Below, one piece after another: positions 1 through 44,814 of a stretch of DNA of 44,814 nt. A program made the position numbers and the translations under genes. Source of the DNA: Cryomorphaceae bacterium. GTDB lineage: Bacteria; Bacteroidota; Bacteroidia; Flavobacteriales_D; Sanyastnellaceae. Position 1 is the stretch's first letter. Each line of letters starts with the position of its first letter. The DNA lies in contig WGNM01000028.1 of NCBI GenBank assembly GCA_016124575.1, positions 1-44,814 of the forward strand, given 5' to 3'. The notes below the pieces were generated by a model that was not told the DNA's origin, searched no databases, and was given only the letters and a program-made list of their open reading frames with translations.

Positions 1-516
1 AGCGAAGCAAGCGCTAGGAACAGGGAGAATGTCGCCGAATTCATCAATTGCACACACCCATTCGTCGAACGATGGTTCCGGACAATCGCAACCCCACGGG
101 TCACCACCACCGCCATTTCCATCGCCTGGGAAGTTATCTCCGCAATCAACAACTTCTAGTCCAACACACGCAGCAATGCATGCACTTGGGAAAGGGAAAA
201 CATTGCCCAACTCGTCAGAAACGCAGATGAGTTCGTTATCCACAGGTTCAGGACAATCGCAATCAAACGGGTCAACAGGATCGATAGGGCCACCGTCGAT
301 GTTGCAGTCACCATCTACCACGGTTAGTCCGAGACATTCAGCATAACAAGCGCTAGGAAAGGCAGCAATTGAATTTGCATCAATAAGCACACACACTACT
401 TCTTCAGGAGAAGGGTCAGGACAGTTACAATCCATTCCTCCGTCAGGTTGAGCTTTTGCAGAAAGCGCCCCGAGGAACAAAACGGCTGCCAATAAAATAC
501 GTTGCAGGTTTTTCAT
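1..516 (-). CDS. Secreted Cys-rich Kazal-like repeat protein (partial, 5' part only)
   Basis: Open frame of 172 codons from an ATG at 516 down to the window edge, with no stop, so the C-terminus lies outside. Residues 1-22 form a signal peptide (hydrophobic LLAAVLFLGALSAKA, then QPD). Three repeats of about 56 residues follow, starting near residues 30, 86 and 143. Each reads C-x-C-P, then V/I-C about 8 residues later, then PSAC-x-A-x-C about 12 residues on, with acidic and Gly/Pro-rich linkers between. This resembles the Cys order of Kazal-type protease-inhibitor domains (CxC..P.C.....C...C), but the Tyr/Asn-rich core of classical Kazal domains is not evident. Function unknown; an extracellular inhibitor or adhesive protein is possible. 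No T9SS sorting domain can be assessed because the C-terminus is missing. Confidence 0.8.
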   Translation of the reverse strand, partial: MKNLQRILLAAVLFLGALSAKAQPDGGMDCNCPDPSPEEVVCVLIDANSIAAFPSACYAECLGLTVVDGDCNIDGGPIDPVDPFDCDCPEPVDNELICVSDELGNVFPFPSACIAACVGLEVVDCGDNFPGDGNGGGGDPWGCDCPEPSFDEWVCAIDEFGDILPVPSACFA

Positions 517-844
517 AAAAGGGATTTTTAAAAAGTGAATTACTGTTTCCTTGACCATACGTTTGGCAGTTCATTTTCTTTGGTGAAGAAGTGTTTTTTT
601 TTTGAGTTGGTGACGGGAAAAGTAATCTGCGAACGTCTGAAAGTTGCATTGGACGAGGGTTTTGATTTTTTTTAAAGGTGAATATTTTTTGATTCAGCGA
701 GAAGATAGATGGTTGTTATTTTCACTGTTGCAGACAAACAATCCTCTGTGGGGTAGATTATAATTGCACTAATTCAATGGAGTTGTGTTTCGTTTTGATT
801 GAGAAAGTTAATTTAAATCTTTACCTTTCTTAAAACTAGAACCA
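517..844. other. Intergenic region between divergent genes
   Basis: AT-rich spacer between the - strand Cys-rich protein and the + strand exported protein. It must hold both promoters. The only recognisable element is a near-consensus promoter for the + strand gene at 799-829. No ORF or RNA gene is supported. Confidence 0.5.
799..829 (+). promoter_or_regulatory. Possible Bacteroidota promoter
   Basis: TTG at 799-801, a 20-bp spacer, then TACCTTTC at 822-829, which matches the TAnnTTTG -7 box except for the last base. It lies 15 bp upstream of the ATG at 845. Confidence 0.35.
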
Positions 845-1351
845 ATGAAACACCTATTCACCCTCTTACTATTTTTCATTTTCGTGCAGGCATTTGCACA
901 GCCAGGAAAATTTTCACAGCGAGATATTGGAGCCATTTCATTGCATGGTGGCAGCATATTAATACTCAATACAGCCACGATAGCTTTATCTAGTCCAGAT
1001 TTTTTCACCGACGACAATAACCACTTAAGACTATGTGGTGGTATCGGTTTGTATTATAGCTCTTTTTTCGGTGTTGAAAAGGGATACCACATGACGGGCT
1101 TGTTGGAATACTATACAGGCAAGTTTGGCAATCACTTTGAAGTTGACATGGGAATTTTGGTATTGGAGCCAACAGATTACGATGATGCGTATTTTTATCC
1201 AACCACCAGAACGTCGTTAGTCCATCCGCGTATATTTTTAGGTTATCGATACGAGACTGATGAAACGCCCATCTTCTTAAAATTAGGCTTAGGATTTCCG
1301 GAGGCTGTGCAGTTTGGTTTTGGATATCGACTTGCCAGCAGAGCAGAATGA
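845..1351 (+). CDS. Small exported protein, possible outer-membrane barrel
   Basis: 168 aa with a clear Sec signal peptide (residues 1-18, ending AFA-QPG). The mature part alternates short polar and hydrophobic/aromatic strands (GIGLYYSSFFGV, HMTGLLEYYTG, FEVDMGILVL, PRIFLGYRY, PIFLKLGLGF, VQFGFGYRL). This is typical of small Bacteroidota outer-membrane beta-barrel or barrel-like proteins. No catalytic motif is visible and I cannot name a family. It is monocistronic, 89 bp upstream of msrA, which has its own promoter-like sequence. Confidence 0.7.
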   Translation: MKHLFTLLLFFIFVQAFAQPGKFSQRDIGAISLHGGSILILNTATIALSSPDFFTDDNNHLRLCGGIGLYYSSFFGVEKGYHMTGLLEYYTGKFGNHFEVDMGILVLEPTDYDDAYFYPTTRTSLVHPRIFLGYRYETDETPIFLKLGLGFPEAVQFGFGYRLASRAE

Positions 1352-1400
1352 ATTCAAAAATAACAGAAGTGTAAAAAGGTTAAAGTCTTCGTTACTAATT

Positions 1401-1430
1401 TTGAAATGGAACATCGATGGTTCAACTTTG
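1401..1430 (+). promoter_or_regulatory. Promoter of msrA
   Basis: TTG at 1401-1403, a 19-bp spacer, then CAACTTTG at 1423-1430 (one mismatch to TAnnTTTG). The box ends 10 bp before the ATG at 1441, so the 5' UTR would be very short. Confidence 0.5.
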
Positions 1431-1440
1431 TTGTAAATAG

Positions 1441-2094
1441 ATGACCATGAAAGTTACAATGACCAGTTTATTGCTCTTGTGTTTTTTCGCATGCGGATTG
1501 GAGAGCAAATCGATGAACGAAGGAGATAAACGACCTGAATTGCAATCGGCAGAGCAACTCGACACGTATTCAAAAGCCTATTTTGCAAGTGGATGTTTTT
1601 GGTGCGTAGAAGCCGTTTATGAATCAGTTCGGGGAGTAGTTGAAGTTGAATCGGGCTATTCAGGAGGCAAAGAAAAGAACCCAACTTACGAGCAGGTAGG
1701 GGCAGGGCGCACAGGACATGCTGAGGCAGTTGTGGTGTACTACGACCCTGCGGTAGTCGATTTTGCGACCCTTGTTGACGTCTATTACGGATCGCAAGAC
1801 CCTACAACCGTTGACGGACAAGCACCTGATTTTGGGCGACAGTACAGATCGATTATTTTCTATTCAAATGAAAATGAGCGATTAATAGCTGAAGAAAAGA
1901 AACGAGCGCTAGCAGAATCGGGGATGTATTCAGCACCTATTGCCACTGAGATTGTTGCCTTTGAAAAATTTTGGCCAGCAGAAGACTATCATCAGAACTA
2001 CGAAAAGCTTCATCCCGATAACGGATATGTAATGAAAGTATCCATACCACGGTTGAATAGGTTTAAAGCCAAGTTTCCTGAGTTGTTGAAGTAA
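1441..2094 (+). CDS. msrA: Peptide-methionine (S)-S-oxide reductase MsrA
   Basis: 217 aa. Reduces methionine-S-sulfoxide in oxidised proteins using a catalytic Cys. The MsrA signature GCFWC lies at residues 51-55, with C52 the catalytic residue, followed by the family's ESVRGVVEVESGYSGG segment and the conserved HAEAVVVYYDP and YHQNYEKLHP stretches. The N-terminus has a hydrophobic segment ending in a Cys (LLLLCFFAC, Cys18), which looks like a lipoprotein signal. The enzyme is therefore probably exported and anchored in the cell envelope rather than cytosolic. No MsrB domain is fused. A rho-independent terminator follows immediately, so the gene appears monocistronic. Confidence 0.95.
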   Translation: MTMKVTMTSLLLLCFFACGLESKSMNEGDKRPELQSAEQLDTYSKAYFASGCFWCVEAVYESVRGVVEVESGYSGGKEKNPTYEQVGAGRTGHAEAVVVYYDPAVVDFATLVDVYYGSQDPTTVDGQAPDFGRQYRSIIFYSNENERLIAEEKKRALAESGMYSAPIATEIVAFEKFWPAEDYHQNYEKLHPDNGYVMKVSIPRLNRFKAKFPELLK

Positions 2095-2128
2095 GGAGAT
2101 AGATTAAAAACAAAATATATTTTCAAAG

Positions 2129-2153
2129 AAGCCTCACGTTCGAGGCTTTTTTT
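2129..2153 (+). terminator. Rho-independent terminator after msrA
   Basis: Perfect 7-bp stem AAGCCTC (2129-2135) / GAGGCTT (2142-2148) with a 6-nt loop, followed by a T tract to 2153. Confidence 0.85.
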
Positions 2154-2192
2154 ACGTCTACTCACCAGAACCAATTGTTTAGCGTATACCGA

Positions 2193-2200
2193 CCCCCCCC
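2193..2200 (+). repeat. Poly-C tract (C8) next to a sigma-factor start
   Basis: Eight consecutive C residues end 3 bp before the ATG at 2204, exactly where a ribosome-binding site would lie. Homopolymers of this length are prone to slippage. Confidence 0.8.
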
Positions 2201-2203
2201 TCA

Positions 2204-2764
2204 ATGGGAATTACTGATTCATTATTACAGTCAGCAGCAAAGCAGAAACGGAAGAGCGAATACCTTCTGTACAAAGAATGCTATGCCCCATTGATGTCTG
2301 TAGCCTACCGGTACTTCAACAACGAAGACGACCGCATGGTGGCCTTGAATGAATCGTTCTATAAAGTGCTGAAAGGATTGAAAGCGTACTTGGAGCACAA
2401 CCCAAGTAGTCAGTTTATTTTTTGGGCAAAGCGCATCACAACAAACACCTGCATTGATTTGATTCGCAAACAGAAACGCAGTTTGGAAATTCCCAGTGAA
2501 GAGATGCCAGCTGAGGCCCATGTAGCCGATTTGAATGCGACAGATGCAGATGTAGAAGAGCTTGAAAAATTATTAGGTCGGTTGCCAGAAGTACAGCAAT
2601 TGGTGATGAACATGCATGCTATAGACGGCTACTCGCATAAGGAGATCTCTGCGCAGCTGGGGATAACGGAAGAAAATTCCAGGTACCATCTTTCAGCAGC
2701 CCGACGATCACTTACCAATTGGTTGAATGCCGCGAAAGAAAACCTAAAAAGCTTTGTACTGTGA
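2204..2764 (+). CDS. RNA polymerase sigma factor, sigma-70 family (ECF type)
   Basis: 186 aa, the usual size for an ECF sigma factor. Region 2 is at about residues 25-90 (YKECYAPLMSVAYRYFNN, then WAKRITTNTCIDLIRKQKR, the region 2.3/2.4-like segment). Region 4 is at about 118-180 (LEKLLGRLPEVQQLVMNMHAIDGYSHKEIS followed by the helix-turn-helix AQLGITEENSRYHLSAARRSL). It directs RNA polymerase to a specific promoter set. The stop codon overlaps the GTG start of the downstream membrane protein (GTGA), so the two are translationally coupled and probably form a sigma/anti-sigma pair. No Shine-Dalgarno is visible; the upstream sequence is a C8 tract. Confidence 0.92.
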   Translation: MGITDSLLQSAAKQKRKSEYLLYKECYAPLMSVAYRYFNNEDDRMVALNESFYKVLKGLKAYLEHNPSSQFIFWAKRITTNTCIDLIRKQKRSLEIPSEEMPAEAHVADLNATDADVEELEKLLGRLPEVQQLVMNMHAIDGYSHKEISAQLGITEENSRYHLSAARRSLTNWLNAAKENLKSFVL

Positions 2765-4206
2765 AAGAGCGAAATGAAATAGATCGCTTGTTGAAAGACA
2801 AGCTTGGCGAGAAGGCGATAGCCTTCAACGAACGGCATTGGGTAGAAATGGAGAAGCTACTCAACCGACGCAAGCGACGTGGTGTCTTTTTTATCTTCAC
2901 CATCGCACTGCTCATGACGGGCATTGCAGGTTTTGCACTTTTGAAGAATGCAGATAAAATACACATTTCAGCTAATCGCATGCAAGAGCATCGTGTAAAA
3001 GTCGAAACACGCGAAGTATTGAGCATTCTAACCAACGATTTCGTGTCTAATGAACAAAGTGACGAAACATTTTTCTCAGAAGCAAAACAGCAAAATCAGG
3101 GCGCCAATGAAAGCACTGTCAGTTCAACATCCGCTTTAGCGACCAATAAGCGACAGGATGCGACAGGCAACTTGAAAAAAGGAGGCAGTTCAGGGCAGCC
3201 AGAAAATGGACTATCATCAACAAAGAATACAGAGTTTGAACAGTCGAAACAAACAGAAACATTTGGTAGTGATGAGGTTTTTAGTGGGGGCAGCACACAT
3301 CGACAACTCAATGATCAGCAAGTTGAAGATTTGGATGGACTTGTGAATTTGAGTCCGATTTTGCTTCAAAGTGATCGTTTTGAAAGCGGTTTGGCAGCAA
3401 CCACCGACAGCTTGTTGCCTCCACCTAAGCCTTTTCGATTTGAGCTGATTGGTTTTGGTGCCTTTGGACAGCAGCAGATTTCGCAAGCACAAACCACGGA
3501 GAACGCATTGGAGTTGGCGAATTATGAAAAAGGGAGATCGACGAACTACGGCGCTATGTTTCAGGCTCGTTACAAAGGCTGGTTAGCGGCATCGGGAGTT
3601 GAAATGCTTCGCATTGAAGAAAAAGTAGATTACGGAAGTTTTAGAAAAGAAGAAGAAGTAGTGGTTGTGACCACCTATTTGGATTCATTGTTTATAGGAC
3701 AAGAATTTACGGTTGATAGTATATTTGACGAGCAGAACCAAGATTGGTTTGTCGACACCACCTATTTCGACGTCTACCAATATTTTGAACAAACAATCAA
3801 CGACACTACAGTTGTTTCAGCCTTTGAGCGCAGGAAAGAGGAGCAACCATTTTCGCAGGTCGTTTCGCGCGTTGAGATTCCGATTTTATTCGGGAAGGCC
3901 TTTAATTTTGGGAAGTTTGAGCTCAATGTTTTGGGTGGTCCGGCAATCGCCATATCTACAAAAGTTGAGGGGTATGTAATTGAAGGTTCAAAGCTGCTTG
4001 AGCGCAGGACGTTGAGCAAAGACATTGCCTTGAATCTGCATCTTCGGGCAGGGTTATCGTATGCATTGAATGATCGATGGGCGTTGCAGGTGCACACCTC
4101 TTATCGGCGAAGTGCCGCAGCATTCTTGAAATACAGAGGCTTGGAGCAGCGCTATGCAGGACTTGGCATCGGCGGTGGAGTGGTGTATCGATTTGGCGGC
4201 AGTTAG
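2761..4206 (+). CDS. Membrane-anchored protein with C-terminal outer-membrane beta-barrel domain, putative anti-sigma regulator
   Basis: I chose GTG 2761, which overlaps the sigma-factor stop by 4 bp and gives 481 aa; an ATG at 2719 in the same frame would overlap the sigma gene by 46 bp. Layout: a basic/acidic cytoplasmic N-terminus (1-40, ending RRKRR), one TM helix (about 41-61), a long Ser/Gln/Asn/Thr-rich low-complexity linker (about 70-210), then a region (about 215-481) rich in amphipathic strands and ending in a run of barrel-like strands (LRAGLSYALNDRWALQVHTSY ... GIGGGVVYRFGG). The architecture suggests one chain anchored in the inner membrane with a barrel in or at the outer membrane. 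The coupling to a sigma factor makes an anti-sigma role likely, but no canonical anti-sigma domain (zinc HxxxCxxC) is present. Confidence 0.75.
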   Translation: MKERNEIDRLLKDKLGEKAIAFNERHWVEMEKLLNRRKRRGVFFIFTIALLMTGIAGFALLKNADKIHISANRMQEHRVKVETREVLSILTNDFVSNEQSDETFFSEAKQQNQGANESTVSSTSALATNKRQDATGNLKKGGSSGQPENGLSSTKNTEFEQSKQTETFGSDEVFSGGSTHRQLNDQQVEDLDGLVNLSPILLQSDRFESGLAATTDSLLPPPKPFRFELIGFGAFGQQQISQAQTTENALELANYEKGRSTNYGAMFQARYKGWLAASGVEMLRIEEKVDYGSFRKEEEVVVVTTYLDSLFIGQEFTVDSIFDEQNQDWFVDTTYFDVYQYFEQTINDTTVVSAFERRKEEQPFSQVVSRVEIPILFGKAFNFGKFELNVLGGPAIAISTKVEGYVIEGSKLLERRTLSKDIALNLHLRAGLSYALNDRWALQVHTSYRRSAAAFLKYRGLEQRYAGLGIGGGVVYRFGGS

Positions 4207-4329
4207 TGCATTTCTTTAGGTGTCAATTTCCTGACCAAAGAGTAGGATTTTGGAAACTGTTTCATTACCTTGACCCAGAAGATCAGTGCGGGGAGCTTTG
4301 GAATGAAAACCACCAAAACCCTATATATT

Positions 4330-4626
4330 ATGTCTGCAATACGCATAAAAGTCGTTGATGAAGGCTTCGGGCCGAAATCCGACATCATTTTTCAAGCGCT
4401 AACTGATCAACTTGAAGCCGAAGGCTGGCGGATAGCTGAGGACGCGCCAATTACCTTGAAAGTTAAGTTTTTGATAGACAACGATCACGAGAAAGTATTG
4501 GTGTTGTTGAGAGAGACAGACTCAAAAGTAAAGATTGAAGAATGTGTCTTGCCTTATTTGCCAGAACACATCTTGGGCGATATCCATACAAGTGTCGCAG
4601 CAATCCTTCTGGCACAAGAAGTTTAA
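4330..4626 (+). CDS. Hypothetical protein, 98 aa
   Basis: Start chosen at ATG 4330 (MSAIRIKVVDEGFG); an in-frame ATG at 4303 would add nine residues. It is a soluble, acidic, mixed alpha/beta small protein with no signal peptide or TM helix. I recognise no family. Its position, 96 bp upstream of the SiaB-like kinase and on the same strand, suggests it may belong to that regulatory cluster, but no motif confirms it. Confidence 0.6.
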   Translation: MSAIRIKVVDEGFGPKSDIIFQALTDQLEAEGWRIAEDAPITLKVKFLIDNDHEKVLVLLRETDSKVKIEECVLPYLPEHILGDIHTSVAAILLAQEV

Positions 4627-4722
4627 TAACAAAAGGTGTAACCCTGCAGTTTTTCTGTCCGTATTAGTATATGGTTCGAAGTGTTTTCGGACGCATACTC
4701 GATTTGAAACTGGTTAACTGTG

Positions 4723-5814
4723 ATGGTGGGAAAACACCTTTCAGCATTTGATGTGTACATCGCGAATAGCGTGAGCAAATTGCTCTTTGCTTTTCGTGGT
4801 TCGTTTAGTGACTCGCTCACTGAACGCATCATTGGTATCAGTGAAAGTTTGCACGGAGACGTTGAAGATTCTGGTGCAGTGAATCGAAAAGTTTCTTTTT
4901 TGTTGGTAGAATGTTTTCAGAACATACTGAAGCATCGGGAGACATCGCGCGCGAACACACAATTTGCAGACGACGGAATGTTCTGCTATCAAGCTGGAGA
5001 AGGAGCCTATTATATCAACTCATTGAATATTGTGAAGGTCGAGATACAGGACCAACTCAGCAAAGCAGTTGATTTTATCAACGCAATGAATGCAGAAGAG
5101 TTGCGTGCGTATCACAAACAGCAACTTCAAGACAATGTCTTCAATGAGAAAGGCGGAGCTGGCTTGGGGTTGATTGAATTGGCTCGAAAATCGGGACAGA
5201 AGTTGAAATACCGTTTTGATCCAATAAGTGATGACTTCGCATATTTCCAAAACCAAGTCTGCTTCTTAACCAATTGTCCTGCTCCACACAACCACATGGA
5301 TAGCACCAGTGAATTGTATCAGCGCATGTCCAACGACAATATTTTGTTGTTGTACAAAGGAGATTTCACTCAGCGTTCGATATTGCCGTTGTTGCAGATA
5401 GTTCAAAGTGATTTAGCGGTTGACGACATTGCTCATGCAAAGCGTGTAGCTCATACCTTGATTGAGATGTTGCAGAATATTTCGCGACATTCTTTAGAAA
5501 CGGGCCAATCGCGACATGGAGTATTTTTGGTAAGTCGATTGAACAACAGCCTGCGCATTGAGACAGGAAATCTAATTCCTAAGGCAAGCACTAAAGAATT
5601 AAGAAACAAGTTAGATTATATACTTTCGCTAGACGAAACAGGATTAAAACAGCTGCATAGCGCTCGGTTTGTTGAGAGTTTGAGCTTGCCTGATAAGTCT
5701 CGTGCTGGCTTGGGATTGATACAAGTAGCACGTGCTGCAATGTCTAAATTGAATTATTCTTTCATTGAACTTGATAAGGATACAACTTTTTTTTCCTTAA
5801 CAGTTGATGTTTGA
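4723..5814 (+). CDS. SiaB-like protein kinase with two tandem GHKL-type domains
   Basis: 363 aa from ATG 4723 (a GTG lies just upstream at 4720). SiaB-family proteins are normally a single domain of about 180-190 residues; here two homologous halves are joined. Half 1 has an N-box-like motif LLVECFQNILKH (E63, N67) and a G-box GGAGLGLIELARKSGQKLKY (144-163). Half 2 has LIEMLQNISRH (E248, N252) and SRAGLGLIQVARAAMSKLNY (326-345). The offsets of 185 and 182 residues agree, which supports an internal duplication. Known SiaB proteins phosphorylate the partner SiaC. The next gene, 15 bp downstream, is a SiaC homologue, so the same reaction is inferred. Both halves keep the Asn and Gly residues, so neither is obviously dead. 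Confidence 0.85.
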   Translation: MVGKHLSAFDVYIANSVSKLLFAFRGSFSDSLTERIIGISESLHGDVEDSGAVNRKVSFLLVECFQNILKHRETSRANTQFADDGMFCYQAGEGAYYINSLNIVKVEIQDQLSKAVDFINAMNAEELRAYHKQQLQDNVFNEKGGAGLGLIELARKSGQKLKYRFDPISDDFAYFQNQVCFLTNCPAPHNHMDSTSELYQRMSNDNILLLYKGDFTQRSILPLLQIVQSDLAVDDIAHAKRVAHTLIEMLQNISRHSLETGQSRHGVFLVSRLNNSLRIETGNLIPKASTKELRNKLDYILSLDETGLKQLHSARFVESLSLPDKSRAGLGLIQVARAAMSKLNYSFIELDKDTTFFSLTVDV

Positions 5815-5829
5815 CTATTTTTTGGGGGT

Positions 5830-6198
5830 ATGAATATGCTACACTTAGCAGAAACAGAAGACACGCCTGAAGTAAGGTATCACGAAAGTGAATGCACCCT
5901 TGTTATTCGTGGCAAGTCACTGCCTGAAAACGCCTTTAGTTTCTACAGCCCAGTCCTCGATTGGGCTAAATCATTGTCGAACGAAAGTTTGTCTGATTTC
6001 ACCATTGAACTATACCTCGAGTATTTCAATTCTTCAACAGGCAGATATTTGTTGGAGTTGTTTCTGGCCATTTCAGATCAGCACATACCGCAGAAGAAAA
6101 TTGTGTGGTTTGTAGAGCCAGATGATGAATTGATGATTGAGAAAGGAGAGGAGTTCAGTTCCCTGATCAAAATACCGTTTGAGATACGGACCATCTAA
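5830..6198 (+). CDS. SiaC-family regulatory phosphoprotein (DUF1987)
   Basis: 122 aa, the usual size for this family. It has the family's central motif LYLEYFNSSTGRYLLELF (residues 61-78). In the characterised Pseudomonas SiaC the phosphorylated Thr sits in the corresponding YxNTSS-like motif; here the motif is N67-S68-S69-T70, so a Ser at the family's Thr position or T70 would be the acceptor. The protein acts as a switch: unphosphorylated SiaC binds and activates a partner (a diguanylate cyclase in Pseudomonas), SiaB phosphorylates it and a PP2C phosphatase (SiaA) resets it. It follows the SiaB-like gene by 15 bp, and the convergent SpoIIE phosphatase is next door. No GGDEF gene is in the window, so its target here is unknown. 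Confidence 0.88.
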   Translation: MNMLHLAETEDTPEVRYHESECTLVIRGKSLPENAFSFYSPVLDWAKSLSNESLSDFTIELYLEYFNSSTGRYLLELFLAISDQHIPQKKIVWFVEPDDELMIEKGEEFSSLIKIPFEIRTI

Positions 6199-6220
6199 AA
6201 AGCATTTCCTAAGAATGACG

Positions 6221-6252
6221 AAGCGCAATTCATAACGATTGCGCTTTTTTTA
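6221..6252 (+). terminator. Rho-independent terminator after the SiaC gene
   Basis: 9-bp perfect stem AAGCGCAAT (6221-6229) / ATTGCGCTT (6238-6246), 8-nt loop, followed by a T tract. It lies between two convergent genes; the preceding A residues are few, so it mainly serves the + strand. Confidence 0.85.
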
Positions 6253-6327
6253 TTCGCCTAAGGCGGATGTGAAAGTGATTTGTGGTTTGAGCAGGCAATA
6301 GAAAAAGCGGGAGGAGACAATTTTAGA

Positions 6328-8301
6328 TCAGAGTCTCACGCCGATTACCAGGATGTCGTCGAGTTGTGTGTGAACATTCTTCCAGTTGTCTAGTTGCTGA
6401 CCGATAAACGCTTTGGCTTCGCTAGCACTCATTTTACAAGATTCAGAAAGAATATCGCGGAAACGCGCCTTGTTCATCTTTTTACCATCGGCACCACCGA
6501 ACTGATCCATGTACCCATCGGTAAATAGGTACAAGCAATCCCCCGTTTCAAAGTCGACTTCTTGTGTACTAAATCCACCCGTTGTGGCGTGGATCTCATT
6601 GAAGTATTTTCCTCCAATCGATAAAGCATCGGCCTTGATTTCGAGCATTTCGCCTTTTCGCACAACAACAATAGGGTTGCGAGCTCCAGAAAAGCTGATA
6701 CTCTTTTTTGCGTGATCGATGATGCAGAAACTCATGTCCATGCCGTCTTGTGCATTCTCACCGGCCTCATTTTGATTGAGCGATAGCATGATTTCTTCGT
6801 GCACTTTCGTGAGAATTGAACCGGGGTTTCTGTGTCCCTGCTCATTGACAATTTTATTCAATTTTGCATAGGCTATTAGCGACATAAAAGCACCTGGGAC
6901 ACCATGTCCGGTGCAGTCAATAGTAGCTAGCATTGTCTTATTGTCGTGTTCAGCGAACCAATAGAAATCACCACTAACGATGTCTTTTGGTTTGAGGTAG
7001 ATGAATGATTCTGGCAACCTCTTCCGTATTATTTCTTCGGGCACCAGAATAGAATTTTGGATTTTAAGTGCGTAGTTGATACTGCTCAAAATCTTATGTC
7101 GCTGCTGTGTTATCTCATTGTTCTGTGTCTGCAAAAGATTGTTGGTCTTTCTTTTTTTAACCAAGCTCAAAGTAATGATGGTGAGAATAATTAAGAAACA
7201 ACCAAATATTAGCATGTAGATGCGCTGGCGGAAAAGTTCTTCCGCTTTGCGGGCTTGCAAAAGTCCTTCTTGTTCTGCTATTTGTCGGTCGCGCTTTTCA
7301 GTTTCATACCTCGCATTCAACTCGCTGATTCTGCTGAAGTTATTCACCTGTGTTAAACTATCATCGAGCGCTATATAGGCCGTTTGGGCTTTGAAAGCAT
7401 CTTCAAATAACTGCAAACCTGCATATGCTTCAGCGCGCACTGAAAGCAGAGAGAGGTAAGTGTCGTTGAATTCGTGGTTTTGGCAAAGTTTCTCAGAAGT
7501 GATGAGGCTGTATAGCGCATCTTCGAATTTGCTCTGCTTAATTTTCAGGCGAGCCAAACCAATGAAATCGTTTGCCACCTGACTTTCATCGAGCTCATGC
7601 CTGTGCTCAGCTATTGATTTGTTATAATAGTACTCCGCACTATCCAATTGGCCTTTTTGCAAGAAAATATCGGCGAAAAGCGGCGAATCAGATATATACT
7701 TACCATGCATGCGCTGATAACCCCTTAAGCTGTCGGCATACATTTCGGCACCGGCATAGTCTTTTAGGGCAGCGGAAATTATAGACAAGTTATACAGGTT
7801 CAGCGAAACACCCGTGTGGTCGTTTCTTTTTGAGTTGAACACCAGCGCCTCTCTGTAGTTTTTTGCAGCCTCCTCATTATTTCCCATCGAGGTGTAAATG
7901 ACACCGATGTTATTTAATGCCTTGGCTATGCCTACTTCATCGTTTACAACGCGATAATAAGACAGCGCCAGCTGATAATGTTCTATACCAGTTAAATACA
8001 AACCTTTGATCGTGGCAATAACACCCAATTGATTGTTTGTCTTCGCCATTGCTGCCGTATCGCTCAAATTGTTAGCGAGTTCTAAAGCCGAAATGGCGTA
8101 GTTTTTTGCTTGATCAGGATCGTTGAATATGATGCTGTCGCAAAGCGAAATGGATAGGCGCAAACACAAAGTGTCTGAATTACAGTTGTTTAGTCGCATC
8201 TCTAAACTAGTAAACCTGGAGCTGCCAATGGCACCCAGATTCAGAATTAGAAGCGCGAAAACGCCCAGTAAACCAGTTGATCTTATATATTTATGTCGCA
8301 C
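6328..8301 (-). CDS. TPR-transmembrane-SpoIIE/PP2C phosphatase (SiaA-like role)
   Basis: 657 aa from GTG 8301; no in-frame ATG lies nearby. Order of parts: N-terminal signal/TM segment (about 9-26), TPR repeats in the periplasm (about 60-320, e.g. AKALNNIGVIYTSMGNNEEAAKNY), a coiled coil (about 325-360), a TM helix (361-382), a short coiled coil, then a cytoplasmic SpoIIE domain (about 435-657). Metal-ligand motifs are SGDFYW (D445), IDCTGHG (D462), DGMDMS (D519/D522) and LFTDGYMDQFGG (D595). It is a Ser/Thr phosphatase controlled by an extracytoplasmic sensor. Convergent with the SiaB/SiaC pair, it is the obvious phosphatase to dephosphorylate the SiaC homologue, though that partnership is inferred. 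Pseudomonas SiaA has a 7TM-HAMP sensor rather than TPRs. Confidence 0.9.
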   Translation of the reverse strand: MRHKYIRSTGLLGVFALLILNLGAIGSSRFTSLEMRLNNCNSDTLCLRLSISLCDSIIFNDPDQAKNYAISALELANNLSDTAAMAKTNNQLGVIATIKGLYLTGIEHYQLALSYYRVVNDEVGIAKALNNIGVIYTSMGNNEEAAKNYREALVFNSKRNDHTGVSLNLYNLSIISAALKDYAGAEMYADSLRGYQRMHGKYISDSPLFADIFLQKGQLDSAEYYYNKSIAEHRHELDESQVANDFIGLARLKIKQSKFEDALYSLITSEKLCQNHEFNDTYLSLLSVRAEAYAGLQLFEDAFKAQTAYIALDDSLTQVNNFSRISELNARYETEKRDRQIAEQEGLLQARKAEELFRQRIYMLIFGCFLIILTIITLSLVKKRKTNNLLQTQNNEITQQRHKILSSINYALKIQNSILVPEEIIRKRLPESFIYLKPKDIVSGDFYWFAEHDNKTMLATIDCTGHGVPGAFMSLIAYAKLNKIVNEQGHRNPGSILTKVHEEIMLSLNQNEAGENAQDGMDMSFCIIDHAKKSISFSGARNPIVVVRKGEMLEIKADALSIGGKYFNEIHATTGGFSTQEVDFETGDCLYLFTDGYMDQFGGADGKKMNKARFRDILSESCKMSASEAKAFIGQQLDNWKNVHTQLDDILVIGVRL

Positions 8302-8372
8302 GTTCGAGTGTTCATTATGCCTTGTTACGCAGCAGGATGAAAAAAAGTTGCGAAAAGAACTTTTTAGAATAC

Positions 8373-8402
8373 TTGTTTAGACTGAAATTCTTTATATATT
8401 TG
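8373..8402 (+). promoter_or_regulatory. Promoter of rpsT
   Basis: TTG at 8373-8375, a 19-bp spacer and a perfect TATATTTG -7 box at 8395-8402. It is the best match to the Bacteroidota consensus in the window. The ATG is 31 bp downstream. Confidence 0.8.
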
Positions 8403-8433
8403 CAGCCCTGTTTTCAGGAAAAACATATTTGAA

Positions 8434-8685
8434 ATGGCTCATCACAAATCAGCGCTAAAGCGAATTCGTTCGAACGAGACAAAACGTCTCCGTAACAAAT
8501 ATTACCACAAGACTACACGTAATGCTGTACGCAAGCTGCGTGGCTTGACGGATCGTGCAGAAGCGGAGAAGTTGTTCCCAGAAGTTTGTTCTATGTTAGA
8601 CAAATTGGCTAAGCGCAACGTCATCCACAAAAATAAAGCGTCGAACCTCAAATCGAGTTTAACTTTGCATATCAACAAACTTTGA
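8434..8685 (+). CDS. rpsT: 30S ribosomal protein S20
   Basis: 83 aa, full length for S20, which binds 16S rRNA early in small-subunit assembly. The N-terminus [21 protein letters not shown] and the internal basic helix ([16 protein letters not shown]) are characteristic, as is the C-terminal [20 protein letters not shown]. The gene is bracketed by a consensus promoter and a strong terminator, so it is an independent transcription unit. Confidence 0.97.
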
Positions 8686-8709
8686 GTTGAAGCAATAACG
8701 ATATAAATT

Positions 8710-8736
8710 TGGCCTCTTACCGAGGCCATTTTTTTT
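8710..8736 (+). terminator. Rho-independent terminator after rpsT
   Basis: Perfect 7-bp stem TGGCCTC (8710-8716) / GAGGCCA (8722-8728), 5-nt loop, followed by eight T residues. Confidence 0.9.
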
Positions 8737-8772
8737 GCCTTTCAATGGGGTCGGTGATTAAACTAAATTACC

Positions 8773-9468
8773 ATGTACCAAGAGAAAGACACCCCCATGC
8801 TCATGTTGAGTGAGGCCGACAGGCCGCGAGAGAAGTTAATGGCTCACGGCGCCCGCTCTTTGAGTGAAACAGAATTGCTGGCTATTTTGATAGGCAGTGG
8901 AACCCAAGGAGAAAGCGCATTGACCGTAGCACGTAGGTTGCTAGTTACAACAGGCAACGACCTCAACACCCTTGCTCGTCAATCACCAGAATTTTTATGC
9001 AGGCAACGCGGAATTGGAAAAGCCAAAGCCATATTGATTTGTGCGGCGGTAGAATTGGGACGCCGTCACCAAGCCAATGAAGTGTCTGAACGCGCAGTTA
9101 TTCGCTCATCAAAAGATGCATACCTGCAGCTACAAACCCAGTTGCGCGATCTCAATCACGAAGAATTTTGGGTTCTTTTTCTAAACCGCGCCAACAAAGT
9201 GCTGCACAAAGAAATGGTATCGAAAGGCGGACTGGTGGGCACCATAGCCGATCCTCGATTGATATTCGAGCGTGCCTTATTGGTGAAAGCAGCAGCGATA
9301 ATTGTGGCCCACAACCATCCAAGTGGGAACGTTGAGCCAAGCAAACCCGATATTGATATCACGCGAAAACTAAAAAGCGCTGGTGAATTCTTAGATTTGT
9401 CGGTATTGGATCACCTGATCATTGGGGAAGCTGGATATTTTAGCTTTGCCGATGAGGGAATAATGTAA
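8773..9468 (+). CDS. radC: RadC family protein (JAB/MPN metalloprotease fold)
   Basis: 231 aa, full length. The N-terminal helix-hairpin-helix-like part (ALTVARRLL ... RQRGIGKAKAILICAAVELGRR) precedes the JAMM domain, with the RadC signature HNHPSGNVEPSKPDID (H180, H182, S184, D193). Historically called a DNA repair protein, RadC's biochemical role is not settled; the JAMM residues predict a zinc-dependent hydrolase. Its stop codon directly abuts the wecB start, so the two are cotranscribed. Confidence 0.95.
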   Translation: MYQEKDTPMLMLSEADRPREKLMAHGARSLSETELLAILIGSGTQGESALTVARRLLVTTGNDLNTLARQSPEFLCRQRGIGKAKAILICAAVELGRRHQANEVSERAVIRSSKDAYLQLQTQLRDLNHEEFWVLFLNRANKVLHKEMVSKGGLVGTIADPRLIFERALLVKAAAIIVAHNHPSGNVEPSKPDIDITRKLKSAGEFLDLSVLDHLIIGEAGYFSFADEGIM

Positions 9469-10605
9469 ATGAAGAAGATTCTCACCGTTATTGGGGCACG
9501 TCCTCAAATCATCAAAGCCGCTGCCATATCGCGGGAGTTGCGTCAAAACTACGCCGATACACTGTCGGAAGCGATTGTTCACACCGGTCAACACTACGAC
9601 GACGCTATGTCGGAAGTGTTTTTCCGTGAAATGGGTATTCCTCAGCCGCACTTTCGATTGGAAGTGGGCAGTGGAAATCACGGGGCCCAAACGGCTGCCA
9701 TGCTGCAAGGTATCGAGAAAATACTAACGCAAGAGGCTTGCGATGCACTGCTCGTATACGGTGATACCAATTCTACGCTGGCAGGCGCTTTGGCGGCGTC
9801 GAAGCTGCACATCCCAGTGATACACGTAGAAGCAGGATTGCGGTCTTTCAATAAATCGATGCCCGAAGAACTCAATCGCATCATGTGCGACCACGCATCG
9901 ACGTTGTTGTTTTGTCCGACAAGTACCGCTGTGCAAAATCTCGCCAATGAAGGCTTCGACATCGCTGCTCCGCTAAAAACAACAGTAGATCACCCTGCAG
10001 TGTACCATTGCGGTGATGTGATGTTTGATAACACCTTGTTTTTCAGCGCTATGGCCGTTGATCGTTTCGCTGAGTCACCCATTGCTGGAACCGAAAAGGC
10101 ATACGTTCTCGCCACCATACACCGACCGTACAACACCGACGACCCGCAGCGACTTGTAAGTTTGGTTGAAGACCTGCTTTGGCTGACAGAGGAGGGGTAC
10201 AACGTTGTTTTTCCAATTCATCCGCGGACATTAAAAGCATTGCAGACATTTGCATCCGCGCTGCATGCGCGAATAGAAGCGAATGAACGTTTTTATTTGA
10301 TACCCCCAGCCTCGTTTTTAGAAATGATCTACCTTGAGCAGCAGGCATCGCTCATCGTGACCGACTCAGGCGGCGTGCAGAAAGAGGCGTATTTCTTAAG
10401 AAAGCCCTCCGTTGTGGTGCGCACAGAAACCGAATGGGTAGAGCTTGTGGCACATGGCAGTGCAGTGCTCTCATTCGAGGCAGGAGAGCCTATGCGCGAA
10501 GCGTTTAAGAAACAGCTCTCAGTGAAGGATATGGAATTTCCTCCCCTCTTTGGAGATGGAAAGGCAGCAGCGTTTATTTGCTCAAAAATTGCGGAATTAC
10601 TTTGA
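9469..10605 (+). CDS. wecB: UDP-N-acetylglucosamine 2-epimerase (non-hydrolysing)
   Basis: 378 aa. Interconverts UDP-GlcNAc and UDP-ManNAc for surface polysaccharide synthesis in the cytoplasm. Family features are the N-terminal TVIGARPQIIKAAAISREL, VHTGQHYDDAMSEVFF, VEAGLRSFNKSMPEELNRIMCDH, and the C-terminal nucleotide-binding VTDSGGVQKEAYFLRKPSVVVR. The two Rossmann-like halves of the GT-B fold are complete. It follows radC with no spacing and overlaps the downstream polysaccharide deacetylase by 4 bp, which supports a shared role in glycan building. Confidence 0.93.
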   Translation: MKKILTVIGARPQIIKAAAISRELRQNYADTLSEAIVHTGQHYDDAMSEVFFREMGIPQPHFRLEVGSGNHGAQTAAMLQGIEKILTQEACDALLVYGDTNSTLAGALAASKLHIPVIHVEAGLRSFNKSMPEELNRIMCDHASTLLFCPTSTAVQNLANEGFDIAAPLKTTVDHPAVYHCGDVMFDNTLFFSAMAVDRFAESPIAGTEKAYVLATIHRPYNTDDPQRLVSLVEDLLWLTEEGYNVVFPIHPRTLKALQTFASALHARIEANERFYLIPPASFLEMIYLEQQASLIVTDSGGVQKEAYFLRKPSVVVRTETEWVELVAHGSAVLSFEAGEPMREAFKKQLSVKDMEFPPLFGDGKAAAFICSKIAELL

Positions 10606-11906
10606 AACTGATCGTTTACTCTCCCCAGAAATCTCCTCGGCTGAGGTACATTCTCGACCTCATGCTGACGCGGATGTTGAGTTTGAACTATGAAATTACC
10701 GAGGAACGTGATGTCTTTGAAGCTGCTACTGGAGCCAAAATCAACTACAGCCATGAATCTTTAGGAGGGCTGCAGATTGTCCCAAACGGACTGCTCACTG
10801 GCAGAGGGATCAAAGATCAGCAACCCGCAGTATCATCTTGGCAAGGGCTGATAACCTTGTTTCCTGGCAAAGGAGACATACCCTTCGATATGTTTGCCGC
10901 TGCCTTTTATCTGGTGAGCAGGTACGAAGAGTATTTACCGCATCGTACAGACAAGCACGGACGATTTGTACCTGAGGAGAGCATTGCATGGCGCGGACAT
11001 TTTTTAGATCGTCCGCTTATTGATGAATGGTCAATAGCACTTTTGAAAGAGTTGAACAATCGATTTGGCGAAACAGGTGGTGTTCGTCCGCATTACACCT
11101 TTCTAACCACCATCGATATCGACAGCGCCTTTGCTTACAGGTACAAAGGATTGATGCGGACATTGGGAGGTTTCTTGAAAGACATGCGGATGCTAGACCT
11201 CAAGAATTTTGTAGACCGAATGAAGTGCATCTTGAGGATGGATGCAGACCCGTTTGATACGTATGCATTCATGCAGGAGACACACGAGCAAGAGAATGTA
11301 GATGCCATTTTCTTCTTTTTATTGGCCGATTACGGACACAACGATAAAGCAGTATCGTTCAGAAGTCCGGAGCTACAGCGCCTCATCCGCCGTTTAGGCG
11401 ACTACTACCGGTTGGGAATCCACCCCGGATTTCAGTCGAATAAAGATGTGAAGCGCCTCAAAGAAGAGATCAATCGCCTGACAGTTATTTCTCGCAGAGA
11501 GGTTGAACGCAGCAGGCAGCATTTCTTGATGGTAAGTTTTCCGGAGACCTATCGTCGACTTGCGGCATTGGGAATCAGAGAAGATTATTCAATGGGTTAT
11601 GCGCCAGAGGCAGGTTTTAGAGCCAGCACATGCACCCCATTTCCGTTTTATGATATCGAAGAAGAAAAAGAAACAGCCTTGATTGTGCATCCCTTCGCAG
11701 TGATGGATGCCACCTTGAACGTTTATTTAGGCTATTCGCCAGATGATGCCGTTGAGAAAGTAAGCCAGTTGGCAGATAAAGTGAAAGCCGTTGGAGGTCA
11801 GTTTGTTATGCTTTGGCACAACGAATCGTTGAGTGATAGGTGGAACTGGTCAGGCTGGAGAGGGGTGTACCGTTCGGCCATTGCACGAGCAAGTGGAAAA
11901 AACTGA
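10602..11906 (+). CDS. Polysaccharide deacetylase family protein
   Basis: Start chosen at TTG 10602, which overlaps the wecB stop as TTGA and gives the family-like N-terminus LKLIVYSPQKSPRLRYILDLML (434 aa). An ATG at 10578 in frame would extend it by eight residues inside wecB. The N-terminal half (1-170) matches a domain common in Bacteroidota deacetylases (KINYS near residue 50, FYLVSRYEEYLP near 110). The catalytic NodB-like half begins at TFLTTIDIDSAFAYRYKG, where TxDxD supplies metal ligands, and continues to the C-terminal LWHNESLSD. Probable function is de-N-acetylation of a surface glycan, in keeping with the adjacent wecB. Confidence 0.82.
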   Translation: MKLIVYSPQKSPRLRYILDLMLTRMLSLNYEITEERDVFEAATGAKINYSHESLGGLQIVPNGLLTGRGIKDQQPAVSSWQGLITLFPGKGDIPFDMFAAAFYLVSRYEEYLPHRTDKHGRFVPEESIAWRGHFLDRPLIDEWSIALLKELNNRFGETGGVRPHYTFLTTIDIDSAFAYRYKGLMRTLGGFLKDMRMLDLKNFVDRMKCILRMDADPFDTYAFMQETHEQENVDAIFFFLLADYGHNDKAVSFRSPELQRLIRRLGDYYRLGIHPGFQSNKDVKRLKEEINRLTVISRREVERSRQHFLMVSFPETYRRLAALGIREDYSMGYAPEAGFRASTCTPFPFYDIEEEKETALIVHPFAVMDATLNVYLGYSPDDAVEKVSQLADKVKAVGGQFVMLWHNESLSDRWNWSGWRGVYRSAIARASGKN

Positions 11907-11979
11907 TCATTGTTGGCTGAATTTAACAGCTGATTTTGCAGACATCTTTGTACTTTTCAAGACACAAAACTACCCTGAC

Positions 11980-12630
11980 ATGATTCAAGAACTAGGCAAA
12001 GAAAACAGCATCTTCAATCAGTTTATAGCTGAGATTCGCGATGCTGAGATCCAAAAGGATCGCATGCGTTTCCGCAGGAACATGGAGCGCATAGGTGAAA
12101 TTATGGCCTATGAAATCAGCAAGCGACTAACCTATGCTTCACGAGAGGTTGTCACACCACTGGGTGAATCGCAGATGATGTTACCAGAGGAGACGCCGAT
12201 TTTAGCAACCATCTTAAGAGCGGGTTTGCCATATCATCAAGGGTTTTTAAATTATTTTGATGGTGCCGACAATGCCTTTATCTCTGCGTACCGCAGATCG
12301 CACAAAGGTGGTGACTTTGAAATTGAGGTTGAGTATATCTCTTGTCCGTCTATCGAAGGCCGAGATGTCATTCTCATCGACCCCATGGTTGCCACAGGCT
12401 CATCAATGGAGTGTGTTTACAAATCGCTACGTGCTTTTGGTACACCGCGCCATGTGCATATTGCATCGGCTATAGCGAGCGTGCAAGGTGTAAATTACCT
12501 GCGTAAGCAGCTTTCTGGCAACGTCACCATTTGGGCTGGTGCTATCGACGATGAGTTGACAGCCCAGGCATACATTGTTCCTGGTCTTGGTGATGCAGGA
12601 GATTTAGCATTTGGAGACAAAGATCACTGA
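11980..12630 (+). CDS. upp: Uracil phosphoribosyltransferase
   Basis: 216 aa from ATG 11980; upstream in-frame codons overlap the previous gene and look non-coding. Converts uracil and PRPP to UMP (pyrimidine salvage). It shows the PRPP-binding loop VILIDPMVATGSSM and the family's C-terminal uracil-binding AQAYIVPGLGDAGDLAFGDK. The arginine-containing LATILRAGLPYHQG segment is also typical. It overlaps the following membrane-protein start by 1 bp (TGATG), so it heads a small upp / membrane protein / HAD operon. Confidence 0.95.
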   Translation: MIQELGKENSIFNQFIAEIRDAEIQKDRMRFRRNMERIGEIMAYEISKRLTYASREVVTPLGESQMMLPEETPILATILRAGLPYHQGFLNYFDGADNAFISAYRRSHKGGDFEIEVEYISCPSIEGRDVILIDPMVATGSSMECVYKSLRAFGTPRHVHIASAIASVQGVNYLRKQLSGNVTIWAGAIDDELTAQAYIVPGLGDAGDLAFGDKDH

Positions 12631-13064
12631 TGGAATACATACTGGAGATACTGGGTTGGTGGGGGATGTCGATTGTCAAATTCCTTATAACACCTACTAC
12701 AATGGTGGTTGTTGGGAAAGGTTTGTTGGAGACCATACTCATATCGACCACAGGTGCGTGGATAGGGATTTTCGTGTTTTCTTTTTTTGGCAAGAAGTTA
12801 TTCGCTTACTTGTCGCAGCGCGCCAAGCGCCGTGGAGTGAAAGTTTTTACGTCATCGCGCCGCAGAATTGTACGAGTTAAACAGAAGTACGGTATTTACG
12901 GATTGGTGGCGGTATGTGCGTTGATTTCTGTCCCCATTTCTTCTTTGCTAGCAGCCAAATATTTCCATCATTTAAAGTGGCGCATACCCGCGCTGATGGG
13001 CGGTTTTGCCATTTGGTCGGTCTTGCTGACTTTAATAGGCTGGTTGGCCAGGGGAGGGTTTTGA
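12630..13064 (+). CDS. Small integral membrane protein, unknown function
   Basis: 144 aa. There are about four hydrophobic segments: around residues 7-30, 34-56, 87-106 and 122-140. A strongly basic cytosolic-looking loop (SQRAKRRGVKVFTSSRRRIVRVKQ) separates the two pairs. I do not recognise a named family; the topology recalls small DedA or small-multidrug-export-like proteins, but no diagnostic motif is present. It overlaps upp upstream and the HAD gene downstream by 1 bp each (TGATG at both joints), so it is translated as part of that operon. Confidence 0.75.
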   Translation: MEYILEILGWWGMSIVKFLITPTTMVVVGKGLLETILISTTGAWIGIFVFSFFGKKLFAYLSQRAKRRGVKVFTSSRRRIVRVKQKYGIYGLVAVCALISVPISSLLAAKYFHHLKWRIPALMGGFAIWSVLLTLIGWLARGGF

Positions 13065-13753
13065 TGGCTGAGCATATCTTTTTTGATTTGGACCGCACAT
13101 TGTGGGATTTCGACAAAAACTCTTCTCAGGTTTTGGCTGGGCTGTTCGACGAGCACCTGGCTTGGCAAGGCTTGGCAGAGAAGACTGAGTTTATAGCGAA
13201 GTACCAAGAGATCAATGAACATGCTTGGCATGAGTACCGTTCAGGCATCATTGAGAAAGACTTACTGCGGTGGATAAGGTTTTACCGCACGATGGAGCAT
13301 TTTGGCAGAGCCGATAAACACTTGTCGGTGCTACTCGGTGAGCAATACGTGGAACGCAGTCCGTACCAAAAAGGTTTGTTACCCAACACGTTTGAAACGC
13401 TTGGATACCTGAAAGAGAAAGGCTACCACATGCACATCCTTACGAACGGCTTTAGCGAGATACAGCACATAAAAATGAACGAGTCGGGATTAACGCCTTA
13501 CTTCAAAAACCTCATAACATCTGAAAGCTTGGGAGTGCAAAAGCCTCATGCGCAGGCTTTCGATGCTGCCCGCGAAATAGCAGGAATTGCGAAACAACAT
13601 GCGATCATGATTGGCGACGACCTGCATGTGGATGTCCTCGGAGCACAAGCCGTTGGCATGACGGGCGTTTACTTCAACATAACTGGTGTTGCCCATGGCG
13701 AAGCACCCAACCACGAAATCACTAACCTCATAGAACTATGCGACCTGCTATAG
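13064..13753 (+). CDS. HAD-superfamily nucleotidase, YjjG type
   Basis: 229 aa from ATG 13064, which overlaps the preceding stop (TGATG); longer in-frame extensions run inside the upstream gene. HAD motif I is IFFDLDRTLWDF (D8, D10). Motif II is in LTNGFSEIQ. Motif III is the Lys in LGVQKPHAQAF. Motif IV is MIGDDLHVDVLGAQAVGM. The long helical cap (about 20-95) and the DRTLWDFDKNS start match YjjG, a noncanonical pyrimidine nucleotidase that removes modified dUMP/UMP analogues. Its location with upp is consistent with pyrimidine salvage quality control, which is inference. Confidence 0.85.
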   Translation: MAEHIFFDLDRTLWDFDKNSSQVLAGLFDEHLAWQGLAEKTEFIAKYQEINEHAWHEYRSGIIEKDLLRWIRFYRTMEHFGRADKHLSVLLGEQYVERSPYQKGLLPNTFETLGYLKEKGYHMHILTNGFSEIQHIKMNESGLTPYFKNLITSESLGVQKPHAQAFDAAREIAGIAKQHAIMIGDDLHVDVLGAQAVGMTGVYFNITGVAHGEAPNHEITNLIELCDLL

Positions 13754-13787
13754 ACAGCAGATTCGTAGATTTAAAGAAAACAGAGAT

Positions 13788-14105
13788 ATGGACGACAATC
13801 AACAAAAAGGCAAGCTCAACATTGAGTTGCCAGAAAGCGCAGCAGAGGGAGTATATTCTAACCTTGCTATCATCACGCATTCTCCTTCTGAGTTTGTGCT
13901 CGATTTTATTCAGGTGATGCCGGGCATGCCAAAGGCGAAAGTTAGATCCCGTGTCATCATTACGCCGCAGCATGCGAAACGTTTGATGCGCGCCTTGCAA
14001 GACAACTTGCGCAAATTTGAGTCGCAACACGGAACCATCGTTGAAGCGGCAGGACCTGAAGCGGCTATGCCCTTTGGATTCGGTGGCCCACAGGGCGAAG
14101 CGTAA
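13788..14105 (+). CDS. DUF3467 family protein
   Basis: 105 aa, cytosolic. It matches the DUF3467 family pattern: a beta-rich core starting GVYSNLAIITHSPSEFVLDF, then MPKAKVRSRVIITPQHAKRLMRALQDNL and a Gly/Pro-rich tail. Function unknown; homologues are widespread as single small genes in Bacteroidota. It ends exactly one base before the end of the convergent dihydroorotase-like gene, leaving no room for a dedicated terminator. Confidence 0.88.
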   Translation: MDDNQQKGKLNIELPESAAEGVYSNLAIITHSPSEFVLDFIQVMPGMPKAKVRSRVIITPQHAKRLMRALQDNLRKFESQHGTIVEAAGPEAAMPFGFGGPQGEA

Positions 14106-15359
14106 TTAGAAAATAAGGCTGCTATCTTCGCGAAACACGCCGTAGATAGCGCCTTTCATTGTTTTCCCGATGTAGGGGTTGTTCCATGCCCTGCTCACGA
14201 GGTTGTCTTTAACCACTTGATGGCTTTCGTTTGGATTGTACAACACCAGGTCAACGTTGCTGCCTTCTTCAATGCCTTCATAAGGGATGTTCAGCACTTC
14301 TCTCGGTGAAATAGCCAAGGCTTGTATGCACTGCTCTACGGTTAGTCCGGCGTGCAGCGCAGCACTGAACGTATGTTCTATCGCACCAATACCGAAAGAG
14401 GCTTGTTCGAATTCTTTGTTCTTATGCTCTACGTCTTCTGGCTGGTGGTCAGAACAAATGGCGTCGATAACACCATCTTTCACCGCCTTTACAAGAGCTT
14501 TTCTGTCTGATTCACTGCGTAAAGGAGGCATCACTTTGAGGTTTGCATCAAAGTCTTCCAAAGCGGCATCGTTGAAGTAGAGGTGGTTTGCCGATACGGC
14601 GCACGTAATCTGAGCACCGTCTTTCTTGGCTTTGCGAATAAGTTCAACGCCTTCAGCAGACGATACGAGCAAAACGTGCAATTTTCCGCCAGTGTATTTC
14701 AACAAAGCGATATCACGCATCAATCGAATGGTTTCGCTCAAAACAGGTATGCCTTTCAATCCGTTTTGGGTTGAGGTTGTCCCTTCGTGTACCACACCTT
14801 TTCCATTCAAGTCGGCATCGCAAGGCAGTGAAGCGATAACAGCACCAAAGTTATTGGCATACTCAAGCGCTCGTTTCATCAATTCAGTGCGTTCTACTGG
14901 AGCATTATCGGTGAAGAACACAGCCCCACCTTGTTGCATATCGAACATCTCTGAAAGCTGTTTTCCTTTGAGCTGTGCCGACATAGCCGCAGCAGGATGC
15001 AACTGCACGGTGTGGCCGTTCGATCTGCGGAGCAAATACTCAACATCGGCTCTACCAGCAATAGGTGGTGTGGTGTCGGGCATGCTGACAACATGAGTGA
15101 ACCCGCCTTTCGCAGCGGCATCCAATCCATTCCAAATGCCTTCTTTGTATTCGTTTCCAGGTTCTCTGAAATTGGCTTTAAGGTCAACAAATCCGGGAGA
15201 AACGTGCAAGTCGGCAAAGTTGATTTTCTCGGCTTTGCCGTCTGAAATTTTCGACTTGATCGTTTTGATTATTCCATCTTCTATAAGGATGTCTTTCGTT
15301 TGTCCGTGGTGTGAACTTAACGGGTCAACGATCACAGCAGATTTGATGAGCCAGCGCAT
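14106..15359 (-). CDS. Dihydroorotase-like amidohydrolase, probably catalytically inactive
   Basis: 417 aa with the full dihydroorotase fold order: small beta domain, VSPGFVDLKANFREPGNEYK, SMPDTTPP, ANHLYFND, VMPPLRSESDRKALV, IDAICSDHQPED. Active enzymes read DxHxHxREPG; here the two metal His are K61 and N63 (D59-L-K-A-N-F-R65). The HED-type His near residue 178 (ASLPCDAD) and the His of the LHxxHVS motif (LHVLLVSS, L231) are also missing, while H259 and D304 remain. By homology the product should form carbamoyl aspartate from dihydroorotate or the reverse, but the loss of most ligands argues for a non-catalytic role, for instance as a structural partner of aspartate transcarbamylase as seen for inactive homologues elsewhere. 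Its start overlaps the stop of the upstream BatA gene (TAATG). Confidence 0.85.
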   Translation of the reverse strand: MRWLIKSAVIVDPLSSHHGQTKDILIEDGIIKTIKSKISDGKAEKINFADLHVSPGFVDLKANFREPGNEYKEGIWNGLDAAAKGGFTHVVSMPDTTPPIAGRADVEYLLRRSNGHTVQLHPAAAMSAQLKGKQLSEMFDMQQGGAVFFTDNAPVERTELMKRALEYANNFGAVIASLPCDADLNGKGVVHEGTTSTQNGLKGIPVLSETIRLMRDIALLKYTGGKLHVLLVSSAEGVELIRKAKKDGAQITCAVSANHLYFNDAALEDFDANLKVMPPLRSESDRKALVKAVKDGVIDAICSDHQPEDVEHKNKEFEQASFGIGAIEHTFSAALHAGLTVEQCIQALAISPREVLNIPYEGIEEGSNVDLVLYNPNESHQVVKDNLVSRAWNNPYIGKTMKGAIYGVFREDSSLIF

Positions 15360-17404
15360 TACGATTTCCAGAGTTTAATTAAAAGCAATTCAATAACAAG
15401 TGCGATGAGAGCCAACCAGATGAATCGGTCCCATAGTTTTTTACCGCTTTCAAGCTGTTCAACGGTGTTGCTGACTGTTTCGATGGTAGAGTCAACCACG
15501 TTGGCGTTGTTCCAGTTGTAAGCTGAAAGTTGTTCTTTCCACCCCGCCATGTCATACGCTTCAAGCTTGCTTTCTTTGCGGTCGTAGTTCAACCCAATGG
15601 CAGAAACTACGCTGTCGCCAAGCATCAAATGATAGTTTCCAGCACCCGCGTTTTGATCTTGCATGAAGATTTCGGTGTGTCCGTATACTTGCCGATACCC
15701 CGGAATAAACTCCAAGCCACCATCTGCGCTTTGCATGGTATACGTTTGATCTCCCACAAGTCCGCTGCCCTTCAATTTCACCACTTGGTTGCTGCCAATG
15801 GTGAACGATGTAATTCCGGATGATTTGCTGAACTCGGCCATGCGCAGGGTCGTGGGTACGAATATGGCGTGTTGCACGAGATTGGAGATCGAGGTAGACA
15901 GCGGTACAGCCGATACATAGGCACGCCCGGCCCCAGTTCTCACCTCGAAAATGAACGGCGAGCCATCTTGCAAACGCATCAATTCTTCGTCTGAAGAGCG
16001 ACTGGCGCTGCTAAATCCGTAGTATCCTTGTGTTACTGGCAGGTCAATGTTGCCCGGAATTTTCTCAAAAACGCCTTTGTACAATTCGTGATCGAGGTTG
16101 ATGTTCGCGACCTTGCTTTCTCTGGCTACCCATTCTTTGATTTGAGGCGCTGCCAATCCGTCGAGTAAGCGGTTGTATTCTCCTTTTTCGGCCTGCACAG
16201 CAGGGATGATGAAGGTTGAACCTCCGTTGTTAACTCCTTCTATGATTGCATCTGATAGTCCGCTAGACAACGATTTCACCTCATTCAAAATGATAAAATC
16301 AAAACTGATGAGGTTTCCGAAGTCCACATTTCGTGAATCTACCGACTCGAAATCGTAAAATGGGTCGTTGCCAAAAATACTGCGAATCGCCTCTCCATTG
16401 TTTTCTCCATTGATCGCCAGTACGCGAATTTTTTTGGCTACCTCATATCCAAAATACCATGTGTCATCGTACACCACGGGGTGGTCTTGAATAGACAGTG
16501 CTCCGTCAATAAATCCACCGGCGGTATTGGTGAAGAACAAAGCGGTATCGGTGTAGCTTTCTGGTGAAATACTGAAACTTCCTACTGTTTTGCCAGCTCC
16601 ATTGATGCTCAAACTCATCGGAATGTTTTCGAGCTGCTCGGTGGTGTTGCTGCGAATGCGCAATCGCAATATTTCGGGTTGGTTGAGCAGTCGCACTGGG
16701 GTGTCAAACCAAACGCTATCTACCCAGCAGTTCACGCCTTCAACGGCTTGTTCAGGCAAAAAATTAACGGTGATTAAACTGTCGGGGGTAAATCCTTCGA
16801 TGTCGTGACTCGACTTTTGAAGGTCAGAGAACACGTAGATGGTAGCAGCGCCTTCTGATTCTTGCAACAGCAGGTCTTGTTGTCGTTGAACGACATCTCC
16901 CAATTTCCGAGATACGTTTGAAGCTTGCACGTCGTCAATCATTTCCAAGACGTCTTCTTGCGAGTTGAGGCGTTGATGACGTCCTTCAAAATCGTTTGTA
17001 AGCAGTTGGAACTTATCAGTCGCCTGATAGGCGGATACCACTTCAATGGCTTTTTCTTTAGCGAGGTCCAACAGTCGTCCGTCGCGGCTTTCAGCCTCCA
17101 TCGAGAACGAGTTATCGATGTATACAGACACCGTTCTGATTGTTCCTGAAGTGTCGTTATCTCCAACGGGGATGTAGGGTTGTGCAAAAGCAAACACGAT
17201 GGCAGCCATTGCGAGCAGGCGAGCAGAAAGAATCAAGAGGTGACGCAGGCGCGATTTAGATTTCGTTTCTTGCTGTACCTCCTTTAAAAAGGCCACATTT
17301 GTAAATACAATGCGTTTGAAACGACGAAAATTAAAGAGGTGAACGATCACTGGGATTGCCAGTGCAAAGAGGGCCCAAAGAATTTCCGGATGCGCGAATT
17401 TCAT
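15359..17404 (-). CDS. BatA domain / VWA-containing membrane protein
   Basis: 681 aa. The N-terminus carries the BatA double-TM domain (helices about 8-25 and 56-74 with the signature FAHPEILWALFALAIPVIVHLFNFRR). A von Willebrand A-like domain follows (YIDNSFSM, the DxSxS-type metal site D97/S99/S101). The rest is a long extracytoplasmic region with a possible GATase-like segment (about 330-430), closed by a C-terminal TM helix (about 660-678). Bat proteins are associated with aerotolerance and envelope functions in Bacteroides, and this single large form is common in the phylum without a tested function. It is the first gene of a two-gene unit with the dihydroorotase homologue. Confidence 0.9.
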   Translation of the reverse strand: MKFAHPEILWALFALAIPVIVHLFNFRRFKRIVFTNVAFLKEVQQETKSKSRLRHLLILSARLLAMAAIVFAFAQPYIPVGDNDTSGTIRTVSVYIDNSFSMEAESRDGRLLDLAKEKAIEVVSAYQATDKFQLLTNDFEGRHQRLNSQEDVLEMIDDVQASNVSRKLGDVVQRQQDLLLQESEGAATIYVFSDLQKSSHDIEGFTPDSLITVNFLPEQAVEGVNCWVDSVWFDTPVRLLNQPEILRLRIRSNTTEQLENIPMSLSINGAGKTVGSFSISPESYTDTALFFTNTAGGFIDGALSIQDHPVVYDDTWYFGYEVAKKIRVLAINGENNGEAIRSIFGNDPFYDFESVDSRNVDFGNLISFDFIILNEVKSLSSGLSDAIIEGVNNGGSTFIIPAVQAEKGEYNRLLDGLAAPQIKEWVARESKVANINLDHELYKGVFEKIPGNIDLPVTQGYYGFSSASRSSDEELMRLQDGSPFIFEVRTGAGRAYVSAVPLSTSISNLVQHAIFVPTTLRMAEFSKSSGITSFTIGSNQVVKLKGSGLVGDQTYTMQSADGGLEFIPGYRQVYGHTEIFMQDQNAGAGNYHLMLGDSVVSAIGLNYDRKESKLEAYDMAGWKEQLSAYNWNNANVVDSTIETVSNTVEQLESGKKLWDRFIWLALIALVIELLLIKLWKS

Positions 17405-17411
17405 TAAGCAT

Positions 17412-17419
17412 CAAAGTTA
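17412..17419 (-). promoter_or_regulatory. -7 box of the batA gene
   Basis: On the - strand the sequence reads TAACTTTG, matching TAnnTTTG. It ends only 8 bp from the ATG at 17404, so transcription would start at or just before the start codon. No convincing TTG -33 element is at the right distance (TTC is). Confidence 0.4.
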
Positions 17420-17480
17420 GCGCATTTTTGTTGCTCGTGAACTGCTTTTTGCTGTGAAGAAAAAAAATCTATCAAAAAAT

Positions 17481-18248
17481 ATGGATTCGGAGGCGTTGAA
17501 GACGTTTATGGATGGCCGTGTGGCAATGTACAATCGTACTGATTTCATTGGTTCTGACCCCATTCTTATACCTCATAGGTTCGGTGCTAAAGAGGACAAA
17601 GAAATCAGTGCTTTTTTGGCTGCTACCATTGCATGGGGAAAGCGGAGCATCATCATCGCTAATGCGGAAAAACTCATGGCAGTCATGGAAAATCAACCGC
17701 TTGCGTACATTATGCACGCGTCAGACAACGATTTGATGAAGCTGGAATCGTTTGTCCACCGCACTTTCAACGCTACCGATTTGCTGTATTTTGTGGAGGC
17801 GTTGCGTCAACTTTACAAGGGCTATGGTGGATTGGAAGGGGCTTTTTCAGTGGGTTTCGAAAAGCACGAGAGCACAGCCGAGGCCATCGCCAGTTTTAGG
17901 GAACTTTTCTTGTCGTTTGGAGCGCCTGAGCGGACGGGCAAGCACGTCGCAAACCCCCTGAAAGGGTCAAGTGCTAAGCGCCTTAATATGTTTTTAAGGT
18001 GGATGGTTCGCAACGACAATGCAGGGGTAGACCTGGGGATTTGGAAGTCAATATCGCCGGCTCGTCTGATGTTGCCGCTTGATGTCCACACTGGAAATGT
18101 CGCCCGCAAAACTGGTCTACTCGTCCGCACTCAAGACGATTGGAAGGCGGTAGAGGAGGTAACCAGCAACCTGCGTCGCTGGGATCCTGAAGACCCAGTG
18201 AAATATGATTTCGCTCTTTTTGGCTTGGGAATATTTGAAGGCTATTGA
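17481..18248 (+). CDS. TIGR02757 family protein
   Basis: Start taken at ATG 17481 (MDSEALKTFMDGRVAMYN), which lines up with family N-termini; a GTG at 17454 would add nine Lys/Asn-rich residues. 255 aa. The conserved blocks are DPILIPHRF, FLAATIAWGKRSIIIANAEKLM, AKRLNMFLRWMVRND, LPLDVHTGNVARKTGLL and a C-terminal DPVKYDFALFGLGI. The order resembles HhH-GPD DNA glycosylases (LDVHTGNVARK with a downstream D), which suggests a nucleic-acid-related role, but the family has no assigned function that I can state. It is followed 28 bp later by mnmD. Confidence 0.88.
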   Translation: MDSEALKTFMDGRVAMYNRTDFIGSDPILIPHRFGAKEDKEISAFLAATIAWGKRSIIIANAEKLMAVMENQPLAYIMHASDNDLMKLESFVHRTFNATDLLYFVEALRQLYKGYGGLEGAFSVGFEKHESTAEAIASFRELFLSFGAPERTGKHVANPLKGSSAKRLNMFLRWMVRNDNAGVDLGIWKSISPARLMLPLDVHTGNVARKTGLLVRTQDDWKAVEEVTSNLRRWDPEDPVKYDFALFGLGIFEGY

Positions 18249-18276
18249 TGCTAAGGTTTACCTTTGAAGTGTGGAA

Positions 18277-18918
18277 ATGAAAGTGGTTATAACCGGTGAT
18301 GGTTCGCCGACATTGGTCAACGCATGTGGGGATAGTTATAAAAGTCTGCACGGTGCGCGCAGCGAATCAACGTATGTGTTTATTCAAGCGGGCTTGGAAT
18401 GTTCGATTCAAAATGGTGGCGCATCAGAAATACTTGAAGTGGGCTTCGGAACGGGTTTGAATGCGCTCCTCACTGCTCAATATGCCGCCGAGCAAAAATT
18501 ATTTCTAAAATATACAACCATTGAAGCTTTTCCACTTACTGAAGAATGGAAAGGATTGGACTACGGTGATGAAGAATTGCACAAAAATTTACATGTCGCC
18601 GATTGGGAAGAGAAGGTAGACATCAATGAACATTTCTCGATTTTAAAGCTTCGTGCTCAATTTCAAACGTTGACATTGCCAGACAATTGCTACGATGTGG
18701 TTTATTACGATGCTTTTGGTCCGGGTTCACAACCCGAACTTTGGTCACTTGAATGTTTTCAGAAGCTGTTCAAAGCCATGAATAAAGGGGGGGTGTTGGT
18801 TACCTACTGTGTGAAGGGACAAGTGCGAAGAAATATGATGGCCGCGGGATTTAATGTTGAACGCATGGCCGGACCTCCGGGAAAAAGACATATGTTGCGA
18901 GCTATCAAACCGATATGA
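18277..18918 (+). CDS. mnmD: tRNA (5-methylaminomethyl-2-thiouridine)(34) methyltransferase MnmD
   Basis: 213 aa from ATG 18277 (a GTG lies 6 bp upstream). It carries out the SAM-dependent last methylation of wobble uridine 34, corresponding to the N-terminal domain of E. coli MnmC. Evidence: GDGSPTLVNACGDSYKSLHGA (substrate segment), SAM motif EVGFGTGLNALL, and the family hallmark YYDAFGPGSQPELWS. The C-terminal oxidase (MnmC FAD domain) is absent, so this is the stand-alone form. It overlaps the downstream Nudix gene by 4 bp (ATGA). Confidence 0.92.
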   Translation: MKVVITGDGSPTLVNACGDSYKSLHGARSESTYVFIQAGLECSIQNGGASEILEVGFGTGLNALLTAQYAAEQKLFLKYTTIEAFPLTEEWKGLDYGDEELHKNLHVADWEEKVDINEHFSILKLRAQFQTLTLPDNCYDVVYYDAFGPGSQPELWSLECFQKLFKAMNKGGVLVTYCVKGQVRRNMMAAGFNVERMAGPPGKRHMLRAIKPI

Positions 18919-19364
18919 TAAATCGTTTTAACATCCGCGTCTATTTTCTATTGATCGAAAACAACTGTGTTTTGGTTGCTGACGAGATCATCAAGAAGCA
19001 GGCATGCGTGAAGTTTCCAGGCGGCGGATTGGAGTTTGGTGAAGGTACTATCGATTGCTGCATCCGCGAAGCGATGGAAGAGCTGAACCAGCCAATTGCA
19101 GTGGGTGCGCATTTTTATACGACCGAGATTTTCCAGCAAAGTGCCTTTCGAGAAACTGATCAGGTGCTGTCGATTTATTATTTCGCCAAGATGATTGGAG
19201 AACAGCAATTTGAAACGTCTCACCAGCGGTTCAATTTCAAGCAGCTTGAAAACGATGAAGAAGCCTTTCGTTGGGTAGATATCTCATTATTGAAAGAGGA
19301 GCCTTTTACCTTCCCGATAGATAAATTGGTAGCAGAAAAACTCAGTAAACACGTTCACGAATAG
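18915..19364 (+). CDS. Nudix hydrolase
   Basis: 149 aa. The Nudix box GGLEFGEGTIDCCIREAMEE starts near residue 36; the usual Gly after the EE pair is replaced (EELNQ). Mg-binding Glu residues are retained. Substrate is not evident: the family cleaves nucleoside diphosphates linked to another moiety. The overlap with mnmD implies cotranscription, and its end overlaps the convergent downstream gene by 10 bp. Confidence 0.9.
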   Translation: MINRFNIRVYFLLIENNCVLVADEIIKKQACVKFPGGGLEFGEGTIDCCIREAMEELNQPIAVGAHFYTTEIFQQSAFRETDQVLSIYYFAKMIGEQQFETSHQRFNFKQLENDEEAFRWVDISLLKEEPFTFPIDKLVAEKLSKHVHE

Positions 19365-19936
19365 CTGCCAAGTCGTTTCATTACGAAGTCGCTAACCTTA
19401 TTGCAAAACGCCTCGGGTTGGTAGGTGCGCCAGTTTAGTTCGTTCAATTTTCCGCCCAGAACGAGGTAGCTATCGATGTTGGCATCTACTAAATCACGAA
19501 TGATATGCTCTCTGAAGTTGAGCATGGCTATCCATCCGTCTTGATCGCTCACTTCCTCAAACCATTCTTCGTAGTAGCAGTCGTCGCTGCTGTGGAAATT
19601 CAGCACGTTTTCACCAACGAGGATGAACTTCGATATGCCTTCTTCCATCATGGGTTCGAGAACGTTGCGCTTTAAAACCATGATGTCGTTGTGGAGGCAG
19701 TCATTCCATTCACCAATCAATTCAATTACGCCATACCCATCCAGGTAATCGGCCCACAACACTTTGATAAATAGGGTGGTGGAGTCGATGTTGTCCCATT
19801 GCGGATGTATGTAATGATCATACACTTTATCGGTGAAATGAAACTCACTGTACTCACGTCCATAAAACGGCGACCGTGGATCTTCTGAGGCGATGTACTG
19901 GCTCCTCCAGTTGTAGTGTGGCTCGAGTTGGTGCAC
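19355..19936 (-). CDS. Conserved hypothetical protein, 193 aa
   Basis: Soluble protein without signal peptide. It is notable for many aromatic and acidic residues (FHFTDKVYDHYIHPQWDNIDS, YLDGYGVIELIGEWND, ILVGENVLNFHSSDDCYYEEW). No catalytic motif is recognised, and I cannot name a family. It lies 2 bp downstream of murQ on the same strand, so it is probably cotranscribed with that etherase. The last 10 bp overlap the convergent Nudix gene. Confidence 0.75.
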   Translation of the reverse strand: MHQLEPHYNWRSQYIASEDPRSPFYGREYSEFHFTDKVYDHYIHPQWDNIDSTTLFIKVLWADYLDGYGVIELIGEWNDCLHNDIMVLKRNVLEPMMEEGISKFILVGENVLNFHSSDDCYYEEWFEEVSDQDGWIAMLNFREHIIRDLVDANIDSYLVLGGKLNELNWRTYQPEAFCNKVSDFVMKRLGSYS

Positions 19937-19938
19937 TA

Positions 19939-20757
19939 TTATCCTTTGTTATGGTGTTCAACGGCTTTTCTTACGCTGCCGTGCGTTGTAAGTAGTTTTT
20001 CAGCGTGTTCTGCCGACAGCCCAGTGGCTTCCATTACCATGCGTGTTCCGCGGTCTACGAGTTTGTTATTCGAAAGTTGCATGTCGACCATGCGGGTTCC
20101 TTGTACACGTCCCAACCGAATCATGGTTGCCGTTGAGATCATGTTGAGTATCAATTTTTGCACTGTTCCTGCTTTCATCCGTGTGCTGCCGGTCACGAAT
20201 TCAGGTCCTGTTACTGCCACAATGGGGTGCTCCACGGCTTCTTCTAACTTCGAATGCATGTTGCAGGTGATGCATGCGGTGAGAATTCCATTTTTTCTCG
20301 CTTCGGTAACAGCTCCAATTACATAGGGCGTTCTTCCACTTGCTGCTATTCCAACCACGGTATCGATGCTTTGAATGTTGTGGTCTGACAAATCTCGCCA
20401 CCCTTGTGTTTCATCGTCTTCGGCAAATTCTACTGCTTTTCGTATGGCATCATCGCCGCCGGCGATAAGTCCGATGACCATGCCGTGTGGCACGCCAAAG
20501 GTGGGCGGACATTCAGAAGCGTCTACAATGCCCAATCGTCCGCTGGTGCCTGCGCCCATATAAAACAAGCGTCCACCTTGCTGCATCCGAGGTACGAGTG
20601 CATCAACAAAAGCTGCAATTTCAGGAATTACAGATTGAGCCGCGTTGGCAACCGCTTGATCTTCCTCATTGATGCCTTGCAAGAGCTCCAACACCGAAAG
20701 CTTCTCGAGGCTTTCCCGATGACCTTGTCGCTCTGTGTGCGGTAAATCCTGATCCAT
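19939..20757 (-). CDS. murQ: N-acetylmuramic acid 6-phosphate etherase
   Basis: 272 aa from ATG 20757, giving the family N-terminus MDQDLPHTERQGHRE; an upstream in-frame start at 20775 is less likely because a -7 promoter box lies between. MurQ cleaves the lactyl ether of MurNAc-6-P to GlcNAc-6-P and D-lactate during peptidoglycan recycling. Family motifs: GGRLFYMGAGTSGRLGIVDASECPPTFG (residues around 67-94, SIS sugar-phosphate site with catalytic Glu in DASE), GIAASGRTPYV, and TGSTRMKAGTVQKLILNM. The C-terminal UBA-like segment (ATGLSAEHAEKLLTTHGSVRKAVEHH) is also typical. Confidence 0.95.
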   Translation of the reverse strand: MDQDLPHTERQGHRESLEKLSVLELLQGINEEDQAVANAAQSVIPEIAAFVDALVPRMQQGGRLFYMGAGTSGRLGIVDASECPPTFGVPHGMVIGLIAGGDDAIRKAVEFAEDDETQGWRDLSDHNIQSIDTVVGIAASGRTPYVIGAVTEARKNGILTACITCNMHSKLEEAVEHPIVAVTGPEFVTGSTRMKAGTVQKLILNMISTATMIRLGRVQGTRMVDMQLSNNKLVDRGTRMVMEATGLSAEHAEKLLTTHGSVRKAVEHHNKG

Positions 20758-20761
20758 AACA

Positions 20762-20769
20762 CAAAGGTA
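20762..20769 (-). promoter_or_regulatory. -7 box of murQ
   Basis: Reads TACCTTTG on the - strand, a full match to TAnnTTTG. It ends 4 bp before the murQ ATG (20757), predicting a leaderless transcript. No TTG -33 element is found at 17-23 bp. Confidence 0.45.
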
Positions 20770-20909
20770 TTTCAAATAAAAACCCGCTGTATGTCTGCCA
20801 CACTAACTTTCGATAAATGATTGTCGATAACCAAGCCGACAAATCCGAATATTTCGGAACAGAAATTGCTTAGCGCGACCACGAAATGAAAAAGCTTCGT
20901 CTTTTATCT

Positions 20910-20917
20910 TAATTTTG
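20910..20917 (+). promoter_or_regulatory. -7 box of the PorE-like gene
   Basis: TAATTTTG at 20910-20917 matches TAnnTTTG and ends 16 bp before the ATG at 20934. The -33 region has no clear TTG. Confidence 0.4.
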
Positions 20918-20933
20918 ACACAACAATTGTAAT

Positions 20934-22562
20934 ATGCGACAATCATTAGCCTTCTTTTTATTTTCTTTCTTGCTCGCCTTTCAAGTAGATGGTTCAGCCA
21001 TTGAAGTGATGGTGCCAGATACCAATGAAACAGGTTTTTTCGAGAATGCTGCCGTACCAGCAAAAATCCTAGCCGCCAAACACGAATTCAACGATCACAA
21101 CCTGCGAGGTGCGCTCACCATCTACCGTGAAGTGCTGAATATAGAGCCTAAGAATGCTACTGCTTTGTATTGGACGGCTAGATGCCACTATGGACTGAAG
21201 AAATACGGACTTGCGAAAGAGTATTTGGATAAAGCCGTGGCGGCAGATCCGAAAATTTATAGCGATATCTTTTTGTTCTATGGTCGCATTCATCACCGCT
21301 TGGCGGAGCTAGATCAGGCAATTGAAAGTTACAATTCGTTCCTTACCTCAGGAGGAAATAAAAGCAGTTTCGATGTTGAAGAAGCGCAGCGTTTTATCAA
21401 GGAATGTGAGTATGCAAAGTTGATGATGGCCAATCCTGTTGATGTGAGCATTTCAAACATGGGGAATGTTGTGAATACGCGATTTGATGAATATGCTCCA
21501 GCGGTAACAGCCGATGGTAAGATGCTTTTGTTTACCTCACGCCGATCTGAATCTGTTGGTGGTGATATTGATGAAGGGGGTGATTTTAAATTTTTTGAAG
21601 ACATTTATTTCACGAGGATAAGTGATAAAACTGGTGAGTGGACATTGAGTCGCGGCGTTGAGGGTGAGGTGAATACCCCAACCTACGATGCAGTATTATC
21701 AGTAGCACCAGACGGAAGCCACATGTATGTGTATCGCAACAATGCCAACAGCGCTGGCGATATCTTCAAAAGCTCGTACAGCCGTGCCGATGATGAATGG
21801 CGCGCTCCAGAAAAAATGCCGAAGCCTATCAATACCAGTTATTTCGAAAGCTCGGTGTCGATAACAGCAGATGGAAATACGCTTTATTTCATTAGCGAGC
21901 GCCCAGAAGGGTACGGACAGGGTGATATTTATGTATCAACCCGTTCGGGGAACAATTGGGGCAAGCCGAAGAATTTGGGTGATGTCATCAACACGTATTT
22001 GGATGAGAAATTCGTATTCATTCACCCCAATGGTAAAACGCTTTATTTCGCTAGCGACGGTCACAAATGTTTGGGGAGCTATGATATTTTCCGCTCTGAG
22101 TATGTAAACGGACAATGGGGCGTACCTGTGAATTTAGGATACCCAATCAATACGGTTAATGAGGAGTCAACATTTTCTCTAACCAGCGATAATCAAAAGA
22201 TGTTCATTGCTGCTGAGTACGATAATTCACTCGGCGAGCGAGATATTTATGAGGTCAACCTCAGTGCCTACAAAGCCATTTCTTCTGGCTATGAGCGCAG
22301 CTCTTTTGGTACGCTGATTTTGACTGTAGAAGACGACAAAGGCAGGGGTATAAAAGGGGCCGACATCGTAATCGTATCTAACGAAACGAATGTGATAACT
22401 GAGCAAAAGACTGATAAACTTGGACGTGCACGCATCTCCATTTTAGGGGAAGTAAAATACGTAGCAAAAATTACTGTTGACGGCGAAACGAAAGAGGTTT
22501 TGATTGATATGACGCTCAATACTTCGGGTGAAACGGTGATCAAAGAAACCGTGAAGTTTTAG
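20934..22562 (+). CDS. PorE-like TPR / PD40 beta-propeller protein without OmpA domain
   Basis: 542 aa. Signal peptide 1-21; TPR repeats about 45-150 (ALTIYREVLNIEPKNATALYWTARCHYGLKKYGLAKEYL); PD40/WD40-like propeller about 170-440 with repeated blades (YAPAVTADGKMLLFTSRR, DAVLSVAPDGSHMYVYRN, SSVSITADGNTLYFISERPEGYGQGDIYVS, KFVFIHPNGKTLYFASDG); then a carboxypeptidase-regulatory-like beta domain (about 455-540, GTLILTVEDDKGRGIKGADI). This order matches PorE and related T9SS or OmpA-family envelope proteins, except that the C-terminal OmpA peptidoglycan-binding domain is missing. It is exported and probably periplasmic or surface-attached. Its end overlaps the convergent beta-mannosidase gene by 4 bp. 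Confidence 0.85.
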   Translation: MRQSLAFFLFSFLLAFQVDGSAIEVMVPDTNETGFFENAAVPAKILAAKHEFNDHNLRGALTIYREVLNIEPKNATALYWTARCHYGLKKYGLAKEYLDKAVAADPKIYSDIFLFYGRIHHRLAELDQAIESYNSFLTSGGNKSSFDVEEAQRFIKECEYAKLMMANPVDVSISNMGNVVNTRFDEYAPAVTADGKMLLFTSRRSESVGGDIDEGGDFKFFEDIYFTRISDKTGEWTLSRGVEGEVNTPTYDAVLSVAPDGSHMYVYRNNANSAGDIFKSSYSRADDEWRAPEKMPKPINTSYFESSVSITADGNTLYFISERPEGYGQGDIYVSTRSGNNWGKPKNLGDVINTYLDEKFVFIHPNGKTLYFASDGHKCLGSYDIFRSEYVNGQWGVPVNLGYPINTVNEESTFSLTSDNQKMFIAAEYDNSLGERDIYEVNLSAYKAISSGYERSSFGTLILTVEDDKGRGIKGADIVIVSNETNVITEQKTDKLGRARISILGEVKYVAKITVDGETKEVLIDMTLNTSGETVIKETVKF

Positions 22563-25009
22563 TTGAACACTTTTCCCAGCGATAAAAAAGTCAGTGGGAT
22601 GGTGTCAACTTCTGTATCGGGATAAAAGCTCAAGGTACGCGATTCTCTTGGTAACATTGTGATGTAGTTGTCTGAAAAAGAGCCGTCTACAGTTGTGGAA
22701 ATCCGCAAATCTCGGGTCAGTCCCCACGCCGTAATGGTTATGTCAAAACGACCTTCCACAGCTACAATTGTATAATCTGGATCAATTACTTCACCATAGT
22801 TTTTGGGATTTAGTACCACGCGGTCTGTGTACGTCTTGCCATTGCATTCCCATGTTATTCGTAGCACTGATCCAACTGGTTTTGGAAACGAAATTGTGCT
22901 GGTACCTTCTGCTAAATCGGTTTCTTCGACTTCAATAATAACAAGTTTCCAGCCACTCATATCGATGTCTTCGATTTTGAGTTTGCACGCATTTTTCTGT
23001 CCTGTTTGATTCGACAAATGCACCACCAAACTGTCTCCAATTTCTGTCCATACAGCTATCGGGGCATACGCATTTACCAATCCGCGATGAAGTGCTTTCT
23101 CACGATTGTAATAGTCAACAGCACTCCAACTGGCCGCCGGCCAACAGTCGTTAAATTGCCAAAACAATGTTCCCATGCAATACGGCTCGTTTTGGCGGTG
23201 CGCTCTGATACCAGTTACAATGCCATCACGTTGCACGAGCTGACTTAAATACAACCAATGGTTGAAGTCGGAAACATCGGGGTATTCACGTCGCATGTAG
23301 GTGCTAACAATGCGAAATCCACGTGGATGTTTTTCGTGGTTTTTAAAGCCTACATGTGTGCTGTCCCAGTCGCTGGGTTTGGCAAACATCTTCATGGTTG
23401 ATGGATCGGGAAACGATTGAAAACCGAATTCACTCATGAATCGCGGAACACGTGTAGTGAGCGAATCGAAGGCATAACCGTCGTGCCAAATGCCCCAGTC
23501 GTGGGCGTCGCCGCGCAACTTAAAACGCTGGTCTCCACGTCCAAGCAGCGGTGATGATTCCCAATAAGCAGCATCGTCGTTGCCTGCCACAATAGATGGA
23601 AGTAGTTTTTTAAATAGCTTGTTGTAGCTGTCTTCAATGGCTTTCTCTTCTTTTTTGCTGAGTCCGCTTTTCCACCCCCAGCGTTCCCACCCTTCAGAAG
23701 ATTCGTTGTTGCCGCACCACAAGCCGATGCATGCATGTTTCGATAACCGCGCTACTTGCTCTTCGGCTTCAATTTTCACGTTTGCTAAAAAACCGACATC
23801 ACCAGGGTACATGGCGCAAGCGAACATGAAATCTTGCCATATCAACAGTCCAAGTGAGTCGCAACGTTCATAAAAGCGGTCGGTTTCGTATTTTCCACCT
23901 CCCCATATGCGCAGCATGTTGATGTTGACGTCGGCGGCTTTTTGCAGCAAAGCGAGCTCTTTATTTGGGTCTACATGATAAATCAACTCTTGCGGTATAT
24001 AGTCGGCACCGCGCATAAACAGGTCTTTTCCATTCACCCGAAATCCAAATCGCTGTCCGCTTGCGTCATCATCATTTATAAATTCAACGGTACGAATGCC
24101 CAGTTTCTGACTCTTGAGCCATTTGTCTCTACCGTTGTTCAACTTAAACTGCACATCATACAAAAAGGCCTCTCCGCTACCATTTGGCCACCATAGCTGT
24201 GGATTGGGAATGGTGATATCTGCATTTATAATTTGTGTTCCTGTGCTCAACTTCACGGCATTCCCGAGGCTAATAACTTGTCCGTTGCCATTTATAGCCA
24301 CCGACCAACTGCCATCTACACCCGCATCGTTGATCACCACTGCTGTCATTTTCAGTTTTGCACTGTCTCCAATCGCCAGTGTCTCAATGGTTAAGTTCTC
24401 AATCCGCGAGTCGTTCCAAGGGTGTATTTCTACGTCTTGTCCGAGTCCCATGGTGGTGATTTTTGGTCCCCAGTCCCACCCGTATTGATATTGAGGTTTT
24501 CGCGCTACAGCGCGGATGGCTTCGCCGGGAAGTGGGTGTTTTTGGGAAAGTAGTAGCTCGTTACCGGTTCGCAGCGGACTTTTGAAAACGATTTCAATTT
24601 CGTTACCAGTGGTTTCAAGCAGGGCTTTGACATCCGCACGGTATGTGCGAAAATAATTATCTGTAGAAAGAATCAATGTGCCATTGAAATAGATGTCGGC
24701 AAAAGTATCGACCTCTCTGAAAACCAGGTCTATGTGATCTTTTTGTGCATCGATGGCGGAAATTTGAAACTTCTCACAGCGGTATTTCCAATCTTTGTTT
24801 GCGACCCATTGGCAGCGTTCTTCATTGTCACCAAAGTATGGATTCGCAATCATACCGTACTTCTCGAGGTCAGCCTGCACAGTGGTTATTTGTCCGATTT
24901 GATGCCACTGTTCATTCTGCGTGTCAGACAATTGCCAGTCGACATTCAGTTTGAATTGAGCAGCAGAAACGAGTGGGAGAAGGAAACAGAGTAGGAAAAG
25001 TTGTCTCAC
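22559..25009 (-). CDS. GH2 family beta-mannosidase
   Basis: 816 aa with signal peptide (1-17), so it is exported, probably periplasmic. Removes terminal beta-mannose residues from oligosaccharides. The order is the sugar-binding jelly roll (about 20-200, PQYQYGWDWGPKI near 172), immunoglobulin-like domain (205-300), TIM barrel (about 310-600). The acid/base is E436 in WCGNNESSEGW and the nucleophile is E527 in FMSEFGFQSFP; both are intact. A C-terminal beta domain closes the protein. It is the last gene of a tightly spaced same-strand cluster with aroE, DUF368 and others (8 bp after aroE). It is an unusual companion for central-metabolism genes and no SusCD pair is nearby. Confidence 0.93.
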   Translation of the reverse strand: MRQLFLLCFLLPLVSAAQFKLNVDWQLSDTQNEQWHQIGQITTVQADLEKYGMIANPYFGDNEERCQWVANKDWKYRCEKFQISAIDAQKDHIDLVFREVDTFADIYFNGTLILSTDNYFRTYRADVKALLETTGNEIEIVFKSPLRTGNELLLSQKHPLPGEAIRAVARKPQYQYGWDWGPKITTMGLGQDVEIHPWNDSRIENLTIETLAIGDSAKLKMTAVVINDAGVDGSWSVAINGNGQVISLGNAVKLSTGTQIINADITIPNPQLWWPNGSGEAFLYDVQFKLNNGRDKWLKSQKLGIRTVEFINDDDASGQRFGFRVNGKDLFMRGADYIPQELIYHVDPNKELALLQKAADVNINMLRIWGGGKYETDRFYERCDSLGLLIWQDFMFACAMYPGDVGFLANVKIEAEEQVARLSKHACIGLWCGNNESSEGWERWGWKSGLSKKEEKAIEDSYNKLFKKLLPSIVAGNDDAAYWESSPLLGRGDQRFKLRGDAHDWGIWHDGYAFDSLTTRVPRFMSEFGFQSFPDPSTMKMFAKPSDWDSTHVGFKNHEKHPRGFRIVSTYMRREYPDVSDFNHWLYLSQLVQRDGIVTGIRAHRQNEPYCMGTLFWQFNDCWPAASWSAVDYYNREKALHRGLVNAYAPIAVWTEIGDSLVVHLSNQTGQKNACKLKIEDIDMSGWKLVIIEVEETDLAEGTSTISFPKPVGSVLRITWECNGKTYTDRVVLNPKNYGEVIDPDYTIVAVEGRFDITITAWGLTRDLRISTTVDGSFSDNYITMLPRESRTLSFYPDTEVDTIPLTFLSLGKVFN

Positions 25010-25017
25010 AGTTTAAT

Positions 25018-25743
25018 TTATTCGTTCCAAAAGTTCCAAGCGCGGTCTGCCTGAAACCGAAGCATATCTGTACCATTCAAGATCAAGGCGCCTCGCTCGG
25101 CGGATGCCTGCAACAATTTAGTCATCTCCGGATTATAAATCAAATCGATCACGAAATGATCTTTGCCAATTGTCTCGAGAGGTATTTGTGGCATCTCGTC
25201 GACCTGCGGAAATGTGCCCACAGGTGTGCAGTTTACAATCAATTTGCACGTTGCAACAAGCTGTGGTGATAGCATTTCATAAGTCAAAACGCCGTTGGTT
25301 CTCGAAACCATGGCGCAAGAAATGCCCAAATCTTTAAGCACATAGCGCACGGCTTTGGCTGCTCCACCTGTGCCTAGAATCAAGGCGCGGTCGTGTTGGG
25401 GTTCAAGAAACGGACGAATGCTCAGTTTGAATCCGGCAGCGTCGGTATTGTGTCCAATTATTTTATTGTCTTTCAGCAATAAACAATTCACAGCACCAAT
25501 GGCTGTTGCTTCATCGGTAAGAGATGTGCAGAACGGAATAACGGCTTCTTTGTATGGGATGGTGACATTCAAACCGACCAAATCGTCGTGTTTTGCCAAA
25601 AGTTCAGGCAAAGCTTCGATGTTGGGCAGCTCAAACAATGCGTAGGTATGGTCGTCGAGATTCTCTCTTCTGAATTTTTCGTTGAAGTATTTCGCCGAAA
25701 ATGAATGTCCGAGCGTTTTGCCTATCAATCCAAAACGCCTCAT
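25018..25743 (-). CDS. aroE: Shikimate dehydrogenase
   Basis: 241 aa. NADPH-dependent reduction of 3-dehydroshikimate in chorismate and aromatic amino-acid synthesis. The N-terminal substrate site has GKTLGHSFSAKYFN and VGLNVTIPYKEAV (catalytic K65) with D101 in GHNTDAAGF; the NADP-binding loop is ILGTGGAAKAVRYVL. The C-terminal NGTDMLRFQADRAWNFW (Gln binding shikimate) is present. It is slightly short for the family (usually 270 or so) but has all the key residues. It overlaps the DUF368 gene upstream by 4 bp. Confidence 0.95.
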   Translation of the reverse strand: MRRFGLIGKTLGHSFSAKYFNEKFRRENLDDHTYALFELPNIEALPELLAKHDDLVGLNVTIPYKEAVIPFCTSLTDEATAIGAVNCLLLKDNKIIGHNTDAAGFKLSIRPFLEPQHDRALILGTGGAAKAVRYVLKDLGISCAMVSRTNGVLTYEMLSPQLVATCKLIVNCTPVGTFPQVDEMPQIPLETIGKDHFVIDLIYNPEMTKLLQASAERGALILNGTDMLRFQADRAWNFWNE

Positions 25744-26660
25744 GCTTTTTTACCAAATCGTTCAAGGACAAAGATCACCGCCAAGCCAAAAAGGGCAAAG
25801 GCAACAGCAGGAAGGAGGAGCTGATCACCAGGGAATTCAGAGGGCAAAACGTTGTGAAGCATGTGTACTTCTTTGCCATCGCTGTGTGTGTAGAGCAATT
25901 CTCCAGATTTTTTCCATGGCCACAGTTTTGGGAGTGAGCCAAGCAGAAAGCCGGCCAACAGACTGATGGTAATGTTTCGATGGTGCTTGAACAGCCAGTT
26001 CAAAAGCTTCGAAAAAGAGAGAATGCCGACAAGGCAGCCAGCAGCAAAAACGCCAATGATGCCGAGTTCAAATTCTTTTATCGCATTGATAATTGTGGCG
26101 TAAGCACCGAGAAGTAGCAAGATAAAACTGCCAGAGATTCCGGGCAATATCATCGCGCAAATTGCTATCATACCACAAAAGAAGTAAAACAAGTAGCCTG
26201 TTCCGCCAGCTACTGGCGGCAGTGTGGTGATGATAAATGCTACTATTGCTCCGATGATGAACCCAATAATACTCAGGATCGACCATTTGCTCACCTGTTT
26301 TCCTACCAAAAAGATGGATGCGAAAACGAGACCGAAGAAGAACGACCACAATTGTATGGGCTTGTTTTCAAGCAACCAACTGATGAGGTGAGCCAAGCTC
26401 AAGATGGCAATGGCAATGCCAGCTAGGAGAGCTAAAATGAAGTTGCCATTGAGTTTTTGCCAAGCAGCTTTTACGCCTTCTTTGCGCAGCACACGCAGCA
26501 AATCGAAATTGACATTGGCTATCGTTTCAAGCAACTCTTCGTAAATGCCCGTAATGAAAGCGATGGTTCCGCCTGATACACCAGGTATTACATCGGCAGC
26601 ACCCATGGCAATGCCTTTCAGGGTGATGAGCAGATAGGAAGGTAACGATCTTTGCGGCAT
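25740..26660 (-). CDS. DUF368 membrane protein (undecaprenyl-phosphate translocase family)
   Basis: 306 aa with about eight hydrophobic helices. The family hallmark GIAMGAADVIPGVSGGTIAFITGIYEELL opens the protein, and an inverted copy of the motif (ILPGISGSFILLLLGAYATI) occurs in the second half, giving an internal pseudo-symmetry. DUF368 proteins (PopT type) have been identified as translocases that recycle undecaprenyl phosphate, the lipid carrier of peptidoglycan and surface glycans, across the inner membrane. In this cluster it would serve envelope synthesis. It lies 2 bp downstream of the rhodanese gene and overlaps aroE. Confidence 0.9.
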   Translation of the reverse strand: MPQRSLPSYLLITLKGIAMGAADVIPGVSGGTIAFITGIYEELLETIANVNFDLLRVLRKEGVKAAWQKLNGNFILALLAGIAIAILSLAHLISWLLENKPIQLWSFFFGLVFASIFLVGKQVSKWSILSIIGFIIGAIVAFIITTLPPVAGGTGYLFYFFCGMIAICAMILPGISGSFILLLLGAYATIINAIKEFELGIIGVFAAGCLVGILSFSKLLNWLFKHHRNITISLLAGFLLGSLPKLWPWKKSGELLYTHSDGKEVHMLHNVLPSEFPGDQLLLPAVAFALFGLAVIFVLERFGKKA

Positions 26661-26662
26661 GA

Positions 26663-26977
26663 CTAAACGTCGAGAGAAGGGTCAATTTCTCTGGCCCAGG
26701 CCATGATGCCTCCCGTTAAGTTGTGCAAATTGGTTAAGCCAGCGTTGTTTTGCAACGCATTGACAACGGCGGCAGAGCGAGCTCCTGAGCGGCAATGTAT
26801 GACAACAGGGACATCGGTGCGAATACGGTCAATGTTCGACATGATATCGCCCATTGGGATGTGCTCACCACCAAATGTGGCAGCGTCTACTTCGTGCTGT
26901 TCTCTAACGTCGATTAGTTGATGCGGTGTGTTGTTGTCACGCATCGCTTTCAATTGGCTTACGCTGATTTCGTTCAT
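26663..26977 (-). CDS. Single-domain rhodanese-like protein
   Basis: 104 aa, one rhodanese domain. The active-site loop is CRSGAR (in VIHCRSGARSAAVVNAL), with Cys as the sulfur-carrying residue. Family members transfer sulfane sulfur or act as thiol sensors. It has no signal peptide, so it is cytoplasmic. It overlaps the phosphosulfolactate synthase gene by 4 bp, so a role in supplying or handling sulfur for sulfonate synthesis is an attractive but unproven inference. Confidence 0.92.
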   Translation of the reverse strand: MNEISVSQLKAMRDNNTPHQLIDVREQHEVDAATFGGEHIPMGDIMSNIDRIRTDVPVVIHCRSGARSAAVVNALQNNAGLTNLHNLTGGIMAWAREIDPSLDV

Positions 26978-27792
26978 TTTGAGTCAGACTTTTTAGAAGT
27001 ATTGTTTACAAGTCGCACATCAGCGCTAATGTTTTCAGGAAGGAAGTCGAAGAAGGTGTCGCCTCGAAGTCCGATACGTAAACACTCCAAAGGAATTACA
27101 TCGTCGGGCGCGATATTCCCTAAACTAACATTCGGCCCCATGTATTTGATGAACCATACCTGCTGATCTTTCTTTGGAGCTTCCCACAAAATGTCTTCAC
27201 CCTTTACTTTCGAAAGAATCTTGTTGATCAGAATAACGTGTGCTGATCCGTTCGGACGATAGATACCAACGGTGCCGCTTTCACGTGCTTCAGCAATTAC
27301 TTTCCAGCTTCCAGCAGAAAGCTCATTGCTCATCATTTTAATCCATTTACTCGGACTGATGAGGATACCAGCTTCTTTTGAACCCACTTCAGAAAGTACT
27401 GTGTAGTTTTTGCTCAAACGCTGAATCATTTCACACTTGATATCGTGAGGAATCACCATTGAGCCATCAGAAACTTCCAAGCAGGTGATGCCAAGTTTGT
27501 CGATGAATTTCAGGTAGTCTTCGAGCATTCCGCGGACGTAAAACGCTTCAAACAAAGTGCCTCCGCAGTAAACTTTCATGCCCGCATCCTGATAGAGTTT
27601 TACTTTTTGATGCAGGTTTTTGCTGACGATTGAGGTTCCAAATCCCAGTTTCAGCAAATCTATATAATCAGATGAACGTTCAATCATGTCTTCAGCTTCG
27701 CGAATGCTCAGCCCTTTGTCCATAATCATATTCACACCGGATTGTCTCGGTTTTACTCCGCGCTCTGGCAGATAAGGTAAGTCGAAATTCAT
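26974..27792 (-). CDS. Phosphosulfolactate synthase (ComA family)
   Basis: 272 aa, cytosolic TIM barrel. The archetype adds sulfite to phosphoenolpyruvate to make (2R)-3-phosphosulfolactate, the first step of coenzyme M synthesis in archaea. Family blocks are YIDLLKLGFGTSIV, VYCGGTLFEAFYVRG, CLEVSDGSMVIPHDIK, VLSEVGSKEAG, WKVIAEARESGTVGIY and the C-terminal ECLRIGLRGDTF. In Bacteroidota, where coenzyme M is not expected, the product could lead to sulfolactate or cysteate and so to sulfonolipids; that is inference. No other gene of such a pathway is in the window. It follows the TPR gene by 2 bp. Confidence 0.9.
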   Translation of the reverse strand: MNFDLPYLPERGVKPRQSGVNMIMDKGLSIREAEDMIERSSDYIDLLKLGFGTSIVSKNLHQKVKLYQDAGMKVYCGGTLFEAFYVRGMLEDYLKFIDKLGITCLEVSDGSMVIPHDIKCEMIQRLSKNYTVLSEVGSKEAGILISPSKWIKMMSNELSAGSWKVIAEARESGTVGIYRPNGSAHVILINKILSKVKGEDILWEAPKKDQQVWFIKYMGPNVSLGNIAPDDVIPLECLRIGLRGDTFFDFLPENISADVRLVNNTSKKSDSK

Positions 27793-27794
27793 TT

Positions 27795-29207
27795 TTAAGG
27801 CTTGTAAGTGTCCAGCAGTTGAATGATCGTAGGATCTTCAAAAAGTTCTGGTGAATAATCTAGCAAAGATTGGGATTTTTCGAAATCTAGCGCAAGCAAG
27901 CCTTCAAATAGTACGTATGATTCTTTTTTTTGACCGAGAAGAAAACGATACGCCACTTCACGATACTTCAGTTCTGTGGTCTCTTTTACATAAAGAATTC
28001 CACGCATGATTGCTTCTGTAGCTCCAGTGAAGTCTAGCTGTCGAGCGAAATTGTCAGAATAATCAAGCCACAACTCTTCGTTTTCGGCATCTAAGTGGAT
28101 GGCGCTTTCATACACGGCATCCGCTTCTTTGAACAACTCCATTTTTTTCAATGAAGCAGCCATGAGTACCATGATATCGGTGTTGTCGGGTTCTAGTCGC
28201 AAGGCTTGTTCAAAATAACGCAAGCCAGTTCCGTAATTTTCTTTCAAATCAGCCACTACTCCAAGGCCAACATAGGCATCGCAAAACTGGTCGTCGAGTT
28301 CCAACGCCCGTTTGTAATGCATCTCAGCCTCATCGAACTTGTCTAACCGTTCATAGCACTCACCTATATAACAGTTCACTGCTGCCTGAGGAGGCTCGTA
28401 TTGCAGTATTTCAAAGTAAGAGCTAATGGCTTTTTCGTACGACTCTTGTTTGACATACGCACTGGCCAAATTCAAAATAGCAGGAGTGAATTCGTCTTCA
28501 ATGGCCAAACAAAAGCTATAAGCGTCAATGGCATCTTCAACAGATTCCATTTTGAGGTATACATTCCCCAAGTTGTACCAAGCGGTAAAAGAGTAGGGGT
28601 CTTCGTCGATAAACGCTTTGAAAAAAGCGACACTCTCGTCAAGGCGGTTCGACATATCGAAACAGTATGCCAACTCATGCAACGCTGTTTCATTTTCTTT
28701 GTTAACCCGCAGTGCTTCTTGCAATGTTTCAATTGCTTTGTCCCACCTGTCGAGGTTCTCAAACTCCAGAGCAAGCTCTAGATATATATCGTCTCGAAAG
28801 TCAAGATCAGTCAGTTGCAGCGCCTTTTCAAGGTAGAAAATTGCTTTTTTGTGTTCACGAAGCTGCGAGTGAATAGAAGCCAAAGTCAACAAGATTTCTT
28901 CGTTGTTGGGTTCGAAATTCAGCAGACTTGTAAGCTTCGGAATAGCTTTGCTTAACTTCCCAGTGCTTGCCAACAATTGTGATTCTCGCACCATGAGCGT
29001 TGTGCTCTCCGGATAAAGCTCTTTGGCGTAAGCCAAAAGTTTTTCGGCCTGTTTCAGTTTGCTATTCTCGAGATAATACTCAAGCATGCTCTCAAACTGA
29101 TCGAGATCGAAAAAATAGGATTCGTTTCGCGCCACCATGTCCTCATAACGATTTATGAGATTCTGTCGCTCCCCCTCATCCTGCTGGTTCCATTCTTCTT
29201 CGCTCAT
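27795..29207 (-). CDS. TPR repeat protein
   Basis: 470 aa, cytoplasmic, no signal peptide. It consists almost entirely of about 11 tetratricopeptide repeats from residue 50 on (e.g. LTLASIHSQLREHKKAIFYLEKALQL, AWYNLGNVYLKMESVEDAIDAYSFCLAI, CDAYVGLGVVADLKENYGTGLRYFEQAL). It is a protein-interaction scaffold of unknown partner. It is the first gene of the six-gene - strand cluster, 2 bp before the phosphosulfolactate synthase. No enzymatic domain is visible. Confidence 0.9.
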   Translation of the reverse strand: MSEEEWNQQDEGERQNLINRYEDMVARNESYFFDLDQFESMLEYYLENSKLKQAEKLLAYAKELYPESTTLMVRESQLLASTGKLSKAIPKLTSLLNFEPNNEEILLTLASIHSQLREHKKAIFYLEKALQLTDLDFRDDIYLELALEFENLDRWDKAIETLQEALRVNKENETALHELAYCFDMSNRLDESVAFFKAFIDEDPYSFTAWYNLGNVYLKMESVEDAIDAYSFCLAIEDEFTPAILNLASAYVKQESYEKAISSYFEILQYEPPQAAVNCYIGECYERLDKFDEAEMHYKRALELDDQFCDAYVGLGVVADLKENYGTGLRYFEQALRLEPDNTDIMVLMAASLKKMELFKEADAVYESAIHLDAENEELWLDYSDNFARQLDFTGATEAIMRGILYVKETTELKYREVAYRFLLGQKKESYVLFEGLLALDFEKSQSLLDYSPELFEDPTIIQLLDTYKP

Positions 29208-29354
29208 TTAAAATCTGTTCAGGTGTTGCCTAAAGCTAGGTATTCTTTGAACGCAAGTTCCGACAATTAAGTCTTTCTTTTTCACAGAAAATGATTTGAT
29301 CACATCTGCGTCAGCCGTTCATTTGAATAACTTATTCACAATTCACTTGCCAAG

Positions 29355-31838
29355 CTACCATTTAATAAAGGAAAGCGACTCCCGTCTGCCGTTCCGGCTC
29401 ACAAGCATGACATATTTGCCGGAATTGAGCATCGATACGTTTATTGGTCTGTTGGCTGTCACATTTCCAACAGCAAGTACTTTTTGTCCGCTCATGCTAT
29501 AAACTTCAATATCGCACTGCTCAATTCCTGAAATATGAAGTCTGTCGTTTACCGGATTAGGGTAAATGGTCAAGCGATTTTTTTTCGGATTATCGACATA
29601 AATACCGGAATCCTCAGGCCATGTAAAGATAGAATCGGTTGGAAAACTCCAGATGCTGCGAGCAAAAGTGCCTGCCACCAAGCGGTGGTTTGTGGTGTCT
29701 ACTTCAAGGTCGAAGACAGGTATTCGCGGCATGTTGTTGCCAATCCGTTCCCAGTTTTCACCACCATTAATGGTGTGATACACACCGAAATCAGTAGCGA
29801 TAAAGAAGATGGTGTCGTTTAAAACTTCCACGTGGTTGATGGGCTGTTCAGGAAGATCTCCGGTAACATCAATCCAGGTGGTTCCGCCATTTGTAGAAAG
29901 GTGGAGGTGGGCTGTGTTGTCGTTGTCTTTATAACCGCTGTGCGACACCCAAACATGCTGCGGACTATCTTTACTGGTATTGATGCTCGTGACGTACCGG
30001 TCGGGTAATCCGCTGGTGATGTTGATCCAAACACCACCAGCATTGCCACGCCAAACATTTCCATCTGTGGTTCCAGCATAAAAGGTCTGTCCGCTATATT
30101 TATCAATTTCAACCGCGCTGATGTTGTGAAAAGTACTTCCATAAATATTCCCGTCGGTAAGGTCAAAACTGATGGGTTCCCAAAAACCAAACGGGGCATC
30201 GCTCATGTGGTAAACACGATAGGTTCCGGTAATGAATTCGGCGTTGTCGAAGTTGCTCATGACATACGGCATGCTCCAGTTGCGTCGGTCGTCTTCCTCG
30301 ATGCCGAAGGTGAACTGGTCAACAAAGCCATTGTAAGAATAAACGATGTTGCCATATTGAGTTTCCATATAAAAGAGCTCTGAGTCAAAAGGGTCGTAAA
30401 TGCACTGGAAACCGTCACCGCCGTAGTCTCTCGACCAATCATCGAGGTTGGTATGGTTTCCAGTGGTGGTTCCATTGTCTTGTGCACCACCAGTATAAAC
30501 CTCACTTTGAAAAGGATCGATTGCAACCTTGTAGAACTGTGTATTTGGTATGTCGTCGATATCGTCCCAACTGGCGAAATGGTTCTCTGTGCGATACAAT
30601 CCACCATCGGTGGCCAGAAGGATATTGCCAGAAGGAGCGTACACCATGTCGTGCTTATCGGCATGCACCTCGTAAAAATACCACGGCGGCACTGTCATCT
30701 CCCATGTTTGTCCGTTGTCGAAACTGGTCCACATATCAACACCCAAAATGGATACTTCATTGTCGTCAAAGGGGTTGACACAAACCTTTCCGAAATACCA
30801 ACCAAAACCACCTAAAATGCCTTCTAAATCAAACGGGTTGGCGATAATGTTTGTCCATGTATCACCGGCATCGTCGGTCCGGTACAAACCTTCTACTTCA
30901 AACGATTCACCTACAACGATGGCCCACAGGCGGTTTGGGTTTGTGGCCGACATTTCTAAGCCAATTCGCGACTGCGGTGTCTCTGGAAGTCCGCCAGTTA
31001 GCATTTCCCAATTCTCTCCACCATCAATCGTTTTGAATACACGTGCAAAATCACCTGTTACGAGTGATTCTTGGTTGTTACGGATCCTGTTCCACCCAGC
31101 AGCGTAAACGATGTCGGGGTTTTCAGGGTTGATGCGAAGGTCGGTGATTCCGGCTTCATCCGACAAGAAAAGTACCTGTTCCCAGGTATCTCCACCGTCT
31201 GTTGTTTTGTATAATCCTCGGTCGTTGTTGCGCTCAAATGGAAGCCCCATCATGCCGACATATACGATGTCGGGGTTGCTAGGGTGGACAACGATCTTGC
31301 TTACGATAGACCCTTCAGAAAGACCAATATTCGTCCATGTTTCACCCCCATCGGTGCTTTTATAAACCCCATTTCCAGGGTGAGGCGTGCCCGAAATATT
31401 TGGGTCTCCTGTGCCAACGTACAAGACATTGGCGTTTGATGGTGCGAAAACTATGTCGGCAATGGCTAAATGCTCAAAACTATCTGCGATAGGAATCCAG
31501 TTTTGTCCGTTATCGTCACTTTTAAAAATCCCACCACTGGAAGCGCCGACAAAAATCACCTCTTCATTGTCTGGATGCAAGGTGATGACATTGAGACGTC
31601 CGCCAATATTTGTCGGCCCATCCAATCGCCAAGGCGTATCGTTCGAACGGTTGTTTTGTTCGGCAGCTAGTTGTTCTTGGAGGGCAGACATGATGCGGAC
31701 ATCCGGTGATAAGTCAGGCCATGATCGTTGCACCCACAAGTTGTCAGCCGGCTCCATTTTTCGATGAAAAGCAGATTGTTCAACATCCGCGGTGCACCCG
31801 CAGAAAAAGAGAATAAAGGGCAGAATTGAATAACGCAT
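29355..31838 (-). CDS. BNR/sortilin-like beta-propeller protein with T9SS type A sorting domain
   Basis: 827 aa from ATG 31838 (MRYSILPFILFFCGC); an upstream in-frame start at 31874 would spoil the signal peptide. Many Asp-box repeats of the type S-x-D-G-G-x-T-W (e.g. STDGGETW, TTDGGDTW, STNGGTTW) and W-N-I segments form a VPS10/sortilin-like propeller (about 60-740), followed by a T9SS C-terminal domain (ITIYPNPVNDRL ... MLNSGKYVMLVSRNGRRESLSFIKW). The signal peptide ends in FFCGC, which also resembles a lipobox. It is predicted to be secreted or anchored at the surface; the substrate is unknown. Confidence 0.9.
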   Translation of the reverse strand: MRYSILPFILFFCGCTADVEQSAFHRKMEPADNLWVQRSWPDLSPDVRIMSALQEQLAAEQNNRSNDTPWRLDGPTNIGGRLNVITLHPDNEEVIFVGASSGGIFKSDDNGQNWIPIADSFEHLAIADIVFAPSNANVLYVGTGDPNISGTPHPGNGVYKSTDGGETWTNIGLSEGSIVSKIVVHPSNPDIVYVGMMGLPFERNNDRGLYKTTDGGDTWEQVLFLSDEAGITDLRINPENPDIVYAAGWNRIRNNQESLVTGDFARVFKTIDGGENWEMLTGGLPETPQSRIGLEMSATNPNRLWAIVVGESFEVEGLYRTDDAGDTWTNIIANPFDLEGILGGFGWYFGKVCVNPFDDNEVSILGVDMWTSFDNGQTWEMTVPPWYFYEVHADKHDMVYAPSGNILLATDGGLYRTENHFASWDDIDDIPNTQFYKVAIDPFQSEVYTGGAQDNGTTTGNHTNLDDWSRDYGGDGFQCIYDPFDSELFYMETQYGNIVYSYNGFVDQFTFGIEEDDRRNWSMPYVMSNFDNAEFITGTYRVYHMSDAPFGFWEPISFDLTDGNIYGSTFHNISAVEIDKYSGQTFYAGTTDGNVWRGNAGGVWINITSGLPDRYVTSINTSKDSPQHVWVSHSGYKDNDNTAHLHLSTNGGTTWIDVTGDLPEQPINHVEVLNDTIFFIATDFGVYHTINGGENWERIGNNMPRIPVFDLEVDTTNHRLVAGTFARSIWSFPTDSIFTWPEDSGIYVDNPKKNRLTIYPNPVNDRLHISGIEQCDIEVYSMSGQKVLAVGNVTANRPINVSMLNSGKYVMLVSRNGRRESLSFIKW

Positions 31839-31950
31839 GAGGCAATTTAGTAATTCAATATGAGCATTCAGCACAAGTTGAATCCCAAATTGGTGAAAAA
31901 AATGTGGATGCTTGGTGTCTTAAAAATGCGTCGTAGGTTCATGATATCAG

Positions 31951-31958
31951 TACTTTTG
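31951..31958 (+). promoter_or_regulatory. -7 box of the glmM operon
   Basis: TACTTTTG at 31951-31958 matches TAnnTTTG, 30 bp before the glmM ATG. No TTG -33 element is at 17-23 bp. Confidence 0.4.
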
Positions 31959-31988
31959 TCGACATAGGATAAAGAAACACAGCACAGC

Positions 31989-33374
31989 ATGACATTGATA
32001 AAGTCTATTTCCGGCATCCGCGGGACCATTGGTGGAGTCCCAGGAAACGCCCTTACCCCTTTGGATGTGGTGCGATTTACCGCTGCTTTTGCCTCGTTTA
32101 TGGGGGCTGGAAAAAAGCGAATGAAAATCGTAATAGGTCGCGATGCGCGCATAAGCGGACCGATGGTACAAAAGTTAGTGGTGGGCACCCTGCAGGGGAT
32201 GGGAGTCGATGTAGTTGATTTGGGATTGAGCACAACACCAACAGTTGAAGTGGCCGTGCCGGGGCTGGAAGCCGATGCAGGAATCATTCTCACAGCAAGT
32301 CACAACCCAAAGCAATGGAATGCGCTGAAATTGTTGAATGCGAAAGGGGAGTTTATTTCGGCTACTGAAGGACAAAAAGTCTTAGATATTGCTGAATCAG
32401 AATCATATAGCTTCGCAGATGTTGATGATCTCGGTGGTTATTCAACCGATGATACATGGATGGACAATCACATTCAAATGATTTTGGATTTGCCGCTTGT
32501 AGACGTTGCAGCCATCCACGCAGCGAATTTTTCGGTAGTGTGCGACTGTGTAAATTCATCTGGAGGTATCTTCATTCCTGCCCTTTTGAAAGCATTGGGA
32601 GTAACAGAGGTTACAGAGCTATTTTGCAATCCTAACGGAGAGTTTCCACACAATCCAGAGCCACTGCCAGAGCACCTTACAGAGATTTCGGGAGTGATAA
32701 AAAGCAAGAAAGCCGATTTGGGTATCGTAGTAGATCCCGACGTAGACCGCTTGGCATTTGTTTGCGAAGATGGCTCGATGTTCGGTGAGGAATACACCTT
32801 GGTTGCCGTAGCCGATTACGTGCTTTCTCGCAAGGCAGGCAATACCGTGAGCAACCTGTCATCGACACGCGCTTTGGATGATGTAACGGCAGCGCGAGGA
32901 GGTAAATACACAGCATCCGCCGTAGGCGAAGTGAATGTGGTAGAAGCCATGAAAGCAACAAATGCTGTGATTGGTGGAGAAGGGAACGGTGGAATCATCT
33001 ACCCAGAACTTCATTATGGAAGAGATGCACTGGTGGGTGTTGCCTTGTTTTTAACACACTTGGCACACGAGAAGAAATCAGCATCTTCGCTGCGCGCTAG
33101 CTATCCAGAGTATGTGATGGCGAAAAAGAAAATTGAATTGGAAGTGGGAATGGACGTAGATGCTTTGCTTCATACCATCGCATCGCGTTACGCCCATGAA
33201 AAGATAAATACAGTAGACGGAGTGAAAATCGATTTTGCCAATGGATGGGTTCACCTTCGCAAGTCAAACACAGAACCTATCATTCGCATCTATGCCGAGG
33301 CAGGCAGTGCTGATGAGGTGGAACAGCTATCAGACATGCTTTTAAATGAACTTAAATCTCTTGCAGCAGAATGA
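31989..33374 (+). CDS. glmM: Phosphoglucosamine mutase
   Basis: 461 aa. Interconverts GlcN-6-P and GlcN-1-P on the way to UDP-GlcNAc, the substrate of peptidoglycan and of the wecB product. All four alpha-D-phosphohexomutase loops are present: the active-site Ser S104 in LTASHNP, the metal loop VDPDVDRLAF, the sugar-binding GGEGNGGIIYPE, and the phosphate-binding RKSNTEPIIRIYAEAG. The GEGNGG form is usual in Bacteroidota enzymes annotated as GlmM; phosphomannomutase activity cannot be excluded. It overlaps the next gene by 4 bp (ATGA), forming a glmM / cysteine desulfurase / bioB unit. Confidence 0.9.
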   Translation: MTLIKSISGIRGTIGGVPGNALTPLDVVRFTAAFASFMGAGKKRMKIVIGRDARISGPMVQKLVVGTLQGMGVDVVDLGLSTTPTVEVAVPGLEADAGIILTASHNPKQWNALKLLNAKGEFISATEGQKVLDIAESESYSFADVDDLGGYSTDDTWMDNHIQMILDLPLVDVAAIHAANFSVVCDCVNSSGGIFIPALLKALGVTEVTELFCNPNGEFPHNPEPLPEHLTEISGVIKSKKADLGIVVDPDVDRLAFVCEDGSMFGEEYTLVAVADYVLSRKAGNTVSNLSSTRALDDVTAARGGKYTASAVGEVNVVEAMKATNAVIGGEGNGGIIYPELHYGRDALVGVALFLTHLAHEKKSASSLRASYPEYVMAKKKIELEVGMDVDALLHTIASRYAHEKINTVDGVKIDFANGWVHLRKSNTEPIIRIYAEAGSADEVEQLSDMLLNELKSLAAE

Positions 33375-34525
33375 GTGGAAAGACAGTTTATCTAGATAAC
33401 GCCGCAACAACGCCCATCGACCCTGCGGTTGTAGAAGCCATGTTGCCTTATTTGAGCGACTACTTCGGTAATCCTTCTTCTTCGCACAGCTATGGCAGGA
33501 AGACGAAAACCGCTATTGAAACCGCTCGCCGCACCATAGCTGCTGCTTTACATTGTGCACCATCTGAAATATGTTTCACTTCTGGAGGCACCGAGGCCGA
33601 TAACCTGGCGCTGCTAGCCGCCGTTCGCGATTTAGGCTGCACACACATCATCACCAGCGCCATTGAGCATAGCGCAGTGATAAAGACAGCAGAAAAACTG
33701 GGAGTAGAAACAGGTGTGAAGGTGAGCTGGGTGCGCTTGCATGAGAACGGGCATATAGATCTCAACCATTTACAATCGCTGCTTGATGAGCCTGGTAAAG
33801 CCATCGTAAGCTTGATGCACGCCAACAACGAAATCGGGAATGTACTGCCGCTTCAAAAAGTGAGCGAAATGTGCCAAGCAGCAAAGGCTTATTTTCATAG
33901 CGACACAGTGCAAACAATGGGGCATTATGCGTTTGATTTGAGCAAGTTGCATATCGACTTTATAACCTGTGCAGCGCATAAACTGCACGGACCGAAAGGA
34001 GTTGGTTTTTTATATGTCAACAAAAAACTCAAGATCAATGCGATGATCAACGGGGGCGGACAAGAACGATCGCTTCGTGGGGGGACAGAGAACATTTACG
34101 GCATTATCGGGATGGCCAAAGCCATTGAGCTCGCTTATGCCGATCTAAATGAACACCATCGTCATGTTTCAGCAGTGAAGCAATACATGATAGAACGCTT
34201 GCAGCAGGAAGTTGCCGACATCAAATTCAATGGAGATTCAGCTTCTGAAGATAGCTTGTATACAGTTTTGAACGTCAATTTTCCACCGACTGAAAATGCA
34301 GGTATGTTGCTGTTTTTGTTGGATTTAGAAGGTGTTGCCTGTTCGGGGGGCAGTGCCTGCTCATCAGGCGCAGCCAAAGGCTCACACGTGCTCGATGGCA
34401 TCAATGCCATAACACCAGATCGCGGGGCGAGTTTGCGTTTCTCGTTCAGTCGGTTTACAACGAAAGAAGACATAGATTTCGCAATAGAAAAGATTACTAA
34501 ACTTTGTTTGCAACACGCCAATTGA
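33371..34525 (+). CDS. Cysteine desulfurase (NifS/IscS class)
   Basis: 384 aa PLP enzyme that releases sulfur from cysteine as a persulfide for Fe-S cluster and cofactor assembly. Family motifs: YLDNAATTP at the N-terminus, SGGTEADNLAL, PLP-stacking H100, D178 in FHSDTVQTMG, PLP-Lys K204 in AAHKLHGPKG, and the catalytic loop SGGSACSSGAA (C330). No IscU, IscR or SUF genes are adjacent. Its partner here is bioB, 1 bp downstream, whose product consumes Fe-S-derived sulfur, so dedicated sulfur or cluster supply for biotin synthesis is a reasonable inference. Confidence 0.93.
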   Translation: MSGKTVYLDNAATTPIDPAVVEAMLPYLSDYFGNPSSSHSYGRKTKTAIETARRTIAAALHCAPSEICFTSGGTEADNLALLAAVRDLGCTHIITSAIEHSAVIKTAEKLGVETGVKVSWVRLHENGHIDLNHLQSLLDEPGKAIVSLMHANNEIGNVLPLQKVSEMCQAAKAYFHSDTVQTMGHYAFDLSKLHIDFITCAAHKLHGPKGVGFLYVNKKLKINAMINGGGQERSLRGGTENIYGIIGMAKAIELAYADLNEHHRHVSAVKQYMIERLQQEVADIKFNGDSASEDSLYTVLNVNFPPTENAGMLLFLLDLEGVACSGGSACSSGAAKGSHVLDGINAITPDRGASLRFSFSRFTTKEDIDFAIEKITKLCLQHAN

Positions 34526-34526
34526 G

Positions 34527-35615
34527 ATGGAAGAGATGACGACATGGTCACGGGAAGCGATTTTAGAAGTTTACAATCGTCCACTGATAAACTTAATGTA
34601 CGAAGCGGCTACGGTTCACCGTCAACACCACGCTGCAGATGAGGTGCAGGTTAGCACTTTGCTATCCATAAAAACGGGTGGCTGTCCAGAAGATTGCGGT
34701 TACTGTCCGCAAGCTGCCCGCTACCACACAGGTGTCGAAGGTGAAGATTTGCTCACGGTAAACCATGTAAAAGCGCAGGCTTTGCGAGCTAAATCAACAG
34801 GTTCGTCGCGCCTGTGCATGGGTGCTGCTTGGCGCAATGTGAAAGACGATGCCGATTTCGATCACGTGCTTGAGATGGTTCGCGCGGTGAACGAAACGGG
34901 TTTGGAGGTGTGTGCAACGCTGGGGATGCTGACAGAGCGCCAGGCACAGCGACTTGCCGATGCAGGTCTGTATGCCTACAATCACAACCTCGATTCATCT
35001 GAGGAATACTACAAAGAAATTATATCGACACGCGGCTACGAAGATCGCTTGAAGACTATTGAGAATGTCCGCACCGCCGGCGTTAGCGTTTGCTCTGGAG
35101 GCATCATAGGTATGGGCGAAAGCCATGAAGATCGCTGCGGTATGTTGGCAGTTTATGCAGACATGGAGACTCCACCTGAAAGCATTCCCATCAATGCTTT
35201 GGTTGCTGTTGAGGGCACGCCACTTGAAGATCAGGAGCCAATCAGCATTTGGGAAATGGTGCGGATGATCGCCACCACACGCATTGTACTTCCGAAATCG
35301 GTTATTCGATTGTCGGCAGGAAGGACGAATATGAGCGATGAAGGACAAGCATTGTGCTTCATGGCAGGCGCGGGGTCGATTTTTGCAGGCGATAAGTTGC
35401 TGACCACTCCAAACCCTGATGTCAACAAAGACATGCAGTTATTCGATGTATTGGGCATTACGCCAATGAAGCCTTACTCAAAAGGTGAGAAGCCAGAAGT
35501 GAATGAACGCTACAAAGACAATGCAGACGCTGAGAAGCGCATCAAGTGGAGCCGTCCGGAACACAAAATTGTCCGAAACGAAGACAAGTCGATGAAGGGC
35601 AAATCAGTGAGTTGA
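34527..35615 (+). CDS. bioB: Biotin synthase
   Basis: 362 aa radical SAM enzyme that inserts sulfur into dethiobiotin. The radical-SAM cluster motif is C53-P-E-D-C57-G-Y-C60 (GGCPEDCGYCPQ). [2Fe-2S] ligands include Cys in SRLCMGAAWR, VCATLG and VCSGGIIGMGE; the conserved Arg lies in IRLSAGR. The family length is about 345, so there is a short C-terminal extension (EVNERYKDNADAEKRIKWSRPEH) with no recognised motif. No other bio genes are in the window. It is convergent with the PAP2 gene, overlapping it by 12 bp. Confidence 0.95.
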   Translation: MEEMTTWSREAILEVYNRPLINLMYEAATVHRQHHAADEVQVSTLLSIKTGGCPEDCGYCPQAARYHTGVEGEDLLTVNHVKAQALRAKSTGSSRLCMGAAWRNVKDDADFDHVLEMVRAVNETGLEVCATLGMLTERQAQRLADAGLYAYNHNLDSSEEYYKEIISTRGYEDRLKTIENVRTAGVSVCSGGIIGMGESHEDRCGMLAVYADMETPPESIPINALVAVEGTPLEDQEPISIWEMVRMIATTRIVLPKSVIRLSAGRTNMSDEGQALCFMAGAGSIFAGDKLLTTPNPDVNKDMQLFDVLGITPMKPYSKGEKPEVNERYKDNADAEKRIKWSRPEHKIVRNEDKSMKGKSVS

Positions 35616-36362
35616 TTTCCGTGCTTTTTTTAAGTGCAAATACGGAACCCCTATTCCTACAGCTGCTCCAATCAAATACCCCGTGGCCACATCGGTCACG
35701 AAGTGTTGTCCGCCCCGTACCCTCAACAATCCTGTCACCATGGGTGCCACAGCAGCGGCTATCCAGGTTGAAGTTTTTACCCATTTTTTATCGCTGTATT
35801 GCTGCACCATCATGGCCGTGAAAAAGCAATAGCTCGCCGTGGTTGAGGTATGCATGCTATAAAAACTTCTCCGTGCATCGGGTAGCAGTTTTTCATCGAG
35901 CAAAACGGAGGTGTTGTAGGTGAAAGGACGAGGACGTTGCACCAGCGATTTCGTCGACGTGGCAAACGCGTAGTTCAGAAACGACACCTCAGCGTACATG
36001 TGTGCAAGTTCACTTAAGTCTTTGCGCGCTGCTGGAAATAGAAACGCACAAGCAGGTAAGATTCCAGACCCAATAGCAACAAAATCACTTGCCAACGCTG
36101 CGCCGTGGTAGTAGCTGTTCACAAACCTTTTGTCGATAGCGTTGATGCTGCTTGACCTTAAGTTTCCCACCTCCACCGCCGACATTCCCTTATCGTTTCT
36201 ACTCATCAAAAACGCAGTACCAGCGAGCGTTGCCGACGATCCCGTGAGCGTCCATTTAAACCCCTTGGACGTCTTAATCATACCTTCTTGCGCGCTCAAC
36301 GGCGCGGATGTTGAACAGCAAATTGCTATTAGAACATAGATTATTATGTTGAACTGGAACAT
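35604..36362 (-). CDS. PAP2-family phosphatase
   Basis: 252 aa with signal peptide or N-terminal TM (1-24) and further hydrophobic segments. The PAP2 motif is intact in part: K138-x6-R145-P146 (KSLVQRPRP) and R214-x5-H220-x3-D224 (RVRGGQHFVTD). The central PSGH motif is degenerate (YSMHTSTT; S169, H171 kept, Gly replaced by Met). Members dephosphorylate lipid phosphates such as phosphatidic acid or undecaprenyl pyrophosphate. Given the murQ, DUF368, wecB and glmM genes nearby, a lipid-carrier phosphatase is possible, but the substrate is not shown by the sequence. Confidence 0.88.
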   Translation of the reverse strand: MFQFNIIIYVLIAICCSTSAPLSAQEGMIKTSKGFKWTLTGSSATLAGTAFLMSRNDKGMSAVEVGNLRSSSINAIDKRFVNSYYHGAALASDFVAIGSGILPACAFLFPAARKDLSELAHMYAEVSFLNYAFATSTKSLVQRPRPFTYNTSVLLDEKLLPDARRSFYSMHTSTTASYCFFTAMMVQQYSDKKWVKTSTWIAAAVAPMVTGLLRVRGGQHFVTDVATGYLIGAAVGIGVPYLHLKKARKSTH

Positions 36363-36454
36363 TCTACTTTACGATTGTCCGAAAGATAATGCAAACAGAA
36401 GAATAGCAATGAGCAGCGCTGCCGCATTGCGAGGAAAAGACGAGTGCAAGAGAG

Positions 36455-36479
36455 TGACCCGTCCTAAAATAGATTTACA
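36455..36479. mobile_element. Possible solo IS-end (terminal inverted repeat) remnant
   Basis: A 25-bp sequence starting TGACCCGTCCTAAAATAG and ending TTTACA. It has the 5'-TG...CA-3' ends and the TAAAATAG core reminiscent of terminal repeats of IS3-type elements in Bacteroidota. No transposase and no second end are found in the window, so this rests on pattern memory only. Confidence 0.25.
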
Positions 36480-36522
36480 GATTATTTGCTTAGTCCTTAC
36501 ATGGATTAGCAGGCTTGAAAAA

Positions 36523-36558
36523 GAGAGTGAGAGTGAGAGTAAGAGTGAGAGTGAGAGT
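36523..36558. repeat. Hexanucleotide tandem repeat (GAGAGT)6
   Basis: Six units of GAGAGT, the fourth changed to AAGAGT, followed by a decayed GAGAAAGTGAG. It lies about 160 bp upstream of the PAP2 start. Read in one frame it would encode alternating Glu/Ser residues. Confidence 0.85.
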
Positions 36559-36952
36559 GAGAAAGTGAGCGGTGAACGTTGGTGAGACTGATATTGAGTG
36601 AGGCGAATGAAGAAAGATTAATGCTTTTTATTCTCAACTACGCCCTCGCGTTCGGAACTGGTTTGCGCCCTGCGGGCCCTCCCTCCCCCGCGCCGTCAAC
36701 ACCGTGCACTACAAAGGTAAGTCCTCTGAAAAAGCTTGTCAATAGGCACTTTGTAGATGATAGCGAGAACTTTGTAGATGCTCGAATTTTGATGTTTTGG
36801 AGGAGATAATCCGAAGGTTAGTTTCAGGCTTGGAGACTTGACTCTGAATGCTAGCATTTTGCCTAATCATTTATGGTGCAGCAAAGAATAACAACAGGAC
36901 AAGTCTATCTCATATTCGACTTTCCGCAACAAGAGCTGATTATTTCAGACAA

Positions 36953-36987
36953 AGCAAAAAAAAGCTGCCCGTATTCGAGGCAGCTTT
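36953..36987 (-). terminator. Rho-independent terminator of lpdA
   Basis: 9-bp perfect stem AAAGCTGCC (36961-36969) / GGCAGCTTT (36979-36987) followed on the - strand by a long T tract (A run on the + strand to 36953). It lies 24 bp beyond the lpdA stop. Confidence 0.85.
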
Positions 36988-37010
36988 TCTCACTAACTAT
37001 TTTAGAAATC

Positions 37011-38399
37011 TTATAGGTGAATCACCTCGTCATAAGCTGCCGCCGCAGCTTCCATAATCGCCTCGCTCATGGTTGGGTGAGGGTGAACGGTTTTGATCAG
37101 TTCATGACCTGTGGTTTCGAGCTTGCGCACGGCTACCAACTCAGCTACCATCTCAGTCACATTCGCGCCAATAAGATGTCCGCCCAGCAACTCACCATAT
37201 TTCGCGTCAAAAATAAGCTTCACAAAACCATCTTTGGTGCCGCCTGCGCTTGCTTTTCCTGAAGCCGAGAAAGGGAATTTACCAACTTTGATTTCGATGC
37301 CTTTTTCGCGTGCTTGCTTCTCTGTCATCCCCACGCTGGCTATTTCAGGTGAACTATAGGTACAACCCGGTATGTTGCCATAATCAAGCGCTTCTGGATG
37401 ATGTCCAGCAATTTTCTCTACGCAAATAATGCCCTCAGCAGAGGCCACGTGTGCAAGAGCAGGGCCAGGCACGCAATCGCCAATGGCGAAGTAGCCGGGG
37501 ATATTGGTTTGGTAGTATTCATCGACAACGATTTTTCCTTTATCGGTCGCGATGCCTACTTGTTCAAGTCCGATGTTTTCGATGTTCGCAATAACACCAA
37601 CAGCGCTGAGAACGATGTCGCAGTCGATAACTTCATCGCCTTTTTTTGTTTTCACAGTCACCTTGCATCCTGCGCCAGCAGTGTCTACTTTGGTCACTTC
37701 GGCATTGGTCATGATATTGATGCCTTGCTTTTTGAAGCTGCGCTCCAATTGCTTGCTCACTTCTTCGTCTTCAACAGGAACGATATTCGGAAGGTATTCC
37801 ACAACCGTTACCTCTGTTCCGATGGCATTGTAGAAGTATGCGAATTCAACACCTATGGCACCTGAGCCAACTACAACCATTTTCTTCGGCTGTTTGGCTA
37901 GAGTCATCGCCTCACGGTATCCGATAATCTTCTTACCATCTTGAGGCAGCGAAGGCAATGCACGTGAACGAGCTCCAGTCGCGATGATGATGCTGTCGGC
38001 GCTGTATTCTACTGCAGTTCCATCGGCACCTGTAACAGCTATCTTACGTCCGGCCATCACTTTCCCACTTCCCATGATGACGTCAATTTTGTTCTTTTTC
38101 ATCAAAAACTGAACACCCTTGCTCATGCCATCGGCCACATCGCGGCTGCGTTTTACCATGCCACCAAAATCTGCTTTTGGAGCACCCACTTCTATGCCGT
38201 AGTCGGCAGCGTGGTTGATATACTCAAAAACGTTTGCACTTTTAAGAAGTGCTTTGGTAGGTATGCAACCCCAGTTCAGACAAATACCACCAAGCGATTC
38301 ACGCTCCACGATAGCTGTTTTTAGTCCCAACTGCGACGCTCTAATGGCAGTTACATATCCACCCGGGCCACTGCCCAAAACGATTACATCATATTTCAT
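37011..38399 (-). CDS. lpdA: Dihydrolipoyl dehydrogenase (E3)
   Basis: 462 aa from ATG 38399; a TTG lies 6 bp upstream. FAD-dependent enzyme that reoxidises lipoyl groups of pyruvate and 2-oxoglutarate dehydrogenase complexes. FAD site GSGPGGYVTAIRA; redox disulfide C40/C45 in GGICLNWGCIPT; NAD site VVGSGAIGVEFAYF; second FAD motif FAIGDCVPGPALAHVASAEG; catalytic His-Glu in KTVHPHPTMSEAIMEAA. E1/E2 genes are not adjacent. The promoter -7 box and a strong terminator show it is a separate transcription unit. Confidence 0.96.
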   Translation of the reverse strand: MKYDVIVLGSGPGGYVTAIRASQLGLKTAIVERESLGGICLNWGCIPTKALLKSANVFEYINHAADYGIEVGAPKADFGGMVKRSRDVADGMSKGVQFLMKKNKIDVIMGSGKVMAGRKIAVTGADGTAVEYSADSIIIATGARSRALPSLPQDGKKIIGYREAMTLAKQPKKMVVVGSGAIGVEFAYFYNAIGTEVTVVEYLPNIVPVEDEEVSKQLERSFKKQGINIMTNAEVTKVDTAGAGCKVTVKTKKGDEVIDCDIVLSAVGVIANIENIGLEQVGIATDKGKIVVDEYYQTNIPGYFAIGDCVPGPALAHVASAEGIICVEKIAGHHPEALDYGNIPGCTYSSPEIASVGMTEKQAREKGIEIKVGKFPFSASGKASAGGTKDGFVKLIFDAKYGELLGGHLIGANVTEMVAELVAVRKLETTGHELIKTVHPHPTMSEAIMEAAAAAYDEVIHL

Positions 38400-38425
38400 A
38401 TTCAAAATCTTCTAAGGAATGATGG

Positions 38426-38433
38426 CAAAGGTA
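38426..38433 (-). promoter_or_regulatory. -7 box of lpdA
   Basis: Reads TACCTTTG on the - strand (full TAnnTTTG match), 26 bp upstream of the ATG 38399. No TTG -33 element is seen at the expected distance. Confidence 0.45.
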
Positions 38434-38452
38434 ATAAAGTTATTATGTCATA

Positions 38453-38583
38453 CCGCTGGCTTCGAGAGCCTCAGCCAGCGGGGGTGTGCCTCAGCCAGCA
38501 GGGGTGTGCCCCCTCACGCTGGCTTCGAGTGCCTCAGCCAGCGTGAGGGGGCTTTCAAAACCGGTGGCTGAAGCTCTCGAAGG
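38453..38583. repeat. Dispersed palindromic element, copy 1 (expanded)
   Basis: It starts with a 28-bp block (38453-38480) identical to 42321-42348; this block is itself a hairpin (GCTGGC ... GCCAGC). Two tandem 21-bp units (CTCAGCCAGCRGGGGTGTGCC, about 38470-38511) follow. Next is a 16-bp perfect stem (38508-38523 / 38537-38552) with a 13-nt loop containing TTCGAGTGCC. The right end (38557-38582) matches 42362-42387 with one difference and is roughly the inverse of the left arm. It lies between lpdA and a T9SS gene. Confidence 0.85.
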
Positions 38584-38589
38584 TAGCGG

Positions 38590-38614
38590 AAGGCTGCTCA
38601 ATTTGAGCAGCCTT
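38590..38614 (-). terminator. Strong hairpin downstream of the S74/T9SS gene
   Basis: Perfect 11-bp stem AAGGCTGCTCA (38590-38600) / TGAGCAGCCTT (38604-38614) with a 3-nt loop, 26 bp beyond the stop at 38640. No long T tract follows on either strand, so termination is likely but not certain. Confidence 0.55.
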
Positions 38615-38639
38615 TCTTGAAAAGAATAATTTGGAAATT

Positions 38640-40805
38640 TTAAAGCTTAATTGCACGCTTCACGAATTCCTGTCCATCTACTACCAAGGTGTAGAAATAA
38701 ATACCTGAAGAAATATTTGTTGCATTCCATTCAACCGAGTATTTGCCTTGTTCTTTTGCGCCTGAAACCAAATTGGTTATCAGTCGACCAGATTGGTCGT
38801 AGATGTTAATTTGTACATCACAAGCACAACCTACTGTGTAAGAAATGGTTGTAGATACATCAAAAGGATTTGGGAAATTTTGATGCAACGAACTTTCTGG
38901 GGTTTCCATATTGATGTCAAAAGAGGCGCTTTTCGTTTCAGCATCCACTGCACAACAGCTTGCAACGGTGGCTGCCAAAGCGTTCACTTGCCCTTGCAAT
39001 GAACCAATCATCTCTTGTTGCTCTTGTATTGCTTTGGTGAGGATGGGGATGAGGGCGATGTAATTTACACTTAAATTTGTTTGAGCCTCAGAGTAAATTT
39101 CTCCTGTCTCAGGATCTTGAATTTGAGGTTTTGAAACTTCAGAAACAATTTCAGGAATAACTTCTTGAATTTCTTGAGCTATGAACCCATATTGTAATTC
39201 TGTACTGAAATTGTTGTTCGGATATTGCTCTGTGTCAAAGAAGTATTGCTTAGGTTTCAATTGACCTATCACTGAAATTCCTTCGTTAAACTCTTCTATT
39301 CCTGTTTTAAACATTTCATCTGAAATCAGAGCAACTTGGTTAGTCAGTATTGGACCAGCAAAGTAGCCAGCAACAGTGCCTTCGCCGTAAATGCCAATTC
39401 CTGGGAGCGTTGGTGTCCCCCCACCAGAAACTCCAGCTACCCCAATTTGGAGTGTAGATGCTCCTCCTGCAATTCCGAGTAAACCAATAACCTCATCACC
39501 GTAATAGCTTCTCGCGACAACTCCATGGTTCAATTCTGAATTTGCATGACCTTGGGTATTTACTTGAACTCCCCTTATATCATAGGTCTGGGAGTCAGCT
39601 GTAACCTTCAAGTCTGCCCCGAATATGTTAGTTCCCTGACCAATATTCATTTTCAAACCTGTATTATTCGCCAAATTTGACAATCGAATAACCTCCAATT
39701 TTGCGGAAGGATTATCAGTTCCAATCCCGACTTCCCCCTCATTGCACGCCCCAACATAACCCATGCATAAGTTTTGAGTCCCAACAATGTTCCAATCACA
39801 AGCAGTATTGTTGAACGGAACCCAAGTAGCGTTTCCGGCTAATACCAATCCTGGATCTTCTGGAAAACTTAAATAATTCAGTTGAAAATCATTATCACTA
39901 TCTTGAGTCACGCCTGTTATTAGGGCCTTTGGACTTTCAGATGGCATGTTACGAAGTCGGGCAGTACCATTTACATCCAATTTTTCTGTTGGCGTATCGG
40001 TTAACCCATTCAAGCCCAAACCAAAATTTCTTTCATTGCCAGCGAATCTCGTATTGATGAAAAGGTGTCCAAGATTGTTGACCATGAAATCAGCATTTGT
40101 TCCTGAATTCACATTGGTGTTTCGTACTCTCGTTATTCGGAATTGAGGGGTGTTCGATTGGTTTATGACATCTAACGTTCGGTGTGGCTGAAATGTATTT
40201 GACCATGCTGTGCCAACCCCCATTCTTCCTGCTGTCGTGAGTCTTGCGATTTCCAATCCTGTATAAGATGTCTGCCCTGAAACACCTGTTCCTGCTCCAG
40301 AGGTGCAGACAAAAGTCAGGTTATCGGGACCATTAGCAGAACCATTTGTATTGTCTCCCCAAACAATGGTCGCATCTGTTTGATCAGTTCCAATTTTTCT
40401 TGGACCAACATACATGAAGTCTTTGTTATGAGTGAAAACAATTCCATTTTGCATCCAATCACGATACCCGAGTTGAACAGGAATGCCATCAGGCAAGTTT
40501 TCTCCGTTCAAATGCAAGAGCGCAAAGGGTGTTCCTGGCATGTTCCAAGCAGGTGTGAAAAAAGCAGGTGAAGTACTCAACCCCAAAAATCCGCTGGTGT
40601 TGATGTTGTAACCATTAATTGGTGTAGTTCCCGTTCGCATCAAACTCATGCGGGTTGCCCCGTTGGTTTGAAAGTCGATGTTCCACCCGTTGAGGGTGCC
40701 GAGAATACCGTCTTGTGAGGTAGTATTTCCAATTGTTTGCCATTGAGCATTCGCAGCCAAACTGTTGAAGGCCAAACAAATGGCTATGATTAATTTTTGT
40801 CTCAT
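38640..40805 (-). CDS. T9SS cargo protein with peptidase S74 intramolecular chaperone domain
   Basis: 721 aa from ATG 40805, giving a clean signal peptide (MRQKLIIAICLAFNSLAANAQ). The middle part is Asn/Thr/Gly-rich with repeated fragments such as VGIGTDNPSAKLEV and GTARLRNMPS, as in trimeric tail-fibre stems. At about 505-605 is a peptidase S74 domain (SDEMFKTGIEEFNEGISVIG, LQYGFIAQEIQEVIPEIV, NYIALIPILTKAIQEQQ), which in phage tail spikes helps trimer folding and then cleaves itself off. A coiled coil follows. The C-terminus (about 630-721) is a T9SS type A sorting domain (QNFPNPFDVSTTISYTV ... NISSGIYFYTLVVDGQEFVKRAIKL). It is a predicted surface fibre or adhesin. Confidence 0.9.
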   Translation of the reverse strand: MRQKLIIAICLAFNSLAANAQWQTIGNTTSQDGILGTLNGWNIDFQTNGATRMSLMRTGTTPINGYNINTSGFLGLSTSPAFFTPAWNMPGTPFALLHLNGENLPDGIPVQLGYRDWMQNGIVFTHNKDFMYVGPRKIGTDQTDATIVWGDNTNGSANGPDNLTFVCTSGAGTGVSGQTSYTGLEIARLTTAGRMGVGTAWSNTFQPHRTLDVINQSNTPQFRITRVRNTNVNSGTNADFMVNNLGHLFINTRFAGNERNFGLGLNGLTDTPTEKLDVNGTARLRNMPSESPKALITGVTQDSDNDFQLNYLSFPEDPGLVLAGNATWVPFNNTACDWNIVGTQNLCMGYVGACNEGEVGIGTDNPSAKLEVIRLSNLANNTGLKMNIGQGTNIFGADLKVTADSQTYDIRGVQVNTQGHANSELNHGVVARSYYGDEVIGLLGIAGGASTLQIGVAGVSGGGTPTLPGIGIYGEGTVAGYFAGPILTNQVALISDEMFKTGIEEFNEGISVIGQLKPKQYFFDTEQYPNNNFSTELQYGFIAQEIQEVIPEIVSEVSKPQIQDPETGEIYSEAQTNLSVNYIALIPILTKAIQEQQEMIGSLQGQVNALAATVASCCAVDAETKSASFDINMETPESSLHQNFPNPFDVSTTISYTVGCACDVQINIYDQSGRLITNLVSGAKEQGKYSVEWNATNISSGIYFYTLVVDGQEFVKRAIKL

Positions 40806-40834
40806 TGTTGTAAGTATGAGCATCTCTCAATTAC

Positions 40835-41830
40835 TTACTGTTTCACAAATTTCTCTGATTCATAAGAATTATTCGATTGAACTGAAAAAATGTAGACTGC
40901 TGTTGGCAAAGAGTGAATGTCAATGGCACTTTCCCAACCTTCACCTCGAAGAACGATTTTACCTAACATGTCAGAAATGGTCCAATTACCACTGCTGAAA
41001 AACGCAGGTTGTAAATTCTCCGATGTTACATGGTCAATGATGTTATCATTGATGCCCTGATTGTTCATTGTTGATAAACCTAGCTGTCCCACATAAACGT
41101 CATCAATGTAGTAATAAGACGGTTCCATAAAATTCGGATTCAGTTCAGAAGGATATTCTTCTAACAATTCAATTTCGCTTGGTGGTTGAAAATTACCGAT
41201 GTACAAATAGCGCTCGCCACCTTGAGCAGTGTAAACGAAGGAGATTTCTGTCCATCCCTCGGTGTCGGTCACAAACTGTCCTTGAGGATACGACCAATAC
41301 CCCTCTAAATCGAGGTAGCTAGGGTTTTCCCACAGCAGGTATTCAGGCTCTTGGAGAAACAGCACATGAAACGCCCACACGGCATACCGTGTGCGGTCAG
41401 CGCGTGAAATGTAGTAGCGAACAAGGTAGTCTTCACCCGCATCAAGTGGTGCCATTATCTCAATAGCCAAGTATTCATGGTAATCGAAATATGGCCAAAT
41501 ACCGGGGCTATACATAATCTGCCCGGCGTAGCCTTCGCCTGAATGAGGGTTTTGACAACCTGTAAAATTAGTTGGCACACCGAATACCCATGCGTCTAAA
41601 GACGTTTGAAATGGCCACGGACAAAGTTCTTCGTTTACAACGGTGCAAGCATGATACACATCAGGGGTGCCTCCTGTAGGCGAAAACCAAGGGGGTGCGT
41701 CTTCAAGCAAGCCATCGTTCCAAATGCACTCATCCCGTTCTTCAAACCCGGGATTGGGCACAAGGTTGTCTGGCTGCGCTGCTAGAGCGAAGGAAATGAG
41801 TAAAAAAGAGAAAAATGTGAAACTTTTCAT
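40835..41830 (-). CDS. Secreted protein with probable T9SS sorting domain
   Basis: 331 aa from ATG 41830 (MKSFTFFSFLLISFALAAQPDNLVPNPGFEE); the in-frame upstream extension to 41944 has no signal-peptide logic. The N-terminal part starts NLVPNPGFEERDECIW, the pattern of galactose-binding, CBM-like jelly-roll modules of secreted Bacteroidota proteins. The C-terminal 75 residues resemble a shortened T9SS type A domain (WTISDMLGKIVLRGEG ... LPTAVYIFSVQSNNSYESEKFVKQ). No catalytic motif. It is the likely partner of the S74 protein, 29 bp upstream of it on the same strand. Confidence 0.82.
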   Translation of the reverse strand: MKSFTFFSFLLISFALAAQPDNLVPNPGFEERDECIWNDGLLEDAPPWFSPTGGTPDVYHACTVVNEELCPWPFQTSLDAWVFGVPTNFTGCQNPHSGEGYAGQIMYSPGIWPYFDYHEYLAIEIMAPLDAGEDYLVRYYISRADRTRYAVWAFHVLFLQEPEYLLWENPSYLDLEGYWSYPQGQFVTDTEGWTEISFVYTAQGGERYLYIGNFQPPSEIELLEEYPSELNPNFMEPSYYYIDDVYVGQLGLSTMNNQGINDNIIDHVTSENLQPAFFSSGNWTISDMLGKIVLRGEGWESAIDIHSLPTAVYIFSVQSNNSYESEKFVKQ

Positions 41831-42144
41831 CGCGCCGGTTGGGGTTGAAATACAACCTAAGTTACAAACTACGCAATGAAACCCCGAATGTAACTTGTTC
41901 AAAACAAGTTGATTCATGTGGGAATAAGTCAATGGAAGGTGCATGGTTAATATTAATAGGTTGCTTCTTAAGGTAGAAGTAGACCTGACGATTTCGGACG
42001 ATCATACCGCTTTCCGACTTTCATGTTCAATCAAGTGCGGAAGTGTTGGTGATGTTTTTTCGAGGCAGCGCCCCGCCGGCGGATGTCCGTTGCTCACAAA
42101 GAAGCCTGTCCAGCGAACGATAATGCAATGAACCTTGTTCAGGT

Positions 42145-42182
<38 letters not shown>

Positions 42183-42268
42183 ATATTGAGTTTTAGAAGG
42201 CATGGTGTTTATTTTCAAATGTTTAGCTTAACTTGAAATTATAAAACAAAAGTGAACATACCTAGCAT

Positions 42269-42300
42269 AATCTGCTTTTATTTTCAAATAAAAGCAGATT
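42269..42300 (-). terminator. Perfect 15-bp hairpin, possible terminator
   Basis: Arms 42269-42283 (AATCTGCTTTTATTT) and 42286-42300 separated by 2 bases. It is about 100 bp beyond the stop of the YdeI-type gene and within the same spacer as the repeat element. The AT-rich core and lack of a following T run on the - strand make terminator function uncertain. Confidence 0.45.
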
Positions 42301-42320
42301 CTTCAGTAAATTCCTCACCC

Positions 42321-42402
42321 CCGCTGGCTTCGAGAGCCTCAGCCAGCGTAAGGTGGCTCTAAAAACCGGTGGCTGAGGCTCTCGAAGCCCCGGTTTTGAA
42401 AG
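42321..42402. repeat. Dispersed palindromic element, copy 2
   Basis: Left block 42321-42348 (28 bp identical to 38453-38480), a short spacer, then right block 42361-42387 (AAAAACCGGTGGCTGAGGCT...), which nearly inverts the left. The right block is flanked by an AAAACCGG / CCGGTTTT inverted pair. It abuts the stop of the YdeI-type gene. Confidence 0.85.
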
Positions 42403-42403
42403 C

Positions 42404-43051
42404 CTACCCCTCCCTATGCGACCCGTCGCAACTGGGCATGCGCTTCGATAGTCCACAAACGCAATCGTTCATCCCAAAGCCTTTCATAATGCGGGGTGTG
42501 AATTTTTCAATGCGTTGTCCCCTCGTTTTTGACTGTTTTGCAGCTTCAAAAAACATATTGTACGCCCGCTGTCTGCCGGGAGTGAGGGCTTCAAAAGCCA
42601 ACTTAAACGCCGGCATTGTATCTATTTTGTGTTGCAATTCTTCAACCCAGGTAATGTCGTTGTTGTTTCTTAAATCGACTTTTTCTCCAGCTTCTTCAAG
42701 CGCAATGGCTTCGAAAATGTATGCTTTTAAGGTGGCTGTCAGATGTCCGATATCGCCCGACTCGGTGATCTTCATCATGCGAACGCTTTGGCTGTTAGGT
42801 CCTGGCAGCGATAAAAGTCTTTCACTGTCTTGCAAAAGCGCCCCTTTGAAAAAACTCATGGTGCAGTACTGCTTGAAGGTGCCCAAAATAAGGATGTTTT
42901 TTCCTTGATGCGTATAACACGGCACTCCCCATTTCAATTCTTCCATCAATCCACATGAGAGGGCCAAGGCTCGAAATTGCCGAATCTCCGTTTGCCATTG
43001 TTCGAGATTATCGAAATACGCGTCTATCTTTTCATCTTGGTCCATTTGCAT
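42404..43051 (-). CDS. YdeI/OmdA-type protein (DUF1801-like) with C-terminal CDGSH iron-sulfur motif
   Basis: 215 aa. The N-terminal half is DUF1801-like (KIDAYFDNLEQWQTEIRQFRALALSCGLMEELKWGVPCYTHQGKNILILGTFKQYCTMSFFKGALL in outline). The C-terminal half is the YdeI helical part (ALTPGRQRAYNMFFEAAKQSKTR ... IEKFTPRIMKGFGM). It ends in a full CDGSH consensus: C197-x-C199-x2-S-x3-P-x-C208-D-G-S-H212, the [2Fe-2S] ligand set (three Cys, one His) of mitoNEET-type proteins. A redox or Fe-S sensing role is inferred from that motif. The start could also be the second Met at 43045. It is divergent from the ATP-grasp gene. Confidence 0.85.
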   Translation of the reverse strand: MQMDQDEKIDAYFDNLEQWQTEIRQFRALALSCGLMEELKWGVPCYTHQGKNILILGTFKQYCTMSFFKGALLQDSERLLSLPGPNSQSVRMMKITESGDIGHLTATLKAYIFEAIALEEAGEKVDLRNNNDITWVEELQHKIDTMPAFKLAFEALTPGRQRAYNMFFEAAKQSKTRGQRIEKFTPRIMKGFGMNDCVCGLSKRMPSCDGSHREG

Positions 43052-43150
43052 AGATTTGAAGCAACCAAACTACAAAATCATACGTGGAAAGCAATGCCAA
43101 TTTGATGATGTAAACATGGCTATTTAGACCCGTTTGTTTTCCTTTGCCAC

Positions 43151-44053
43151 ATGAAGTACGATGTTGTCATTCTCACCGAAGGAAAATACATAAACCCGGT
43201 TACCGTCGATTGGTACGCTGAGCAGGTGCTGCTTGAAGAGCGTTTGTTGCAAGAAGCGCTGGAGGAGCTGTACTTGCGTGTTATTCGTGCCGATTGGTCG
43301 GATCCCAATTTCGACTGGTCTCAAACCAAAACGGCGGTGTTTCGGGCCACGTGGGATTATTTTCATCGTTTCGAGGAGTTTTCGGAGTGGTTGGCGCAGA
43401 CAAGTGGTCAAACGCGATTGATCAATTCTGAAAAGCTGATCCGCTGGAATGTCGATAAACATTACCTCAATGACCTTGCCGCTGAGGGTGTTAACATCGT
43501 CCCTTCTCGATTTATAAAGCGAAATACGCGTTGCGATCTTCAGGCTTTATGCACCGCCAGCGGCGGGGATGGATGGGTGCTCAAACCAACGGTGTCGGGT
43601 GCTGCGCGACACACATATCGCTTGAATGATGAGAATGTGGGTAGACATCAGATAGTGCTCGATGAATTGTTGGCTGTTGAAGACATGATATTGCAACCCT
43701 TCATCCATTCCATTCCGACTTTGGGCGAGTTGAGCTTGATGGTCATGAATGGAGAGGTGACGCATGCGGTGCGGAAACTTGCGAAGCCTGGCGACTTTCG
43801 GGTGCAAGACGATTTTGGAGGCTCAGTGCATCCGCATGAAGCGACCCTAGACGAGCAGGAGTTTGCCATCCGCGCCGTGCGCGCGTGCCCTGAAATGCCG
43901 TTGTACGCGCGGGTAGATGTGGTGGTAGACAACAACGGAGATCTGGCCATTTCAGAACTAGAGCTCATTGAACCTGAACTGTGGATGCGGCTGAATCCTG
44001 CTTCGGCGAGAGTGCTCGCTCGCGGCATTTTTCAGGTGGTCAGTGCACGCTGA
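43151..44053 (+). CDS. ATP-grasp domain protein (RimK/DcsG-like)
   Basis: 300 aa, cytosolic. The C-terminal two thirds form an ATP-grasp fold: ATP-binding GDGWVLKPTVSGAARHTYRL (about 138-157), QPFIHSIPTLGELSLMVMNG (about 182-201), and Mg-ligand region LYARVDVVVDNNGDLAISELELIEPELWMRL with E274/E277/N-type residues. The N-terminal part (FRATWDYFHRFEEFSEWL) matches uncharacterised bacterial ATP-grasp proteins. Such enzymes join a carboxylate to an amine or thiol through an acylphosphate. No glutathione synthetase partner is present. A 2OG-Fe(II) oxygenase gene follows 57 bp later. Confidence 0.85.
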   Translation: MKYDVVILTEGKYINPVTVDWYAEQVLLEERLLQEALEELYLRVIRADWSDPNFDWSQTKTAVFRATWDYFHRFEEFSEWLAQTSGQTRLINSEKLIRWNVDKHYLNDLAAEGVNIVPSRFIKRNTRCDLQALCTASGGDGWVLKPTVSGAARHTYRLNDENVGRHQIVLDELLAVEDMILQPFIHSIPTLGELSLMVMNGEVTHAVRKLAKPGDFRVQDDFGGSVHPHEATLDEQEFAIRAVRACPEMPLYARVDVVVDNNGDLAISELELIEPELWMRLNPASARVLARGIFQVVSAR

Positions 44054-44110
44054 TTTAAGTTGTGAACATAGATTCAATTCAGCATTTCTTGATTTAGATT
44101 TGAATTGGAT

Positions 44111-44704
44111 ATGGAAGAAAAATTCGAATGTCTGATTCAAGGAATTCTCGATGAATCGTTCGGTATGGTCGACGATTTTGTAGATGATCAATTGCTGACT
44201 GGTTTGAGACAAAACCTGCTGCGTTTGCGAGCAGCGCATGAAATGGAAAAGGCTGGGGTAGGGAAGTTGGGCTTTTTTCGCACCGATGAGGAAATCCGTG
44301 GCGACTACATTCATTGGCTCGATAATCACTCTCAAGATGTCTACGAACGTGCCTTTTTCGATGCGCTGAATTATTTCATCCGCTACCTCAATGTTACTTG
44401 CTTCACGTCCATCAACGACTTCGAGTTTCATTATGCGGCATATCCGGCAGGTGCCTTTTATCAGCGACACTTGGATCGATTTCAAATTGATAGCGGCCGA
44501 CGGTTTTCGTTTATCCTTTATTTGAATGAATCGTGGGATGCCGACTGTGGCGGTGAACTCGCTTTGTATCTGCCCAATCAGACGTTAAAAGTGCTACCTC
44601 TCGGCAAACGTGCTGTCTTTTTCAAAAGCGATGAGCTGGAACATGAGGTGCTGGCCGGGGTGAAAGAACGATACAGCCTCACAGGGTGGCTGAAATCAGT
44701 CTAA
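44111..44704 (+). CDS. 2-oxoglutarate/Fe(II)-dependent oxygenase (prolyl 4-hydroxylase/SM-20 type)
   Basis: 197 aa from ATG 44111 (a TTG is 6 bp upstream). It has the double-stranded beta-helix iron site H120-x-D122 in AFYQRHLDRFQ and distal H178 in SDELEHEVL, with R187 (VKERYSLTGWL) for 2-oxoglutarate. GGELALYLPNQ in between is typical of P4Hc-domain proteins. It hydroxylates an unknown protein or small-molecule substrate. Pairing with the upstream ATP-grasp gene suggests a joint pathway, but the 57-bp gap leaves cotranscription unproven. Confidence 0.9.
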   Translation: MEEKFECLIQGILDESFGMVDDFVDDQLLTGLRQNLLRLRAAHEMEKAGVGKLGFFRTDEEIRGDYIHWLDNHSQDVYERAFFDALNYFIRYLNVTCFTSINDFEFHYAAYPAGAFYQRHLDRFQIDSGRRFSFILYLNESWDADCGGELALYLPNQTLKVLPLGKRAVFFKSDELEHEVLAGVKERYSLTGWLKSV

Positions 44705-44814
44705 AATTGGGTGTCCAACACCACGTGGGAAGAATACATACCAATTTTCATGGACTTCTATCACTCGTGACTTTTGGTCTTTTCCTCGCTTTTTGTCAAG
44801 AAAAAGTAACAAGA
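44696..44814 (-). other. Open frame running off the window end, possible gene fragment
   Basis: On the - strand a 38-codon open frame (ending VGHPILD then TGA at 44698-44696) continues past the window edge. It overlaps the end of the oxygenase gene by a few bases. It may be the 3' end of a gene; there is no family match to support it. Confidence 0.2.

Follow-up and report, generated by a model that had tools for sequence, protein, structure and literature searches.

The 44,814-nucleotide stretch of Cryomorphaceae DNA analysed here (the window) encodes a SiaB-family kinase of two domains, a SiaC protein and a SpoIIE-type phosphatase, and we propose, with a probability of about 55%, that together they form a phospho-switch of the Sia type whose working does not involve c-di-GMP. 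The kinase would be two-headed. Its second half would be dedicated to SiaC, phosphorylating it on Ser68 with ATP, and its first half would be another ATP-binding head whose job is independent of the linked SiaC and lies in allosteric control or in serving another client. The membrane TPR-SpoIIE protein would sense a periplasmic signal and dephosphorylate SiaC, and the unphosphorylated SiaC would then bind and switch a partner other than a GGDEF protein. What the sequences show are the protein families, the order of the genes, the motifs and how unequally the halves evolved, whereas the phosphorylated residue, the signalling direction, the part played by each half and the partner are inferred.

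All three reading frames described in the earlier note are present: the tandem kinase SiaBB (364 aa; 4720..5814, + strand), the DUF1987 protein SiaC (122 aa; 5830..6198, +), which does lie 15 bp downstream of it, and the convergent phosphatase (657 aa; 6328..8301, −). That note had made its proposal of tandem SiaB-type GHKL domains depend on each half matching a SiaB profile, and both do. Scored singly against NF038262 (SiaB_fam_kinase; curated cut-off 85 bits), half 1 (about residues 1–190) reaches 115.9 bits and half 2 (about 192–364) reaches 122.4, and Pfam DUF6272 matches two stretches of the protein (3.7e-62). Both halves have the N-box glutamate and asparagine (E64/N68 and E249/N253; compare E61 of SiaB) and a glycine box (KGGAGLGL and SRAGLGL). 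We number from the GTG at 4720; the 63/67 and 248/252 of the earlier note count from the ATG at 4723. The solved fold closest to the AF2 model (pLDDT 89.6, pTM 0.88) is that of SiaB itself (6kko_A). By its sequence, SiaBB is thus a member of the SiaB kinase family, and kinase activity is predicted.

The SiaC protein matches PF09345 at 1.7e-28 (99.1 bits; gathering cut-off 24.5), and its phosphosite motif is intact (N67-S68-S69, within Y65-F-N-S-S-T). Position 68, the predicted phosphosite, is S or T in all 72 SiaCs paired with tandem kinases. The phosphatase likewise has the anticipated architecture: profile searches find TPRs and a SpoIIE domain, and hydrophobic regions occupy the N-terminus (about residues 6–30) and a single strong stretch at 356–384. 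Its catalytic domain is SiaA-like (E 8e-38 against the SiaA PP2C structure 6k4e), with the motifs D440-I-V-S-G-D445, D462-C-T-G-H-G, T-D595-G and D648-D649. In the 6k4e alignment, it has metal-binding aspartates matching D457, D474, D600 and D653, a list given in PMC7647112, with the mapping of the numbers being our own. The protein is not uniquely SiaA-like, because five other SpoIIE paralogues score 95–122 bits compared with its 130; with paralogues scoring almost equally, we dropped the attempt to read its specificity from sequence.

Other loci join the same parts. Tandem SiaB kinases are present in many Bacteroidota, mostly beside siaC, and at 61 loci siaBB and siaC are same-strand neighbours (gaps of −8 to 93 bp). 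A SpoIIE gene lies within three genes after siaC at only 25 of the 54 loci having enough sequence, which weakens the case for the phosphatase. The cultured environmental bacterium Nafulsella turpanensis has siaBB, siaC and a convergent SpoIIE gene (L118). Five frames fuse SiaB-SiaB-SiaC (in L144, which was excluded from the 72 SiaC-tandem pairs, SiaC is split across two ORFs), and one protein is a receiver-SpoIIE-SiaB fusion. The Sia-type set of kinase, switch and phosphatase is backed by profile matches, by comparison with solved structures, by the order of the genes and by natural fusions.

A terminator-like hairpin with a T-rich tail lies between the convergent genes (6220..6247, +; the minus strand also reads as a hairpin), and it is weak as sole evidence because eight such sites were found when 4.1 were expected from shuffles. 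Rfam gave nothing at gathering score within the window. Upstream of siaBB is a small conserved fourth gene (4330..4626, +; about 98 aa), which the earlier note missed. Relatives, found in the window's family only, stand upstream of siaBB in all 12 genomes having one, and Pfam found nothing over cut-off in 12 members. The modelled product has a predicted alpha/beta fold resembling the TolB N-terminal domain (Z 10.4, rmsd 2.7, 96 aligned, 12% identity). This is a likeness of fold alone, with no beta-propeller at 98 residues and no signal peptide by eye, and identification as TolB was rejected. A ribosome-hibernation-like topology (8fmw_W, Z 7.8) was also set aside, since this is a common fold that gives higher scores with the TolB-N, CsgG and CadC domains.

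Is the doubled kinase special to this locus? The two domains of the "duplicated SiaB" are there, but the doubling as such is old and common in Bacteroidota rather than locus-specific. In the tree, tandem halves cluster by half and not by genome, half 1 forming one clade (SH-aLRT 98), and the single-domain SiaBs of Bacteroidota form several clades, all outside half 1. A quick tree with single domains between the halves was first read as a fusion of two separate SiaB lineages, a reading that the AU test did not support: the likelihood was higher with both halves held together (p-AU 0.65), nor was a single half-2 clade rejected (p-AU 0.74). Duplication and fusion of two lineages are both compatible with the test, and our probability for the proposed switch depends on neither. 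DUF6272 occurred in 16 genomes of a 198-genome phylum sample (12 above cut-off), and apart from the window's genome none of that sample had two matches in one frame. A 996-aa frame (G004) that matches one half only was excluded from the tandems. The window's genome has two further siaC loci (C32 and C8), with single-domain SiaB nearby.

The motifs of the two halves have very different fates. Half 1 has an intact N-box and G box in all 132 tandems, and in 22 of 22 in the search unaffected by list depth; the full-length list was cut near E 2e-50 and may therefore lack tandems whose half 1 is ruined, and half-1 conservation is built into our 80-locus scan because it was seeded with half-1 motifs. 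The G box of half 2 is intact in 34 of 40 tandems with a linked siaC compared with 4 of 15 without one (59 distinct tandems, full-length searches), and in 88 of 96 compared with 8 of 25 among 130 distinct rows (two rows dropped). Loss thus affects 17 of the 25 unlinked tandems and 8 of the 96 linked ones, with eight exceptions in either direction. Tandems at contig or stretch edges were left unlabelled (5 in an earlier count, finally 9 of 132). An SxN in place of GN was dismissed as a general half-1 trait, as 50 tandems have G there in the 93-tandem motif comparison, from which we removed eleven rows whose ends were identical.

When the contrast between the halves was controlled for phylogeny, the results were mixed. 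When neutral lesions were simulated on the half-1 tree, the observed association was reached in 0 of 4000 runs. The independent-pairs test was not significant (7 supported pairs, of which on average 2.6 had the lesion in the same direction and 0.0 in the opposite one; one opposite pair appeared in 8 of 200 pairings), and five of the 17 siaC-less lesions come from one genus (L068, L069, L256–L258). SiaC distances also follow half 2 (partial rank correlation 0.35–0.37) more closely than half 1 (0.12–0.14; n = 72), and the difference persists in either subset and when columns are matched for conservation, although such correlations do not demonstrate contact. Different constraints seem to have acted on the two halves in evolution. 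Because the half-2 G box is lost mainly where a linked siaC is missing, and because the divergence of SiaC follows that of half 2 more than that of half 1, the SiaC-specific head is probably half 2, and half 1 probably has another job. The earlier note makes no mention of how the halves differ where siaC is missing.

Could the halves instead be equivalent SiaC kinases, the tandem merely locking a SiaB dimer into a single polypeptide? Residues through which SiaB dimerizes have been reported (PMC7278518), and the SiaBB model is confident overall, but the clustering by half and the very unequal motif loss make this improbable. A possible, if tentative, alternative is that half 1 catalyses the phosphorylation of SiaC, with half 2 mainly a docking or allosteric subunit, free to lose its ATP site. 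The invariance of the half-1 motifs fits this, and docking would also make half 2 more variable and more SiaC-correlated. Against it, half 1 is intact in all 25 tandems without a linked siaC, so its upkeep is not due to linked SiaC alone, and a half-2 G box kept at most siaC-linked loci exceeds the needs of docking alone. Half 1 could still act on unlinked SiaCs, since all five siaC-unlinked genomes covered have siaC elsewhere. Rather speculatively, the tandem might be a two-client kinase, with half 2 serving SiaC, half 1 phosphorylating or sensing a separate client and the upstream protein being a lineage-specific extra; in lineages that lack GGDEF enzymes, one protein would then couple a pair of phospho-switches. 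The tandems offer a natural experiment separating two kinase heads.

What, then, would SiaC control? The sole SiaC partner that we found described in the literature is the Pseudomonas diguanylate cyclase SiaD (PMC7278518). The homology of the SiaA, SiaB and SiaC parts would favour c-di-GMP synthesis here too, but PF00990 has 0 matches in the whole genome of the window, so that the earlier note's "no diguanylate cyclase" extends to the genome as searched, and none in any of the 37 genomes sampled from its family. Unless a cyclase is too diverged for PF00990, that output is extremely improbable, and the lack of a match in all 37 strongly supports the suggestion that the output differs from that of Pseudomonas. 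More broadly, SiaC occurs in 54 of the 60 genomes sampled, among them that of the window, and one of the same 60 has GGDEF above cut-off (59 do not).

SiaC is never in a frame of at least 200 aa in the 60 genomes, so no output fusion was seen among them. The search for a shared fourth gene that the earlier note advised yielded the relatives of 4330–4626 within the family, but neighbour clustering over the 80-locus set gave no plausible common partner. Recurrent scanned neighbours were a dehydrogenase, penicillin-binding protein, DAP epimerase, sigma-70, PDZ protease and receiver-cyclase, besides two small families that Pfam did not match (164 aa at 6 loci; about 229–238 aa at 5 loci). In a scheme akin to anti-sigma partner switching, SiaC might regulate the ECF sigma factor whose gene lies a short way upstream (2204–2764): PMC7647112 describes SiaC as similar to an anti-sigma factor antagonist, and relatives of the sigma and adjoining 495-aa genes also precede p118-siaBB at L050, L051 and L052. 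Such regulation is very unlikely, given that neither gene was matched at the other 13 of 17 siaBB-siaC loci (some being short contigs) and that the 495-aa neighbour may, in our reading, itself be the anti-sigma factor. For the partner of the proposed c-di-GMP-free switch, the locus family provides adjacent, fusion-backed parts with which to find a general SiaC output.

The window locus shares with Pseudomonas aeruginosa SiaABCD, which controls biofilms, a SiaB-family kinase, a SiaC with the N-[ST]-S phosphosite motif and a SiaA-like PP2C phosphatase. In contrast to the single-kinase form of Pseudomonas, its kinase joins two diverged SiaB domains in tandem; its phosphatase has a TPR region before the PP2C domain and a convergent gene, and its genome has no GGDEF match that could supply a SiaD output. 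The three proteins also miss the equivalog cut-offs NF038263/NF038264/NF038265 (SiaA 187 bits against 700, SiaB 119 against 225, SiaC 73 against 150). On these grounds, the locus is, at the sequence level, a variant of the Sia phospho-switch and not a copy of SiaABCD. Synechocystis slr1658/slr1659 are weak superfamily matches of both proteins (41/100 and 19/100 bits), far under the cut-offs. The SpoIIAB/SpoIIAA and RsbW/RsbV systems also combine a phosphoprotein switch with a SpoIIE-type phosphatase, and their kinases resemble half 2 in the GHKL fold (Z 9–11; identity 7–10%), but SpoIIAB and RsbW are single-domain kinases that hold sigma factors. The single-domain SiaB-SiaC pairs of Bacteroidota belong to the same families, with siaB near siaC, and differ in having one kinase domain where the window locus has two.

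The three genes were present where the earlier note had placed them, and its assignment of both kinase halves to the SiaB type held. The tandem SiaB-family kinase gene (siaBB; 4720–5814, forward strand) encodes 364 residues with two DUF6272 stretches, and each half alone exceeded the curated SiaB-family cut-off (115.9 and 122.4 vs. 85 bits). The solved Pseudomonas aeruginosa SiaB (6kko chain A) aligned with each half (E 6e-8 and 1e-6). According to PMC7647112, E61 of SiaB is the predicted catalytic glutamate; it aligns with E64 and E249, on our own reading that the printed numbering of the chain is shifted by one residue. An AF2 model of the tandem kinase (pLDDT 89.6, pTM 0.88) had SiaB as its top Foldseek match, followed by anti-sigma kinases, and VIA on residues 190–364 against SiaB gave Z 16.8 and rmsd 2.1 with 164 aligned.

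Is the doubled kinase a local feature? The frame of a Sia-like module with a doubled kinase was right, but the doubling is not local, being ancient and common in Bacteroidota. A tandem-length frame was observed in 22 of 60 sampled genomes, with siaC adjoining in 17 of the 22. A scan of genome contigs seeded on half-1 motifs confirmed 558 relatives, from which 80 loci were kept, with record titles that include Flavobacteriales, Bacteroidales, Marinilabiliales, Chlorobi, Nafulsella turpanensis, and Cesiribacter andamanensis. siaC was at most five genes away or fused in 64/80 loci; 61 same-strand siaBB–siaC pairs adjoined (gaps −8 to 93 bp), and SiaB-SiaB-SiaC formed a single frame in five loci (L106, L133, L144, L150, and L151), the SiaC of L144 spanning two ORFs. 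Separately, another genome encodes a receiver-SpoIIE-SiaB fusion (L164:1471–3348; DUF6272 matched, receiver and SpoIIE recognized by eye), in which a single polypeptide carries both the switch phosphatase and the kinase.

In a quick tree (30 tandems, 43 single domains), half 1 formed one clade (SH-aLRT 98), and two changes were needed for half 2; the AU test rejected neither a single half-2 clade (p-AU 0.74) nor a single clade of both halves (p-AU 0.65). The sequences cluster by half, not by genome, and the doubling is therefore old, compatible with either duplication or fusion.

The ATP-site motifs of half 1 (N-box and G box) were kept in 132/132 tandems: 71 from the half-1-seeded scan, 39 among the matches listed to near E 2e-50, and 22 from the 60-genome sample. 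Because the first set was seeded on half 1 and the second came from those listed matches, the clean retention figure is 22/22. The half-2 G box was intact in 34/40 tandems with linked siaC vs. 4/15 without among the 59 distinct tandems of the sample and listed matches combined (four rows unlabelled). By source, before the removal of two identical rows, the counts were 16/17 vs. 2/5 (sample), 20/25 vs. 2/10 (matches listed to near E 2e-50), and 54/56 vs. 4/10 (half-1-seeded 80-locus scan). Over 130 distinct rows, they were 88/96 vs. 8/25 (Fisher p 2e-9 on 132 rows), with one genus supplying five of the 17 half-2 lesions without siaC. In the six genomes of genus g4 (L068, L069, and L256–L259), half 1 was kept and the half-2 G box was missing; five have no siaC nearby, and the remaining one, L259, is located at the end of its stretch. 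In the single-contig genome G312, siaC is linked to just one of three tandem siaB genes (L245, L254, and L268); of the two unlinked copies, one has a broken half 2.

Could shared ancestry produce this association? The phylogenetic controls were mixed. The independent-pairs test, with seven supported pairs, was not significant (on average 2.6 the same way and 0.0 opposite; one opposite pair in 8/200 pairings). When neutral traits were simulated along the half-1 tree (midpoint-rooted; two-way rates fitted), 0/4000 runs reached the observed strength of association (observed phi 0.60; simulated sd 0.15). Furthermore, across 72 pairs, SiaC distances correlated at 0.37 with half 2 given half 1 and at 0.12 with half 1 given half 2. 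In conservation-matched columns, the values were 0.33 vs. 0.16, with the same order in 60/60 draws; they were 0.33 vs. 0.23 in a 55-pair subset and 0.59 vs. 0.16 in a 17-pair subset. The lesion pattern and these correlations point to half 2 as the probable SiaC-linked head, half 1 having an additional role, and the two halves look functionally asymmetric. As all five checked genomes without linked siaC carry siaC elsewhere, half 1 might serve the SiaC encoded there.

SiaC (5830–6198, forward strand) matches PF09345 and the solved SiaC. Ser68 is the predicted phosphosite; among the 72 SiaCs paired with tandem kinases, position 68 was Ser in 45 and Thr in 27. The phosphatase (6328–8301, reverse strand) comprises TPRs, a hydrophobic stretch (356–384), and a SpoIIE domain, for which the SiaA PP2C was the best match among solved structures (E 8e-38). 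Cross-talk among the Sia parts of this genome is possible, since siaC occurs twice more in it and siaB three times as a single gene, and its SpoIIE domains total eight; six of the eight SpoIIE proteins scored 95–130 bits against the SiaA PP2C. A second set lies on contig 8 (L018:6117–8682), in the one-strand order siaC, SpoIIE gene, siaB; a single siaB lies on contig 34 (L019:7135–7713), with no siaC match in its 14-kb stretch.

The earlier note had proposed looking for a shared fourth gene. One encoding a 98-residue protein (4330–4626, same strand) was found in 12/60 genomes, all in the window's family, and always upstream of siaBB on its strand. Of the 17 genomes with siaBB-siaC, 11 have it; in the twelfth carrier, the contig breaks off within siaBB. 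The gene was found in 0/5 genomes with siaBB but without linked siaC. A further case is G459 (L261), and in L063 an unassigned 73-aa ORF separates the gene from siaBB. The model of the small protein (pLDDT 88) is similar to the N-terminal domain of TolB (Z 10.4, rmsd 2.7, 96 aligned), and K7, K44, K46, R61, K66, and K68 are invariant. An ECF sigma factor gene and, after it, a gene for a 495-aa protein occupy 2204–4206; by our own reading, this protein has a short N-terminus in the cytoplasm and a single apparent TM stretch. Relatives of this pair also lie upstream of the small gene and siaBB in L050, L051, and L052.

How does the locus compare with SiaABCD? Among the matches listed, titles and abstract openings on the SiaB/SiaC families described no tandem SiaB, most subscription papers lying outside the coverage. 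All three proteins fell below the equivalog cut-offs (187/700, 119/225, and 73/150 bits). A GGDEF search of the whole genome gave no match, bearing out the absence of a diguanylate cyclase stated in the earlier note; similarly, none was found in 37/37 genomes searched in the window's family, and in the 60-genome sample, the window's own included, 2/60 matched at E 0.001 and 1/60 passed the cut-off. With equivalog scores too low and no GGDEF match, the locus stands outside SiaABCD proper; it represents a genuine variant of this switch that is conserved.
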